Shown here: piece after piece, positions 1 to 64,000 of the stretch
Numbering within the stretch: position 1 is the stretch's first letter
Layout of the letters: each line of letters starts with the position of its first letter
NCBI GenBank assembly: GCA_018713145.1
Contig: DVFP01000028.1
Coordinates: 1 to 64,000, forward strand
Reading direction: 5' to 3'
Origin: Candidatus Scybalocola faecavium
GTDB lineage: Bacteria; Bacillota; Clostridia; Lachnospirales; Lachnospiraceae
Length of the DNA: 64,000 nucleotides
Made by a program: the position numbers and the translations under genes
The notes under the pieces: generated by a model
What the model saw: only the letters and a program-made list of their open reading frames with translations
Told to the model about the DNA's origin: nothing
The model's database searches: none

Positions 1-135
1 GCAATCCTAAAAACACCTCAAATCCGCCCATTTTTCTGCGAAAAATGGCTCCTTTTCGGTGTTTTGCGCGACACAAAGTCACGCTTGCCTGCGCAAGCGC
101 AGCCCGCATGACCTTTTGTCGCTTGTCTCATGTTA
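1..135 (+). repeat. Dispersed A-B palindromic repeat, copy 1
   Basis: 135-bp inverted copy of 42358-42492 with a single substitution seen by eye. Confidence 0.9.
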
Positions 136-322
136 TGATTAAGGTGTCAAAAAGTCTTTTGACGCCTGTGATTCCACGATGTTTTTCCCGTCAGAAAGGT
201 TATGCCTGCCTGCCCAGGCGCAGCCCGCACCACCTTTTGACGCTGGTATCATACTAATAGTTAGGAGGTTATTGCGGGGTAATCGTTCAGACAAATTGTC
301 CGGATAGTTACCTCCGATTTGC

Positions 323-3300
323 ATGATGACTCAAAAGATTAGTTTAGGTATTGACATTGGTTCCACCACTGTCAAAGTAGCCTTTTTAGACGAAGAAAAA
401 AATGTCCTCTTCTCGGATTATGAGCGCCATTTTGCCAACATCCGCGAAACCCTTCTCTCCCTTATACAAAAAGCTTATGATAAGCTTGGCCCCATGGAAG
501 TTTATCCCATGATTACCGGATCCGGCGGCATGTCCTTATCAAAAAGCGTCAATATCCCTTTTGTACAGGAAGTGATCTCCGTATCTACGGCACTTCAGCG
601 ATTTGCTCCCCAAACGGATGTAGCCATTGAGCTGGGTGGTGAGGACGCAAAGATCATTTATTTTTATGACGGCAACATTGAACAGCGTATGAACGGTATT
701 TGCGCCGGAGGCACCGGGTCTTTTATTGACCAGATGGCTTCCCTGCTGCAGACCGATGCTGCCGGATTAAATGAATATGCCAAAAACTACAAAGCTGTTT
801 ATCCTATTGCAGCCCGGTGCGGCGTATTCGCCAAGTCGGATATTCAGCCCCTGATCAATGACGGGGCCACAAAAGAAGACTTGTCTGTATCTATTTTCCA
901 GGCCGTTGTCAATCAGACCATCAGCGGTCTTGCCTGCGGTAAGCCCATCCGGGGAAATGTGGCCTTTCTTGGCGGCCCTCTCCACTTTTTATCTGAGCTG
1001 CGTCAGTGTTTTATCCGCACCTTAAAGCTTTCCGGTCCCCAGATTATTGCTCCGGAAAATTCCCATCTTTTTGCAGCCATTGGAGCTGCCCTTAATTATA
1101 AGGAAGATTCTCATACAAGCGTGGAAGAACTGATCCGGCTTTTATCCTCAGATATTCAGATTGCGGCAGAAACCCCCCGTATGCAGCCTTTGTTTGAAAG
1201 TCAGGAAGAGTATGACGCTTTTGTAAAAAAACATAATGTACATACAGTTAAAAAAGGAAATCTTGCCGATTATAAGGGAAACTGCTTTTTAGGCATTGAC
1301 GCCGGTTCCACTACTACGAAAGTGGCTGTTATCGGCGAGGACGGAACACTGCTGTATTCATTTTACAGCAGCAACAACGGAAATCCTTTAAAGACCACGA
1401 TCCGGGCCATTACAGAGATCACACAGCTTATGCCGGAAGGCGCCCGCATCGTCAACTCCTGCTCGACCGGCTACGGAGAGGCCCTGATCAAGGCAGCCCT
1501 GATGCTGGACGAGGGTGAGGTAGAAACCGTTGCCCACTACTATGCCGCCGCATTTTTCGAACCGGATGTGGACTGTATCCTGGATATTGGCGGTCAGGAT
1601 ATGAAGTGTATTAAGATCAAAAATAATACTGTCGATAATGTCCTTTTAAATGAGGCATGTTCCTCCGGCTGCGGTTCCTTCATTGAAACCTTTGCCAAGT
1701 CTTTAAATTACAGTGTCCAGGACTTTGCCAAAGCAGCCCTGTTTGCTAAAAATCCTGTAGATTTAGGCTCCCGGTGTACTGTATTTATGAACTCTAACGT
1801 AAAGCAGGCCCAAAAAGAAGGCGCCGAGGTTGGAGATATTTCCGCCGGTCTTGCCTACTCTGTCATTAAAAATGCCCTGTTAAAAGTTATTAAACTCACT
1901 GATCCTAAAGATCTTGGGAAAAAGGTGGTTGTTCAGGGCGGTACTTTTTATAACGATGCTGTACTTCGCAGCTTTGAGCGGATTTCCCAGTGTGAGGCAG
2001 TCCGTCCGGACATTGCCGGAATCATGGGTGCCTTCGGCGCGGCACTTATTGCCAGGGAACGCTATGACGGCAGTGAAACGACCATGCTTCCGCTGGAAAA
2101 GATTATTGACTTAAAATACACCACCTCCATGGCCCGGTGTAAAGGCTGCACCAACAGCTGCCATCTGACCATTAACCGCTTTTCCGGCGGCCGTCAGTTT
2201 ATTACCGGAAACCGGTGCGAGGTTGGCCTTGGCCGTGAAAAGAAAAAGAGCGATGTGCCCAATCTTTTTGCCTATAAATTAAAACGGCTGTTTTCCTATG
2301 AGCCATTAGAAGCAGATAAGGCTTACCGTGGAACTGTAGGTATTCCCAGGGTTTTAAATATGTATGAAAACTACCCCTTCTGGTTTACCTTCTTTAATGA
2401 GCTGGGCTACCGGGTCATTTTGTCTCCCCCGTCCTCAGCCAAGATCTACTCACTGGGCATTGAGTCCATTCCCAGTGAATCCGTGTGTTATCCGGCCAAG
2501 CTGGTCCACGGTCATGTTATGTGGCTGTTAAAACAGGGAATTAAGTTTATCTTCTACCCAAGCATCCCTTATGAGCGGAATGAGGTGGAAGGCTCTAACA
2601 ACCACTACAACTGCCCTATTGTTACGTCCTATTCGGAAAACATAAAAAACAACGTGGAAGAGCTTCGCGATGAAAGCATCCGCTTTATGAACCCGTTCCT
2701 GGCTCTTGACAATCTGGAAAAGCTTAAAGAACGCCTTGTCCAGGAAATCGGGAAAACTTTTAATATTCCTGACAGTGAGATCAATCTGGCTGCCCAGAGA
2801 GCCTGGGATGAGCTGGAAAATGCCCGTCAGGATATGCGGGATAAGGGTGAAGAAACACTGGCTTATCTCCAGGAACACCATATGAAGGGAATTGTTCTGG
2901 CCGGCCGTCCATACCACACAGATGGAGAGATCAACCACGGTATTCCTGAGCTGATCACCTCCTACGGCATTGCTGTATTAACTGAGGACAGCGTTTCCCA
3001 TTTAGGCCAGCCGGAGCGGCCGCTGATCGTATCGGACCAGTGGATGTACCACTCCCGTCTGTATGCTGCAGCCCAGTTTGTTAAGACCCAGCCCAATCTT
3101 GAGCTGATCCAGCTCAACTCCTTTGGCTGTGGTCTGGACGCTGTAACGACAGACCAGGTAAAAGATATTTTAAATGGTTCCGGACGACTGTATACATGTC
3201 TTAAAATCGATGAGGTAAGCAACCTGGGCGCTGCCCGTATCCGTATCCGCTCCCTCATCGCTGCTATCCGTATGCGGGAGCAAAAGCACATTCACGGCGA

Positions 3301-4561
3301 GGTCCACACCGCGGCCCATGACCGGGTACTTTTTACAAAGGAAATGTCCAAAGACTATACGATCCTTGTACCAAATATGTCTCCGATCCACTTTGAGCTG
3401 CTGGCGCCTGCCTTAAACGCTCACGGATTACATATTGAACTGCTTCCAGACTGTGACCGGGAGGCCATTGATACAGGCTTAAAATATGTAAATAATGATG
3501 CCTGCTATCCTTCCATTTGTGTTGTGGGGCAGATCATGAAAGCGCTCCTTTCCGGAAAGTATGACCTGAATAAGGTGGCTGTAGCCATGTCCCAGACCGG
3601 CGGCGGCTGCCGTGCCACAAACTATGTAGGATTTATCCGCCGGGCCCTTCAAAATGCCGGTATGCACCAGATTCCCGTCATTGCCTTAAGTGCTCAGGGC
3701 ATTGAGAAGAATCCGGGATTTAAATACACCCTGCCTATGCTTAAGGCAGCCATGGAAGCTATTGTTTACGGCGATATTTTCATGAGGGTCCTTTACCGGA
3801 TGCGTCCGTATGAAAAGGTTAAAGGCAGCGCCAACGCCCTTCATGAAAAATGGGCAAAACGGTGTATTGATTCATTAACAGGAAAGACAAAGAGCAATTT
3901 TAAGAAAAATATCCAGGGAATCATCCGTGATTTTGATGCCCTGCCTATTGACGAAAACTTAAAGAAGCCCAGAGTCGGTATTGTAGGTGAGATCCTTGTT
4001 AAGTTCTCTCCGTCAGCCAACAATTATCTGGTAGATCTTTTGGAATCGGAAGGGGCGGAAGCCGTTATGCCGGACCTTTTAGACTTCTTCCTGTACAGCT
4101 TTTATAACGCTAACTTTAAGCGGGATTTCCTTGGCAAGTCTAAAAAGGCGGCCATGCTGTGCAACATTGGGATCAAGTTCCTGGAGGCGATCCGCAAGAC
4201 GGCCCGTCTGGAACTGCGGGCCAGCAAGCATTTCTGCGAGCAGGCAGTGATCCAGGATCTGGCAAAATATGCCCAGCCTATCGTATCCTTAGGAAACCAG
4301 ACCGGCGAGGGATGGTTCCTTACAGGAGAAATGATCGAGCTGATCCACCAGGGCGCTCCAAATATTGTCTGCACCCAGCCTTTCGGCTGCCTGCCGAACC
4401 ATATTGTAGGCAAGGGTGTTATTAAAGAGCTGCGCCGCCAGTATCCGGAAGCAAATATCGTTGCCATTGACTATGATCCAGGCGCCAGCGAGGTCAACCA
4501 GGTGAACCGTATCAAGCTCATGCTTGCCACTGCAAATAAAAATCTGAAAAAATCTGTTTGA
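323..4561 (+). CDS. Acyl-CoA dehydratase activase fusion protein (two BadF/BadG/BcrA/BcrD ATPase domains + DUF2229 + HgdB-like region)
   Basis: 1412-aa ORF; two GIDxGSTTxKV ATPase motifs ([15 protein letters not shown] and [15 protein letters not shown]), ELGGEDAKI and [10 protein letters not shown] motifs, Cys-rich middle and C-terminal segments. Confidence 0.9.
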
Positions 4562-4644
4562 TCATTGGGGGATGCGAAGGGCTGTATACAGTATAGTGGC
4601 CCGGACAAAGGCATCCGCAGACAGATGTTTCCTGAAAAAAACAC

Positions 4645-4679
4645 CCCAGTAAACTGAGTTTTTTAGTTTACTGGGGTAT
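4645..4679. terminator. Bidirectional Rho-independent terminator
   Basis: 13-bp perfect stem ACCCCAGTAAACT/AGTTTACTGGGGT with flanking A and T tracts, between convergent genes. Confidence 0.9.
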
Positions 4680-4715
4680 TTTTATAAAGCTTGCCTATAG
4701 TCTCATATTTCAAAC

Positions 4716-5492
4716 TTATTTCCAATCCTCCGGCACTACATCGATCACGCCAAATTCCACCGGATTAAAAATCCGGGGCACAGGGACATAATAAGCCAGG
4801 CCTCGGCTGTTAATGTGGGTCTGGCCATTAATTTCATACCGGCCTCCCGCATATTTCGGGAAAAATCCCTGGGATGGGGCATAGATCCCGTTGACCAGTC
4901 CGGGGATCCGCCACTGTCCTCCGTGGGCATGACCGGTCAGGACAAGATCAAAGGGAAACATGGCATAGGTCTGAGCCCGCTCCGGGCGATGGCTTAAAAG
5001 GATGGAAAACACAGACGGATCTGTTTTTAAAGCGGCCCGGGACAACTGTGCCATCCAGCTTTCCCGGGGATTTACCGGGTCATCCACCCCGGCGATACAG
5101 ACACGGGTCCTGGATCTTAAAGTCACTATCCGGCTCTCACCCTCCAGGACACAGATACCAAAAGACCGGACATAGGCCTTAGCGCCTAAGTAATTTTTAT
5201 AATTAAATTCATGGTTTCCGGTAACATAAAAGCAGGGATACATTTCCCCGAGAGGGGAAAACAGATCACCTGCCGCTTCCTTAGAAAATTTAGGTTCCAG
5301 CATATCCCCGGTCATACAGATCAAGTCCGGCTTGACCATCCGGATCAAGTCCAGAAGCTTCTTCTGATGTTTTCCGTATAAACAGCAATGAAGATCCGAC
5401 AAATGGACACACCGAAAGGGTGCATCCACTTTGCCGGATCTGACCTTATACTGTCGAAGGACCGGGAGCTTCCATCGCTTGTTATTGTTCAA
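4716..5492 (-). CDS. Metallophosphoesterase (YkuE-like)
   Basis: VHLSDLHCCLYG, MTGDMLE, VTGNHEF, LLSHRPE, LTGHAHGGQ metallophosphoesterase motifs. Confidence 0.88.
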   Translation of the reverse strand: MNNNKRWKLPVLRQYKVRSGKVDAPFRCVHLSDLHCCLYGKHQKKLLDLIRMVKPDLICMTGDMLEPKFSKEAAGDLFSPLGEMYPCFYVTGNHEFNYKNYLGAKAYVRSFGICVLEGESRIVTLRSRTRVCIAGVDDPVNPRESWMAQLSRAALKTDPSVFSILLSHRPERAQTYAMFPFDLVLTGHAHGGQWRIPGLVNGIYAPSQGFFPKYAGGRYEINGQTHINSRGLAYYVPVPRIFNPVEFGVIDVVPEDWK

Positions 5493-5504
5493 TTTTGTGC
5501 TCCT

Positions 5505-5921
5505 TTAATTGCGGTCCCGAAGCTTGCTTACCGCGCTTAACCGGGACATAGCCCGGGCCAGGGACGCCTTGCTTAAATGGTATTCCTGTATGCTCATCTT
5601 CTGACGAAGCTTTTCCTTTGCACGTTCCTCTGCCTCTCTGGCACGGACAATATCAATATCCTCAGGGCGCTCCGCCGTCAATGTCATAATACGCACACGG
5701 TTATTGATCACCTCGGCAAATCCGGAGCTGACCACACACTGTCTGGCCTCTCCATCTACAGGGACAAACTCCACAGTTCCTGGAACAACTGCGATCAGCA
5801 TATTTTCATGATGAGCAAGGATCTGGGCCGTTCCGTCAGGGACAGGAAGAATGACCGATGTTGCCCGGCCAGTAAAAAAAAGCTTGTCACTGGCAAGGAT
5901 TTCCAATGAAAATGAATTCAT
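5505..5921 (-). CDS. atpC: F0F1 ATP synthase subunit epsilon
   Basis: Position at end of atp operon; N-terminal MNSFSLEILASDKLFFTGRATSVILPVPDGTAQILAHHENM. Confidence 0.9.
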   Translation of the reverse strand: MNSFSLEILASDKLFFTGRATSVILPVPDGTAQILAHHENMLIAVVPGTVEFVPVDGEARQCVVSSGFAEVINNRVRIMTLTAERPEDIDIVRAREAEERAKEKLRQKMSIQEYHLSKASLARAMSRLSAVSKLRDRN

Positions 5922-5942
5922 ACACCCTACCTCCTGTCTTTA

Positions 5943-8239
<2,297 letters not shown>

Positions 8240-8243
8240 AATA

Positions 8244-9752
8244 TCACCTGTTCTTGTCCTTAAATTCTTTAGCTGCTGCTACGATCTGATCCGCAAGTTC
8301 ATCACTTAAGACTTTTGTTTCTTCGATCTCTTTGCCGATCTGAGGATAAGCATTATCCACATAAGCCAGCAGATCCATCTGAAATTCCTTGACCTTGTTC
8401 AGCTCCACATCGACAAAAATCTTATGTGTAGCCGCGCAAAGGGTAATGACCTGCTCATGAAGGGACAGAGGATGGCATAAAGGCTGCTTTAACAGTTCCA
8501 TCAGGCTGCTTCCATATGCCAGCTGAGCCTTGGTCGCTGCATCCAGATCCGAGCTGAACTGTGTAAACACTTCCATTTCACGATACTGGGCCAAATCGAT
8601 ACGGATACTTCCGGAAGCCTTTTTCATGGCCTTTGTCTGGGCAGCACCGCCAACACGGGATACAGAAAGACCTACGTTCACTGCAGGACGCATACCTTCA
8701 TTAAACAGATCGCTTTCAAGGAATATCTGTCCATCGGTAATAGAAATAACGTTGGTAGGAATATATGCGGAAACATCACCGGCCTGTGTCTCGATGATGG
8801 GCAGGGCTGTGATCGAACCGCCGCCGGCTTCATCACTTAAACGGCTGGACCGCTCCAACAGTCTTGAGTGGAGATAAAATACATCGCCGGGATAAGCCTC
8901 GCGTCCGGGAGAACGCTCAAGCAAAAGAGACAATGCACGGTAAGCCACCGCATGTTTGGAAAGATCATCGTAAACAATGAGTACATCCTTGCCCTTATAC
9001 ATAAAATACTCTGCAAGAGATGTTCCTGAATATGGGGCAATATACTGAAGCGGCGCACAATCACTGGCTGTAGCGCACACAATGGTCGTATAACTCATGG
9101 CCTGATATTTTTCCAGGGTATTCACAAGCTTGGCAATGGTAGATGCCTTCTGGCCAATGGCAACATAAATACAAATAACATCTTTGCCCTTCTGATTAAT
9201 GATCGTATCTGTAGCAATAGATGTTTTTCCGGTCTGACGGTCACCAATGATCAGCTCTCTCTGGCCCCGGCCAATAGGGAACATAGAATCAATGGATAAA
9301 ATACCGGTCTCCATAGGAACGCCAACAGACTTACGGTCAATAATCCCCGGTGCCTCCTGCTCAATGGGGCGGTAGTCATCTGCCGGGATCTCTCCCTTTC
9401 CATCAATGGGTGCGCCCAGAGCATCGATAATACGGCCCACATAAGCCTCGCCTACAGGGATACCGGCCTTCCTTTTTGTCCGGGTCACCTTTGTTCCTTC
9501 CCGAATCCCGGTATCTTTACCAAATAAAATACAGCCAATACTGTCCTGACGAATATCCTGGACCATACCTTTAAGGCCGTTTTCAAAAATGATGATCTCG
9601 CCGTACATGGCATGATCAATACCATAAATATTGGCAATGCCGTCACCTACAGAAATAACCCGGCCAGTTTCCTGTTCTTTACAGATCTCGTCATAATTTT
9701 CTATTTCTTCTTTTAAGATTGATATTATTTCATCAGAATAAATGGTACTCAC
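8244..9752 (-). CDS. atpA: F0F1 ATP synthase subunit alpha
   Basis: [16 protein letters not shown]-loop, full-length alpha subunit. Confidence 0.98.
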
Positions 9753-9756
9753 CTTT

Positions 9757-10275
9757 TCACCTCCGGATTAATTTCTGTTCCAGCTGATCAAAACGGCCTC
9801 GGATACTGTAATCAATTTCACAGCCTCCGGCCTCAATAATAAATCCGCCTATAAGCGACGGATCTTTCACAATATCAATGTGGGCATCCTTAACCGAAAA
9901 GCGTCCGCAAATATATTTGCGGATTCCCTCAAGCTGCTCCTTTTTCGGCGGAGTCACACAGCGGATCACCGCATTGAGTACATTTTTCATTTCATTGGCA
10001 TACTCTTCATAGCACTGAAAGATCATTGCAAGAAGACTGCTTCTATCATGCCGGCATACAACCTTCATAAAAGGACGTACGCTTTCAGGAAAAATCCGAT
10101 CCACGCAGGCCTGCTTCTGGGCCAGGGTGACAATGGGACATTCCAGAGCCCGAACCAGCTCGGGAGATTTCTCTACGATCTCCCGGCTTTTTAAAATATC
10201 CTCCTGGGGCAAATGCAGATCATACAGGGTGACAGCGTAAGATCTTGCTGCCTGACGGTTAACTTTCTGCGCCAT
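9757..10275 (-). CDS. atpH: F0F1 ATP synthase subunit delta
   Basis: Operon position; OSCP/delta-like C-terminus; start [14 protein letters not shown] chosen from the AGGTG Shine-Dalgarno spacing. Confidence 0.88.
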
Positions 10276-10756
10276 GGCCATCACCTGCTTCTTCCAGGAA
10301 CTTATCATACAGGGCCAGATCGTCCTGACTGTAATCTTTTTGTCCTGTCACCTTACGGGCAGCCTCCATAGCCAGGCCCGCAACCTGGGATTTAAGATCA
10401 TGCATTGCCTTTTCCTTTTCAAGGGCAATACTTTTTCCGGCATTTTCAAGAAGTGCTGCCGCATCTTTCTGGGCATCTTCCATCACCCGGTCGTACTCGT
10501 TTTTAGCCGTAAGCTTTGCATCTGCCACGATCTTAGTGGACTCGTCCCGGGCGCCTACCAGAGCGGCTTCATACTGTTCTTTTAATTTCAACGCTTCATC
10601 CTGATCCTGTCTTGCCTGGTTTAAACCGTCTTCAATAAGTTTTTTGCGTTTTTCCATGATGTTGGTAATCGGTTTGATCAAAAACACTTTCATCAGGATA
10701 TAGAAGATCACCAGGTTGATCAGGGTAAAGAGAAGGTTCCAATCCAGTTTAAGCAC
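10259..10756 (-). CDS. atpF: F0F1 ATP synthase subunit b
   Basis: N-terminal membrane helix then long charged helix, operon position. Confidence 0.92.
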   Translation of the reverse strand: MLKLDWNLLFTLINLVIFYILMKVFLIKPITNIMEKRKKLIEDGLNQARQDQDEALKLKEQYEAALVGARDESTKIVADAKLTAKNEYDRVMEDAQKDAAALLENAGKSIALEKEKAMHDLKSQVAGLAMEAARKVTGQKDYSQDDLALYDKFLEEAGDGHGAES

Positions 10757-10780
10757 CTTTTTACACCTTCCTTTTTAGGA

Positions 10781-11002
10781 TTAACCCAGGAATAAGATAA
10801 TGAATAAAGCAACGATAAAACCGTAAATAGCGGTTGCCTCTGCAAGAGCACAACCAAGGATAAGGGATTTGCTGATCTTGCTTTCTGCTTCAGGCTGTCT
10901 TGCAATAGCTTCTACTGCTTTACCTGTGGCAAGACCGATACCAATACCTGCGCCAACACCTGTTAATACTGCAACTGCTGCTCCGATTGCTACTAATGTC
11001 AT
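10781..11002 (-). CDS. atpE: F0F1 ATP synthase subunit c
   Basis: 73-aa hairpin proteolipid, [23 protein letters not shown] loop. Confidence 0.96.
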
Positions 11003-11116
11003 AATAGATTCTTCCTTTCTTTTTCATACCCAGGGAGTTTTCATCTTATGCCCATCCCTTCGGGGATCTTCGGCCCTGCCCTAAAGGTATCTCTCTTCTT
11101 TTCATTTTTTAACCTT

Positions 11117-11788
11117 TTATTCCTCTTCCACAGCCTCTTTAATAAACAGCGAAGTAAGGAATACAAATACATAAGCCTGGATCAGGCCATCGAATACGTC
11201 AAAGTACAGACTAAACGGTACCGGCAATCCTACTGGCAGAAGCTCTTTTAAAAGCTCCATAACAACAAATGAGCCCAGGATATTGCCAAATAGACGCATA
11301 CACAAGGACAACGGACGAATGACGATTTCCAGGATGTTCAAAGGAGCAATCACGGGAACGGGCTGTCCAAAAGACTTAAGCCATCCTTTCACACCTTTTT
11401 GATGAATCCCGGAATACTCAATGAGAATGATACTGGCAATAGCCAGTGCCGCTGTCACATTCATATCCTTTGTCGGAGGAGTAAATCCAAGAATACCGAT
11501 CAGGTTTGATGCGCCAATATAAAGAGCAACGGTGATCAGGTATGGAACATAGCGCTTGCCATTTTTACCGACAGTACCCTCAAAAAAGTTCTGAAGGAAG
11601 GCAATTCCTGACTCTAAAATCAGCTGCTTTTTACTGACATTTTCCACCCGCAGATTTCTTACAAGAATAATCGACAGCAAGGTAAAAACTGCCATGATGA
11701 TCCATGTCACCACTACAGACTCATATACCGGTATTCCGTCTCCAATAGGAATGGTAAATACAGTATGGACTTCAAGGGCATCCATCAA
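11117..11788 (-). CDS. atpB: F0F1 ATP synthase subunit a
   Basis: Membrane protein with PLSLCMRLFGNILGSFVVM motif; exact start (TTG 11788 or ATG 11785) uncertain. Confidence 0.93.
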   Translation of the reverse strand: MMDALEVHTVFTIPIGDGIPVYESVVVTWIIMAVFTLLSIILVRNLRVENVSKKQLILESGIAFLQNFFEGTVGKNGKRYVPYLITVALYIGASNLIGILGFTPPTKDMNVTAALAIASIILIEYSGIHQKGVKGWLKSFGQPVPVIAPLNILEIVIRPLSLCMRLFGNILGSFVVMELLKELLPVGLPVPFSLYFDVFDGLIQAYVFVFLTSLFIKEAVEEE

Positions 11789-11822
11789 GTCATTTGCAAA
11801 TTCTTCCGTATCGAATTCCTCC

Positions 11823-12038
11823 TTTCCTTATTATTGCCGTGCTTTCCACGGCATAAAGGTATCCCCTTGCGGGATTTCCTTATTATTGCCGTGCTTTCCA
11901 CGGCATAAAGGTATCCCCTTGCGGGATTTCCTTATTACCGCCGTGCTTTCCACGGCATAAAGGTATCCCCTTGCGGGATTTCCTTATTACCGCCGTGCTT
12001 TCCACGGCATAAAGGTATCCCCTTGCGGGATTTCCTTA
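11823..12038 (-). repeat. Four tandem 52-bp repeats (plus a partial fifth) in the atpB 5' leader
   Basis: TTTCCTTATTAYYGCCGTGCTTTCCACGGCATAAAGGTATCCCCTTGCGGGA starts at 11823, 11875, 11927, 11979; each unit contains the GCCGTG/CACGGC and TCCC/GGGA inverted repeats. Confidence 0.95.
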
Positions 12039-12097
12039 ATTTCATTCGTCATTTTACTACTTTTATTTTTATTTGAAAAATGATAAAATATTATGGT

Positions 12098-12120
12098 TGA
12101 TATAGCATTTTGTTATATCA
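12098..12120. promoter_or_regulatory. Candidate LysR-type operator
   Basis: Perfect inverted repeat TGATATA-N9-TATATCA in the divergent atpB/lysR intergenic region. Confidence 0.5.
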
Positions 12121-12178
12121 CTATCCATTTTGCACAAAAATAGACTTTAACATTATATATAAGAAGGAGTTTTGTCAA

Positions 12179-13081
12179 ATGTCGGCAAATTTTGAATACT
12201 ATAAAATCTTTTATTATGTTGCCAAGTGTAAAAATCTGACGCAGGCTGCCGATGCCCTTATGTCCAGCCAGCCGGCCATTACCCGAAGTATTAAAAATCT
12301 GGAAAACGAGCTGGGCTGTCGGCTTTTTGTCCGCTCCAGCCACGGAGTATCACTGACAAAGGAAGGGGAATTGCTCTATAAACATGTTACCCCGGCCTGC
12401 GAACTTTTATTTAAAGGAGAGGAAGATTTAAATACGGTCCTTGGCCTGAAGGAAGGACAGCTTTACATCGGCGCCACTGAAACTGCGCTGCACTGCTATC
12501 TTTTGGACAAACTGGAAAAGTTCCATCATCTATATCCCGGCGTCCATATTAAAATCAGCAATCAGACCACCCCGACCACTTTCCATGATTTTAAATCAGG
12601 AAAAATCGACCTGGCTCTTGTAACCACCCCCTGCAACTATTCGGAACCTTATCATCTTACACCGGTTAAAACCTTTAATGATGTATTAGTGGGGAACCGG
12701 GAATATGCCTCAATGGCACGGCAAACATGGCATCTGGCGGATCTGGCCAAATATCCTCTTGTGTCCCTTAGCCGGGATACGATGAGTTACCAATTTATCC
12801 AAAAATTTTATGCCGCCAATCAGGTGCCTTTAAAGCTGGATATTGAACTGGCCTCTGCCCATCTGATCATGCCGGTCATCCTTCACGGACTGGGCATCGG
12901 CTTTATCCCTGAGGAAATGGCTCGCCATGCCCTGGACGACGGAGATCTTGTCCAGATCCATCTTTATGAAACGATCCCGCCGCGGCAGATCTGCTATATC
13001 CGGGATGCCAGCCGCAGCATGAACGCAGCGACACGAAAGCTCATTGAGCTGATGCCGCCGGAGCCGGAGCTTGAGCTATAA
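12179..13081 (+). CDS. LysR family transcriptional regulator
   Basis: N-terminal HTH MSANFEYYKIFYYVAKCKNLTQAADALMSSQPAITRSIKNLENELGCRLF; GGAG ribosome site upstream of this ATG rather than the ORF-track start. Confidence 0.92.
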   Translation: MSANFEYYKIFYYVAKCKNLTQAADALMSSQPAITRSIKNLENELGCRLFVRSSHGVSLTKEGELLYKHVTPACELLFKGEEDLNTVLGLKEGQLYIGATETALHCYLLDKLEKFHHLYPGVHIKISNQTTPTTFHDFKSGKIDLALVTTPCNYSEPYHLTPVKTFNDVLVGNREYASMARQTWHLADLAKYPLVSLSRDTMSYQFIQKFYAANQVPLKLDIELASAHLIMPVILHGLGIGFIPEEMARHALDDGDLVQIHLYETIPPRQICYIRDASRSMNAATRKLIELMPPEPELEL

Positions 13082-13083
13082 AA

Positions 13084-13110
13084 AGGGTAAACGGACAAGC
13101 CGTTTACCCT
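13084..13110. terminator. Hairpin downstream of the LysR gene
   Basis: 11-bp stem AGGGTAAACGG/CCGTTTACCCT, weak T tract. Confidence 0.55.
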
Positions 13111-13135
13111 CATAATCATTCATCCAGATAAACTG

Positions 13136-14854
13136 TTACATGGGAAGCCTTTGCAGCTTTACCATGTGGGGATAAATTTTTCCTGTTTTCATAAGATTTT
13201 CCGGGGTCCCCTGTTCTGCCACAGTCCCCTCTGAAAGGACGACCACCTTATCCGCGCCGCTGACAGTTCGCATCCGGTGGGCGATGACAAGAACGGTCTT
13301 ATCTTTAATCAGTCTTGACAGAGCACTCTGGATCAACGTTTCATTTTCCACATCAAGGCTTGCTGTGGCCTCATCCAGTAAAATGATGGGAGCGTTTTTC
13401 AAAAAAGCCCGGGCGATGGAAATGCGCTGCCGCTCGCCTCCGGACAGCTGGCAGCCATTTTCACCGATCATACTGTTATAACCTTCCGGAAGCTTTGACG
13501 CAAATTCTTCACAATTTGCCAACCTTGCCGCTGCGATCACCTCTTCGTCACCGGCATCTTTTCTGCCGATTCTTATATTTTCCATAATAGTATTGTTAAA
13601 CAAGGTTACATCCTGAAATACGATAGAATACAGAGACAACAATGTTTCCGGCTCTATTTTCGATATATCCATGCCTCCGACAGTGATCTTCCCTTTATTT
13701 ATATCCCAGAACCGGGCGGCAAGACGGGAAACTGTCGTCTTTCCTCCTCCGGATGGGCCTACCAGAGCGGTTACTTCCCCCTGCTTTGCCGTAAAGGACA
13801 CATCTTTTAACACGGTTTCTCCTGTATTGTAGGCAAAGCCTACATGATCAAACACAATATCGCAGCCTTTATTTGTTAATGTGCTGCTCCCTGTCTGGAT
13901 CGGCTGGTCAAGGATCTCATTCATACGGTTAATGTTTGTTTTTGTGGAGATCACTGCCGCCAGATTTTGCAGCGCCCCTTCAAGAGGAGCATACAGCCTT
14001 GAAACCACAAGTAAAAACATAAAGAACAGGGCAATATTAATTTCTCCCCCTATAAGCAGAGCTGAACCTGCAAGAGCTACTGTGGCAATACCAAACTTTA
14101 ATATAAGTGTTGAAGATACAACAAACAGGGCAGTTCCAAGTTCTGAAATAATGTGACGTTTTTCCACATGATCGATCTTTTTATCCAGGCTCTTTAAATA
14201 TCGTTTTTCCGCGTTATTGGCTTTTAAATCCTGCATATTTTCAATACACTCCTGGACGCCGCTTTCAAGGGCCACATTGGCCTCCACAGATTTTCGGTTA
14301 AAATATTCCTGTATACGGGCAGAAAAGAATGTAATAATAAATGCAATCGGCAGCACCCACACTGCCGCCAGGGCCATGCGCCAGTCATAGAAAAACAGAC
14401 AGATGGAAATTAAGGTGGTTGAGATCAGCGACCCGGCCAAAGCAGGCACATAATGGGAAAAAGCAGTTTCCAAGGTAGCGCAGTCGCTCATAATGGAATT
14501 GGTCAGATCCGCAAGATCCTTCTTGCCGAAAAAGGATAAAGGAATCTTTCGAAGCTGTTCTGCCAGAGAAATGCGCCGGACCCCGCTTTCTACATATGTG
14601 GCCAGATATGTGGCGTTATATTGAAACCAGGTAACAATAAAGATCAGAGCAAGGCACGCAAAAGCCCCGATCACATAGAAAGGGATACGGCTTCCCCGGA
14701 CGCCTCCGTTCATCATATCAAGGACAAAAAAGTAGAGAAGCCCTACAGGAATCATAAAAGATATATCCTGGGCAACGCAGGCAATACACCCTTTGATCAA
14801 GTCAACCGCCCCTTGTCTTGACAGGGCAAAACGTCTTTGCAGCAATTTAATCAT
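13136..14854 (-). CDS. ABC exporter ATPase/permease (half-transporter 2)
   Basis: Walker A GPSGGGKTT, LSGGERQRISIARA, fused 6-TM domain; overlaps next ORF. Confidence 0.92.
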   Translation of the reverse strand: MIKLLQRRFALSRQGAVDLIKGCIACVAQDISFMIPVGLLYFFVLDMMNGGVRGSRIPFYVIGAFACLALIFIVTWFQYNATYLATYVESGVRRISLAEQLRKIPLSFFGKKDLADLTNSIMSDCATLETAFSHYVPALAGSLISTTLISICLFFYDWRMALAAVWVLPIAFIITFFSARIQEYFNRKSVEANVALESGVQECIENMQDLKANNAEKRYLKSLDKKIDHVEKRHIISELGTALFVVSSTLILKFGIATVALAGSALLIGGEINIALFFMFLLVVSRLYAPLEGALQNLAAVISTKTNINRMNEILDQPIQTGSSTLTNKGCDIVFDHVGFAYNTGETVLKDVSFTAKQGEVTALVGPSGGGKTTVSRLAARFWDINKGKITVGGMDISKIEPETLLSLYSIVFQDVTLFNNTIMENIRIGRKDAGDEEVIAAARLANCEEFASKLPEGYNSMIGENGCQLSGGERQRISIARAFLKNAPIILLDEATASLDVENETLIQSALSRLIKDKTVLVIAHRMRTVSGADKVVVLSEGTVAEQGTPENLMKTGKIYPHMVKLQRLPM

Positions 14855-16641
14855 GCCATTCCCTCCAATCGTTTATTTTCTTTCATAATCTTCCACTCTG
14901 CTGCTTCTGAATAATTTTCCCACATCTGCCTATAAATGCCATTGTTGTTTAGTAACTGGCTGTGGGTGCCCTTTTCCCGGATCTTTCCGTCACTGAGCAC
15001 ATAAATACAGTCAGCATCTGTAACGGAAGACAGTCTGTGGGCAATCATGATCACAGTCTTTCCTTTTGAAAGTACCGATAAAGCCTGCTGTACACGAACC
15101 TCATTATCCGGGTCGGCAAATGCGGTAGCCTCATCCAGGATCAGGATGGGGGCATTTTTTAAAATTGCCCGGGCAATAGTGATCCTTTGCTGCTCCCCTC
15201 CGGACAGGTACACGCCTTTGGTGCCAATAACTGTATCCATGCCATCCGGCATTTTTTCAATAATATCCATGCACTGGGCCGCTTCAAGGGCCTTAAAAAC
15301 TTCCTCCCGTGTGGCGTCAGGTCTTGCCATGCGCACATTTTCCAAAATGGATGTTTTTATAAGCCGGCTGTTTTGAAAAACAAAAGACACGGTATTCATT
15401 AACCTTTCTTTAGGAATATTTCGAATATCCACATTTCCAATACGCACCTGACCTTTTTGGGGATCAAAAAACCGTGCAGCGATATTTGCCAGAGTCGTCT
15501 TTCCGCCGCCGGAGGGACCTACCAAAGCTGCCGTCTGGCCCGGTTTTATGGACAGGGATATATCCTTCAAGGCGTTTTTCTCACCGTCATAGCTGTAGCT
15601 TACATGGTCTAGCACAATGGAATTATCCCGGGGCACGGAATCTGTTTTGCTTTCAGACAAAGGCTTTTCATTAAATACCTGATCCATCCTGCTTATCGCA
15701 TCCCCTACGATCATTGAGTCCTCACTCATAAACATGATCTTTGTCAGAGTAGTACCGATCACAGGGGTGATGATAATATAAAAAATTAAATTTAACAGCA
15801 ATTCATTGGTCACGCCGCCTCGTGTAAAAAGGATGCCGCCGGCGATCAAAAAGGCAAATACCCCATTAATAGCTGTTGTATAAAACATCATAGGCATCCT
15901 TAACGCTTTTGTGTACGCAATAACCCATGTTTCATAATTATCAATGGAATTTTTAAACCGCTTAAACGAAAAGATAGTCTGGCCGAAAGTCTTCACTACC
16001 GGCACGCCCCGCACATACTCCACGGCTTCGTTGGACATATCTGAAAGCGCATTTTGATATTCTTTCATCTTTTGTTCCATCCCCGAGCCGGTCATTTTCA
16101 TCATAATAAGAAAACCCAGAACAACGGGAACAAGACTTAATAGTCCTAACCTCCAGTCAAAAACCAGGAGGAGAAACAGCAGGCCGATGGGGGTTGCAAT
16201 GGCCCCTGCTTTATCCGGCAGCCTGTGGGCCAGATAGGTTTCCGTGGCAGCGCTGGATGTATTTACGATCCGCCTTAAATTTCCGCTCCCGTACTTTTCC
16301 ATTATGCCAAGGGGCAGGGCCGCAATATGGCTCAGCAGGGCCTTCCTTATATTAGCGGCGACCCGGAACGCGCTTAAATGGGAGCACATCAGGGCGGCAA
16401 TGTAAATAACCACGGATAAAACAGCAAATAATACGGCAGACCAACCGTAGCTTGTCACATGACCGGCCTTTGAGTAGTCCGGGGCAACTTCCAGTATGTC
16501 GTGGATGATCCTCCAAATGTACCAAAAAGGAACAAGCGCCAGCAGAGCGCTTACTGCTGACAATATCCACGAAAGATAGGTTAATAGCCTATGGCCTCCC
16601 GCATAGTCCATTAACCTGGACAGGTTTGACTGTTTTTTCAT
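14851..16641 (-). CDS. ABC exporter ATPase/permease (half-transporter 1)
   Basis: Walker A GPSGGGKTT, LSGGEQQRITIARA, fused TM domain. Confidence 0.92.
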   Translation of the reverse strand: MKKQSNLSRLMDYAGGHRLLTYLSWILSAVSALLALVPFWYIWRIIHDILEVAPDYSKAGHVTSYGWSAVLFAVLSVVIYIAALMCSHLSAFRVAANIRKALLSHIAALPLGIMEKYGSGNLRRIVNTSSAATETYLAHRLPDKAGAIATPIGLLFLLLVFDWRLGLLSLVPVVLGFLIMMKMTGSGMEQKMKEYQNALSDMSNEAVEYVRGVPVVKTFGQTIFSFKRFKNSIDNYETWVIAYTKALRMPMMFYTTAINGVFAFLIAGGILFTRGGVTNELLLNLIFYIIITPVIGTTLTKIMFMSEDSMIVGDAISRMDQVFNEKPLSESKTDSVPRDNSIVLDHVSYSYDGEKNALKDISLSIKPGQTAALVGPSGGGKTTLANIAARFFDPQKGQVRIGNVDIRNIPKERLMNTVSFVFQNSRLIKTSILENVRMARPDATREEVFKALEAAQCMDIIEKMPDGMDTVIGTKGVYLSGGEQQRITIARAILKNAPILILDEATAFADPDNEVRVQQALSVLSKGKTVIMIAHRLSSVTDADCIYVLSDGKIREKGTHSQLLNNNGIYRQMWENYSEAAEWKIMKENKRLEGMA

Positions 16642-16803
16642 TATGAAACCTCCTTTAATGGCAACGGTTCAGGATGGCAGGGAAAAGGATCATCCCATGT
16701 CTTTTGTCAGGCTTTAGCCTGACAAAAAGGACGTTATCCTGAATGGCTGCGATATTTGATCATTTGTTACTGTTCACAAAGTTGCAGTAACGATAATTTT
16801 TTC

Positions 16804-16821
16804 GGTTAGATATGACTAACC
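16804..16821. promoter_or_regulatory. Palindromic operator GGTTAG-N6-CTAACC
   Basis: Perfect inverted repeat GGTTAGATATGACTAACC upstream of the ABC pair; same form upstream of feoA, feoB and the DUF3793 operon. Confidence 0.6.
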
Positions 16822-16855
16822 TATATTTAAAAATTATAGGGCAGCCAGCATCTGC

Positions 16856-17488
16856 CTATTGCCCCATAATTTTCATCCATCCGGCAGTATAAAAATCCCG
16901 CATTTCTTTTAAATAATACTTTGCCTGTTCCAACGGCATCTCATGGATGATCAGTTCAAAAAAGGTGTTAAACATTCCTGTGATCAATATATGCTCCAGC
17001 CGCTCATCAATCGGCGGGGATGGCCGGCCCAGCTTTTCAAGGACTTCCAGATAATCATGCGTTGCTTTTGTTTCAATTTCAACCATTTCATCGATCACAT
17101 TAGAAAAACGAGTGCCCTCTGAACAGCAAAGGATCATTTTAAATTCCTTTAAATGTTCATAAGCATACAGCAGTATCTCATACATACATGCTCCGGAAAC
17201 TGATGAAAGATGATCCGGCTGTTCCTGAGGAGGAATCTGAGTAAATTCTCTCTGAGCTTTGCAAAAACAATTCATCATAAAATCGTAATGCTCCCCCACC
17301 AGGGCCTCAAATAAAGCTTCCTTACTGCTATAGTAGCCATAAAAGGCGCCTGTGGTCACACCGGCTTTTTTTACAATATTTCTTAACGATGCAGATTTAA
17401 AACCTTTTTCAAGGAACTCTTCCATAGCCGCGGTATGAATCAGATGTAATGTTGTCTGTTCTCCCTGGTTCAAAAACTCACCTCGCAT
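16856..17488 (-). CDS. TetR/AcrR family transcriptional regulator
   Basis: HTH segment FLEKGFKSASLRNIVKKAGVTTGAFYGYYSSKEALFEALV; likely real start is TTG about 17476 after GAGGTGAG. Confidence 0.9.
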   Translation of the reverse strand: MRGEFLNQGEQTTLHLIHTAAMEEFLEKGFKSASLRNIVKKAGVTTGAFYGYYSSKEALFEALVGEHYDFMMNCFCKAQREFTQIPPQEQPDHLSSVSGACMYEILLYAYEHLKEFKMILCCSEGTRFSNVIDEMVEIETKATHDYLEVLEKLGRPSPPIDERLEHILITGMFNTFFELIIHEMPLEQAKYYLKEMRDFYTAGWMKIMGQ

Positions 17489-17595
17489 ATAACAATGTTA
17501 TATATCACTGTTATATAATACATCAGATTGGCCATATTGTCAACAAAATTATTTTCCAGTCGCACATGTCCGATATACCTCATGTTCCCCAAAAG

Positions 17596-17627
17596 AGAAA
17601 CCGGCGTGCAGAGCTACGCCGGTTTCT
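17596..17627 (-). terminator. serS terminator hairpin
   Basis: AGAAACCGGCGT/ACGCCGGTTTCT stem followed by CTTTTG on the minus strand. Confidence 0.75.
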
Positions 17628-17646
17628 ACTCATTACAGATAACGCC

Positions 17647-18936
17647 TTATCTTGGCGCTTTTTCAAGATATTCTTTTCCGCCCATATACATGCGCAGAGC
17701 TTCCGGAATACGAACACGGCCATCGGCCAAAAGATTGTTTTCCAGAAACGCAATGAGCATACGGGGCGGTGCCACAACAGTGTTATTTAATGTATGAGGC
17801 AGATAATTTCCTTCCTTGCCCCGGACACGGATGCTTAAGCGGCGGGCCTGAGCATCTCCCAGGTTAGAGCAGCTTCCAACCTCAAAATACTTCTGCTGAC
17901 GGGGTGACCATGCTTCCACATCCACACTTTTCACCTTAAGATCCGCCAGATCACCGGAACAGCATTCCAGGGTACGCACCGGAATATCCAGGGAACGGAA
18001 AAACTCTACCGTATTCATGTAAAGCTTTTTAAACCAATCCATGCTTTCTTCCGGACGGCAGACAACGACCATCTCCTGCTTTTCAAACTGATGGATACGG
18101 TAAACGCCCCGCTCTTCGATACCATGAGCCCCCACTTCCTTTCTGAAACATGGGGAATAGCTGGTCAGGGTCTGAGGCAGCTGATCTTCATCCAGGATCG
18201 TGTCAATAAACTTTCCGATCATGGAATGTTCACTGGTGCCGATCAGGTAAAGATCTTCTCCCTCGATTTTATACATCATGTTTTCCATTTCAGAAAAGCT
18301 CATAACACCATTAACTACGTTGCCATGGATCATATATGGGGGAATATAATAAGTAAAGCCCCGATCGATCATAAAATCCCGTCCATAAGAAAGAATCGCG
18401 GAATGAAGGCGGGCAATATCCCCTTTTAAGTAATAAAAGCCTGCGCCGCTGGTCTTTCTGGCGCTGTCCAGATCAATACCATTAAGGCTTTCCATAATAT
18501 CCACATGATAAGGCACTTCAAAATCCGGAACAACCGGCTCTCCAAAGCGCTCCAGCTCCACGTTCTCGCTGTCATCTTTTCCCACAGGCACGCTGTCATC
18601 AATAATATTCGGAATCACCAGCATACGCTCTCGAATATCAGCGCTCAGCTTATCCAGCCGTGTCTGGAGACTGTTCATCTCATCAGCCATGGACACCACT
18701 TCTGCCTTTTTAGCCTCTGCCTCTTCCTTCTGGCCTTTGGCCATAAGACCGCCGATCTGTTTGCTGATGGAATTTCTCTGGCTTCTTAAATACTCATAGC
18801 GGGTCCGCACATCTCGGATCTCACCATCCATTTCCAGCACTTCATCTACAAGTACCAATTTTTCATCCTGAAACTTTTTCCGGATATTTTCCTTTACAAC
18901 ATCCGGGTTTGCTCGTAAAAACTTAATATCCAGCAT
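17647..18936 (-). CDS. serS: Seryl-tRNA synthetase
   Basis: Full-length; N-terminal coiled coil MLDIKFLRANPDVVKENIRKK, class II motifs. Confidence 0.97.
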   Translation of the reverse strand: MLDIKFLRANPDVVKENIRKKFQDEKLVLVDEVLEMDGEIRDVRTRYEYLRSQRNSISKQIGGLMAKGQKEEAEAKKAEVVSMADEMNSLQTRLDKLSADIRERMLVIPNIIDDSVPVGKDDSENVELERFGEPVVPDFEVPYHVDIMESLNGIDLDSARKTSGAGFYYLKGDIARLHSAILSYGRDFMIDRGFTYYIPPYMIHGNVVNGVMSFSEMENMMYKIEGEDLYLIGTSEHSMIGKFIDTILDEDQLPQTLTSYSPCFRKEVGAHGIEERGVYRIHQFEKQEMVVVCRPEESMDWFKKLYMNTVEFFRSLDIPVRTLECCSGDLADLKVKSVDVEAWSPRQQKYFEVGSCSNLGDAQARRLSIRVRGKEGNYLPHTLNNTVVAPPRMLIAFLENNLLADGRVRIPEALRMYMGGKEYLEKAPR

Positions 18937-19059
18937 CTGTTCTCCTCCTTATGCTGGGTTTAGTATATACGATTTTTCCAAAATTATCAAGCCTGTACTT
19001 TAAGACGCCGTCCAATGTATAAGGGAAGCTCCGGCCCAGCCGTCAAAACGGCAACCGTT

Positions 19060-20016
19060 TTACGCCTCACCTACAGCCTTTTTATATCGTTCCAGAGCCT
19101 CATTCCACTTTTCATACCGGCTATCCTTACGGTGATCCTCCAGCTTAAAGGTCTTTTTCAAATAACTTCCCAGCCATGCCGACACCTTTACTGCTCCGGC
19201 ATGATTTAAATGATCGCCTTTATCCCGGGTATCGGTCATCCAGTCAATAGGAACCTCTTTTGTCATCAGATTCAGATCCACATAAGGCAAGCCAAGCTCC
19301 CGGGCCATCTGGGCAATACCGTTATGCCGCTCATAGTTCCAGTTCACCGGACTGGGGGTGCTCACCAGGATAAACTTTGCCCCGTTTTCTTTAGCAAAAT
19401 CCGCCATATCACTTACATACTGCCAATTCATAGAAGCGATCGGCGCGGCATTATCGGTAGGGATCATGTAGTCGGATTTGGAAGTACCGTCAACAACATT
19501 ATTATAGCGGTATCCTTTATAGTCATCTGTCCAGGTGTAATCCGCAGAACTAAAAGCCTCACCGGACTGGATATTTTTCCACCGGTCATGGTATCTGAAA
19601 ATAGAAAACATATTTTCCACCCGGTTCATAAGAGCAGCATTGGCAGACATTTTCCTGTAAATGGCATTGGTCTCCAAAATCACCACCTTAGGTTCCTGCT
19701 TATCAAAAGCCTGCTCCAGATAATTTTGCGACTGATATAAAAATTGTCCCGGAGTACCGCATACATAGGTCGTAAAGCCCTGGGCCGCCCACATAGCCAT
19801 AGGGGAAATCGAGCTGTAAGACTCACTGTCCCCGATAACCAAAACGTCAATGGTATTTTCCTTTTCACCAAGGATGCCATTGGCAGGCTCATCTTCCATG
19901 CCAAAGGCCTTCATATTATTTTTAGGAATAAATATGTATGATAGGATCACCAGCAGACATATAAGCCCGCTGACAAAAAACACTGAGCCCACTGCCTTTT
20001 TTATTCCATCTTTCAC
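19060..20016 (-). CDS. DltD-like SGNH-hydrolase-type membrane protein
   Basis: N-terminal TM helix, VLVIGDSESYSSISPMAMW motif, adjacent to MBOAT gene. Confidence 0.78.
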   Translation of the reverse strand: MKDGIKKAVGSVFFVSGLICLLVILSYIFIPKNNMKAFGMEDEPANGILGEKENTIDVLVIGDSESYSSISPMAMWAAQGFTTYVCGTPGQFLYQSQNYLEQAFDKQEPKVVILETNAIYRKMSANAALMNRVENMFSIFRYHDRWKNIQSGEAFSSADYTWTDDYKGYRYNNVVDGTSKSDYMIPTDNAAPIASMNWQYVSDMADFAKENGAKFILVSTPSPVNWNYERHNGIAQMARELGLPYVDLNLMTKEVPIDWMTDTRDKGDHLNHAGAVKVSAWLGSYLKKTFKLEDHRKDSRYEKWNEALERYKKAVGEA

Positions 20017-20031
20017 AGATTTATAACCTCC

Positions 20032-21642
20032 TTAAAAATTAGCATAAATAGGATCCAGGGGAACATAGCCGATACCGTAAGCCCCAAAGACCACGGCAAA
20101 AAGGATCAGGCCATAGCAGATCGTCCAGCGCAGGGGCAAAGGACAGGACGCCAGCCATTTTCTGGGCATACAGCCCTTTTCCTTCATAATACTGTTGATC
20201 AGAACGATCATCACCCCGGCAAACACAACAATAAAATCTTTTTTATCCATACCTATGGTAAAAACAGTGCCATCCTTAAATGCCGACAAAGTAAAATTTT
20301 GGATCATATTAAAAAACATATACAATCCGGCTTTTAAACCATGCGCTCTGAAAAACAGTTCTCCCACACAGACAAGGGCGGCTGTGCGCAGGATCTGTAT
20401 TCCCTTCCATGGCACACTTTTTCTCCGAATATGAAGAACACGGCAGATCTTTTCAGCTGCAGGCTCCCACAGACTTCCGGCCAGGATAAGGACAAAGTGG
20501 TACATTCCAAAGAAGATATAGTTCCATCCCGCTCCATGCCACAGTCCGTTTAAGAGCCATACACAAAACAGGCTCACCCCGCCGGCAAGCAAAGGGCCGT
20601 AATGATTGCCAAGATGTTTTCTTCCTTTAGAAGTCAGCTTTTTCATAGGGCCGGTCATAGACAGGGGATAAAAAATATAATCCTTAAACCATGTTCCCAG
20701 GGTAATATGCCACCGCTGCCAAAACTCGGAAATACTTTTAGAAAAGAAAGGCTGACGGAAATTTTCAGGAAGTGTCACGCCAAAAATCTGTCCCGTTCCT
20801 ATCACAATATCCATTGTGCCGGAAAAGTCCATATAGAGCTGACAGGTATACAAGATCATTGCTAATGCGGTAATACCGCCGTCATATTGAAGATAATCAG
20901 AAAACACATTTTTAATAAAAAGATTCAGCCGGTCTGCGATCACCAGTTTTTTCATCATTCCAAAAGCGATGCGCTGTATCCCGGCAGTAAGGTTTTCAAA
21001 CCGGATCCGGTCTCCCTGCCACAGAGCCCCGCTTGTTTGAGGATACCGGCAGATCGGTCCTTCCATAAGCTGAGGAAAGAAACTCATATACAAAGCCAGA
21101 CGGAAAATATTTTGTTCTGCCGGAAACTTCTCTCTGTAAATATCCATAATGTAAGCGACTGCCTGGAGCGTATAAAAAGAAATGCCTATAGGCACTACAA
21201 AGGAAGGAACAGAAAGAGAAAAGGGAACCTTCATCCATGCCAGAAGCCGGTTCAGATTTCCGCCAAGAAACGGAGCGTATTTCAGGACAACCAGAATACC
21301 CACATTAAACAGGGCCACCGAGGCCGCAACAGTCAGCTGCTTTTTCTGGTACTGCTTTTTGATCTCTTTTTTAGAAGGGCCATCCTTTAAGGTTCTGGCC
21401 CTTGCTATTTTTCCATCTCTCTCCTTTTGAAGGAGGGTTAGATAAATTCCCCCGTAATGGATAGAGAAAATAGAGATTACAAGCCAAAGGAGCAGCTTCC
21501 CGCTCATACTCCAGAAGAAAATACCGCTAAAGATGAGCAGGACGAGCCACCGGACCTTTTTAGGCAAGACTGTGTAGGCGATGACCACTGCCGGCAGGAA
21601 AATTGCCAGATATGCAATGGAATAATAGGAATTAATCGCCAT
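20032..21642 (-). CDS. MBOAT O-acyltransferase (DltB-like)
   Basis: Multi-TM; SEFWQRWHITLGTWFKDYIFYPL and LLNGLWHGAGWNYIFFGMYH motif with the MBOAT His. Confidence 0.92.
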   Translation of the reverse strand: MAINSYYSIAYLAIFLPAVVIAYTVLPKKVRWLVLLIFSGIFFWSMSGKLLLWLVISIFSIHYGGIYLTLLQKERDGKIARARTLKDGPSKKEIKKQYQKKQLTVAASVALFNVGILVVLKYAPFLGGNLNRLLAWMKVPFSLSVPSFVVPIGISFYTLQAVAYIMDIYREKFPAEQNIFRLALYMSFFPQLMEGPICRYPQTSGALWQGDRIRFENLTAGIQRIAFGMMKKLVIADRLNLFIKNVFSDYLQYDGGITALAMILYTCQLYMDFSGTMDIVIGTGQIFGVTLPENFRQPFFSKSISEFWQRWHITLGTWFKDYIFYPLSMTGPMKKLTSKGRKHLGNHYGPLLAGGVSLFCVWLLNGLWHGAGWNYIFFGMYHFVLILAGSLWEPAAEKICRVLHIRRKSVPWKGIQILRTAALVCVGELFFRAHGLKAGLYMFFNMIQNFTLSAFKDGTVFTIGMDKKDFIVVFAGVMIVLINSIMKEKGCMPRKWLASCPLPLRWTICYGLILFAVVFGAYGIGYVPLDPIYANF

Positions 21643-21895
21643 AACTGTCCTCCTCTTCCAGTCTTGTAATCAGGGCATACATAGCCTGAGCTGAATTAAA
21701 ATTATCCGGAATGATCTCCACAGTGGGAATAACCACATCAAAGGCATCCTCCAGCTCTGCCACTAATGACAAAATAGCCAGAGAATTTAAAATATGATCG
21801 TCAATAAGGCGTGTACATGTGCTGTAATCGACTCCCGGTGCAATATCCTCTAAAATCTCCATTAATTTTTCCATAACTTTATTCATTCCTTTCAT
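21632..21895 (-). CDS. Acyl/aminoacyl carrier protein (DltC-like)
   Basis: 87 aa; DDHILNSLAILSLVAELEDAFDVVIP with candidate phosphopantetheine Ser. Confidence 0.85.
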   Translation of the reverse strand: MKGMNKVMEKLMEILEDIAPGVDYSTCTRLIDDHILNSLAILSLVAELEDAFDVVIPTVEIIPDNFNSAQAMYALITRLEEEDSYGD

Positions 21896-21957
21896 ATATG
21901 TAGTGCTTGCACTGGTCCAGTGCAGGTTGTTCTATTGGGCTGACTTTAGTATGTCAG

Positions 21958-23139
21958 TTATAAACCTTTGCCGGGCAGATTCAGGGGGTAGGTCTGGTAT
22001 CCGTCCCGAACGCAAAGAACCCTGTCATTTTCCCTGATCAGTATCCTTGGCAGATCTCTGCTTAAAAATAAGGCGATCCCTTCTGTCATGGCATAAGCTC
22101 CGGTATTTTTAAATAAAACCACATCTCCGATCTTTACATGGTCTGCCGGAAGCTGCTTTACTAAAATGTCATTCATGGTACACAGGGATCCGCAAAGATT
22201 CCAAAGGTTTTCTCCCTTTCCGGTTCCGTCAGGAAACAGTTGGCATAAAGGCTGCTTCATGGCCATTGACTGGCCATAGTAGACCATTTGATGGATACCT
22301 CCGTCCATAATGGCATAATTTTGTCCCTTGTTTGTCTTTGTATCCACAACCCGGGTCATATAGGTGCCGCAGGAAGCGGCAATGCTGCGTCCCAGTTCCA
22401 AAGTGATATGTCCTTTATGAGAAAGACCATTTAAAAGATCCGAAAACTCAGTTAAAAATTCTTCCTCATTAAAGTCCTCCCCTTTAAAATAAGCCACCGG
22501 AAATCCCGGTCCAAACTCCAATTCCGGAAGTTCTGTTTTAAATTCTTCTTTCAGACTTTGCAAAAAGTGGTCCGCTTTTGCCAGCTCCTTTGCAAGACGC
22601 TTTATCGAAGTTTTCTGTGTCCCGGAAAAATACTGGATCCCCCGGATTTCCACAAAAGGATCTGTCTGGGCTGTACGGATCATTTCCCGGATCTGGTCCG
22701 CTTCCACGCCAAACTGGCTGCCGCTGGTCAGCCGGAGCAGAAGGCGTATATTTTGACCATATCGGTCCGCCAGTTTTTTCAAAAGGCCAAATTGCTCCAC
22801 GGATTCTACTGTATAAATACCGGCGTCAAACCCGTCCCCAATTAATTCTTCCATAAGCTCGGGGGTTTTATAAACACCTGAAATCACCAGCTTTTCCGGA
22901 GGAAGCCCCTGCATCTGGCAGATCCTAAGCTCCCCCGGAGAGCACACTTCAAAGCGCCCGATCACATCCTTTATATAAGAAAGAATAAAAGTATTTGCCT
23001 TTACTGCATAGCAAAGGGACACATGCTCCGGAAGCATTTTCTTTAAATAGGCGATTCTTTCAAGAAGCACCGGTATATCAAACACATACAAAGGTGTGGG
23101 ATATTGGTGCAAAATCTGTTGTATCTGTTTTCTATCCAT
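21958..23139 (-). CDS. PLP-dependent decarboxylase (ornithine/diaminopimelate decarboxylase fold, BtrK-like)
   Basis: CYAVKAN Lys motif, LEFGPGFPVAYF, MDGGIHQMVYYG, LCGSLC. Confidence 0.88.
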   Translation of the reverse strand: MDRKQIQQILHQYPTPLYVFDIPVLLERIAYLKKMLPEHVSLCYAVKANTFILSYIKDVIGRFEVCSPGELRICQMQGLPPEKLVISGVYKTPELMEELIGDGFDAGIYTVESVEQFGLLKKLADRYGQNIRLLLRLTSGSQFGVEADQIREMIRTAQTDPFVEIRGIQYFSGTQKTSIKRLAKELAKADHFLQSLKEEFKTELPELEFGPGFPVAYFKGEDFNEEEFLTEFSDLLNGLSHKGHITLELGRSIAASCGTYMTRVVDTKTNKGQNYAIMDGGIHQMVYYGQSMAMKQPLCQLFPDGTGKGENLWNLCGSLCTMNDILVKQLPADHVKIGDVVLFKNTGAYAMTEGIALFLSRDLPRILIRENDRVLCVRDGYQTYPLNLPGKGL

Positions 23140-23150
23140 AAAAATTCCTC

Positions 23151-24665
23151 CTATCGTATCCTTGCGGCAAGAGCCTTTCGGTCTGCCTTTCCATTGGGGG
23201 TCAGCGGAATCATTTCCACAGGCCGCAGCGCTGTTGGTATCATAAATTCAGGAAGTTTTTCTTTAAGCATCATATAAAGCTGAAGCTTTGGAACCTCTCC
23301 GGTATAAAAACCATAAAGCCGGCTTTTTTTCTCATCAAAAATGCAGCAGCACCGGCCAATTCCCGGCAGGGCATTAATCGCCTGTTCGATTTCCTCCAGC
23401 TCGATCCGGTGTCCCTGATATTTGATCTGGAAATCCTTGCGGCCGCAGAAATAAAGATTTCCCTCAGCGTCCAGCCGTCCCAGATCTCCGGTACGGTAAA
23501 TTTTTTCCGGATAATGGGGATTTAAAGGATTTAAAGTAAAGCTTTTTTCCGTTTGCTCCGGCCCATTGTAATAACCTAAGGCCAAGCCGGTTCCTGCCAC
23601 ACAAATTTCTCCCACTGCGCCCTCCCGGGTGACTTCCCGGTCATTTTCATCTAAAAGGAAAACCCTTTTATTTGGAAATGGCTGTCCGATAGGCAGGCCC
23701 GCAAGATGATCCTGATTTCTTGGTATCTTATAATAAGTACAGTTGCAGGTAATCTCCGTAGGGCCGTACAGGTTTACAAATTCTGCCCGGGGAAGGGCAT
23801 CCATCCACATTTTCAAGTGTTTTGCCGGCATAACCTCACCGCTGAACATAATCTTTTTCACAGATTCCGGTGTCTTATATTCCAATCCGTGAAACGATGT
23901 GATCAGGCACAAGGCCGACACTGCCCAAACCATGACTGTCACCTGATGATCCCATATAAAATCCATCAGCCCGGTAGGGTTGGAAAACAGATCTCTGGGA
24001 ATGATTACCAGCCTTGCCCCGGTTTTAAGGGCAGAGTAAATATCCTTGACAGACACATCAAAATCAAAGGGCGCCTGATTCCCCAAAGTATCCTCATGGG
24101 TAATATGAAAAATTTCCGTAAAATGATCAATAAAATCCACTACAGATCTGTGGCTTACTACAACACCTTTAGGAACCCCTGTGGAGCCGGAAGTAAAGAT
24201 CCCGTAAAGGGGGTCTGTATCAAGCATAGCCGCGCGGCGAATCTTAAGTCCTGCCTCATCCGCCGGTGTCAGCATCAGTTCCTCCAGTTTTAAAATCCGC
24301 TGATCCGGAAAAATTTCCCGGGCAGTGCTAAAATGCTCTTCATCTGTAATGATCACCGAAGCTTTCAGGACATTTTGGATCTGCGCCAGCCGCCCTCCGG
24401 GGAGAGACGGACTTAACATCACATAAAAGCCGCCGGCATACACGGTGCCGAAAAAAGCCGCCAGGGCATAAATACCTTTTTCCATATAAATACCCACCGG
24501 CTCCCGGCCCTTTATTTCACCAATCAGCCCGCTGCCGATAATGCGGCTGACTTCCATAAGATCTTTATATGAACAGGAAAGCTTTCCATCAACAATACGG
24601 TCCTTTCCTTCCTGATTTTTTGCTGTTTCTTCCAAATAATCTAAAACCAGGACACTTTTTTTCAT
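23151..24665 (-). CDS. AMP-forming amino acid adenylation protein (DltA-like)
   Basis: IFTSGSTGVPKGVVVSH, LYGPTEITCNCTYYKI, YRTGDLGRLDAEGNLYFCGRKDFQIKYQGHRIELEEIE, LTPNGKADRKAL. Confidence 0.9.
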   Translation of the reverse strand: MKKSVLVLDYLEETAKNQEGKDRIVDGKLSCSYKDLMEVSRIIGSGLIGEIKGREPVGIYMEKGIYALAAFFGTVYAGGFYVMLSPSLPGGRLAQIQNVLKASVIITDEEHFSTAREIFPDQRILKLEELMLTPADEAGLKIRRAAMLDTDPLYGIFTSGSTGVPKGVVVSHRSVVDFIDHFTEIFHITHEDTLGNQAPFDFDVSVKDIYSALKTGARLVIIPRDLFSNPTGLMDFIWDHQVTVMVWAVSALCLITSFHGLEYKTPESVKKIMFSGEVMPAKHLKMWMDALPRAEFVNLYGPTEITCNCTYYKIPRNQDHLAGLPIGQPFPNKRVFLLDENDREVTREGAVGEICVAGTGLALGYYNGPEQTEKSFTLNPLNPHYPEKIYRTGDLGRLDAEGNLYFCGRKDFQIKYQGHRIELEEIEQAINALPGIGRCCCIFDEKKSRLYGFYTGEVPKLQLYMMLKEKLPEFMIPTALRPVEMIPLTPNGKADRKALAARIR

Positions 24666-24761
24666 GGCGTTCCTCCTATCTTTTGCTCAGCTTTTGTCCA
24701 GTTTAATATTCCTTAGTTTTTACTCAGCTCTCTGTCCGAGCTGTTCCTCTTTACATGGACA

Positions 24762-24820
24762 AGTATAAAAGACCTACCTTTATTTTCCCTATATTGACTA
24801 TTAAGATTTGTTAAGCCGGG
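24762..24820 (-). promoter_or_regulatory. Candidate promoter of the dlt-like operon with upstream TTAAG direct repeats
   Basis: -10 TATACT (minus, 24762-24767), poor -35, TTAAGATTTG-TTAAGCCGGG 10-bp-phased repeats at 24801-24820. Confidence 0.5.
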
Positions 24821-24879
24821 AGGAATTTACGAAAAATCCTCCGATGACTTATATTTTCCCAGGTTTCAACCCTGCTCTG

Positions 24880-24942
24880 TTAAGGAATCTTAAGGAATCT
24901 TAAGGTCAAAGTCTCATGAAACTAAAATTTATATCGTATAAT
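24880..24942 (+). promoter_or_regulatory. Candidate response-regulator operator and promoter
   Basis: TTAAGGAATC x2 + TTAAGGTCAA in direct 10-bp phase (24880-24909), weak -35, -10 TATAAT at 24937-24942. Confidence 0.6.
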
Positions 24943-25026
24943 AAGGTTCATAAAAATACCATTTTCCGCCTGCTCCCTCTTTTGGGCGCCGGAGAAATAA
25001 CGCATATTTAAGGAGGCACAAAACAA

Positions 25027-25740
25027 ATGAAATATAACCTTTTAATCGTTGAGGATGATGCAGATATTACGGAGCTTCTTACACTGTACCTGGATAATGG
25101 AAACTTTCATATATTTACAGCAAGCCACGGTGAAGAGGCATTAAAGATTGCCGCCCAAAACCAGATCTCTATTGCTCTTGTAGATATCATGATGCCGAAA
25201 ATGAATGGCTATGAATTCATTAAAAATGTGCGCAAGACCACATCTTTCCCGATCATTATCCTTTCCGCAAAAACCATGGATGTAGATGAAGTCCTGGGAT
25301 TAAATATCGGGGCCGATGCTTATATTAAGAAACCATTTAACCCTCTGGTGGTCGTTGCCCAGGTCAATGCCGTTTTGCGCCGGGCTTATGACCTTGCCCC
25401 GTCTGCTCCCCCATCTTCCTCAAAAAAGCTTCTGAAGGTGGGTGATCTTACTTTTGATACAGAAAAATTTCTCCTGTCCAAGCAGGAAAAGATCCTTCCT
25501 CTGACTTTGACAGAACTAAAGATCATGGCTATGCTTATGAAATCTCCCCAAAGGGTGTTTACAAAAGCTCAGCTTTATGAATGTATTAATGGGGATTATT
25601 ATGAAAATGACGATAATACAATGATGGTTCATATTTCCAATATCCGGTCAAAAATCGAAGATAATCCGGAAAAGCCCCAATACATAAAAACAGTAAGGGG
25701 GTTAGGTTATAAAATTGACTACAAAGAAGATTCGATTTAA
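25027..25740 (+). CDS. OmpR-family response regulator
   Basis: Receiver VEDDADITELLTLYL, ALVDIMMPKMNGYEFI; C-terminal winged helix. Confidence 0.95.
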   Translation: MKYNLLIVEDDADITELLTLYLDNGNFHIFTASHGEEALKIAAQNQISIALVDIMMPKMNGYEFIKNVRKTTSFPIIILSAKTMDVDEVLGLNIGADAYIKKPFNPLVVVAQVNAVLRRAYDLAPSAPPSSSKKLLKVGDLTFDTEKFLLSKQEKILPLTLTELKIMAMLMKSPQRVFTKAQLYECINGDYYENDDNTMMVHISNIRSKIEDNPEKPQYIKTVRGLGYKIDYKEDSI

Positions 25741-27337
25741 GAAAATAAAATTTCAGAAAAGCTTTGCACTGACCTGTGCTTTCCATTTTCTTATTTATTC
25801 CACGATCCTGCTTTTTATCTACCTGGCAGTAAACACCTTTATCCAGCTCAGGCTGTCTACCGCTTTTCCTGCGATGGGAGATCTGCTGGCTTACAAGTCT
25901 GCCCTTAAAGAGGATGATTTTTCCAAAATTTCTTTAAGATTGCCTAAGCGGTGCGGCTTTATCGTATTTGACCAGGATGGCCGGACGGTTTACGCCTCAG
26001 ACCGGGAACTGTCGGAAAATATCCATCCAAACAATATTGATGTGATCAGCAGTTATGAAGGGGCCTATTACTCGGTTTATGAAAAAATGGATGAAAATGA
26101 CGGTTCATACTACTATATCAGTTTGACCATACAGGATGAACATACAAATATGCTGCGCATCCTGGGAAGCTGTACCTTAGATCAAAATCTGAATATATTA
26201 TATGGAGATTTGTTCCCGGAACGGACCTTTCTCACAGAAACGGAATTTGAAATGCTCCAGGGAATTTATTCCCACAATATGAATATTGAAAAATACGAGT
26301 ATGTAAATATGGAAAATGAATACCGGGTCCTTGTATTTGTCTCACCCCAAATGACAGCAGCGGCTTATGACAAAGTTATGAGCCGGGCCAATGGTCTGTG
26401 GCTCATGGCAGTGCCGGCGATTTTAGGGGTCATCCTTTTAGAAACATTTTTATTTGCCCGGCGTATCCGCCGTTGGATCCGTCCCGTAAACCAGGCCATT
26501 GCCCACTATGCTGCAGATTCCGTCTTTGATGTTGATGAGAAAAAAGTTCCCAGGGAATTTCAGCCCATGGCTGATAATTTTAGCAAGCTGCTTAAGCAAT
26601 TAGAAAAAGTTCAGAAAGAAAAAGAAGAGATCTACCGGGAACGGCAGCGTATGATTACTGATATTTCCCATGATCTGAAAACTCCCCTTACTGTGATCCA
26701 GGGGTATTCTAAGGCATTTATGGAAAATATGATCCCGGAGGACAAAAAAGAAAAATATTTAACAGCCATCTACAACCGCTCTGTGCTGGCGGCCCAGCTT
26801 ATTGATACTTTATTTGAATATATGCGCATGGAACATCCCAGCTATCATCCGGATATGGAAGCTATGGATCTGGCCCGTTTTATCACTCAGTTTTTGGCTG
26901 AAAAATACAGCGAGATTGAAAACAATCATTTTTCTCTGGAAGCAGACATCCAGGAAACGCCCATTCCCTTCCATGGTGATAAAAAGCTTTTAACCCGCCT
27001 GATGGAAAATCTTCTTGGCAATGCCTTAAAGTACAATCCTGAGGGAACAACGATTTTTGTATCCCTCCATGCCTGCGGCCGGGAGATCATCCTGACTGTG
27101 GCAGATAATGGCACCGGTATCCCCAAGGAGATTGCCGGACAGGTATTTTCACCCTTCATTACCGGCAGCGCCGCCCGCACCAGCGGTGACGGCACAGGGT
27201 TGGGACTTGCCATCGTCCGTCAGATCACAGAGCTCCACAAAGGACAGATTTTACTGGCTCAGCCTCCAAAAAAGCCTTATGCCACAGAATTTGTCCTGAA
27301 TTTTCCCGGGGAAACAGATCCGGCAGATAGGCTGTAA
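25715..27337 (+). CDS. Sensor histidine kinase
   Basis: H-box ISHDLKTPLTVIQGYSKA, N-box ENLLGNALKYN, GTGLGLAIV; overlaps response regulator. Confidence 0.94.
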   Translation: MTTKKIRFKKIKFQKSFALTCAFHFLIYSTILLFIYLAVNTFIQLRLSTAFPAMGDLLAYKSALKEDDFSKISLRLPKRCGFIVFDQDGRTVYASDRELSENIHPNNIDVISSYEGAYYSVYEKMDENDGSYYYISLTIQDEHTNMLRILGSCTLDQNLNILYGDLFPERTFLTETEFEMLQGIYSHNMNIEKYEYVNMENEYRVLVFVSPQMTAAAYDKVMSRANGLWLMAVPAILGVILLETFLFARRIRRWIRPVNQAIAHYAADSVFDVDEKKVPREFQPMADNFSKLLKQLEKVQKEKEEIYRERQRMITDISHDLKTPLTVIQGYSKAFMENMIPEDKKEKYLTAIYNRSVLAAQLIDTLFEYMRMEHPSYHPDMEAMDLARFITQFLAEKYSEIENNHFSLEADIQETPIPFHGDKKLLTRLMENLLGNALKYNPEGTTIFVSLHACGREIILTVADNGTGIPKEIAGQVFSPFITGSAARTSGDGTGLGLAIVRQITELHKGQILLAQPPKKPYATEFVLNFPGETDPADRL

Positions 27338-27378
27338 TCCTCCAGGCCATTTGCTGTATTGGACCTTTCCGGATATGC

Positions 27379-27663
27379 TCACCCATAGCAGACATTTTCC
27401 AGGATTTCTGTCAGCGCATTGCCGCTGCTGGTATGACAGCGTACAATCTGAGCATTGGATCTTTTGGCTTCAGCAACAGCGCATTTAGCCATTTTGTGGG
27501 ACACAGTATTGGTAAATAGTATGATCAGATCCGGCTTGCCGATCTGGCTTCCCAGTTTTGTAGACATTTGAGTAAAGACTTTTGCCTTACAGTTATAGTT
27601 TTTACAGATTTTTTTATACTGGCACACCATACAATCATGGCCGCCTACAATAACAATACTCAT
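27379..27663 (-). CDS. DUF2325 family protein
   Basis: MSIVIVGGHDCMVCQYKKICKN...LIILFTNTVSHKMAKCAVAEAKRSNAQIVRCHTSSGNAL. Confidence 0.8.
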   Translation of the reverse strand: MSIVIVGGHDCMVCQYKKICKNYNCKAKVFTQMSTKLGSQIGKPDLIILFTNTVSHKMAKCAVAEAKRSNAQIVRCHTSSGNALTEILENVCYG

Positions 27664-27688
27664 ATTTAGGCCAATCTCCTTTCCTTGT

Positions 27689-27723
27689 CATCAAGCCCTG
27701 CCTTTGTCTGGCAGGGCTTGATG
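27689..27723. terminator. 14-bp perfect hairpin between flavodoxin and DUF2325 genes
   Basis: CATCAAGCCCTGCC-loop-GGCAGGGCTTGATG. Confidence 0.6.
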
Positions 27724-27730
27724 TTTTAAA

Positions 27731-28162
27731 TCAAAGGGACGCAAGCTGCTGTCCCAGGCTGCGGCACTCTTCCAGGCCGTCATCGTCCGGGGTTTCATTA
27801 ATAATAAGACCTTCATCACCAATCACATTGGCGCCTGCACTCTTCATCCGTTCTACCCAGTCACGCATCCATTCTCCATCTCCCCAGCCATAGGAACCAA
27901 ACAAAGCAATATTTTTGCCGGAAGCAAATTTTTCCACTTCCTCAACAAAAGGCTCCATTTCCGTCTCTTCCAGAACCTCTGCTCCCATAGCCGGGCAGCC
28001 CAGAGCAAAGGAAGAAACATTTTTCAGGTCATCTAAAGATGCCGCTGAAACTTCTAAAACCTCAGCTTCCTTCCCGGCCTGTGTGATCCCCTCGCCTACA
28101 GCCTCAGCCATAGCCTGTGTATTTCCTGTCTGTGACCAATAAACAACATAAATTTTACTCAT
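27731..28162 (-). CDS. Flavodoxin
   Basis: IYVVYWSQTGNTQAMAEAV FMN-binding loop, FGSYGWGDGEWM. Confidence 0.94.
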   Translation of the reverse strand: MSKIYVVYWSQTGNTQAMAEAVGEGITQAGKEAEVLEVSAASLDDLKNVSSFALGCPAMGAEVLEETEMEPFVEEVEKFASGKNIALFGSYGWGDGEWMRDWVERMKSAGANVIGDEGLIINETPDDDGLEECRSLGQQLASL

Positions 28163-28187
28163 TGTACTAATCCTCCTATTTTGGTTT

Positions 28188-28832
28188 TTATAAGGTCAAA
28201 TTAAAATTTGACGCACTGACACCGCGGATCTTTCTCCGCTTTGACTCTGGTGTCATGATAATATCTGAAAAGCCTGCGCCGGCGTTTACCCGCCGGATCA
28301 TAAGCTCCTTGGCCTGTTCAAACTGTTCAAACAGCTTTAATGTTTCGGTCAGGTTGTCATAGACCTTCCAGTATCCGGTATATAAATAGTTTTTCCCCTG
28401 ATTAATGATAAAGCCATACACATCCCCCACCGGGTAACCGAGAAGCAATCCCATTTCATGAGGAAATTCCCTCTTGCGCTGACGATACTGTCCATATCTT
28501 TGGCAAAACAGATCAAGGACATCTTCCAGGCGGATTTTTGTGTAACCCAGCCAAGCAAGAAGTTTTTTTACCCCTTCCTGGGCCATATATGCCTCCAGCT
28601 CATAAGAGCGGTATAAAAGGAAGGTGGTCTTTTCATTTCCTTTATAAATGATCCTTGCTGTTATATCACTGCGCCTGAAAAGCCGCTGTACATGTTTTTC
28701 ATCCTTGCTGCTTACTATAAACAGATTAGATACCTTCAAACCGGCCAACAGGGGGGAGCACTGAAGCGCCATCTGCATTTTCAGGGCTTTTAAATCGGTA
28801 TTGGTTATAATCTGAAATACATCTTCGCTCAT
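28188..28832 (-). CDS. DUF3793 family protein
   Basis: LQCSPLLAGLKVSNLF, EFPHEMGLLLGYPVGDVYGFI. Confidence 0.75.
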   Translation of the reverse strand: MSEDVFQIITNTDLKALKMQMALQCSPLLAGLKVSNLFIVSSKDEKHVQRLFRRSDITARIIYKGNEKTTFLLYRSYELEAYMAQEGVKKLLAWLGYTKIRLEDVLDLFCQRYGQYRQRKREFPHEMGLLLGYPVGDVYGFIINQGKNYLYTGYWKVYDNLTETLKLFEQFEQAKELMIRRVNAGAGFSDIIMTPESKRRKIRGVSASNFNLTL

Positions 28833-28847
28833 GTGTCCTCCTTTGTG

Positions 28848-28863
28848 GTTAGTATCAACTAAC
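28848..28863. promoter_or_regulatory. Palindromic operator GTTAG-N6-CTAAC upstream of the DUF3793 operon
   Basis: GTTAGTATCAACTAAC, followed by TAGTTATATACTA. Confidence 0.6.
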
Positions 28864-29043
28864 TTAGTTATATACTACCGGAAATCCTTATTTCCGTCAA
28901 TAGGGGTTAATGAAAACAAATTCTCATTATCATCTGTTTGTAATATTATTGTTTCCAGGGTTATAGGGCTTTATGTACGGAAAATTTCATTTGCAGCCGG
29001 CATCAAAGCTAAACGCCCAATGCCACCTCCAGATGGCATTGGG

Positions 29044-29208
29044 AAACCACTGGGCAACCATGCTTCATCGAAGCTTAGCGGATTTTATAAAATTAAGCTG
29101 CATGATTTAGGGTACCGCGTGGTATATCAGCTGATTCAGGAAAGAGATCGTATGCGAATCATTATTATATCCGTTTATCTAACAGATCCTCCATACTCCT
29201 TAAGCTGA
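29044..29208 (+). pseudogene. RelE/ParE-family toxin remnant
   Basis: KPLGNHASSKLSGFYKIKLHDLGYRVVYQLIQERDRMRIIIIS without a toxin N-terminus or partner antitoxin. Confidence 0.6.
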
Positions 29209-31249
29209 TGATCAGCGTGGACATATTGTGGAGCAGGGCTGAGGTGGTGGGCTGGATCACACCGCCTACCCCTAAAAGGATCAGGGCCGTGTTTATGATA
29301 ACGATACGCCGGTAATTTTTCTGGATCCGGACCATGAGACGGTCGCTTAAATTTTTTAAGGTGACGATCTCATTAAGATCATTAGCGGAGATAGTAATGT
29401 CCGCAATCTCTCTGGCGATCTGGGCTCCGTCACTAATAGCGATGCCTACATTGGCGGCAGAAAGGGCCGGGGAATCGTTGATTCCATCTCCCACCATAAT
29501 CACCTTGCGGCCAAGGCTTTTTTCCTTTTCCACAAATCCTGCCTTATCCTCAGGCAGCACTTCTGAATAATATTCATCAATCCCGACCTGGCGGGCGATC
29601 GCTGCTGCGGTACGCTCGCTGTCGCCGGTCATCATAACGATCTTTTTAATCCCTGCAGCCTTAAGGGCAGAGATCACCGATGCCGCTTCCTCCCGGATAG
29701 GATCCTGGATACAGATCACAGCGGCAAGTCTTTGCTCGATGGCCAGATATAAGTGGGAATATTCCGGAGACAGATTGTTAAAAGTATCCATCTCTCCTTC
29801 CGGGATCTGGCATTTTTCATCTTCAAACACAAAGTGATAGCTGCCGATGATCACCTTTTTTCCTTCAATAAATGAAGAGATTCCGTGAGCCACAATATAG
29901 TCTACCTTAGAGTGCATTTCCTCATGTTCCAGATTTTTAGCCTTAGCGGCATCCACTACCGCCTTGGCCATGGAATGAGGGAAATGTTCCTCCAGGCAGG
30001 CAGCGATGCGCAGCATTTCATCCGGATCCCGGTGGTCAAAGGTAACAACTTCTTTTACTGTCGGCCGGGCATTGGTCAGTGTTCCCGTCTTATCAAAGAC
30101 AATGGTAGACGCCTCTGCCATAGCTTCCAGATATTTTCCCCCTTTTACTGTCATATAATGATTTCCCGCTTCCCGAATCGCGGAGAGCACCGCAATAGGC
30201 ATGGCCAGCTTTAAAGCGCAGGAAAAATCCACCATAAGCACAGCCAGCGCTTTTGTCGCATTGCGGGTGATCAGGCCGACAAGGCCTGTGCCAAGAAGAG
30301 TATAGGGAACAAGACGGTCCGCCAGATGCTCTGCCTTGCTTTCCAGTCCGGACTTTAATTTTTCTGAATCCTCGATCATGGAAACGATCTTTTCGTAGCG
30401 GTTATTTCCGGAAACGGCCCGGACCTTTACTGTCAGCTCCCCTTCTTCTACTACGGTGCCTGCGTACACATATCCCCCGGCTTCTTTTTTCACTGGCATG
30501 GACTCACCGGTCATGGAGGACTGGTTGACCATCCCTTCGCCAGCAGTAACATCTCCGTCAAAGGGGATCACATTGCCCATATGTACAACAACCTCATCCC
30601 CTTTTTGGATGGTTTCTGAGGACACTAAAATCTCCTGCCCGTCTTTTAACAGCCAAACGCTGGAAATATTTAAAGACATACTCCGGGCCAGGTCGCTGAC
30701 GGATTTTTTATGAGTCCAGTCTTCTAAGATCTCACCGATGCCCAGCAAAAACATTACCGAATTGGCGGTATTAAAATCTCCCCGGAGCATGGATACAGTA
30801 ATGGCCGTAGCGTCTAACACAGGCACTTCCAGACGCCTTTTAGAAAGGCATTTCAGGCCGTGATAAATGTACTTTGCGGATTTAAATACTGTATAAGCGA
30901 TACGTATCGGTTTTGGAAGGAAAAACTTCCGTCCAAAATGAAGAAGGACCCGCATGGTCAGACGGTCCCGGAACTGATGGTTCAGCTCACGCCCTGAGCT
31001 GGCAGTTACATTTTCCGGCACATGAACCTGATCATAATGAAAAGCCTGTATATCCCGGATCAGCTCAGACCGGCTGCCTGTAAAGGTTATCGAAGCGTCA
31101 CAGGTGTACTCATACACCTTAACACTGGTCACATTTTCCAGCTTTTCCACATAATATTGAAAAATATCCGCCTGCTTACAGGTCATACGATTCTGGGCCA
31201 GATGTATACGCATCCGGCCCTTTGTTTCATGTTTAATAATAAATTTCAC
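29165..31249 (-). CDS. P1B-type heavy-metal ATPase (P1B-6/FezB-like candidate)
   Basis: DKTGTLT, MTGESMPVKKE, EEHFPHSMAKAVV; TM motif VDFSCALKLAMPIAV instead of CPC. Confidence 0.88.
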   Translation of the reverse strand: MKFIIKHETKGRMRIHLAQNRMTCKQADIFQYYVEKLENVTSVKVYEYTCDASITFTGSRSELIRDIQAFHYDQVHVPENVTASSGRELNHQFRDRLTMRVLLHFGRKFFLPKPIRIAYTVFKSAKYIYHGLKCLSKRRLEVPVLDATAITVSMLRGDFNTANSVMFLLGIGEILEDWTHKKSVSDLARSMSLNISSVWLLKDGQEILVSSETIQKGDEVVVHMGNVIPFDGDVTAGEGMVNQSSMTGESMPVKKEAGGYVYAGTVVEEGELTVKVRAVSGNNRYEKIVSMIEDSEKLKSGLESKAEHLADRLVPYTLLGTGLVGLITRNATKALAVLMVDFSCALKLAMPIAVLSAIREAGNHYMTVKGGKYLEAMAEASTIVFDKTGTLTNARPTVKEVVTFDHRDPDEMLRIAACLEEHFPHSMAKAVVDAAKAKNLEHEEMHSKVDYIVAHGISSFIEGKKVIIGSYHFVFEDEKCQIPEGEMDTFNNLSPEYSHLYLAIEQRLAAVICIQDPIREEAASVISALKAAGIKKIVMMTGDSERTAAAIARQVGIDEYYSEVLPEDKAGFVEKEKSLGRKVIMVGDGINDSPALSAANVGIAISDGAQIAREIADITISANDLNEIVTLKNLSDRLMVRIQKNYRRIVIINTALILLGVGGVIQPTTSALLHNMSTLIISLRSMEDLLDKRI

Positions 31250-31263
31250 ACTAAAAACCTCGA

Positions 31264-31554
31264 TTACTCTTGTACAGCCTGTTCAGTCTCCGGTTCATCC
31301 TCCTGGATGGCGGCAGCTTCTTTGGCAGCTCTTTCCTCATTGATCATCTTGGCTTCTGCCAGAATATCCTCAGCATTTTCCTGAACTGTGGTGGCTGTTT
31401 TCATAACACAATCCTTCGCTCTTAAGGCAGCTGCTGTGCAGTTTGTGTAAACTTTCTTCGCGTCTTTGCTGGAAAGGAGCTTAACCCCTGCGGTGCCAAA
31501 AAGCACTCCACCTGCAAAAATACCTAAACATTTTAATTTAGAAATATCAATCAT
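31264..31554 (-). CDS. DUF6110 family small membrane protein (possible FezA-like)
   Basis: N-terminal glycine-rich helix LGIFAGGVLFGTAGVKLL, charged C-terminus; directly upstream of the P-type ATPase. Confidence 0.72.
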   Translation of the reverse strand: MIDISKLKCLGIFAGGVLFGTAGVKLLSSKDAKKVYTNCTAAALRAKDCVMKTATTVQENAEDILAEAKMINEERAAKEAAAIQEDEPETEQAVQE

Positions 31555-31615
31555 CTTTAAGACCTCCTAAAATTTTTTATCAGGGACAGATTTCCTGTGG
31601 GAAACCTGCGGGAAA

Positions 31616-31699
31616 TTATTTATGTTTATACCCTGTATACATAACCATAATGAAGGAAATCACCATGGCCCATGCCCAAAATTTATGATGTTTCAACAA
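31616..31699 (-). CDS. Unannotated 27-aa single-helix microprotein
   Basis: Reading frame MLKHHKFWAWAMVISFIMVMYTGYKHK* with TTG start, GGGAGTG ribosome site, promoter immediately upstream; below the ORF-track length cutoff. Confidence 0.65.
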   Translation of the reverse strand: MLKHHKFWAWAMVISFIMVMYTGYKHK

Positions 31700-31736
31700 A
31701 ATCACTCCCTTTTTTGGAATTTTTGTATTTCTTTAT

Positions 31737-31765
31737 ACTATAAAATCACAAATTTAAGAAGTCAA
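31737..31765 (-). promoter_or_regulatory. Sigma-A-type promoter of the fez-like operon
   Basis: Minus strand TTGACT-17 bp-TATAGT. Confidence 0.7.
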
Positions 31766-31781
31766 TTCTAACCTTTATTGT

Positions 31782-31796
31782 CGATAAATATTATCA
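31782..31796. promoter_or_regulatory. Candidate Fur box
   Basis: TGATAATATTTATCG on the minus strand, 12 of 14 defined positions of TGATAATNATTATCA. Confidence 0.55.
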
Positions 31797-31831
31797 TTAC
31801 CCATTACTCGCAGAGCGCGCAGCAGCGATCA

Positions 31832-33562
31832 TTATCCCGGCGCCGTTCCCCCATCCATCCGGATCACATCTTCCGCAATACCCATGGTGGATGCCCGGTG
31901 GGAAACAAGGATAATGGTCTTTCCTTCTTTTTCCTCATTCAGGCTCTTTAAAATGATCCCTTCATTCAGGCTGTCAATATTGCTGGTAGGCTCATCTAAA
32001 AGGATCACCGGGCTGTTATGGAGAAATGCCCGGGCAATACCGATCCGCTGGCGTTCGCCTCCGGAAATGCTCTCACCCAGTTCTGACAGCTTTGTGTCAT
32101 AGCCCTGGGGCAGGGACTGGATAAAATCATGGATCGACGCCTTTTTCGCCGCCTCTATGACCATTTCCCGGGTGGCATGTTCATCTGCCACTTTAATGTT
32201 ATTTTCAATGGTGTCATGAAAGAGAAACGTTTCCTGGGTCACATAAGAAATGTGGCGGCGCAAAGCCCTGGTATTGATCTGATCCACCTTTTGTCCGCCG
32301 TAGGCAATGGTCCCCGAGTCTGTCTCATAAAAGCGCATCAGCAGCTTTAAAAGGGTAGACTTTCCGCAGCCGCTTTTCCCCAGGATCCCGTGGATCATTC
32401 CCGGTTTAAAGGTATGGGTAAAATCTTTCAGCACCCCTAAAGCTTTGGAATCCTCTTTGCCATAACTGCCTTCCATGGCAGGAGCCCCAATTTGAGCCTC
32501 TTTGTCTTCAGGATAGGCAAAGGATACATTTTCACAATCTATATCTCCGTCACAAAGATCCCTTTTTCCTGTAATGTCTGACACTAAAGGTTCTTCCTCC
32601 AAAAGATCCAGCACCCGGTTTCCTGCTGCCAGGGTCTGGTTCAGGTTATTAGATAAAGATGACAGAGCCGCCGTAGGGCCAAAGGAGCTCATTATGGCAA
32701 TCACGGCAACGATTCCCTCCGCTCCATCCATCTGACCTTTCATCACCAGAGCGCCGCACAAACAGGCCATGATCACACCGGCAGCAAGGATCACCCAGTC
32801 GGTTCCGATTTTCTGGACATTTTCCCTGTCTTTTAGCTGTTTTGAAACCCTTTCAAGACAGCGGGTCTTTTTATCCATATCTTCCATCCGGTCTTTTTGC
32901 CGTCCGTACTGAAGGATCTCATCCAGACCGTAAAGATTATCAAGAACCCCGGTATTCAGCTTGCCAAACAGGTTCCGGTAAGTCAGTCCTAACCTCTGGC
33001 CTCCCCGGCCGTTGATCACCGGAATGACCAGGCCTACAATAAGGTAAAACACTGTCCCGGCCACACCCGCCAAAGGGTGAAGACCAGCCAGAAAAAGGAT
33101 CATGACCACGGAGGTGATCACCGCAATGGCAATAGGGGAAATGGTATGGGCGTAAAATACTTCTAAAAGCTCAATATCGCTTGTAATAATGGAAATAAGA
33201 TTTCCTTTTTCGCTGCCGTCAAGCTTTGCGGGAGCCAGGCGCCGCAGAGCGGCAAACACTTTATGGCGGATCCGGGCCAGCAGCTTAAAGGCGATAAAAT
33301 GATTGCTGGCCTGCTCCCCGTAGCGCAAGATCCCTCGGGCTACAGCAAAGGCGATGATCAGGGCAAAGATCACCCCAAGGTTTCCCTGCCAGGCGCCGGC
33401 AGCGGTAAGAAGGCCATAACCTCCCAAAACCGTAATAAATGTGGCCATAAGATTTCCCGCGCATCCCATAAGGATGGCCAGGGCCATAAATCCCAAAAGG
33501 GGCCGGATCATACCGATCAGCCCGGCCATAACTTTGATGCCGCTTCTTGTTCTTTGATTCAT
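31832..33562 (-). CDS. ABC exporter ATPase/permease (CydC-like half)
   Basis: Walker A GKSGCGKST, SGGERQRIGIARAFLHNSPVILLDEPTSNID. Confidence 0.9.
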   Translation of the reverse strand: MNQRTRSGIKVMAGLIGMIRPLLGFMALAILMGCAGNLMATFITVLGGYGLLTAAGAWQGNLGVIFALIIAFAVARGILRYGEQASNHFIAFKLLARIRHKVFAALRRLAPAKLDGSEKGNLISIITSDIELLEVFYAHTISPIAIAVITSVVMILFLAGLHPLAGVAGTVFYLIVGLVIPVINGRGGQRLGLTYRNLFGKLNTGVLDNLYGLDEILQYGRQKDRMEDMDKKTRCLERVSKQLKDRENVQKIGTDWVILAAGVIMACLCGALVMKGQMDGAEGIVAVIAIMSSFGPTAALSSLSNNLNQTLAAGNRVLDLLEEEPLVSDITGKRDLCDGDIDCENVSFAYPEDKEAQIGAPAMEGSYGKEDSKALGVLKDFTHTFKPGMIHGILGKSGCGKSTLLKLLMRFYETDSGTIAYGGQKVDQINTRALRRHISYVTQETFLFHDTIENNIKVADEHATREMVIEAAKKASIHDFIQSLPQGYDTKLSELGESISGGERQRIGIARAFLHNSPVILLDEPTSNIDSLNEGIILKSLNEEKEGKTIILVSHRASTMGIAEDVIRMDGGTAPG

Positions 33563-35295
33563 AATCCTGCCCCCTTTCCGGAATAATTTTCAAGCTGCTT
33601 CTGCCGGGTATAAAGCTGACTGTAATACCCGCCGGAAGCCATAAGGGTCTTATGATCTCCCTGCTGGAGGATACGGCCCTGCTCCAGCACAAGGATGTTG
33701 TCCGCATGGACCACATTAGCCAGGCGATGAGAAATAAGGATCACGGTCTTTGTCTTTGCCAGGTCCTCGATCACTTCCATGATCTTATTTTCACTTTCCA
33801 CATCAATATTTGAAGTTGCTTCATCAAAAATATAAATATCACTGTCGTGAAGTATGGCTCTGGCCAGGCACAGCCGCTGCTTCTGTCCCCCGGAAAGGTT
33901 GGCAGCCTTTTCCTCCACAACCATAGACAGGCCCCCTTTTTCCATGATGGTATCATAAAGATCCACTTTTCTGAGAGCGTCAAGAAGCATTTTTTCATCT
34001 GCCTGGTCATTTCCCATGCGCAGGTTTTCCTCCACTGTGGTGCCAAACAGGTAGCTGTCATGGCAGATCCGGGTGATCTTTTGATACAGGCTGTCCTCCC
34101 GGATATTTTCCAGAGGAATGCCGCCGACGCAAATCCTGCCCTCATACCCGGACATATTTTTCATAACAAGGGAGGCTGTAGTACTCTTTCCGCACCCGGA
34201 AACGCCAACCAAAGCGGTAAAGGAACGGGCAGGCACGGTAAAGGAAATATGATGAAGGACTTTCTTATCCCTTGTGTAACCAAAAGACACGTCCTTAAAA
34301 GTAATATCCGAAGCTTTGATCTCAGTTTCATGGCCGACCTTCGGCACCTGCCGGTCTAAAAGGGCAAAAATCTTATTGGCCGCCGCATTTCCATTCATGG
34401 CAATATGGAAAAATGATCCTAAAAGGCGCAGGGGCAGGAAAAATTCCGCGGAAACAAGAATAATGAAAATACACTGTTCCAGGGAAATCCGTCCGCCAGA
34501 ATATTCCAAAATTCCCAGGATAATGCCAATGGCGGATCCGCCGTAAGCCACCAAGTCCATAACGCTGATGGAATTTAGCTGCATGATGAGCACACGCATA
34601 GTGACCCGGCGGAAATTTTCTGATTCTTCATCCATTTTTTTAGCGTACCGCTCATCTGCCTGATAAATCTTAAGGGTAGTCAACCCCTGGAGATTTTCCA
34701 GAAAACAGTCCCCAAGCTGAGTATAAGATCCCCAGTATTTAGCCAGCATCTTTTTTGCAAACTTCTGCACAGCCACTATAGATACGGGAATTAAAGGCAC
34801 GCAGATCAAAAGCACTAAAGCTACTTTAAGGCTCATAGTCCCAACAAGGACAAACAAGGTCAGCGGGGCAAGTAGACTGTAGAAAAACTGAGGCACGTAT
34901 TTTCCAAAATAAATCTCCAGCTGCTCCACGCCCTCTGTGCTGATCTGGACCGCCTCAGAGGTGGCGATGTGTTCCCGGTAACCGGCCCCAAGGGCCATGA
35001 GCTTTTCATAAATTTTCTGCCGCAGCCCCTGCTTTACCCGGGTGGAGGCGGCGTAGGACATTTTACTGTTCATAGTATTCATCACCCCTCGAAGGATGAG
35101 AACACCGGCGCAGATGCCCCCAAGACAGACCATATCCGAAACCATGACCTGGTTTTTAAGCATCTTTCCAAGAAAGGATGCCACAAAGGAAATCAAAACT
35201 ACATTAGCCACAAGGAGGACCCACTGGGTGGCAACCATGCCGGCCACATATTTTTGATTTTCCTTAAATTCTTTCATCAGTCGTTTGTTAAACAT
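33559..35295 (-). CDS. ABC exporter ATPase/permease (CydD-like half)
   Basis: Walker A GVSGCGKST, LSGGQKQRLCLARAILHDSDIYIFDEATSNID. Confidence 0.9.
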   Translation of the reverse strand: MFNKRLMKEFKENQKYVAGMVATQWVLLVANVVLISFVASFLGKMLKNQVMVSDMVCLGGICAGVLILRGVMNTMNSKMSYAASTRVKQGLRQKIYEKLMALGAGYREHIATSEAVQISTEGVEQLEIYFGKYVPQFFYSLLAPLTLFVLVGTMSLKVALVLLICVPLIPVSIVAVQKFAKKMLAKYWGSYTQLGDCFLENLQGLTTLKIYQADERYAKKMDEESENFRRVTMRVLIMQLNSISVMDLVAYGGSAIGIILGILEYSGGRISLEQCIFIILVSAEFFLPLRLLGSFFHIAMNGNAAANKIFALLDRQVPKVGHETEIKASDITFKDVSFGYTRDKKVLHHISFTVPARSFTALVGVSGCGKSTTASLVMKNMSGYEGRICVGGIPLENIREDSLYQKITRICHDSYLFGTTVEENLRMGNDQADEKMLLDALRKVDLYDTIMEKGGLSMVVEEKAANLSGGQKQRLCLARAILHDSDIYIFDEATSNIDVESENKIMEVIEDLAKTKTVILISHRLANVVHADNILVLEQGRILQQGDHKTLMASGGYYSQLYTRQKQLENYSGKGAGL

Positions 35296-35346
35296 AAAGT
35301 TCTCCTTATATAAGGGATGTCATCCATCCGGCATCCCTTGGGGATT

Positions 35347-35799
35347 TTACTGCGGTTTATCAGGGGACCCGTTACGGGATTTTTTCTTATTTTCCAGGGT
35401 CACCTTTATATGGCGCAGGGCCATGACCGGATGGACAAAAAGCATCCGGGGACCGGCATAACGCATGACCTTCCGCACCTGCTCCTGCATTTCTTTAGAA
35501 TAACAGTGGACCTTACAGGCGCTGCAGAAAGTCTTTTCAGCCATAAAAGGACACCGGTCTGTGCGCATATTGGCATAATCCAGAAGCTTTTTACATTCCG
35601 GACACAGGCTTCTTGATTGATCCGCTCTTTTATGGCCAATTCCGTGACAGTAAATACGGACCATTATTTCCATGGTCCGTTTTTCCTGTTCTCTCTTTTT
35701 GGCAATTTCCGGTGTATCAGTCACCTTTGACCACCTCCCTGGCTGGTTTGGCAGTCCGGACTTTAAAGGCAAAGTAATAAAAATGGAACATTGCCACAA
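35347..35799 (-). CDS. Nitrous oxide-stimulated promoter family protein
   Basis: Cys-rich LCPECKKLLDYANMRTDRCPFMAEKTFCSACKVHCYSKEMQEQVRKVMRYAGPRM. Confidence 0.8.
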   Translation of the reverse strand: MWQCSIFITLPLKSGLPNQPGRWSKVTDTPEIAKKREQEKRTMEIMVRIYCHGIGHKRADQSRSLCPECKKLLDYANMRTDRCPFMAEKTFCSACKVHCYSKEMQEQVRKVMRYAGPRMLFVHPVMALRHIKVTLENKKKSRNGSPDKPQ

Positions 35800-36115
35800 A
35801 GAAGATAATGACTTTTACATACCATATCGGTACTAAAATAAAGCTTACACTAAAAATAATAAATAAAGTAATCATGGTTTTGATCTTAGAGCTTTTGTCC
35901 ATGGCTTTCTTTCCCATGGCCGGCACCACATATTTTTCATACAGCGAGGTTTTAATAAACCACTGATGGAACTTTTCTGAGCCTTTGGCAAACAGCACGG
36001 CCGTCAAAATAAGAAACGGCGTTGCCGGGAGCACTGGCAGGATAATCCCTACAACGCCCAGGCCGATACATAAAAATCCAAGTCCGATACAAATACCATT
36101 GATAATCTTTTTCAT
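35717..36115 (-). CDS. DUF454 (YbaN) family inner membrane protein
   Basis: GVVGIILPVLPATPFLILTAVLFAKGSEKFHQWF. Confidence 0.88.
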   Translation of the reverse strand: MKKIINGICIGLGFLCIGLGVVGIILPVLPATPFLILTAVLFAKGSEKFHQWFIKTSLYEKYVVPAMGKKAMDKSSKIKTMITLFIIFSVSFILVPIWYVKVIIFFVAMFHFYYFAFKVRTAKPAREVVKGD

Positions 36116-36648
36116 ACTTCCCTTCTTTCCTGATTAACGTCACAGTCACATGGTTTAATAGTGACAGATACAAGTTTCTGATCTTTAGCGTAGCCGCAGG
36201 CCTGAAGACCTTCCTGAACCACCTTGTTCCACATTTTTGCAGATAAATGATAGGTGGTGTCATCATCCAGCACAACGGTACATGCGTCTTCCATGGCACA
36301 TTCTGAGGAGTAAGCTACCCGGTACATATTTTTCCGGCTGATGGCGCCGATTTCTTCCAGGGCATTGATCATACGGTAAACAGTAGCTGTGCCGATTTTG
36401 TGGTCGATCTTTGATGCTTTATAAAAAATCTCCTTACAGCTGGAGCATTCATTTTCCAGAATAATATCCAGAAGCATAAGGCGTTGTTTTGTAATACGTC
36501 CGCCATGGGCTTTTAATTTTTCTATGATCATCTCCTTCTGCATTTGGGTCCGGCGGTATTCCTTACCGCTGCAGCAGTCTTTTGTCACACCATTTGCCTG
36601 ATGACACCCTGGCATATTTATCATCTCCTTTTTTCCGGCCGTCAGCAA
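36112..36648 (-). CDS. Fur-family-like regulator with divergent metal-binding region
   Basis: Winged-helix ITKQRLMLLDIILENECSSCKEIFYKASKIDHKIGTATVYRMINALEEIGAI; lacks a canonical HHDH motif. Confidence 0.75.
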   Translation of the reverse strand: MLTAGKKEMINMPGCHQANGVTKDCCSGKEYRRTQMQKEMIIEKLKAHGGRITKQRLMLLDIILENECSSCKEIFYKASKIDHKIGTATVYRMINALEEIGAISRKNMYRVAYSSECAMEDACTVVLDDDTTYHLSAKMWNKVVQEGLQACGYAKDQKLVSVTIKPCDCDVNQERREV

Positions 36649-36830
36649 AAGACGGCTATTGCCTTAAGCGCTCCTGGCAGATAGATCGCTGATCTATAAC
36701 GGGTAACATCCCTCCACTAAGCTCGAGCTGCGCCGCTTTGCGCCTTGCTCTCCCTAAGGGTCGGGATGTGCGTTCGCACTAACCTCAGCCTGCGCCTTCG
36801 GCTTGGCTTCGCTAAGTGCTCACAGCAAAA

Positions 36831-36856
36831 GCCTGCACGTGTTTTTTAGTGCAGGC
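36831..36856 (-). terminator. feoB terminator hairpin
   Basis: GCCTGCAC/GTGCAGGC stem followed by TTTT on the minus strand. Confidence 0.6.
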
Positions 36857-36863
36857 TTGTTGT

Positions 36864-39053
36864 TTATTTTACCTTGGCCATAGCCTTGGCACTTACATTT
36901 AATGTTTTACTTTCTTTATACGGTCTGAACAGTAAGTACAGGAAGCCGATGACTAACAGGAAGGCTACAACTGTCCAAAGTCCAAAGGAACCTGTGGTGA
37001 CCAGTGTTCCGATCTGGTATACGCAGAGGGAAACCACATAGGCCAGCAGCGTCTGATAACCGATGGCAAACCAGAACCATTTTCCGCTGTTCATCTCTCT
37101 TTTAATAGCGCCCATAGCCGCGAAGCAAGGCGCGCACAGAAGGTTAAAGGTCAGGAAGGAATACGCTGCTACAGCAGACATGCTTCCGGCAAGTGTTCCC
37201 CAGTATTCGGCGCCGTCTTCTGCCACTTCCGCGAATCCAAACAGGATACCGAAGGTACCAACCACGTTTTCTTTGGCCACAAGACCTGTAATGGCAGCCA
37301 CAGCAGATCTCCAGTCGCCCCAGCCCAGGGGGATAAAGAGCCATGCAATAGCATTTCCGATGGTTGCCAGGATACTGTGATCCAGTTCCATATCCTCAAG
37401 CATACGGAACTGTCCGTCTACCCAGCCGAAATAGGTTGTAAACCATACAACGATCGTGGAAAGGAGGATAATGGTACCGGCCTTTTTAATAAAGGACCAG
37501 CCACGCTCCCACATGCTGCGGAGCACATTGCCTACCGTTGGCCAGTGATATGCAGGAAGCTCCATAACGAAGGGCGCCGGATCTCCGGCAAACATTTTTG
37601 TTTTCTTTAAAATAATACCAGAGCAGATAATCGCCGCGATACCTACAAAGTAAGCGCTTGGAGCTACCCACCACGCGCCGCCGAACAATGCGCCTGCAAT
37701 CAACGCAATGATTGGAAGCTTAGCGCCGCAGGGAATAAATGTAGTGGTCATAATGGTCATCTTACGATCCCGGTCATTTTCAATAGTACGGGAGGCCATG
37801 ATTCCGGGAACACCGCAGCCGCTGCCGATAAGCATTGGGATAAAGGATTTACCGGAAAGTCCGAACTTGCGGAAGATCCTGTCCATGATAAACGCGACTC
37901 TGGCCATATAACCGCAGGATTCTAAAAATGCCAGGAAGATGAAAAGGACAAGCATCTGAGGCACGAATCCGAGAACCGCGCCAACACCGGCAACAATACC
38001 GTCAAGGATCAGACCCTGGAGCCAGGCGGCACAGCCAATGGCCTCAAGGGCATTGCCGATAATCACCGGAATACCGGGAACATAAATGCTTTCAATGCCA
38101 AATAAATGCCATCCGTCACCAAACAATCCGTCATTGGCCCAGTCGGTGGCCCATGTACCTACCGTGGATACGGACACATAGTACACAATGACCATAACAA
38201 CAGCAAAGATAGGCAGGGCCAGGAACCGGTCTGTTACAACACGGTCGATCTTATCGGAAACGGTAAGTTTTTCCTTGGTCTGCACCTTTGTATAGCACTC
38301 ATCAATAATGGAAGAAATATAGGTGTATCTTTCATTGGTAATGATACTTTCTGTATCATCATCCATTTCCTTCTCAATATATTTTATTTCATCGCTTACG
38401 TCCGGTGCCTGTTTCATCTCCATACCGATCTTGTCGTCTTTTTCCAGAAGTTTAATCGCAAAGAAACGTTTCTGCTCTTCCGGAACATCGCTTCCGATCT
38501 TGGCTTCCACAGAATCAAGGACATCCTCAACCTCAGGGCTGAACTTGTGGACCGAAGGCACCGCGGTTTTATTTTTGGCAACACTGACAGCCTTTTCGGC
38601 AGCTTCTTTAATACCTGTGCCCTTTAAAGCGGAGATTTCCACAACCTCGCAGCCAAGCTTTTGTTTCAGCTTGTCAATATGTATCTTATTGCCGCTTTTC
38701 TTTACAATATCCATCATATTTACAGCCATAACTACCGGGATCCCCAGTTCCATGAGCTGAGTGGATAAATAAAGATTTCGCTCAATATTTGTACCGTCTA
38801 CAATATTTAAAATAGCATCCGGTCTTTCATTAATCAGGTAATTTCTTGCCACAACCTCTTCCAGTGTATATGGAGAAAGGGAATAAATACCCGGAAGGTC
38901 CATAATGGTTACATCCTTATGGCCTTTCAGCTTACCTTCCTTCTTTTCCACCGTAACGCCGGGCCAGTTGCCGACAAACTGGTTGGAACCAGTCAGCGCA
39001 TTAAACAATGTTGTCTTACCACAGTTTGGATTGCCCGCTAACGCAATTTTCAT
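36864..39053 (-). CDS. feoB: Ferrous iron transport protein B
   Basis: N-terminal G domain ALAGNPNCGKTTLFNALTG, DLPGIYSLSPYTLEEVVARNYL, paired nucleoside-recognition (Gate) membrane domains. Confidence 0.97.
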   Translation of the reverse strand: MKIALAGNPNCGKTTLFNALTGSNQFVGNWPGVTVEKKEGKLKGHKDVTIMDLPGIYSLSPYTLEEVVARNYLINERPDAILNIVDGTNIERNLYLSTQLMELGIPVVMAVNMMDIVKKSGNKIHIDKLKQKLGCEVVEISALKGTGIKEAAEKAVSVAKNKTAVPSVHKFSPEVEDVLDSVEAKIGSDVPEEQKRFFAIKLLEKDDKIGMEMKQAPDVSDEIKYIEKEMDDDTESIITNERYTYISSIIDECYTKVQTKEKLTVSDKIDRVVTDRFLALPIFAVVMVIVYYVSVSTVGTWATDWANDGLFGDGWHLFGIESIYVPGIPVIIGNALEAIGCAAWLQGLILDGIVAGVGAVLGFVPQMLVLFIFLAFLESCGYMARVAFIMDRIFRKFGLSGKSFIPMLIGSGCGVPGIMASRTIENDRDRKMTIMTTTFIPCGAKLPIIALIAGALFGGAWWVAPSAYFVGIAAIICSGIILKKTKMFAGDPAPFVMELPAYHWPTVGNVLRSMWERGWSFIKKAGTIILLSTIVVWFTTYFGWVDGQFRMLEDMELDHSILATIGNAIAWLFIPLGWGDWRSAVAAITGLVAKENVVGTFGILFGFAEVAEDGAEYWGTLAGSMSAVAAYSFLTFNLLCAPCFAAMGAIKREMNSGKWFWFAIGYQTLLAYVVSLCVYQIGTLVTTGSFGLWTVVAFLLVIGFLYLLFRPYKESKTLNVSAKAMAKVK

Positions 39054-39134
39054 TTACTTTCCTACCTCTTTTCTGCCAATGGCATCATATATTTTTTCAA
39101 GTTCATTGTAGTGAACTTTACATTCATTTTTAGA

Positions 39135-39148
39135 TTAGTCTATACTAA
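39135..39148. promoter_or_regulatory. Palindromic operator TTAG-N6-CTAA upstream of feoB
   Basis: TTAGTCTATACTAA. Confidence 0.55.
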
Positions 39149-39186
39149 CCCACCTTGACAATGATACGTCACCATTGCTGATTGGT

Positions 39187-39417
39187 CTATTCAACCTGGA
39201 TCATCTCCGCATCTGCTTTTCGTACCGATAACTCATAACCTCTCACGGTAATCTCTATTGGGTCACCTAATGGAGCCACCTTGCGCACAAAAATCTCAAC
39301 GCCCTTAGTAATGCCCATATCCATAATGCGCCGCTTTACCGGGCCGTCGCCTGTCAGTTTTGTTACCTTTACGGTCTGACCGCAAGGAACCTGCTTTAAT
39401 GTTCTCATTTTTTGCAC
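39187..39417 (-). CDS. feoA: FeoA domain protein
   Basis: SH3-like: RRIMDMGITKGVEIFVRKVAPLGDPIEITVRGYELSVRKADA. Confidence 0.9.
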   Translation of the reverse strand: MQKMRTLKQVPCGQTVKVTKLTGDGPVKRRIMDMGITKGVEIFVRKVAPLGDPIEITVRGYELSVRKADAEMIQVE

Positions 39418-39420
39418 CTC

Positions 39421-39636
39421 TTATCCTACCATTATTTTATTAGCCATATCTTTACCAATAGCCACACGGGTATCTTTAATATTAACGATCAAATTTCCGC
39501 CAATCTCAGAAACCACAGTCACTACCGAACCAGCTACAAAACCAAGATTTTCCAGAAACCGCCGAGTTTCCTCCTTACCGCCTACTTTGCGGATCACAGT
39601 GTCCTCTCCGGTCTTTGCCAATGTTAAAGGCATCAT
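39421..39636 (-). CDS. feoA: FeoA domain protein (second copy)
   Basis: MPLTLAKTGEDTVIRKVGGKEETRRFLENLGFVAGSVVTVVSEIGGNLIVNIKDTRVAIGKDMANKIMV. Confidence 0.88.
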   Translation of the reverse strand: MMPLTLAKTGEDTVIRKVGGKEETRRFLENLGFVAGSVVTVVSEIGGNLIVNIKDTRVAIGKDMANKIMVG

Positions 39637-39675
39637 ATTTCATCTTCTTTCTTATTTGAAAATGTTAAAAGGTAT

Positions 39676-39690
39676 TGATAATCATTTTCA
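39676..39690. promoter_or_regulatory. Candidate Fur box upstream of feoA
   Basis: TGATAATCATTTTCA, 13 of 14 defined positions of TGATAATNATTATCA. Confidence 0.65.
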
Positions 39691-39708
39691 TTTCTTTCTC
39701 TTACAATG

Positions 39709-39724
39709 GTTAGTATATTCTAAC
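39709..39724. promoter_or_regulatory. Palindromic operator GTTAG-N6-CTAAC upstream of feoA
   Basis: GTTAGTATATTCTAAC. Confidence 0.6.
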
Positions 39725-40068
39725 ACCAGGAAAATGTCAATATCTGCTAATGATATTTTTTTTCATTTAGCAACAGGTCAGCCGGCACTTCTTTTTGGAA
39801 ACTTATGACGGTTTCTTTTACATTACTTACTCCAGCCATAAACCAGTTTATGGATAAGTAGATGTAATCAAGAAAAGAAAGGAAAAACACAATCCCCACG
39901 GAACCGGCAGTTGTGTCAAGAAATGTTTGTGAGATAGCAAGAATTTTGATATAATGGAGCAGGAACCCCAGAACTGGAAAAAAGGCAAGAATATCAGCCT
40001 GGAAATGCTGGTTTGTATTTGCATTACTCTGAATTATGGTATTTTGGATATAATTAAGTTGGAGCAAG

Positions 40069-40488
40069 ATGAAAACACTAGAAGATAGATACTGCTTTTA
40101 CAACGAGGAGATGGCAAAACAGGAGGTTTCTCCCTATTCAACATTTAAGATTGTTTCTACATTAGCAGGCTTGAATAATGGTGTTATTAAGGATAAAACA
40201 TCTACTATGAATTATAGTGGAGTTCAATATCCCAATCCAGAATGGAATACAAATTTGACTTTAGAGGAAGCCTTTCAAACATCTTGTATTTGGTATTTTC
40301 GCCAGGTTATAGATTCAGTAGGATATACTGAAATGCAAAATGAACTAAACGAGTTAGATTACGGCAATAAAGACCTTTCTGAATGGGAAGGGAGTAATAT
40401 CAATCCATATGAAGAATTAAATGGGTTTTGGTTAAATTCATCATTAAAAATATCTCCATTTGAACAAACAAAACTCTTTGATAGCTGA
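40069..40488 (+). pseudogene. Class D beta-lactamase / BlaR1 sensor-domain fragment
   Basis: SPYSTFKIVSTLAGLNNGVI (STFK), WNTNLTLEEAFQTSCIWYFRQVID, FWLNSSLKISPFEQTKL; truncated before a KTG-type motif and lacking a full N-terminus. Confidence 0.7.
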
Positions 40489-40702
40489 GAAGTTTGTCCA
40501 GTTTTCCTTGCAGCGGCTACTGCAGCTTATAGAAGAAAAAACCAGAGAAAACTTCTCCACTATAAAACAACCGTCAAAGCCCATGAGGACACCCCAGGCG
40601 TAATTGACACCGTTCTTTCCCAATACGCCGGATATATCCGCTACTTTTCCAAAGTACATGGGCAGATCGACGCCGAGGCTGGGGCGAACAGTAACCCCGA
40701 AT

Positions 40703-41302
40703 CTACTTAGTAAACGTTTGGATGGCCGAACTGTTGCTCTGCCGATCCGTATCCTCCCAATCCCTTTTTAAAATACTGTACACTGCCATATCACATACGC
40801 CGCTGGTATTTAACCCTGCCTGGCGCAGGATCCCCTCCCGGATCAGGCCGCATTTGATCATTACACCGCCGGAATGAGGATTAGCCACATCATGTCTTGC
40901 CTCGATCCGATTGACGCCAACCTGGTCAAACAGGAAGCGGATCACCCGGGCAAAAGCCTCGGAGGTTATCCCCTGATGCCACCATTTCCGGCCAATACAG
41001 TATCCTATATGAACGCACCGGATATTCTCCAGTACCCGTCCCACGCTAATATTTCCAATCGGCTCGCCATTATCCTTGAACTCAATGATCCATTGATAAA
41101 AATCCGGCTGGCTGTAATTTTCCTGAAGATAATGAATATATGCTTTTGAATCCTCAATACCTTGATGCCGGTTCCAGGTCAGGTATTTTGTTACCTCAGG
41201 ATCCCCGGTCCAGTTTTCAAACATTTTCTCAGCATCTGAAGTCTTTGCCTTTCTTAAAATGAGACGTTCCGTCTCCAGGGTTTGTGTTCCTAGATGATTC
41301 AT
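40703..41302 (-). CDS. GNAT family N-acetyltransferase (RimJ/RimL-like)
   Basis: MNHLGTQTLETERLILRKAKTSDAEKMFENWTGDPEVTKYLTW; start reset to the ATG following GGAGGAG. Confidence 0.9.
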   Translation of the reverse strand: MNHLGTQTLETERLILRKAKTSDAEKMFENWTGDPEVTKYLTWNRHQGIEDSKAYIHYLQENYSQPDFYQWIIEFKDNGEPIGNISVGRVLENIRCVHIGYCIGRKWWHQGITSEAFARVIRFLFDQVGVNRIEARHDVANPHSGGVMIKCGLIREGILRQAGLNTSGVCDMAVYSILKRDWEDTDRQSNSSAIQTFTK

Positions 41303-41433
41303 GAATTTCTCCTCCTTTAACTTTGGATTTTTCCACAAAGGGAACTGCGCACTGGCAAACGCGTCCGCTGCAGCGAGGCGAAGCCGACCATATGTCAGTG
41401 CAGTGTCCCTTGCCGGATACAATCACAAAAAAA

Positions 41434-41765
41434 CTCCCATCCTTAGGAAATCCCTAAGGACGGGAGCTCATTACTTCCGTGGTACCACCTTAATTCACGT
41501 ATACTTCACAGTATACGCCTTACAAAGTACGGAAACCTTAAACGGCTTTCCAGCCTCAGTCTCGATACTCCAGCGCAGTAACGGGCGCTCCCGTCGCAGC
41601 CTGTACCCGGTTCACCGGGCAGTCGGTGCGCAGCTCCAAAACCATGTTCAGCTGTTCCTCATGAACTTCCTCTCAGCCAATAGAAGCTTCTCTGTAACAC
41701 TCGGGCCAGATCCTGTATAAAATACAAGGCTCTTACAGCTTACTCTTTTCTTCATTGCCTTTGAA
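41434..41765 (-). ncRNA. T-box leader RNA with terminator
   Basis: Minus strand AAGGTGGTACCACGG T-box core (about 41474-41492), AGAGAAGC...GGCTGAGAGG stem I elements, and terminator CTCCCGTCCTTAGGGATTTCCTAAGGATGGGAGTTTTTTT. Confidence 0.9.
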
Positions 41766-41809
41766 TATTCCAATATTTTCACCTATTATAGTGTTATAGA
41801 TAAGCCATG

Positions 41810-42265
41810 TCAAGAACTTTTCCAATTTTTCCAGACATGGTATAAAATATCCTTTAGGACTAATACCGTATCCTGACGATTAAACCCATACTCCCTTTTA
41901 AGCTCATTGAGCATGTTTTCAATTCTATAAGCAAAATTGGGAATATTCACCTGATTTTGATATTGAAGCAGCACCGGATACCTTTTGCCCCAGGCACTTG
42001 TCCAGTCGATCTTTTCCTCAACCTCAGGCTTTGTATGATCAATAATGTCCTGTATTTCCTTTAAATCTATATCAAAATCGATCAGCTCATCCAGCGAAAT
42101 ATTATATAGCACAGCCATTTTCTTGGCCTGGCAAAGATCCGGGATGGTTTCATCGGTTTCCCATTTTGAAACGGTCTGCCTGCTTACGCCCAATTTTTCT
42201 GCCACATTTTCCTGAGAAAGGCCGCATTTCTTTCTGGCATGAAATAAACTGTTTCCTAAAGTCAT
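41810..42265 (-). CDS. XRE-family HTH regulator
   Basis: LFHARKKCGLSQENVAEKLGVSRQTVSKWETDETIPDL. Confidence 0.92.
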   Translation of the reverse strand: MTLGNSLFHARKKCGLSQENVAEKLGVSRQTVSKWETDETIPDLCQAKKMAVLYNISLDELIDFDIDLKEIQDIIDHTKPEVEEKIDWTSAWGKRYPVLLQYQNQVNIPNFAYRIENMLNELKREYGFNRQDTVLVLKDILYHVWKNWKSS

Positions 42266-42357
42266 AAATTTTCCTCCTTTAACTTTCTGTCATCCTATTT
42301 TACTTCCTATAAGAGAGAAAATCTACCGCCTTAACCTGCTATTTTGGCCCGTATTCT

Positions 42358-42492
42358 TAACATGAGACAAGCGACAAAAGGTCATGCGGGCTGCGCTTGC
42401 GCAGGCAAGCGTGACTTTGTGTCGCGCAAAACACCGAAAAGGAGCCATTTTTCGCAGAAAAATGAGCGGATTTGAGGTGTTTTTAGGATTGC
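42358..42492 (-). repeat. Dispersed A-B palindromic repeat, copy 2
   Basis: Reverse complement of 1-135 with one difference (position 42465). Confidence 0.9.
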
Positions 42493-42722
42493 GGGGCGCT
42501 GAACGTCCGGTGGACGTTCGTTTAGCGCCGACCGTAGCGGTAGCGAAGACCGCAAAGCGCGGAGCAATCCGTGTCTCATGCCCATTTGTTGGGCAACTCA
42601 TAAAATAAAACAGGCTGGGGAAGAGCCTTTGAACCCTTCCGCAGCCGCGATGCTATCCTCCAGCCGCTCAGTAAATGGGCGGCTGGGATGTGACCGGCAG
42701 CAAAATCACCCCAAAGCATCTT

Positions 42723-43937
42723 TTAACTGTAATATTTTTTATAATTAGAGTAGTGGCGCAGATGGCCTTTTACCAGGCGCAGATACCGCTTTAAGCCAAG
42801 ATCGCCCCGCATAAACAGGGGATTGACCATTTTCTTTTCTTTGATCAGCTTTTTCATGCGCCGTTTCATTTCCGGATCTTTTACATATTTAAATGCAACA
42901 GCCTTTGGAACTACCATCCATAAATATTCATCCTGAGCGGTCTTAAATGGAATATCCTTGTGCTCAATATAGTCCTCCACAAGATATTTGGCAATATTAA
43001 AACCGGAATTAGTCACATAGTAGTTGCTGCGGCCCTGGCGGCAGTTCAGCTCAAAGAACTTATACTTTCCGTCTCTGGAATCATATTTAATATCGAAGTT
43101 GGAAAATCCCACAAAATTTAAGTCCTCCAGGAGATTTCTCACCTTTTCTGTTAAAGAATCATTAGGCTCTGTAATGATCAGGGCGTGATTTCCCAGGCCC
43201 AGAGGGGTATGTTCCTCAAGGAGCACATGTCCGAGACACATCATCTTTACTTTATGATTGCTGTCTGAATAGCAGGTAAGCACCCGCATATACTCGTCAT
43301 TGCCCGGGATCATATCCTGGATGATCAGCTTGTCTGAATAACCGGAAGCATAAATATCCTCAATGGTTTTTTTCACTTCTTCAAGAGAGTTCAGCTTATA
43401 AATCTTATGCTGCCCTTCAAAAGGATGATGGAAATAATCCACACCATTGGAAGGCTTTAAAATGACCGGATACTGAAACTTTACATCCACATCAGAGCCC
43501 ATATCCCGGCTGTAAACCAAAGTTGCCGGGTAATCGATGCCATGTTTGTCACATAGTTTATAGAAATTTTCTTTAAAAATCAACTGTACCATCAGCTCAT
43601 GGTCAATATACGGCGCAATGACATTTTCCGGGAATTTATCCTTTAATTTACTGAGCATTTCCACATAATTATCCCCGCAGCCCAGTACGATCAGCTTTTT
43701 ATCAGAAAACTTCTTAGACAGCTTGCGCACAGCCTTTAACATGACCTCTTCTGTATCCATCTGGGGATTTTTCCGGTAATTGGTGATCTTGCTATAGCAG
43801 CTTGGTCCGGACATGTACTTTCCAAGGACCCATGTTTTTACCTGATACGCTTCATAAAATGCCCGGGCAACACTGTAAGTATTAATATCCGCCCCAAAAA
43901 CTACGGGAACAAATTCCCGTTCTTTAAATTCCATCAT
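42723..43937 (-). CDS. ATP-grasp domain protein (carboxylate-amine ligase-like)
   Basis: PVILKPSNGVDYFHHPFEGQHKIYKL, FVGFSNFDIKYDSRDGKYKFFELNCRQGRS. Confidence 0.8.
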   Translation of the reverse strand: MMEFKEREFVPVVFGADINTYSVARAFYEAYQVKTWVLGKYMSGPSCYSKITNYRKNPQMDTEEVMLKAVRKLSKKFSDKKLIVLGCGDNYVEMLSKLKDKFPENVIAPYIDHELMVQLIFKENFYKLCDKHGIDYPATLVYSRDMGSDVDVKFQYPVILKPSNGVDYFHHPFEGQHKIYKLNSLEEVKKTIEDIYASGYSDKLIIQDMIPGNDEYMRVLTCYSDSNHKVKMMCLGHVLLEEHTPLGLGNHALIITEPNDSLTEKVRNLLEDLNFVGFSNFDIKYDSRDGKYKFFELNCRQGRSNYYVTNSGFNIAKYLVEDYIEHKDIPFKTAQDEYLWMVVPKAVAFKYVKDPEMKRRMKKLIKEKKMVNPLFMRGDLGLKRYLRLVKGHLRHYSNYKKYYS

Positions 43938-45340
43938 TTGACTTCCATGCCTCTTTTCTTTAAAATGCTCCTGGCCACACTAATGCCGTTGGCCGATGCC
44001 TGCTGCAGTCCCCTTGTGACGCTGGCGCCATCACCCATGGCCCGAAGCCCGGGAACACTGGTTTCAAAATCCTCATTTACAAGCACCTTATTGGAATAAA
44101 ACTTCACTTCCACGCCATACAAAAGGGTCTCATCACTGGCAATGCCCGGAGTCACCTTGTCCAGGGCCTCGATCATTTCCACAATATCCACCATGATCCG
44201 GTGTGGAAAGACTAAAGACAGATCCCCGGGAACCGCATCCTTTAATGTAGCAATAATATTATTGCGCATCATCCGCTCCCCGGTTGTCCGGCGTCCCCGC
44301 TTAAAATCTCCGTAACGCTGTACTAGGATCTTTCCGTCACACAGCATATTTCCCAACTGTGCAATGTGCTTCCCATATTCAATGGGAGATTTAAAGGGCG
44401 ATGTAAAGTTCTTAGACACAAGCAGAGCAAAATTTGTATTTTTTGTTTTATATTCCTGAGACTTGTAGGCGTGCCCGTTGACCACGGCAAGACCGCCTTC
44501 ATAGTATTCTGTAGCCACTTCACCGGAGGGGTTGGTACAAAATACCCGCACCTTATCATCAAAGGTCGGGGTGTAGTACACCAGTTTGGCCTCATAAAGT
44601 TTTTCATTCAGCTCTTTCATGATCTCGTCCCGGACTTCCACACGGACGCCTACATCCACAGTGCCTACTCGAGTCTCGATTCCGTGTTCTTTGCAAATGC
44701 CTGAAAACCATTCGGACCCTTCCCGGCCCACACCGGCAACGATCTCATCACCATAGTAGGTTTCCCCTTTATCCGTCACCACGCCTACAGCCCGGCCATC
44801 TTCCATAAGAATATCCTTGACCATGGTCATAAACTGGATGGTCACTCCAGAATTTAAAAGATGCTCCTGTATGCGGGTATAGATCTTATATCCTTCTTCG
44901 GTTCCCAAATGGCGGATGGGACATTCGATCAGTTTTAAATTGGCCCGGATGGCCTTGGCACGGATCTGTTCAATAGCCGCATAATCATCAATGCCATAAA
45001 CCTTTTTGTCAGCACCAAATTTAAGATAAATGCTGTCCGCCTCACGGATCAGCGCCTCTGCGCGTTCATAACCTAAAATCTCCGGAAGGTTTCCTCCCAC
45101 ATCCGGTGAAAGAGAAAGCTTTCCATCTGAAAATGCCCCGGCTCCGGCAAACCCGGTTGTAATGGAGCAAGGCACACAGCCTACGCATTTTTTTGTCTTG
45201 CGCTTTGGACAGCTGCGATGCTCTATAGCCCGGCCCTTTTCGATCATAAGCACCTTCATGTCCGGATTTTCTTTCATAAGCTCATAGGCACAAAAAATCC
45301 CCGAAGGTCCTGCACCAATAATGATCACATCATATTTCAC
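43934..45340 (-). CDS. FAD/NAD(P)-dependent oxidoreductase
   Basis: Rossmann YDVIIIGAGPSGIFCAYEL; C-terminal GDGASVTRGLQQASANGISVAR. Confidence 0.88.
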   Translation of the reverse strand: MKYDVIIIGAGPSGIFCAYELMKENPDMKVLMIEKGRAIEHRSCPKRKTKKCVGCVPCSITTGFAGAGAFSDGKLSLSPDVGGNLPEILGYERAEALIREADSIYLKFGADKKVYGIDDYAAIEQIRAKAIRANLKLIECPIRHLGTEEGYKIYTRIQEHLLNSGVTIQFMTMVKDILMEDGRAVGVVTDKGETYYGDEIVAGVGREGSEWFSGICKEHGIETRVGTVDVGVRVEVRDEIMKELNEKLYEAKLVYYTPTFDDKVRVFCTNPSGEVATEYYEGGLAVVNGHAYKSQEYKTKNTNFALLVSKNFTSPFKSPIEYGKHIAQLGNMLCDGKILVQRYGDFKRGRRTTGERMMRNNIIATLKDAVPGDLSLVFPHRIMVDIVEMIEALDKVTPGIASDETLLYGVEVKFYSNKVLVNEDFETSVPGLRAMGDGASVTRGLQQASANGISVARSILKKRGMEVK

Positions 45341-45439
45341 GACAACACCTCAATCACTTTCTCATGGTCTGCCCAGTATTCGCAGACCCGGCTGAACGGT
45401 TTACCATTATTGTCATTTTCGTCATATAGTATGACACCA

Positions 45440-45553
45440 GGGTCAAATAGATATGCTTTTTCATGCTTGCATAAAAAAGCATATCGACTTGACCCGTAAA
45501 ACACCGAAAAGAAGCCATTTTTCGCAGAAAAATGAGCGGATTTGAGGTGTTTT
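45440..45553 (-). repeat. Dispersed A'-B palindromic repeat, copy 3
   Basis: B module AAAACACCGAAAAGAAGCCATTTTTCGCAGAAAAATGAGCGGATTTGAGGTGTTTT nearly identical to copies 1/2; A' is a different long palindrome GGGTCAA...TTGACCC. Confidence 0.85.
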
Positions 45554-45745
45554 AGAATTTCGAGAGCACGAAGTGCGGAGAAATCCGTGGTGTCAAGAGG
45601 TCAAATTTTAATTTGACCTCAATTCCATAGTATACCCTTAAAAAAAGTTTGAGTCAATGAGTGAACGGGATTTTTCAGTGATGTATTAGGCCAAAAAGAG
45701 CCGGGACAGCCTGCTGCTAACAGTCTGCCCCAGCTCCATTTACAA

Positions 45746-46255
45746 TTATTTTCTATGACCTATAATTTCTGCGTTTTTTAAAGTTCCCACCACTCTGCAC
45801 GGATTTCCGCAGCCACAGGAACCTGGTGGCATATCTGAAACCACAACGCTTCCGGATCCGATAACACACCCATCTCCAATGCAGACTCCACCGCAGATCA
45901 TCACATTTGTTCCAATCTTACATCCATTTCCAATATATACTGCTTTCTGTGCAAACCCTTGAGTCAAATCCATCATCTCTGTACTGATGGTAACATTGGC
46001 TCCAAAATCGCAATCATCGCCAATCATCACATCGGTTTTATCCATGACAGAAAAATTATTTCCGGCATGAAAATTTTTTCCTATAACTGTGTTGGATCCA
46101 AATTCAAAGTATACACTGCCGTCTAGTTGACAGCCCAGCCCCAGTTTATTGACAATTCGTTCCAGAATTGCCCGGCGTTTATCATTTTCATCTAAATAGG
46201 TCTGATTATAATCAAATGCAAGATTATATGTTTTTTCCCGTATTTCATTACTCAT
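45746..46255 (-). CDS. Left-handed beta-helix (hexapeptide repeat) acyltransferase
   Basis: Hexapeptide repeats IGDDCDFGANVTI, IGNGCKIGTNVMICGGVCIGDGCVIGSGSVV. Confidence 0.9.
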   Translation of the reverse strand: MSNEIREKTYNLAFDYNQTYLDENDKRRAILERIVNKLGLGCQLDGSVYFEFGSNTVIGKNFHAGNNFSVMDKTDVMIGDDCDFGANVTISTEMMDLTQGFAQKAVYIGNGCKIGTNVMICGGVCIGDGCVIGSGSVVVSDMPPGSCGCGNPCRVVGTLKNAEIIGHRK

Positions 46256-46292
46256 TGTTTTTCCCCCGGATTACAGCATCTGATGCCTTTTA

Positions 46293-47423
46293 TTAAACAT
46301 AGATCACTTTTCCTGTTTCAGAGGATTCTACTGCGGCTTCCATTAACTCCAGAACCCTTAAGGCATGTTCCTGAGTAACAATCTGCTTTGCATTTCCTTC
46401 AATGGTATCTACCAGATTACTGTACAGCTCATTATTATCAAATACTACCTCTGGCAGAGGCTGAGAAATCAGGGATTGATCATTTCTCGGCGCCATAGTC
46501 TTTGTTAAACCTGCGCCAGCAAGAATAGGCTTTGCATCCTTATCTTCCCAAGAGGTCAAACATTTCATTTCTCCCCGGCACATCCAGTCATAGATCACTG
46601 CGCTTCCCTGATCTCCCGCCACATACCATAAGGGAAGGGCGATAAAATTACAAGTTCCTACTTCAACCACAACATCTAAACCACTTTTAAAAGAAAGATA
46701 TATTGTAAATCCATCGTCCACCTGGTCATTTGTTACATGGAGCAGCTTGCAGTATATGTGATCCACCGGTTCAGAGATCATGGCCAGGAGCCTGTCTAAA
46801 AGGTGAACGCCCCAGTCCAGCATCATACCTCCGCCATATTGCTTCTTGCTCCTCCAGTCTCCCGGTATTCCCCTTGAGCCGTGAACTCTGCTTTCAATAC
46901 GAAAAACATTTCCCAGCTGTTTTTCTTCAAAGATTTTCTTAACAATCCGATAGTCTTTATCCCACCGTCTGTTTTGCCTGGGATAGAAAATTTTCCCTGT
47001 TCTGGCAGAAACCTCCATGACATCTTTCATATCTTTACTGTTCATCATTACCGGCTTTTCACAAAGAACATGCTTACCGGCCTCCATGGCCTGTATACTC
47101 ATATCTTTATGAAGATGGTTTGGGGTTGCGATCAGAACAATATCCACCTTAGGATCTGACAAAATTTCCTCATAGCTGGAAAAGGTGTGAAACCCCCGTT
47201 CTCTTGCCCAATCCATCCTTGATTCATCAATATCATAAACTCCGGCCAGTTCAAGCTTTTTACTAATATCTGTATCCTTTTCATAATCCAGACAAATATT
47301 AGGATCCTGATCCGCACTGGTATCCGCTCCCCAGACCGCATTTCCACTGCCGCTTCCTATAGCTATAGCATGTCCGCCGCCCATTCCGCCGCAGCCTACA
47401 ATAGCAATCCTTTTCATTCTCAA
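46293..47423 (-). CDS. Gfo/Idh/MocA family oxidoreductase
   Basis: RIAIVGCGGMGGGHA Rossmann start, GKHVLCEKPVMM. Confidence 0.94.
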   Translation of the reverse strand: MRMKRIAIVGCGGMGGGHAIAIGSGSGNAVWGADTSADQDPNICLDYEKDTDISKKLELAGVYDIDESRMDWARERGFHTFSSYEEILSDPKVDIVLIATPNHLHKDMSIQAMEAGKHVLCEKPVMMNSKDMKDVMEVSARTGKIFYPRQNRRWDKDYRIVKKIFEEKQLGNVFRIESRVHGSRGIPGDWRSKKQYGGGMMLDWGVHLLDRLLAMISEPVDHIYCKLLHVTNDQVDDGFTIYLSFKSGLDVVVEVGTCNFIALPLWYVAGDQGSAVIYDWMCRGEMKCLTSWEDKDAKPILAGAGLTKTMAPRNDQSLISQPLPEVVFDNNELYSNLVDTIEGNAKQIVTQEHALRVLELMEAAVESSETGKVIYV

Positions 47424-47439
47424 CCAGCCTCCCTTTCTT

Positions 47440-48408
47440 TTAAAGCTTTTTCAGGATATTTTTATTTAAGGCAACATAATGGGCCAGCTGCTGGGTACAT
47501 GGAACATTGGAATAAAAATGATGTCCCTCAAATTCACTGGAAATATATCCGTTATAGCCATACTCTACAAACTTAGAAATCAGTTCCTCATAAGGGATAC
47601 ACGGATCATGTTCATCATTATCCAGATAATAAAACTTTCCATGAATATAGAAAACACAATCCATAAGATCTTTAAATTGTTCAATCTTTGCGGGATGGTT
47701 GAATTTTTCTCTCATTTCCTCAGCGTAATGTTTCTCAATTTCAGAAAAATCACCGTTCATAATCTCATCCAGAGGTACATTTTCATCATGCATTTTTACA
47801 ATTTCTTTAAGTTTTTCCGGCCTGCATCCAAACTCAACCGCCTGTCTCAGATAAAGCTCATGAGGATGATACTGGAAGATGGAAAAATCAGGAACAAATC
47901 CTAAATATCCTTTTCCCTCATTTTTCATGATCTTAAAATATTCCTGCCAAACAGGGACTTCAGGATGATGAGGCCAGTGCATTTCAATAGTAAGCTTCAT
48001 ATCCAGGGCTTTGCAGTAAGGGATCATTTTCCGGAAAATTTCCGGAGAAATGGCATGCTGGGTACGTACCATAGGAAAGCCTGCTTTCTTTGCATAGATC
48101 AAATCATTCAGCGTGCACTGGATAATCTCTGCTTCTGTCAGATCCCGGTCTGTTCTTGTTCCCATATCAATATATGCAGACCAGCAAACCGGTTCAAGCT
48201 CATATTTTGCAAGAAGGCCTTTAAAATTATACAGCCACTCATCCGTTGGGAACGGATAATCCGGAACCATCTGTGCTGCCACAATCTCTACACCGGTGTA
48301 GCCCATGTCATGGACTGCCTTCAGACAGCCCTCCAGGTCCAAAACGCCATGGATAAATTCCGTAGATAAACTGTATAAGGTCACACCGATTCTAATATCA
48401 TTTTTCAT
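47440..48408 (-). CDS. TIM-barrel sugar phosphate isomerase/epimerase-like protein; candidate C-glycoside deglycosidase alpha subunit
   Basis: AP-endonuclease-2-type TIM barrel (IGVTLYSLSTEFIHGVLDLEGCLKAVHDMGYTGVEIV; LTIEMHWPHHP); adjacent to a DUF6379-like gene. Confidence 0.82.
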   Translation of the reverse strand: MKNDIRIGVTLYSLSTEFIHGVLDLEGCLKAVHDMGYTGVEIVAAQMVPDYPFPTDEWLYNFKGLLAKYELEPVCWSAYIDMGTRTDRDLTEAEIIQCTLNDLIYAKKAGFPMVRTQHAISPEIFRKMIPYCKALDMKLTIEMHWPHHPEVPVWQEYFKIMKNEGKGYLGFVPDFSIFQYHPHELYLRQAVEFGCRPEKLKEIVKMHDENVPLDEIMNGDFSEIEKHYAEEMREKFNHPAKIEQFKDLMDCVFYIHGKFYYLDNDEHDPCIPYEELISKFVEYGYNGYISSEFEGHHFYSNVPCTQQLAHYVALNKNILKKL

Positions 48409-48422
48409 CTTTATTGTCCTCC

Positions 48423-48839
48423 TTAAACAGCCATGATTTCTTTTGTACGGTCACTAATCAGGGTAAGATATTGTCCAAAGTATCCTGTATAGGGTACACG
48501 ATGTTTCATATAAACTCTTAACTGGTGCTTGCCCTTGCTGATGCCTCCCATTTGAATGACCCGGATTCTGGCCGGCTTCATTACATACCAGTATTCTCTG
48601 AACAGCTCCGGCAGCTCCTCCATGGTAAACTCTTTTCCATTCAGGCAGAAATACACATAAGTGTTATCCAGCTCTTTTCCGTCAATTTCAAATTTCAGCT
48701 CTTCAATATTGCTCACATAGCAGCCTCTGTAAGACGGATAACGGATCTCAAATTCATATCCTGTAATGACTCCATTAACAATCTCAATTTTTATGGGCTT
48801 GTCACAGATCATAATCTCATTATAAGCAACAAAATCCAT
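48423..48839 (-). CDS. DUF6379-like protein; candidate C-glycoside deglycosidase beta subunit
   Basis: GVITGYEFEIRYPSYRGCYVSNIEELKFEIDGKEL...LNGKEFTMEELPELFREYWYVMKPARIRVIQMGGISKGKHQLRVYMKHRVPY. Confidence 0.78.
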   Translation of the reverse strand: MDFVAYNEIMICDKPIKIEIVNGVITGYEFEIRYPSYRGCYVSNIEELKFEIDGKELDNTYVYFCLNGKEFTMEELPELFREYWYVMKPARIRVIQMGGISKGKHQLRVYMKHRVPYTGYFGQYLTLISDRTKEIMAV

Positions 48840-48853
48840 AATTCACTCCCCCA

Positions 48854-49969
48854 TCAATCTTCAAGAAAAATTTCTTTACCTGTTTCAGCAGATTTGTAAA
48901 TTGCTTCCAGAATCTGTGTAACAATAAACGCCTGCTCCGGTTTTACCAAAGGCTCTGTGTCATTGATGATGGCATTCAGCCACTGTCTTGCCTCAATATG
49001 CCCCGGCTCTCCATGCGTCCCTTCAAAATATGCAACATTACCCGCTGGAGAAAGGCGCTCCTCTGTGAGTTCACCATGATGTCCCCGGTTAAAGATCAGT
49101 TCATCTACCGGATAGCTCATACCGGAATGAACCTCTGCCCCAGCTAAAGTACCGCACAGAGTTGTGGATGCCTCTCTGGAATCCAGCATATTTAAAGCCC
49201 ATGATGCTTCCAGATTGATCAATGATCCATCCTCCATCTTTATAAAGCCCATAGCAGAATCTTCTACTTCATATGTATCCGGATCCCAAGGTCCAAACAT
49301 ATTTCCCTCTGTTGCCTGAGGAAGATGTCCCAGCTTATAAAATACCTGTCCGGATACACTCTTGGGCTTATAATTATCCATACACCACAGTGTAATATCC
49401 AGAGCGTGTGTTCCTATATCAATCAGAGGACCGCCTCCCTGCTTGGATTTATCCGGAAAAACCCCCCATGTTGGCACTGCCCGGCGGCGAACTGCATGAG
49501 CTTTCCCATAATAAATCTCACCTAATTCACCAGCTTCGCAGCTTTTCTTAAGCATCTGGATTTCCGGACGGAAACGATTCTGATAACCGATAGTAAATTT
49601 CCTGCCGGATTTTTTCCATGCATCAATCATCTTTCTTGCATCTGCTGTACAGTGTGCCATAGGCTTTTCACACAGAACATTTTTACCAGCTTCAAAAGCA
49701 GCCACTGTAATCTCACAGTGAGCCACATTGGGGGTAAGGACATGAACCACATCAATTTCAGGATCTTTCAGTAATTCCTTATAATCTGTATAAACCTTCG
49801 CATTCTCTGTGCCATACTCTTTGGCTGCTTTTGCGGCTCTTTCTTCGATCAGATCGCAAAATGCAACCATTTCACAAAGATCATTGCAGTCCTTTAACGC
49901 AGGCATATGTTTATTGTTGGCAATACCGCCGCATCCGATAAGTCCTACCTGTAATTTTCCGTTTTTCAT
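48854..49969 (-). CDS. Gfo/Idh/MocA family oxidoreductase
   Basis: QVGLIGCGGIANNKHMPAL, GKNVLCEKPMAH. Confidence 0.94.
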   Translation of the reverse strand: MKNGKLQVGLIGCGGIANNKHMPALKDCNDLCEMVAFCDLIEERAAKAAKEYGTENAKVYTDYKELLKDPEIDVVHVLTPNVAHCEITVAAFEAGKNVLCEKPMAHCTADARKMIDAWKKSGRKFTIGYQNRFRPEIQMLKKSCEAGELGEIYYGKAHAVRRRAVPTWGVFPDKSKQGGGPLIDIGTHALDITLWCMDNYKPKSVSGQVFYKLGHLPQATEGNMFGPWDPDTYEVEDSAMGFIKMEDGSLINLEASWALNMLDSREASTTLCGTLAGAEVHSGMSYPVDELIFNRGHHGELTEERLSPAGNVAYFEGTHGEPGHIEARQWLNAIINDTEPLVKPEQAFIVTQILEAIYKSAETGKEIFLED

Positions 49970-50001
49970 TTTGATTTCCTCCTTATGTCCAGCATCTGAA
50001 A

Positions 50002-51102
50002 TTATTCAAAAACGATTTCTTTTCCTGTTTTGGCAGATTGGTAAACAGCTTCAATGATCTGAGTAACAACCATAGCCTGCTCCGGCTTAATAAACACTTC
50101 CGTATCATTCCGGATCGCATCTACAAAACGGCGGATTTCCTCTTTACCAGGAGCTTCCGATTTAATGGAAAATGGAGGCATCGGATCGCTTGTATCAATA
50201 CACTGTACATAAGGCTTGTTATGAGCCATACCATTGACTCTGACCTGATGCTCGCCGACCATATCCAGCCCGGCTTTTGTTCCGCAAAGGGTTGTTTTCA
50301 TATCTTCACCCAGCATATTTAAACGCCATGAAGCTTCAATAAAAATAGTAGCTCCATTTTTCATAGTCACCAGGGCAAAACCGCTGTCTTCAACTTTAAA
50401 GTCTTTTTCATCCCAGCCGCCCCAGATACATCCTTCCGGATTGTCCTTCATCTTATCATAAAGGTTTGCACGGACACTTTTTACATCGTAGTTATCCATA
50501 GCCCATAAAGTCAGATCAAGGGCATGAGGCACCCCGTCAATGAAAACGCCGCCTCCGTTATTGCCGTTTAAGTATTCGCCCCATGCAGGAACTCCGGCAT
50601 ACCGGGTAGCATTGGCTTTTGCATAATAAATATCTCCCAGTTCGCCTTTTTCGCAGATAGATTTTACCATCAGCGCTTCCGGGCGATACCGCCACTGATA
50701 ACCGATCGTCAATTTTTTGTTCATCTTTTTGGCAGTAGCGATCATTTTCTCACAGTCGGCCTTGGTGGTTGCCATAGGCTTTTCACATAATACATGCTTC
50801 CCTGCTTCCAAAGCCGCGCAAGTAATCTGGCAATGAGTTGGATTTGGCGTTGCAATATGGACAATATCAATAGATTCATCTTTTAACATTTCTGTGTAAT
50901 CGTCATACACCTTAACGCCCTCTAACTGAAACAAAGATACAAATCTCTCCGCTTTACTGATCTCCTTATCGCACAGGGCCACAAGCTTAACATCCTCTGT
51001 GGCCAGAATGGAGGGTACATGCTTATCCTCGCCGATCCATCCGCAACCGATTAATGCTACATTTAAAATATCTTTCATCCTATTTTCTCCTTTACATATC
51101 AC
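50002..51102 (-). CDS. Gfo/Idh/MocA family oxidoreductase
   Basis: NVALIGCGWIGEDKHVPSI, GKHVLCEKPMATT. Confidence 0.94.
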   Translation of the reverse strand: MICKGENRMKDILNVALIGCGWIGEDKHVPSILATEDVKLVALCDKEISKAERFVSLFQLEGVKVYDDYTEMLKDESIDIVHIATPNPTHCQITCAALEAGKHVLCEKPMATTKADCEKMIATAKKMNKKLTIGYQWRYRPEALMVKSICEKGELGDIYYAKANATRYAGVPAWGEYLNGNNGGGVFIDGVPHALDLTLWAMDNYDVKSVRANLYDKMKDNPEGCIWGGWDEKDFKVEDSGFALVTMKNGATIFIEASWRLNMLGEDMKTTLCGTKAGLDMVGEHQVRVNGMAHNKPYVQCIDTSDPMPPFSIKSEAPGKEEIRRFVDAIRNDTEVFIKPEQAMVVTQIIEAVYQSAKTGKEIVFE

Positions 51103-51108
51103 TTCAAA

Positions 51109-51903
51109 TTATGAGATCCTCAGTTTTTCCTCCCGGTACAAATCCGGCAAAAGACTGCTTAAATATTCCATTTCCAGACAATTATGTTCAAACATTCCCC
51201 GAAGTTCTTCTTCTCTTACAGACTGTCCTGGAGCCAACATTTTTATGATTCTTCCGCCCATTAAGGTATATCCTTTCCAGAAGCGGCTCCGCATCACGAT
51301 TCCTCTCCCATTAGGGTGCGGATAAATAAAATGTACGACAATTGTACTCATAGGTACATCCACTTCCCCGGCGTCTCTTGGTTTAGAAAGAGCTGTTCCT
51401 CCATCCGCCTGCAAAAGTCCGTATTTTTTCATTTCATCTGGTGATAATCCAAATTCTTCCGGATGATCCCTAACAGGAACCGCAAAATAAATCTCTTCAA
51501 TCTTTCCCCCGATTTCTTCAGAAGAATATGTAAAAAAGCATGACAGATGCTTATGGGGGCACCAGATCTTATATCGGCTTGTACTGTCTCCCTGAAGCCT
51601 CCACTCATTCCACCACTGGTACATCTCAAAGGAAACTTCCGGCAGTTCATGATATGCCGCAATATACCCGGTGCCATCCTTTAACCGGATATACCCGTTT
51701 TCACAGGTAATCCGCTCCGGATGAAGCACATCTGTAATATTATCTGCCAGGATCACATCCGATTCTTTCATCTTACTCCCATAGTCTAAAATATCCTGCT
51801 GTTCTTTTGGAAGTACCGGGAAAGGCCGGTTGTAATATTTAGCATAAGGCTGCTTTTGCTCTTCTGGAGAAAGCGCCGCATATTTTTCATAAAGCTGCTC
51901 CAC
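51109..51903 (-). CDS. DAPG hydrolase (PhlG) / phloretin hydrolase-like protein
   Basis: PYAKYYNRPFP, GYIRLKDGTGYIAAYHELPEVSFEMYQWWNEWR, YKIWCPHKHLSCFF, C-terminal FEHNCLEME (HxxxE). Confidence 0.72.
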   Translation of the reverse strand: MEQLYEKYAALSPEEQKQPYAKYYNRPFPVLPKEQQDILDYGSKMKESDVILADNITDVLHPERITCENGYIRLKDGTGYIAAYHELPEVSFEMYQWWNEWRLQGDSTSRYKIWCPHKHLSCFFTYSSEEIGGKIEEIYFAVPVRDHPEEFGLSPDEMKKYGLLQADGGTALSKPRDAGEVDVPMSTIVVHFIYPHPNGRGIVMRSRFWKGYTLMGGRIIKMLAPGQSVREEELRGMFEHNCLEMEYLSSLLPDLYREEKLRIS

Positions 51904-51923
51904 TTAAGATCACCTCACAAATT

Positions 51924-52682
51924 TTAAACAAACAGCGCCTGAGCCGCTTTAAGTCCTTCTTCTTTCGGCTTATGGGTGAAATATTCTAATCCGATATATT
52001 CCTCATAGCCCATTTCTTTCAGCGCTTCAAAAATATGTTTATAATCCAACTCACCGGTTGTAATCTCATGTCTTCCCGGGCATCCGGCCACATGAATATG
52101 ACCAATCTGATCCAAATGCTTTTTAATACTTTCAATAATAAAACCATTGGAAATCTGCTGATGATAAATATCAAACAGAATCTTTACATTGGGCTCATGA
52201 ATTTGCAGGATCACATCAAAAGATTCTTCTGTATCCCAAAGATTATAGCCCTGATGATCCACTTTAATATTCAACGGTTCAATGATGATCATCATATCTT
52301 CTGCCGCTGCCAAAGGCGCCGCTTTTTTCACTGTGTCCATAAAAATCTTCCGATGCTCTTCATGGGAAATCTCAGGAACTTCCCAGCCAGCCTGAACAAT
52401 TATTTTTCGGCATCCGAGACGTTTTGCCGCCTCAACGCTGTCCTTAAAATCCTTTAAATAATCTTCCTGATGGGCCGGATCCCCTGTGCTGTATACAAAC
52501 TTAGCGCAGATGGCCACACAGTCCATATGCAATTCTTCCTGCTTTTTTCGGATGGCATCCAAATCTTTATCCCACCAAGTCCAAAATTCATAGGAGGAAA
52601 ATCCAAGTTCATAAAGCTTATCCATAGCGGTAAGTATATCCATTCCTTCAAAAACCGCATCTGTGCAAACATCGTATTTCAT
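51924..52682 (-). CDS. TIM-barrel sugar phosphate isomerase/epimerase (hydroxypyruvate isomerase-like)
   Basis: IIIEPLNIKVDHQGYNLWDTEESFDVI, VKILFDIYHQQISNG. Confidence 0.85.
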   Translation of the reverse strand: MKYDVCTDAVFEGMDILTAMDKLYELGFSSYEFWTWWDKDLDAIRKKQEELHMDCVAICAKFVYSTGDPAHQEDYLKDFKDSVEAAKRLGCRKIIVQAGWEVPEISHEEHRKIFMDTVKKAAPLAAAEDMMIIIEPLNIKVDHQGYNLWDTEESFDVILQIHEPNVKILFDIYHQQISNGFIIESIKKHLDQIGHIHVAGCPGRHEITTGELDYKHIFEALKEMGYEEYIGLEYFTHKPKEEGLKAAQALFV

Positions 52683-52696
52683 ATCTATATCCTTTC

Positions 52697-53659
52697 TCAG
52701 GCAGCAGTATCTGCTCCCTCATATGCCTTTTTAATACTTTTTTTCGTATTTCTTTCAATGGCCAATCGTGTAATAAACAGGGCCAGAATCAGAACGATGC
52801 CACGGATCATCTGATTGAAATTAGAAGTGCCTCCCAGGAAGGTTAATCCGTTGTCCAGCACAAAGTAAGTCAAAACGCCGATCAGCATCTTATATACCGC
52901 GGTCCCGGAGCCACCGGCCACAGGAATACTGGCTAAAAACATACACAGCATTACCCGCATTTCCATGCCGCTGCCCATGGTATTGGACGCGCCGCCCAGA
53001 CGGACCATAACAAAGACGCCTGCAATGCCAGCTAAAATACCGGAAAGGGTAAATGCCCATATTTTTGTTTTTAATACAGACACGCCGGTATACTCGATCG
53101 CCTGCTCATTTTCACCAATAGCTCTTGTATATTTTCCAAACGGTGTAAAACGGAAAATGTAAGCAAATACCGCAAGAACAACAATTAAAATAGGAATCTT
53201 TACGCCCAGTCCGTCAAAAAGAGACATGACGTCATTGCAGTGATATACCTTAGCCTGAAGCCACCAGCTTACAACAGCCCGGACAGCCAAAAGCATAGCC
53301 AAAGTACACATAAAGGATGGAACTTTAAACTTAGCAACAACAACACCATTGACCAGCCCTACTGCGGCTCCGAAAAGGATCGCTACCGGAAACATGGCCC
53401 ACACGCCAATATTTAAAGCTGCCCATGCGCCGGCAGTTCCCGCAAGGCCGATCACAGAACCGCAGGTAATATCCGTACCGCCCATGGCTACTACAAAGAT
53501 CATGCCCATGCCCGCTAAAAAGTAGGGTACCGACTGATTGACAATATTCATCAGATTGTTCGCTGAGAAAATCTGTCCTCTGGTAAGTATACCGAAAAGG
53601 ATCGTAATAAACAGGAAAATGATCACTGGCATAACAGAACCAACATTTATCTTTTTCAT
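52697..53659 (-). CDS. Sugar-type ABC transporter permease (RbsC family)
   Basis: GMGMIFVVAMGGTDITCGSVIGLAGTAGAW, multi-TM. Confidence 0.92.
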   Translation of the reverse strand: MKKINVGSVMPVIIFLFITILFGILTRGQIFSANNLMNIVNQSVPYFLAGMGMIFVVAMGGTDITCGSVIGLAGTAGAWAALNIGVWAMFPVAILFGAAVGLVNGVVVAKFKVPSFMCTLAMLLAVRAVVSWWLQAKVYHCNDVMSLFDGLGVKIPILIVVLAVFAYIFRFTPFGKYTRAIGENEQAIEYTGVSVLKTKIWAFTLSGILAGIAGVFVMVRLGGASNTMGSGMEMRVMLCMFLASIPVAGGSGTAVYKMLIGVLTYFVLDNGLTFLGGTSNFNQMIRGIVLILALFITRLAIERNTKKSIKKAYEGADTAA

Positions 53660-55170
53660 CAGATCATCACCTCCATGATTTTTTCTGTAGTAAAGCCATC
53701 GGTTCTGCTTAAAACAGACGCGATCTTTCCGTCTTTCATAACAAGCAGCCGGTCTGACATACCCATAACTTCCGGAAGCTCATCGGAAATCAGCAAAATT
53801 GCTCTTTTCTTCTCCTTTGCTTCATTTTCCAGGACTTGATAAATATAGGATTTAACGCCTACATCCACACCGCGTGTCGGGCAGTCAAGAATAATAAAAT
53901 CCAGTGATTTTAACAGCCATCGGCTCAAATTCACTTTTTGTTTATTTCCTCCGGACATACTGTTAACCGGAGCATCAATCGATTCACACTTAATTTCAAA
54001 AGCTTCCTTGGCGTTTTGAGCCATTTTCCTCTCTCTTTTTGGATTTACAAAACCTAATGGACCGGCCAGCATTTTTAATGAAGGCACCTGGAGATTTAAG
54101 GCCACCGATGCCTGCAGCATCAATCCCTCAGAATCCCGGTCTTTAGAAAGATAAGCACCATGGTTATTTATCAGATCTCTGGATTTTTTTACCACCTTTT
54201 CACCTTTTGATGTATGAATAACAATCTGGCCTTTCCGTATCTTTTCTTTAGCAAATAATGTGCGTCCCAAATCGTGGATACCGCCGTCAGACAATCCGCA
54301 TACTCCAAGGATCTCCCCGGCATGAAGCTCAAAAGAAACATCTTTTAATTTATCGGTACACAAATCTTTTACAGAAAGAACAACCTTTTCATCATGGCTT
54401 TCCTCCTGATCCTCCCGGTAATAGTGCTGATTCATTTCTCTGCCGATCATCAGCCGCTTCATTTCATCCAAATCAAAATCTTTATGCTGGATTGTCTTAA
54501 TCACATGTCCGTCTCTAAGAACGGTAATACTGTCACAAAGCTCTAACGTCTCCTCCAAGTCGTGGGAGATCATTACGATGGAATGGCCAGCTTTGACAAA
54601 ATCATCCATGATTTTATATAAGATTGATCGGTTATCATGAGATAAAGCCTGAGTCACTTCATCTAAAACAAGGATTTCCGGATCCTGAATCAAAGCTTTC
54701 GTCAGCTCCACTAATTTTCTTTGCTCAATGGAAAGATCCTGAGCAAGGGCATTTAAGGGAATATTTCCAAAACCATACCGTTTCAGGGATTCCTCCGCAG
54801 CTTTATTCATGGCCTTTGTATCCAAAAATCCGCCGTGAGTATACGGCTGAGTGTGGCCCATAAACATATTGATAGCCACAGGAAGAGTTCCTAAAACGCC
54901 CAGCTCCTGCACCACCATGGCAACTCTTTTCTGATTCGCCTCAAGAGGACTTTTAGGGGCATATTCTTCCCCGTTTAAATACATCTTTCCGCTGGTAGGC
55001 GTAAGGATACCGCAAAGCTGAGATGTAAATGTAGATTTTCCAGAGCCGTTTTCTCCGATCAGCCCACGTATCTCTCCGCGGCGCAGTTGAAAGTCAATAT
55101 CACAATTTGCGTGAGTCACGCCAAACCATTTATTAATTTTTTCAGTTTTTAAAATAATATCTTCTGTCAT
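53659..55170 (-). CDS. Sugar-type ABC transporter ATPase (RbsA family, two NBDs)
   Basis: GENGSGKSTFTSQLCGI, MSGGNKQKVNLSRWL. Confidence 0.95.
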   Translation of the reverse strand: MTEDIILKTEKINKWFGVTHANCDIDFQLRRGEIRGLIGENGSGKSTFTSQLCGILTPTSGKMYLNGEEYAPKSPLEANQKRVAMVVQELGVLGTLPVAINMFMGHTQPYTHGGFLDTKAMNKAAEESLKRYGFGNIPLNALAQDLSIEQRKLVELTKALIQDPEILVLDEVTQALSHDNRSILYKIMDDFVKAGHSIVMISHDLEETLELCDSITVLRDGHVIKTIQHKDFDLDEMKRLMIGREMNQHYYREDQEESHDEKVVLSVKDLCTDKLKDVSFELHAGEILGVCGLSDGGIHDLGRTLFAKEKIRKGQIVIHTSKGEKVVKKSRDLINNHGAYLSKDRDSEGLMLQASVALNLQVPSLKMLAGPLGFVNPKRERKMAQNAKEAFEIKCESIDAPVNSMSGGNKQKVNLSRWLLKSLDFIILDCPTRGVDVGVKSYIYQVLENEAKEKKRAILLISDELPEVMGMSDRLLVMKDGKIASVLSRTDGFTTEKIMEVMI

Positions 55171-55188
55171 TATGGGATACTCCTTTCA

Positions 55189-56181
55189 CTATTTGGACAC
55201 TCCTTTATAATTGAGTTTTGAAAGAATACCGCACAGAACAACAATCACGCCCAGCATAATATTCTGCCCTGTACCAGACGGAACGCCAAGTAATGTAAGG
55301 CAGTTAAACAAGCCGGCGATCAACAGCGATCCAAGCAGTACCCCTGCGGGAACACCAATGACGGATTCAAAGGATGTGGCCAGCAGGAAAACGGCCAAAG
55401 ACTGAAAGATCTGAGACACAGAGTTCATTCCGGTAACAACGGTAAGATGTCCGTTAAAGCTAATGTAGCACATAGCTGCGGTTCCAATAAAAAGTCCGCC
55501 GATAATGGTTCCTAAAAGCATAGTTTTATTTTTCTTTACGCCCATGGCTTCCGATACAGAAGGATTACAACCGATCGCACGGATATTCATACCAATGGCC
55601 GTCCGATTATACAGAAAATAGCACACAACAAAACCGCAAAGCCAGATAATAATACTTCCGGGAATTAAACCGGCGCCCCGGTAAGCTTCCATACGAAGTC
55701 CTGAAATCCCGTTGGATGAAAGGTATTCTGAATAAAGTCCCATAATCGCTTCCCAGATCAAAGCCATACCAAGTCCGGCAATCCAGGATGGTATTTTCAA
55801 TTTCAATCCTAAATATACAGTAACAAATTCGCAAACCGCTGCGCTGATCAGACAGCCTAAGATCAGTCCTACATAACCCAAGTTAGCGTAACATGCCAGA
55901 TAAGCGCCAATATTTCCGGTCAGAATCACAACAGCGCCCACCGAAAGATCTACGATGCCGCTGGTCATTATAAAGACCATTCCATATCCTACAAGTCCCG
56001 GATAGACTGCATGGGATATGGTTGAAATTATATTGGTTTTTGTAAAGAAACGGCCTCCGGTCAAAATATTGGCCAGCACAAACAGTAAGATGTACCCGGC
56101 AAAAAAGATAATCACTTTCCGCGCTTTTGTGCTTTTCACATGACTGCCTGTTTCTTTTCCCAAAGCTCCAAACACAAGCAT
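55189..56181 (-). CDS. Sugar-type ABC transporter permease (RbsC family)
   Basis: GYGMVFIMTSGIVDLSVGAVVILTGNIGAYLA; likely initiates downstream of the ORF-track start. Confidence 0.9.
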   Translation of the reverse strand: MLVFGALGKETGSHVKSTKARKVIIFFAGYILLFVLANILTGGRFFTKTNIISTISHAVYPGLVGYGMVFIMTSGIVDLSVGAVVILTGNIGAYLACYANLGYVGLILGCLISAAVCEFVTVYLGLKLKIPSWIAGLGMALIWEAIMGLYSEYLSSNGISGLRMEAYRGAGLIPGSIIIWLCGFVVCYFLYNRTAIGMNIRAIGCNPSVSEAMGVKKNKTMLLGTIIGGLFIGTAAMCYISFNGHLTVVTGMNSVSQIFQSLAVFLLATSFESVIGVPAGVLLGSLLIAGLFNCLTLLGVPSGTGQNIMLGVIVVLCGILSKLNYKGVSK

Positions 56182-56242
56182 TTCCTCCTTTTTCCGATCC
56201 GGTCTTTCCGACCATCGAAGGATCCTTTAAAAGGACCCTTCT

Positions 56243-57445
56243 TTATTTCAAACCAGCGGCTGACATTTCTTCGTCAGAAATCATTCCGGCATCATACTTT
56301 GCCTGAAGACGGCTTTCCAAAGAATAGGTTTTTACAACATTTTCTTCAAAGTCTTCCAGAGACATACCCAGCATTGCCTGAATCTCGTCCGCCATATAAA
56401 TGTTGTCTTCTGCGATATATTTTGTAAACAGATCCTGCTGTTCTACCGGAATCGGGAAAGCCGGAACCATGTCTACTAACGGTGCGGAACCATCTTCATC
56501 CGTCATTGGGGTGCCTTCCAAAGCGTTGATCAACAGAACTGATGAATATGTACCGCTGACAAGGAAATCACCGATCAAAAAGTCTACATAGTCTTCCTCT
56601 TTCATAGACTGAAGAATCGTCTGGTCAAAGTCCGCAGTAATGATCTTCATATTATGGTCATCATATTTTCTTAAAGTTTCTAAAGCTGCTGTACCAAAAG
56701 TAGATGCTCCTGTCGCCATAATACAGTCGGCGTCCGGATTGGCAAGATACATATCCTCCGCCTGAGTGACAGCCTGATTGGAATCATCGGTATGCTGTTC
56801 TCCAAGAACCATACCCCCGGCCTCTTCAAAAACATCTCTAAAGCCTTCGATTCTCGGTGTCCCGGAAGCATCGCCGATACCGGAAGCCAGGATAAACGCG
56901 GTTTCATATCCTTGATCCAGAGCAAATTCGGCCATCTGAACGCCATAAGAATAGTTATCCGGTGTAACGCCTCCTTTGTACATAGTGTAATTTTCTTCCA
57001 ATCTTTCGATAATCGCCTTATCTGTAGGAACTTTATCAGACAATGTAAACGGAACCTGGGCATCTTCACAGATCTGTGCAACGGTTTCATATAAGGAATC
57101 ATTCGGAATCCAAAGAACCAGGCCGTCAACGCCGGAAGCAATCATATTTTCCACATCCGTAACTAACTGATCCAGCGAGCCATTGTTGCAAACACTCTGT
57201 GCAGTATAACCGCAGGATTCAATGGCATGTTTCGTATTATTTGCCAATGTATCCAGGGCATAATCGCCGGAAGCAAAGTAATTGTATCCGATAACCCCTT
57301 TACTTTCCCCTCCGGTCTCTGATGTACTGTTTTGAGCGGATGCTGATGAATCTGAAGTTCCTCCCCCGGAAGTTGTTTCAACACATGCGCCTAATGAAAC
57401 CACCATAGACATTGCCAGTAAAATTGATACAGCCTTTTTGTTCAT
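56243..57445 (-). CDS. Sugar-type ABC transporter substrate-binding lipoprotein
   Basis: Lipobox VVSLGACVE; periplasmic-binding fold (VLWIPNDSLYETVAQICEDAQVPFTLSD). Confidence 0.9.
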   Translation of the reverse strand: MNKKAVSILLAMSMVVSLGACVETTSGGGTSDSSASAQNSTSETGGESKGVIGYNYFASGDYALDTLANNTKHAIESCGYTAQSVCNNGSLDQLVTDVENMIASGVDGLVLWIPNDSLYETVAQICEDAQVPFTLSDKVPTDKAIIERLEENYTMYKGGVTPDNYSYGVQMAEFALDQGYETAFILASGIGDASGTPRIEGFRDVFEEAGGMVLGEQHTDDSNQAVTQAEDMYLANPDADCIMATGASTFGTAALETLRKYDDHNMKIITADFDQTILQSMKEEDYVDFLIGDFLVSGTYSSVLLINALEGTPMTDEDGSAPLVDMVPAFPIPVEQQDLFTKYIAEDNIYMADEIQAMLGMSLEDFEENVVKTYSLESRLQAKYDAGMISDEEMSAAGLK

Positions 57446-57642
57446 AATTTTTTATCCTCCTCTTTTAAATCATTTGTTGTACCAAATTATATCTATTTTT
57501 TTAGGCCATATCCATTTTGTTTTTGGCATTTTTCACATATTTATGTTGCGTTTTCAGGATATTCGAAAATTTTTAGCTGTGCAAATTAAAAATTAATGCA
57601 TAGTTTTTGGCATAATGCAAAATAAGCATGATTAATGAAAAA

Positions 57643-57670
57643 CAGGCATTGTGCTTACGCACAATGCCTG
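57643..57670 (-). terminator. Terminator of the AraC-GH39 gene
   Basis: 12-bp stem CAGGCATTGTGC/GCACAATGCCTG followed by TTTTT on the minus strand. Confidence 0.85.
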
Positions 57671-57688
57671 CATAATAGGATATAATTT

Positions 57689-60109
57689 TTACATTTGATG
57701 GATAATATGGATATATTGAAATTCCTGAGGTTCTAAATCCGCTTCAAATTCCAGCAGTTCATTTTCTACCATCACTGTCCGGATCTGCATTTCCGGCTGA
57801 CTGGCCGCTTTAATGTATTCAATATCCTCTTTTGTAAGAGACATCATTTCCTCCAGATCCTGCCAGCACTTAAGAGCATTTCCGTGGTCCTCATTGACCT
57901 TATGGAACCGAATGATCCATTTGCCGTTTTGAACCCCTTCAATGTGGTATCGGATTCGTAAATTAAAGCTGTCTGAAAAATACTGAGAAACATTTTTAAC
58001 TGAAAGCTCATCTTCTCTCAGCTGATAATAGTAATAGTTTGGATGCTTGCAATTATGGCATAATATTGTAAAATGACCATGCCCATCTGTAGTCACAATG
58101 GTATTTTCAGTTTTTTCCAGCATGACTCTTTTCAAATTTTTCAAAAAAGACATCGCCCAAAAGGCTGGTTTGCGAATACTATCCCTGCTGAGCAGTCCTC
58201 CGCCTCCATTCATGATCCTGCGGGAATCTTTATAATCGCCAATCAGATCCGATCCAGGCCAGTATGCAGCATATTCCACCTGATCAAGGCAATCCAGCAT
58301 ATTTTTGATGATATAAGCCCCTTTAAACACAGTATCATTGAGAAGATTCCTGTTGCTTACCGTAAAATTCCATTCTGTCACAAAAAGCTTTACACTTCCC
58401 ATTCCGCTCAATTCCATATATTCCCGGGTCTTTTTAATCTGATGGAGGATATAATCCGGATCGTATAACGGAAAAAAGGCTTTCACATCATCTTTGTGTA
58501 CCGGCATCACCGGATAGCAATAAATCGAAATAAAATCCGGAACCGTACCATAATTTCTCCACATCTGGAGCAATTCCTGCAGAGAATGACCTTTCTGCAT
58601 CAGGGCAAAGCCTCCTCCCCCGACCATCGTTGCACCGGAGAGTTCCCGAAAAGCATTTTTTGTTGTGTCGAAATAGGAAAAATACTGTTCCGGTGACATT
58701 GAAGGATCATACCATTCCTCAATAATCCATCGGGACATTTCCTCCTCGCCATACAAAGCGTAATAATGATGCAAAAAATCTACAACAAATTCCCGATGAT
58801 CTTCTTCACCAGAAAAAAAATTATCCCTTTTTGTGTCTATAATATAATTATCTGTATTACTCAAAATAATATCCGGCTTAAACCCTAACTCAATAAACGG
58901 ATGAATTCCATTAGACACTAAAAAGTCAATAATATAATCCAATTTTGAAAAGTTATATTTTTTCCCATTTTCCTCCCGTTCCTGGACCATAAATAATTCC
59001 GGTGCCCAAATATCCCAAAATCTTGCATATTTTATTCCGATCTGATTTTTAAACAACAGAATCTGTTCCTGAATCTCGGTCAGCAAAAGATCCTTTGCCC
59101 GTCCCACATTTAAAACATCTTTCCATTGGAGTCCATAAGTATTTTGTCTGCGGCTGTCAATATTTAGCAAAACTTCTTCCCAATTACTTTCACTTTTATC
59201 TTGAGGATGGTTTAAAACATACTGCTTTACCTTTTCTTCAAGCATATGCTGCTGTTCCTTAAATTGAACGTCATCTTCCTGAGATAATACTCTGTTTTTT
59301 TGCCGGAACTGGACCGGTGTCATATCATATTTCTTTTTAATAGCCTTTCCTAAAGCTGCTGATCCTGCAAAGCCATTATCTAAAGCAATATCCAGTATGG
59401 TTTTATTAGTATTGATAAGCTCTTCCTCTGCATTTTCCAGACGGAGATCATTTAAATATTGCAAAAAAGAGCATCCCAGCTGTTTTTTAATATATTTGCT
59501 CACATATTCCTGGGTCAGGTGAAGATATTCAGACAAACCATGAAGGCTGATCTCACCATTATAGTTCGTATTCACATATTGGATGATCCGGTTCAGCCTT
59601 TTTTCATCCTGGCTCTTTTTTAAATCCTGATACTCAGGTTCATATTCAAAATTTCTTATAAGGACATAAAGAAATCGATACAGTATACTAAGAAGCGTTA
59701 AATAATTTGCACCAGCTCCATACTGGAGCTGGCTGATCAAACGATTCAAAATGCTTTCCAGTCTGCCATATGCCTGCCCCCCTTCCATTGTTGAGTTACA
59801 GGCTATAAAAATACTATCTTTTCCCATAATACGGCAGATTTTTCCAAGATTTATCCGAATTTCAAGAAACAGAGCGTCTTCTCCATACATAGCAACATGA
59901 AACTTGTCTCCAGGTTTTATATACGCAAAATCGCTTTCCCTTAAAATATATTTTTCGTCATTTTCTTTTAATTCTACCGTGCCTCCCAAAACAAACAGGA
60001 ATTTCGCATCATAGGTGACACCGGCATATCTTAAATAACGATTAACCATTGTCAGTTGAAAAACATCATCGATCTTCATGTGATGCATATTCAAGTCCAT
60101 ATTTTTCAT
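57689..60109 (-). CDS. AraC-family regulator fused to a GH39 (beta-xylosidase)-like domain
   Basis: Cupin N-terminus, AraC HTH (YLHLTQEYVSKYIKKQLGCSFLQYLNDLRLENAEEELINTNKTILDIALDNGF), C-terminal (beta/alpha)8 with VTEWNFTVSNRN. Confidence 0.87.
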   Translation of the reverse strand: MKNMDLNMHHMKIDDVFQLTMVNRYLRYAGVTYDAKFLFVLGGTVELKENDEKYILRESDFAYIKPGDKFHVAMYGEDALFLEIRINLGKICRIMGKDSIFIACNSTMEGGQAYGRLESILNRLISQLQYGAGANYLTLLSILYRFLYVLIRNFEYEPEYQDLKKSQDEKRLNRIIQYVNTNYNGEISLHGLSEYLHLTQEYVSKYIKKQLGCSFLQYLNDLRLENAEEELINTNKTILDIALDNGFAGSAALGKAIKKKYDMTPVQFRQKNRVLSQEDDVQFKEQQHMLEEKVKQYVLNHPQDKSESNWEEVLLNIDSRRQNTYGLQWKDVLNVGRAKDLLLTEIQEQILLFKNQIGIKYARFWDIWAPELFMVQEREENGKKYNFSKLDYIIDFLVSNGIHPFIELGFKPDIILSNTDNYIIDTKRDNFFSGEEDHREFVVDFLHHYYALYGEEEMSRWIIEEWYDPSMSPEQYFSYFDTTKNAFRELSGATMVGGGGFALMQKGHSLQELLQMWRNYGTVPDFISIYCYPVMPVHKDDVKAFFPLYDPDYILHQIKKTREYMELSGMGSVKLFVTEWNFTVSNRNLLNDTVFKGAYIIKNMLDCLDQVEYAAYWPGSDLIGDYKDSRRIMNGGGGLLSRDSIRKPAFWAMSFLKNLKRVMLEKTENTIVTTDGHGHFTILCHNCKHPNYYYYQLREDELSVKNVSQYFSDSFNLRIRYHIEGVQNGKWIIRFHKVNEDHGNALKCWQDLEEMMSLTKEDIEYIKAASQPEMQIRTVMVENELLEFEADLEPQEFQYIHIIHQM

Positions 60110-60252
60110 CCCCTAATAGTTTATATTTACCTGTCTCCCCAAAATAACAGTATTATTATGGCATAGTACAATTTTTCTGTCAATTAAGTTTGCTATCCTA
60201 TACAGGCTGTGCTATGCTATATAATAGAAAATCACTTCAGGAGATGAAACAC

Positions 60253-61608
60253 ATGGCACAACAGGAAAACAAACTGGGAACCGCCCCGGTGGGACGGCTC
60301 CTCACATCATTGGCGATCCCGTGCATCACTGCGCAGGTGGTCAACCTGCTGTACAATATTGTGGACCGGATCTATATCGGCCACATTCCGGAGATCGGCT
60401 CCACTGCCCTGACCGGCGTAGGCGTCACATTTCCCATTATTACCATTATTTCAGCGTTTTCCGCCCTTGTGGGAAACGGCGGCGCTCCCAGAGCCTCCAT
60501 CCGCATGGGCCAAAAGGACAATGACGGAGCGGAACAGATCCTTGGCAACTGTCTTGCCTTGTCCATCGTCCTTTCCATTTTGCTGATCATTGTTTTTGAA
60601 CTCTTCGGCCAACCTTTGCTCATGCTTTTTGGCGCCAGCGAAAATACCATTGGCTATGGCTGGGATTATATGTCTATTTATGTTCTGGGAACCTTTTTTG
60701 TTACAGTGACCATGGGGCTAAACAACTTTATTTCCGCCCAGGGCTTTGCAAAAACCAGTATGATTACTGTCATTATCGGCGCGGTGATCAATATTATCCT
60801 GGACCCTATATTCATTTTTGTCTTTAATATGGGTGTTGCCGGTGCCGCCTGGGCCACCATCCTTTCCCAGGCCATTTCATGTTTGTGGGTGCTTAAGTTC
60901 CTTACGTCCCAACGAAGCATTTTGCAGATCCGCAAAAAATACATACGGATGCGCAAAGACATCCTTCTGCCGGTGGTTGCCCTGGGTGTGTCCCCATTTA
61001 TTATGCAGAGCACAGAAAGCCTGTTAAACATTTGTTTTAATATGTCTCTGCAAAAATACGGCGGCGACCTGGCTGTAGGAGCAATGACTATCCTGTCAAG
61101 CATTATGCAGTTTTTCACCCTGCCGATCATGGGCCTGGCTCAAGGCGCTCAGCCCATCATCAGCTATAACTACGGCGCCTGCAATAAGGACCGGGTGAAA
61201 AAAGCCTTCCGTCTGCTGTTTACCTGCGCGGTCATCTTTTCAACCGCCTTCTGGCTTTTAAATATGGCAGCGCCAAAGCTTTTAGTGTCCCTGTTTGCCA
61301 GCACCCAAGAGCTTCGGGACTACTCTGCCTGGGCCCTTCGGATTTATCTGGCTACAGCCTTTATGATGGGTGTTCAAAATTCCTGCCAGCAAACCTTTGT
61401 TGCCCTGGGAGAAGCAAAGATCTCCCTTTTCCTGGCACTGCTGCGTAAGGTAATATTGCTGATCCCTCTGATCTTTATTCTGCCCCTGTTTTTGGCAGAT
61501 CATGTATTTGCTGTCTTTCTGGCAGAGCCGATCGCGGATTTTCTGGCTGCCGCTACTACATTTACATGCTTTAGGGTTAAATTTTCAAAAATACTGGCAA
61601 AGATGTAA
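60253..61608 (+). CDS. MATE family efflux transporter
   Basis: MAQQENKLGTAPVGRLLTSLAIPCITAQVVNLLYNIVDRIYIGHIP; start reset to the ATG after GGAG. Confidence 0.93.
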   Translation: MAQQENKLGTAPVGRLLTSLAIPCITAQVVNLLYNIVDRIYIGHIPEIGSTALTGVGVTFPIITIISAFSALVGNGGAPRASIRMGQKDNDGAEQILGNCLALSIVLSILLIIVFELFGQPLLMLFGASENTIGYGWDYMSIYVLGTFFVTVTMGLNNFISAQGFAKTSMITVIIGAVINIILDPIFIFVFNMGVAGAAWATILSQAISCLWVLKFLTSQRSILQIRKKYIRMRKDILLPVVALGVSPFIMQSTESLLNICFNMSLQKYGGDLAVGAMTILSSIMQFFTLPIMGLAQGAQPIISYNYGACNKDRVKKAFRLLFTCAVIFSTAFWLLNMAAPKLLVSLFASTQELRDYSAWALRIYLATAFMMGVQNSCQQTFVALGEAKISLFLALLRKVILLIPLIFILPLFLADHVFAVFLAEPIADFLAAATTFTCFRVKFSKILAKM

Positions 61609-61630
61609 GCAGCAGCTTTTATCATTTCTT

Positions 61631-61655
61631 CAGGTATCCCTGAATGGGATACCTG
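61631..61655. terminator. Hairpin downstream of the MATE gene
   Basis: CAGGTATCCC/GGGATACCTG 10-bp stem. Confidence 0.5.
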
Positions 61656-61733
61656 ACTCTATTATGAGCTGCCCGACAAAAGGCCATGCCTGCTCAATCA
61701 GAGCCTGCATGACCTTTTAACACTTATACCGTC

Positions 61734-63320
61734 TTATTTAAAGAATACCTGAGCCATATCATACAGATACAGGTTCCATGCCTCAAAAGTATGGGCGCCG
61801 TCCGATGTGATAAAGTCGTAGTTTTCTCCAACCTCCAAAGCGTCATTATTTTCCGCAAAATCTACAAGAAGCTTGTGGGTGGCCACATGGGGCTCCAGAG
61901 ACATATCATGAACACCGTTCATGCTTAAAAGCATATTAATGGAATAGCCGTTAGCTGCGCCTTCCTCAATGGCCGGAATAATAGTATCTGTTGTATAGCT
62001 TTCTGCTTCTGCAATATCCGCAGATGGGCCGGCTGACATATTGCCAAACCAGCTGACAATATCAAGGCAGTTCACTAATGCAGAGTGCCAGGTTGTAATA
62101 GATCCCATAGAAAGGCCGGCAAAAGCCCGGTGATCGCGGCTGGCAACAATAGCCTCATCTGTTGTATCCTCTGCATAAGTCGAGTATTTTCCTTCAACAA
62201 CCGGGATCAGATCTCTTAACTCATAACCATAGGTTTCTGTAAAACCGTTTAATTCCTGGGTCCCCTCTTCACCATCATAGTATAATCCCGGGGTAACTAC
62301 GATAAAAGGCTCTGCGTCCCCGTTGGCAAACAGGTTATCTAAGATATTTACTGCATATCCGGAGCCCAGCTCACCGTCTTTGGTATCCTGCTGTGAAAAC
62401 CATTTGCCTGCATAATCTCCGCCGCCATGAAGGAGATACAGGATATTATACTGTTTGGAAGCGTCATAACCTGCCGGCAGATATACATAGGCTGTCTTTG
62501 TAATGGGTGTTGCATGGCTTAACGCGTCTCCATCCGCAAGATCCTTGGCATAATAGTAAGTATCATATTCTATTGTTTCCACAGTTCCCTGAGTATCACA
62601 AGGCTGTTTGTACTGTTCTAAAGTTTCATCTTTAATAGAAGTTGCAAGTCCATTTAAACTGTCATTAGCTCTTTCAAAGTCTTCGTCATAAACACCGGCC
62701 TGGATATAAAGCGGTCTTGTATCCTCTACATAATTTACCGGTTCCGGATTGTCTCCGGGATCTTCAAAAACACCATACTCGGCAGGGCAGTTATCTGTTG
62801 TCAGCCACATATTCTGATCAATGGCATACTGGACAACATCCGGGGCAATGTCGGTCATAAAACCGGTATTATCTGCTGTGGTTGTTAATGTACCGTCCAC
62901 ATCTTCCACTGTGGCTACCTGATCTTCAAAAAACTGACACTGGACCTCAAAGGCTTTTAACGCTTCATCGGCGGAAACAGTAGCCGTAAACTGAATCTGG
63001 GCATCTTCCACCATATAAGGTACGGTTGTCCAGTAGGCATAGTCCGTATTGGCTCCGTAAGCAGGCTGAGCGGATAATTCAGCCACATCTGTGATCACAT
63101 TTATCTCCCCATTTCCCTGGGCAGCCCCGGTTTCCTGGGCCTGGTTTTCTTCTTCCTGCGCCGCTTCAGATGCCTCTTGTGTTGCATCAGCATCCGGTGT
63201 CTGAACCGCACTTTCTGTTGCGGCGGCATTTTCCGGATTATTGGCGGAATTTCCGCAGCCGGCAATGGATGCGGCAGCGATGGCCGCAGATGTAAGAATA
63301 ACAAATCCCTTCTTCAACAT
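61734..63320 (-). CDS. Secreted alpha/beta-hydrolase esterase (CE1/feruloyl-esterase-like) lipoprotein
   Basis: Lipobox SIAGCGNS; AYVYLPAGYDASKQYNILYLLHGGG; nucleophile elbow FAGLSMGSITTWH. Confidence 0.88.
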   Translation of the reverse strand: MLKKGFVILTSAAIAAASIAGCGNSANNPENAAATESAVQTPDADATQEASEAAQEEENQAQETGAAQGNGEINVITDVAELSAQPAYGANTDYAYWTTVPYMVEDAQIQFTATVSADEALKAFEVQCQFFEDQVATVEDVDGTLTTTADNTGFMTDIAPDVVQYAIDQNMWLTTDNCPAEYGVFEDPGDNPEPVNYVEDTRPLYIQAGVYDEDFERANDSLNGLATSIKDETLEQYKQPCDTQGTVETIEYDTYYYAKDLADGDALSHATPITKTAYVYLPAGYDASKQYNILYLLHGGGDYAGKWFSQQDTKDGELGSGYAVNILDNLFANGDAEPFIVVTPGLYYDGEEGTQELNGFTETYGYELRDLIPVVEGKYSTYAEDTTDEAIVASRDHRAFAGLSMGSITTWHSALVNCLDIVSWFGNMSAGPSADIAEAESYTTDTIIPAIEEGAANGYSINMLLSMNGVHDMSLEPHVATHKLLVDFAENNDALEVGENYDFITSDGAHTFEAWNLYLYDMAQVFFK

Positions 63321-63496
63321 TTTTCTTCCTCCTCGTTTGCTTTTTATGATAATATTGTAATAGAACTAACGTTTTAAAAAAATGTCAGAAAGAGGAAGAA
63401 CTGCTGCCATTTTTATGAATCCTTTGCCTGTTTTTCTCCAAAAAAGGAAGATTTTTTTCTTATTTGACCTATTTCGTTTAAAAAAAGGAGCCGATT

Positions 63497-64000
63497 ATGA
63501 AACACACTGTTATGTTTTTTAAATTTCCGGAAAATTTCCCGGTTTCCATCCTGCTGGATCATAATCCGGGCATTTCTCCCCATCGTCATGAAGAGACAGA
63601 ACTGGTCATCGTTCTGTCCGGCGCCATAGAGATTACTGTAGATACATGCACCTATATCCTTCACAGGAATGATACGATTATTATCAATTCCTTTACAGCT
63701 CACGCCATAATCACGCAAAGCAGCGGCGTGATCTGCTCTGTCCTTTTAAATTTTTCCCAGGCTGCACCTTATTTTAAAAGATATTTTTCCACATCCTATG
63801 TATGTAATTCCGTACTATATCCGGATCAGGATAACCGTGAGCTGTGCTGTGCCGTCGGACGGATTGCCCGATGGTCCTCCCGATCCTCCGGAAAAGACGA
63901 ACTGATGTTTTATTCACTTTTTTATTCTCTCATGTATGTTTTAAATACAAAATATGCGTCCCTCTTGCCGGAATCCCCTTCATCGGAGCAGGGCAACCCT
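63497..64000 (+). CDS. AraC-type cupin-domain regulator, partial (runs off the window)
   Basis: MKHTVMFFKFPENFPVSILLDHNPGISPHRHEETELVIVLSGAIEITVDTCTYILHRNDTIIINSFTAHAI; GGAG upstream; missing from the ORF track because it has no stop in the window. Confidence 0.8.
   Translation, partial: MKHTVMFFKFPENFPVSILLDHNPGISPHRHEETELVIVLSGAIEITVDTCTYILHRNDTIIINSFTAHAIITQSSGVICSVLLNFSQAAPYFKRYFSTSYVCNSVLYPDQDNRELCCAVGRIARWSSRSSGKDELMFYSLFYSLMYVLNTKYASLLPESPSSEQGNP

Follow-up and report, generated by a model that had tools for sequence, protein, structure and literature searches.

The 64,000-nucleotide stretch of Candidatus Scybalocola faecavium DNA analysed here (the window) contains, judged by its gene content, a dgp-type operon for C-glycoside cleavage, and a C-C hydrolase gene of the DAPG/phloretin hydrolase family (PF18089) is located inside it. 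The operon was assigned to the dgp type because DgpA-type oxidoreductases and both the alpha and the beta subunit of a C-glycoside deglycosidase (CGD) are encoded in the same run of genes. The operon probably imports a C-glycosyl polyphenol, removes the sugar and hydrolyses the acylphloroglucinol aglycone to phloroglucinol, which would then be degraded by the same genome. The genes of the operon and its adjoining regulator are the following.

45746..46255, minus strand: hexapeptide-repeat acyltransferase, closing the co-directional run (PF00132, PF12464)
46293..47423, minus strand: third Gfo/Idh/MocA oxidoreductase, DgpA2-like, annotated start uncertain (3e18, E 7.4e-99; 9m37 DgpA2, E 2.1e-56)
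47440..48408, minus strand: CGD alpha subunit (PDB 9m3a_A, E 4.5e-57; 7bvr_A, E 1.7e-55; alignment)
48423..48839, minus strand: CGD beta subunit, CGDB (PF19906, E 1.2e-31; 9m3a_B, E 1.2e-27; 7bvr_B, DgpB)
48854..49969, minus strand: DgpA near-orthologue, C-glycoside 3''-oxidoreductase (PDB 7xr9 DgpA, E 2.5e-177)
50002..51102, minus strand: DgpA1-like Gfo/Idh/MocA glycoside 3-oxidoreductase (PDB 9m3d_B, E 1.1e-98; DgpA 7xr9, E 7e-96)
51109..51903, minus strand: short-loop variant of the DAPG/phloretin hydrolase family (PF18089), a C-C hydrolase of 264 aa (Pfam, PDB, alignments)
51924..52682, minus strand: TIM-barrel sugar isomerase/epimerase, hydroxypyruvate isomerase- or 3-keto-glucoside epimerase-like (PF01261; 3ngf, 6wn6)
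52697..56181, minus strand: whole ABC sugar importer (sequence; same gene set in loci L068 and L139)
52697-53659 and 55189-56181, minus strand: importer permeases (sequence)
53659-55170, minus strand: importer tandem ATPase (sequence)
56243..57445, minus strand: sugar-binding lipoprotein of the importer (PF13407, E 1.9e-19)
57689..60109, minus strand: AraC-type regulator fused to a GH39-like domain (PF12833, PF01229, PF07883)

The hydrolase gene lies within a run of 12 co-directional genes separated by gaps of -1 to 61 nt; it ends 6 nt before a DgpA-like gene and starts 20 nt after the sugar isomerase gene. A previous sequence-only reading had placed it in a sugar operon with oxidoreductases and a sugar importer. 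These genes are all present, but the generic label has to be replaced by that of a C-glycoside cleavage operon with DgpA and both deglycosidase subunits. In the alignment, the catalytic residues of the CGD alpha subunit are kept, with H144 corresponding to H143 and E294 to E301 of PuCGD, and Y37 of the beta subunit aligns with Tyr39 (DgpB; PuCGD numbering). The roles of alpha His143 and Glu301 and of beta Tyr39 have been demonstrated by others (PMC8563793, PMC10628242). The TIM-barrel protein scored under the cut-off of TIGR03234, and it is probable that it handles the released keto-sugar. The AraC-GH39 regulator gene is situated 243 nt upstream of the importer genes and has homologues beside CGD genes in other genomes. 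Such fusions adjoin many CGD gene sets (window 57689-60109; L068:2-2437; L086:8874-11360; L139:13399-15825; and others), and their GH39 part may sense the glycoside.

The open reading frame that the sequence-only reading placed at 51109-51903 is real and lies on the minus strand. It has a GTG start preceded at 7 nt by a GAGGTG ribosome-binding-like site, and the plus strand of the same interval is rich in stops, indicating that the minus strand is the coding one. The proposal of a PhlG-type enzyme was borne out by the Pfam DAPG_hydrolase search, in which the protein matched PF18089 with an E value of 1.2e-39 (136.6 bits, cut-off 22.7), and its only relatives by sequence in the PDB were PhlG (3hwp, E 1.4e-13) and the phloretin hydrolases (5xey/5xe5, 1e-10). 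All motifs quoted for this layout (KYYNRP, DGTGYIA, MYQWWNEWR, YKIW and FEHNCLEME) were found, the last containing the H-x3-E pair as H240-x3-E244. Family membership is thus solid. The score against the PhlG equivalog model (NCBIfam NF047887) was 49.2 bits, far under the cut-off of 600, indicating a family member and not a PhlG orthologue. No related loci were found in a search of the genome contigs, and this hydrolase is the one PF18089 member found in the source genome (assembly 80.7% complete).

The predicted active-site residues map to the following positions.

51517..51549, minus strand: stretch from H119 to E129, the first pair of predicted Zn ligands (alignments, codon positions)
51331..51333, minus strand: H191, probable catalytic residue, aligned with a conserved His of PhlG (alignments, codon positions)
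51172..51186, minus strand: H240-x3-E244, C-terminal predicted Zn ligands (invariant in two smaller alignments; codon positions)

All four Zn-ligand positions (H119, E129, H240 and E244) are kept in the alignment. H119, H240 and E244 fall in conserved columns in 50 family proteins from the sampled genomes and are invariant in two smaller alignments. In 3hwp, the Glu of SEYVG is the aligned counterpart of E129, which by spacing also matches Glu154 (NEYIG) of 5xey. The corresponding ligands in PhlG are His129, Glu160, His270 and Glu274 by PDB chain numbering, and this numbering, like the ligand identity in 5xey, agrees with the spacing in the alignment. H191, a probable catalytic residue as judged from the alignments, corresponds to a conserved His of PhlG (His214), and Y111 aligns with a conserved Tyr of PhlG. 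Members of the family are expected to have a Bet v 1-like fold whose ligands converge on one metal. An AlphaFold model from the single sequence (no alignment as input) reached a pLDDT of 33.8, too low for the structural overlay proposed earlier; preservation of the ligand positions was thus seen at the level of the alignment.

The spacing between H119 and E129 is 10 residues in the window hydrolase versus 31 in PhlG and 5xey, so that about 21 residues are absent between the first two Zn ligands. This shortening had escaped the earlier reader. The Pfam match falls into two pieces, probably due to the missing stretch, and the shorter loop may signify a change of substrate. The protein has in common with the phloretin hydrolases (Eubacterium ramulus Phy; Mycobacterium abscessus 5xey/5xe5) the PF18089 domain, the Zn-ligand positions and the conserved His and Tyr, but differs from them in its loop, in low identity and in being encoded with C-glycoside cleavage genes. 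With the 2,4-diacetylphloroglucinol hydrolase PhlG (3hwp) it shares the family and the ligand pattern but not the location in a DAPG cluster. Where PhlG has Asn132 and Tyr229, the window hydrolase has Cys and Phe.

In the tree of PF18089 proteins, the window hydrolase is placed on a long branch with a clade of intermediate loop length (92/98), and the other short-loop proteins, among them that of L068, form a separate group (99/84). The grouping of the window protein with the mid-loop clade led us to reject a single short-loop clade tied to C-glycoside operons. If the tree is right, the separation of the window and L068 proteins implies at least two entries of PF18089 into such operons. E129 and H191, both kept in the window hydrolase, are absent in most mid-loop clade members, and chemistry may therefore have drifted near the window branch. 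In the mid-loop clade itself (L093:10074-10955; L078:8271-9152 and 11394-12230; L092:2593-3444), neither the Glu that serves as second ligand nor the conserved His seems to be retained, and these proteins may bind metal differently or carry out other chemistry.

Four adjacent genes on another contig of the same genome (C5, L146:9901-13646) are of the types found in the phloroglucinol cluster of C. scatologenes.

Contig C5, within L146:9901-13646: phloroglucinol-reductase-like SDR (PDB 5g4k, E 2.4e-152 over the whole length)
Contig C5, within L146:9901-13646: PF04199 cyclase (cyclase-family DPGC)
Contig C5, within L146:9901-13646: 3-hydroxyacyl-CoA dehydrogenase (3HCDH)
Contig C5, within L146:9901-13646: BKACE (single match on C5)

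The structure 5g4k is that of a phloroglucinol reductase from Clostridium sp. ATCC BAA-442. BKACE was looked for because it belongs to the published phloroglucinol pathway (PMC10470551), and the same paper cites the structure of the Clostridium sp. ATCC BAA-442 phloroglucinol reductase. The cluster of Clostridium scatologenes (PMC10470551) has its four gene types all represented side by side on C5, with no linkage to the window operon in the assembly. From this gene content, the source genome looks able to use or ferment phloroglucinol. A PhlG-type enzyme would be expected to release phloroglucinol from a monoacylphloroglucinol, and the C5 cluster would be the sink for this product. The earlier suggestion of an aglycone-processing step gains support from the C-glycoside cleavage operon and the phloroglucinol-degradation cluster in one genome.

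In the taxonomic family, 29 of 397 sampled genomes had PF18089, compared with 5 of 398 over the whole phylum. The CGD beta family PF19906 was present in 12 of the 29 PF18089 genomes versus 23 of the 368 others (odds ratio 10.6, p 6e-7). A phloroglucinol reductase was found in 20 of 31 genomes with PF18089 and in 3 of 43 without it (p 2e-7, in a hand-chosen comparison set with relatedness uncorrected). Up to seven or eight PF18089 genes occur per genome in G309 and G230, which suggests several different substrates of the acylphloroglucinol type. In two genera, the PF18089 hydrolase is fused to an N-terminal FAD_binding_2 reductase in proteins of about 815 aa (L072:9426-11867, minus strand; L073:7677-10133, plus strand), and a phloroglucinol reductase gene lies about 1.6 kb from the fusion in the L073 genome (G229:C3). 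Such a fusion would join two flavonoid steps. In a congener (L067:9522-10072, G067:C6), the PF18089 gene is spread over two overlapping frames and is likely a frameshifted or decayed copy.

The sampled genomes yielded no orthologue of the window hydrolase with more than about 35% full-length identity, and the pairing of hydrolase and operon can therefore not be traced over close relatives. A comparable arrangement occurs in another genus (L068), where the order is AraC-GH39, CGD beta, CGD alpha, importer, DgpA, TIM-barrel isomerase and PF18089 hydrolase; the DgpA there is 74% identical, and the PF18089 member is distant from the window hydrolase. Loci L069 and L134, from two species belonging to a third genus, have a PF18089 gene at a distance of 7.6 kb from dgpA and some 9 kb from the CGD genes; regulator and transporter genes occupy the space between. 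Most CGD operons are without a PF18089 hydrolase. L139, the operon closest in synteny, encodes importer, isomerase, oxidoreductase and CGD but lacks the hydrolase, which therefore looks added to a common core.

The source genome has two further loci with dgpA homologues. In a second C-glycoside operon (L086, G000:C30:4000-23900), the ABC importer differs in being of the peptide type, an LVIVD-repeat protein is encoded between the CGD genes, and the dgpA copy (G000:C30:3156-4271) shows one in-frame TAA in the match. At L138 (G000:C33:5000-24900), a dgpA homologue (74%) has no CGD genes nearby; an Oxidored_FMN gene lies some 4.4 kb away on the same, minus strand.

Family assignments, active-site residues, the operon arrangement and the presence of the phloroglucinol cluster are read from the sequence, and from them we infer every reaction, the order of the reactions and the substrate. 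A plant C-glucoside would be taken up by the operon's importer and its sugar oxidised at C3'' by a DgpA-type enzyme. The sugar-aryl C-C bond would then be cleaved by the CGD alpha/beta complex in an Mn-type elimination. The freed acylphloroglucinol aglycone, a phloretin-like dihydrochalcone or related aryl ketone, would be hydrolysed at the ring-acyl C-C bond by the PF18089 enzyme. This step would be Zn-dependent, with the phenol-activated ring leaving as phloroglucinol together with a carboxylic acid. Phloroglucinol would finally be reduced and ring-opened by the C5 cluster through the reductive phloroglucinol pathway. Phloretin is the substrate of phloretin hydrolase (EC 3.7.1.4), which splits it into phloroglucinol and phloretate. 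A characterised DgpBC-type CGD releases phloretin from 3-keto-nothofagin, at 29-fold less activity than daidzein from 3-keto-puerarin (PMC10628242), and with these two activities the chain is chemically precedented. Among natural sources, C-glycosyl dihydrochalcones would need no further enzyme and C-glycosyl flavones would need reductases; C-glycosyl benzophenones are also possible.

The imported compound could instead be a C-glycosyl flavone (isovitexin, orientin or vitexin), whose aglycone would first be reduced and ring-opened by flavone and flavanone reductases encoded elsewhere; the dihydrochalcone so formed would then be the hydrolase substrate, as it is in Eubacterium ramulus. This is possible, and we hold it tentatively. 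The same step order appears in the published gut flavonoid pathway (PMC8745648, PMC11170127); C-glycosyl flavones are known CGD substrates (PMC8563793), and the reductase fusions in relatives point the same way, but the operon itself has no flavone or flavanone reductase. Another acylphloroglucinol aglycone, such as the benzophenone of iriflophenone or maclurin C-glucoside, which would yield phloroglucinol and hydroxybenzoate, is an unlikely substrate. By general chemistry, these compounds carry the acylphloroglucinol unit attacked by PF18089 enzymes, and the shortened loop could shift acyl-chain specificity; we know of no citable family member with a benzophenone substrate.

There is a similarly small chance that the gene is a phloretin hydrolase that came to lie in the operon by accident and acts on unrelated dietary flavonoids. 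Proximity of PF18089 to CGD genes was rejected as proof of linkage, since 3 genes lay within 10 kb versus 0.94 expected (p 0.07). These distance statistics are not significant by themselves, and the L139 operon lacks the hydrolase, both of which would fit an accidental neighbour. Against this, the gaps to the adjoining operon genes are 6 and 20 nt, and in L068, from a second genus, this gene set recurs together with a distant member of PF18089. Embedding inside the operon is a stronger argument for linkage than distance.

We see a slim chance that the short-loop form is adapted to C-glycoside operons and hydrolyses the acyl C-C bond with the C-glucosyl group on the ring, giving two C-C cleavages per phloroglucinol ring in either order, with the window and L068 lineages recruited independently. 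A strict order with the hydrolase first, converting the intact C-glucoside to C-glucosyl phloroglucinol before DgpA and CGD cleavage, is improbable: the loss of about 21 residues could open the pocket, but the CGD enzymes in the literature act on glycosides of large aglycones. It is highly improbable that the hydrolase is no longer aromatic-specific and instead cleaves a beta-dicarbonyl formed from the 3-keto sugar that is released, for although open-chain 3-keto-glucose is a 1,3-dicarbonyl and the gene adjoins a sugar isomerase gene, the aromatic-family active-site residues are kept, most CGD operons lack the hydrolase and PF18089 tracks with phloroglucinol reductase.

The preferred route, deglycosylation followed by aglycone hydrolysis, is made up of enzymes of known kinds. 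The dgp/dfg C-deglycosylation operons of Dorea strain PUE, Eubacterium cellulosolvens and Catenibacillus encode DgpA-type oxidoreductases and CGD alpha/beta as the window does, but the window operon has a PF18089 C-C hydrolase inside. For Catenibacillus, one report lists phloretin hydrolase and DgpBC apart from each other among the features of the genome (PMC11170127). No paper joining a DAPG hydrolase with DgpA or C-deglycosylation was found in the open-access literature searched, which is weak evidence that the combination in one operon is undescribed.

Gut bacteria set how much dietary C-glycoside (from rooibos, citrus, mango or kudzu) becomes aglycone and small phenolic acids. Breakdown of rooibos dihydrochalcones has been proposed to proceed by deglycosylation and then phloretin hydrolase (PMC8745648), a route that rests on steps known in separate organisms. 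An operon joining both steps, in a genome that probably ferments phloroglucinol, would offer a single-organism route open to direct testing and a marker by which others may be found. The arrangement suggests a common C-deglycosylation core to which enzymes specific for the aglycone are added, and such additions may help to predict the substrate of many uncharacterised CGD operons.
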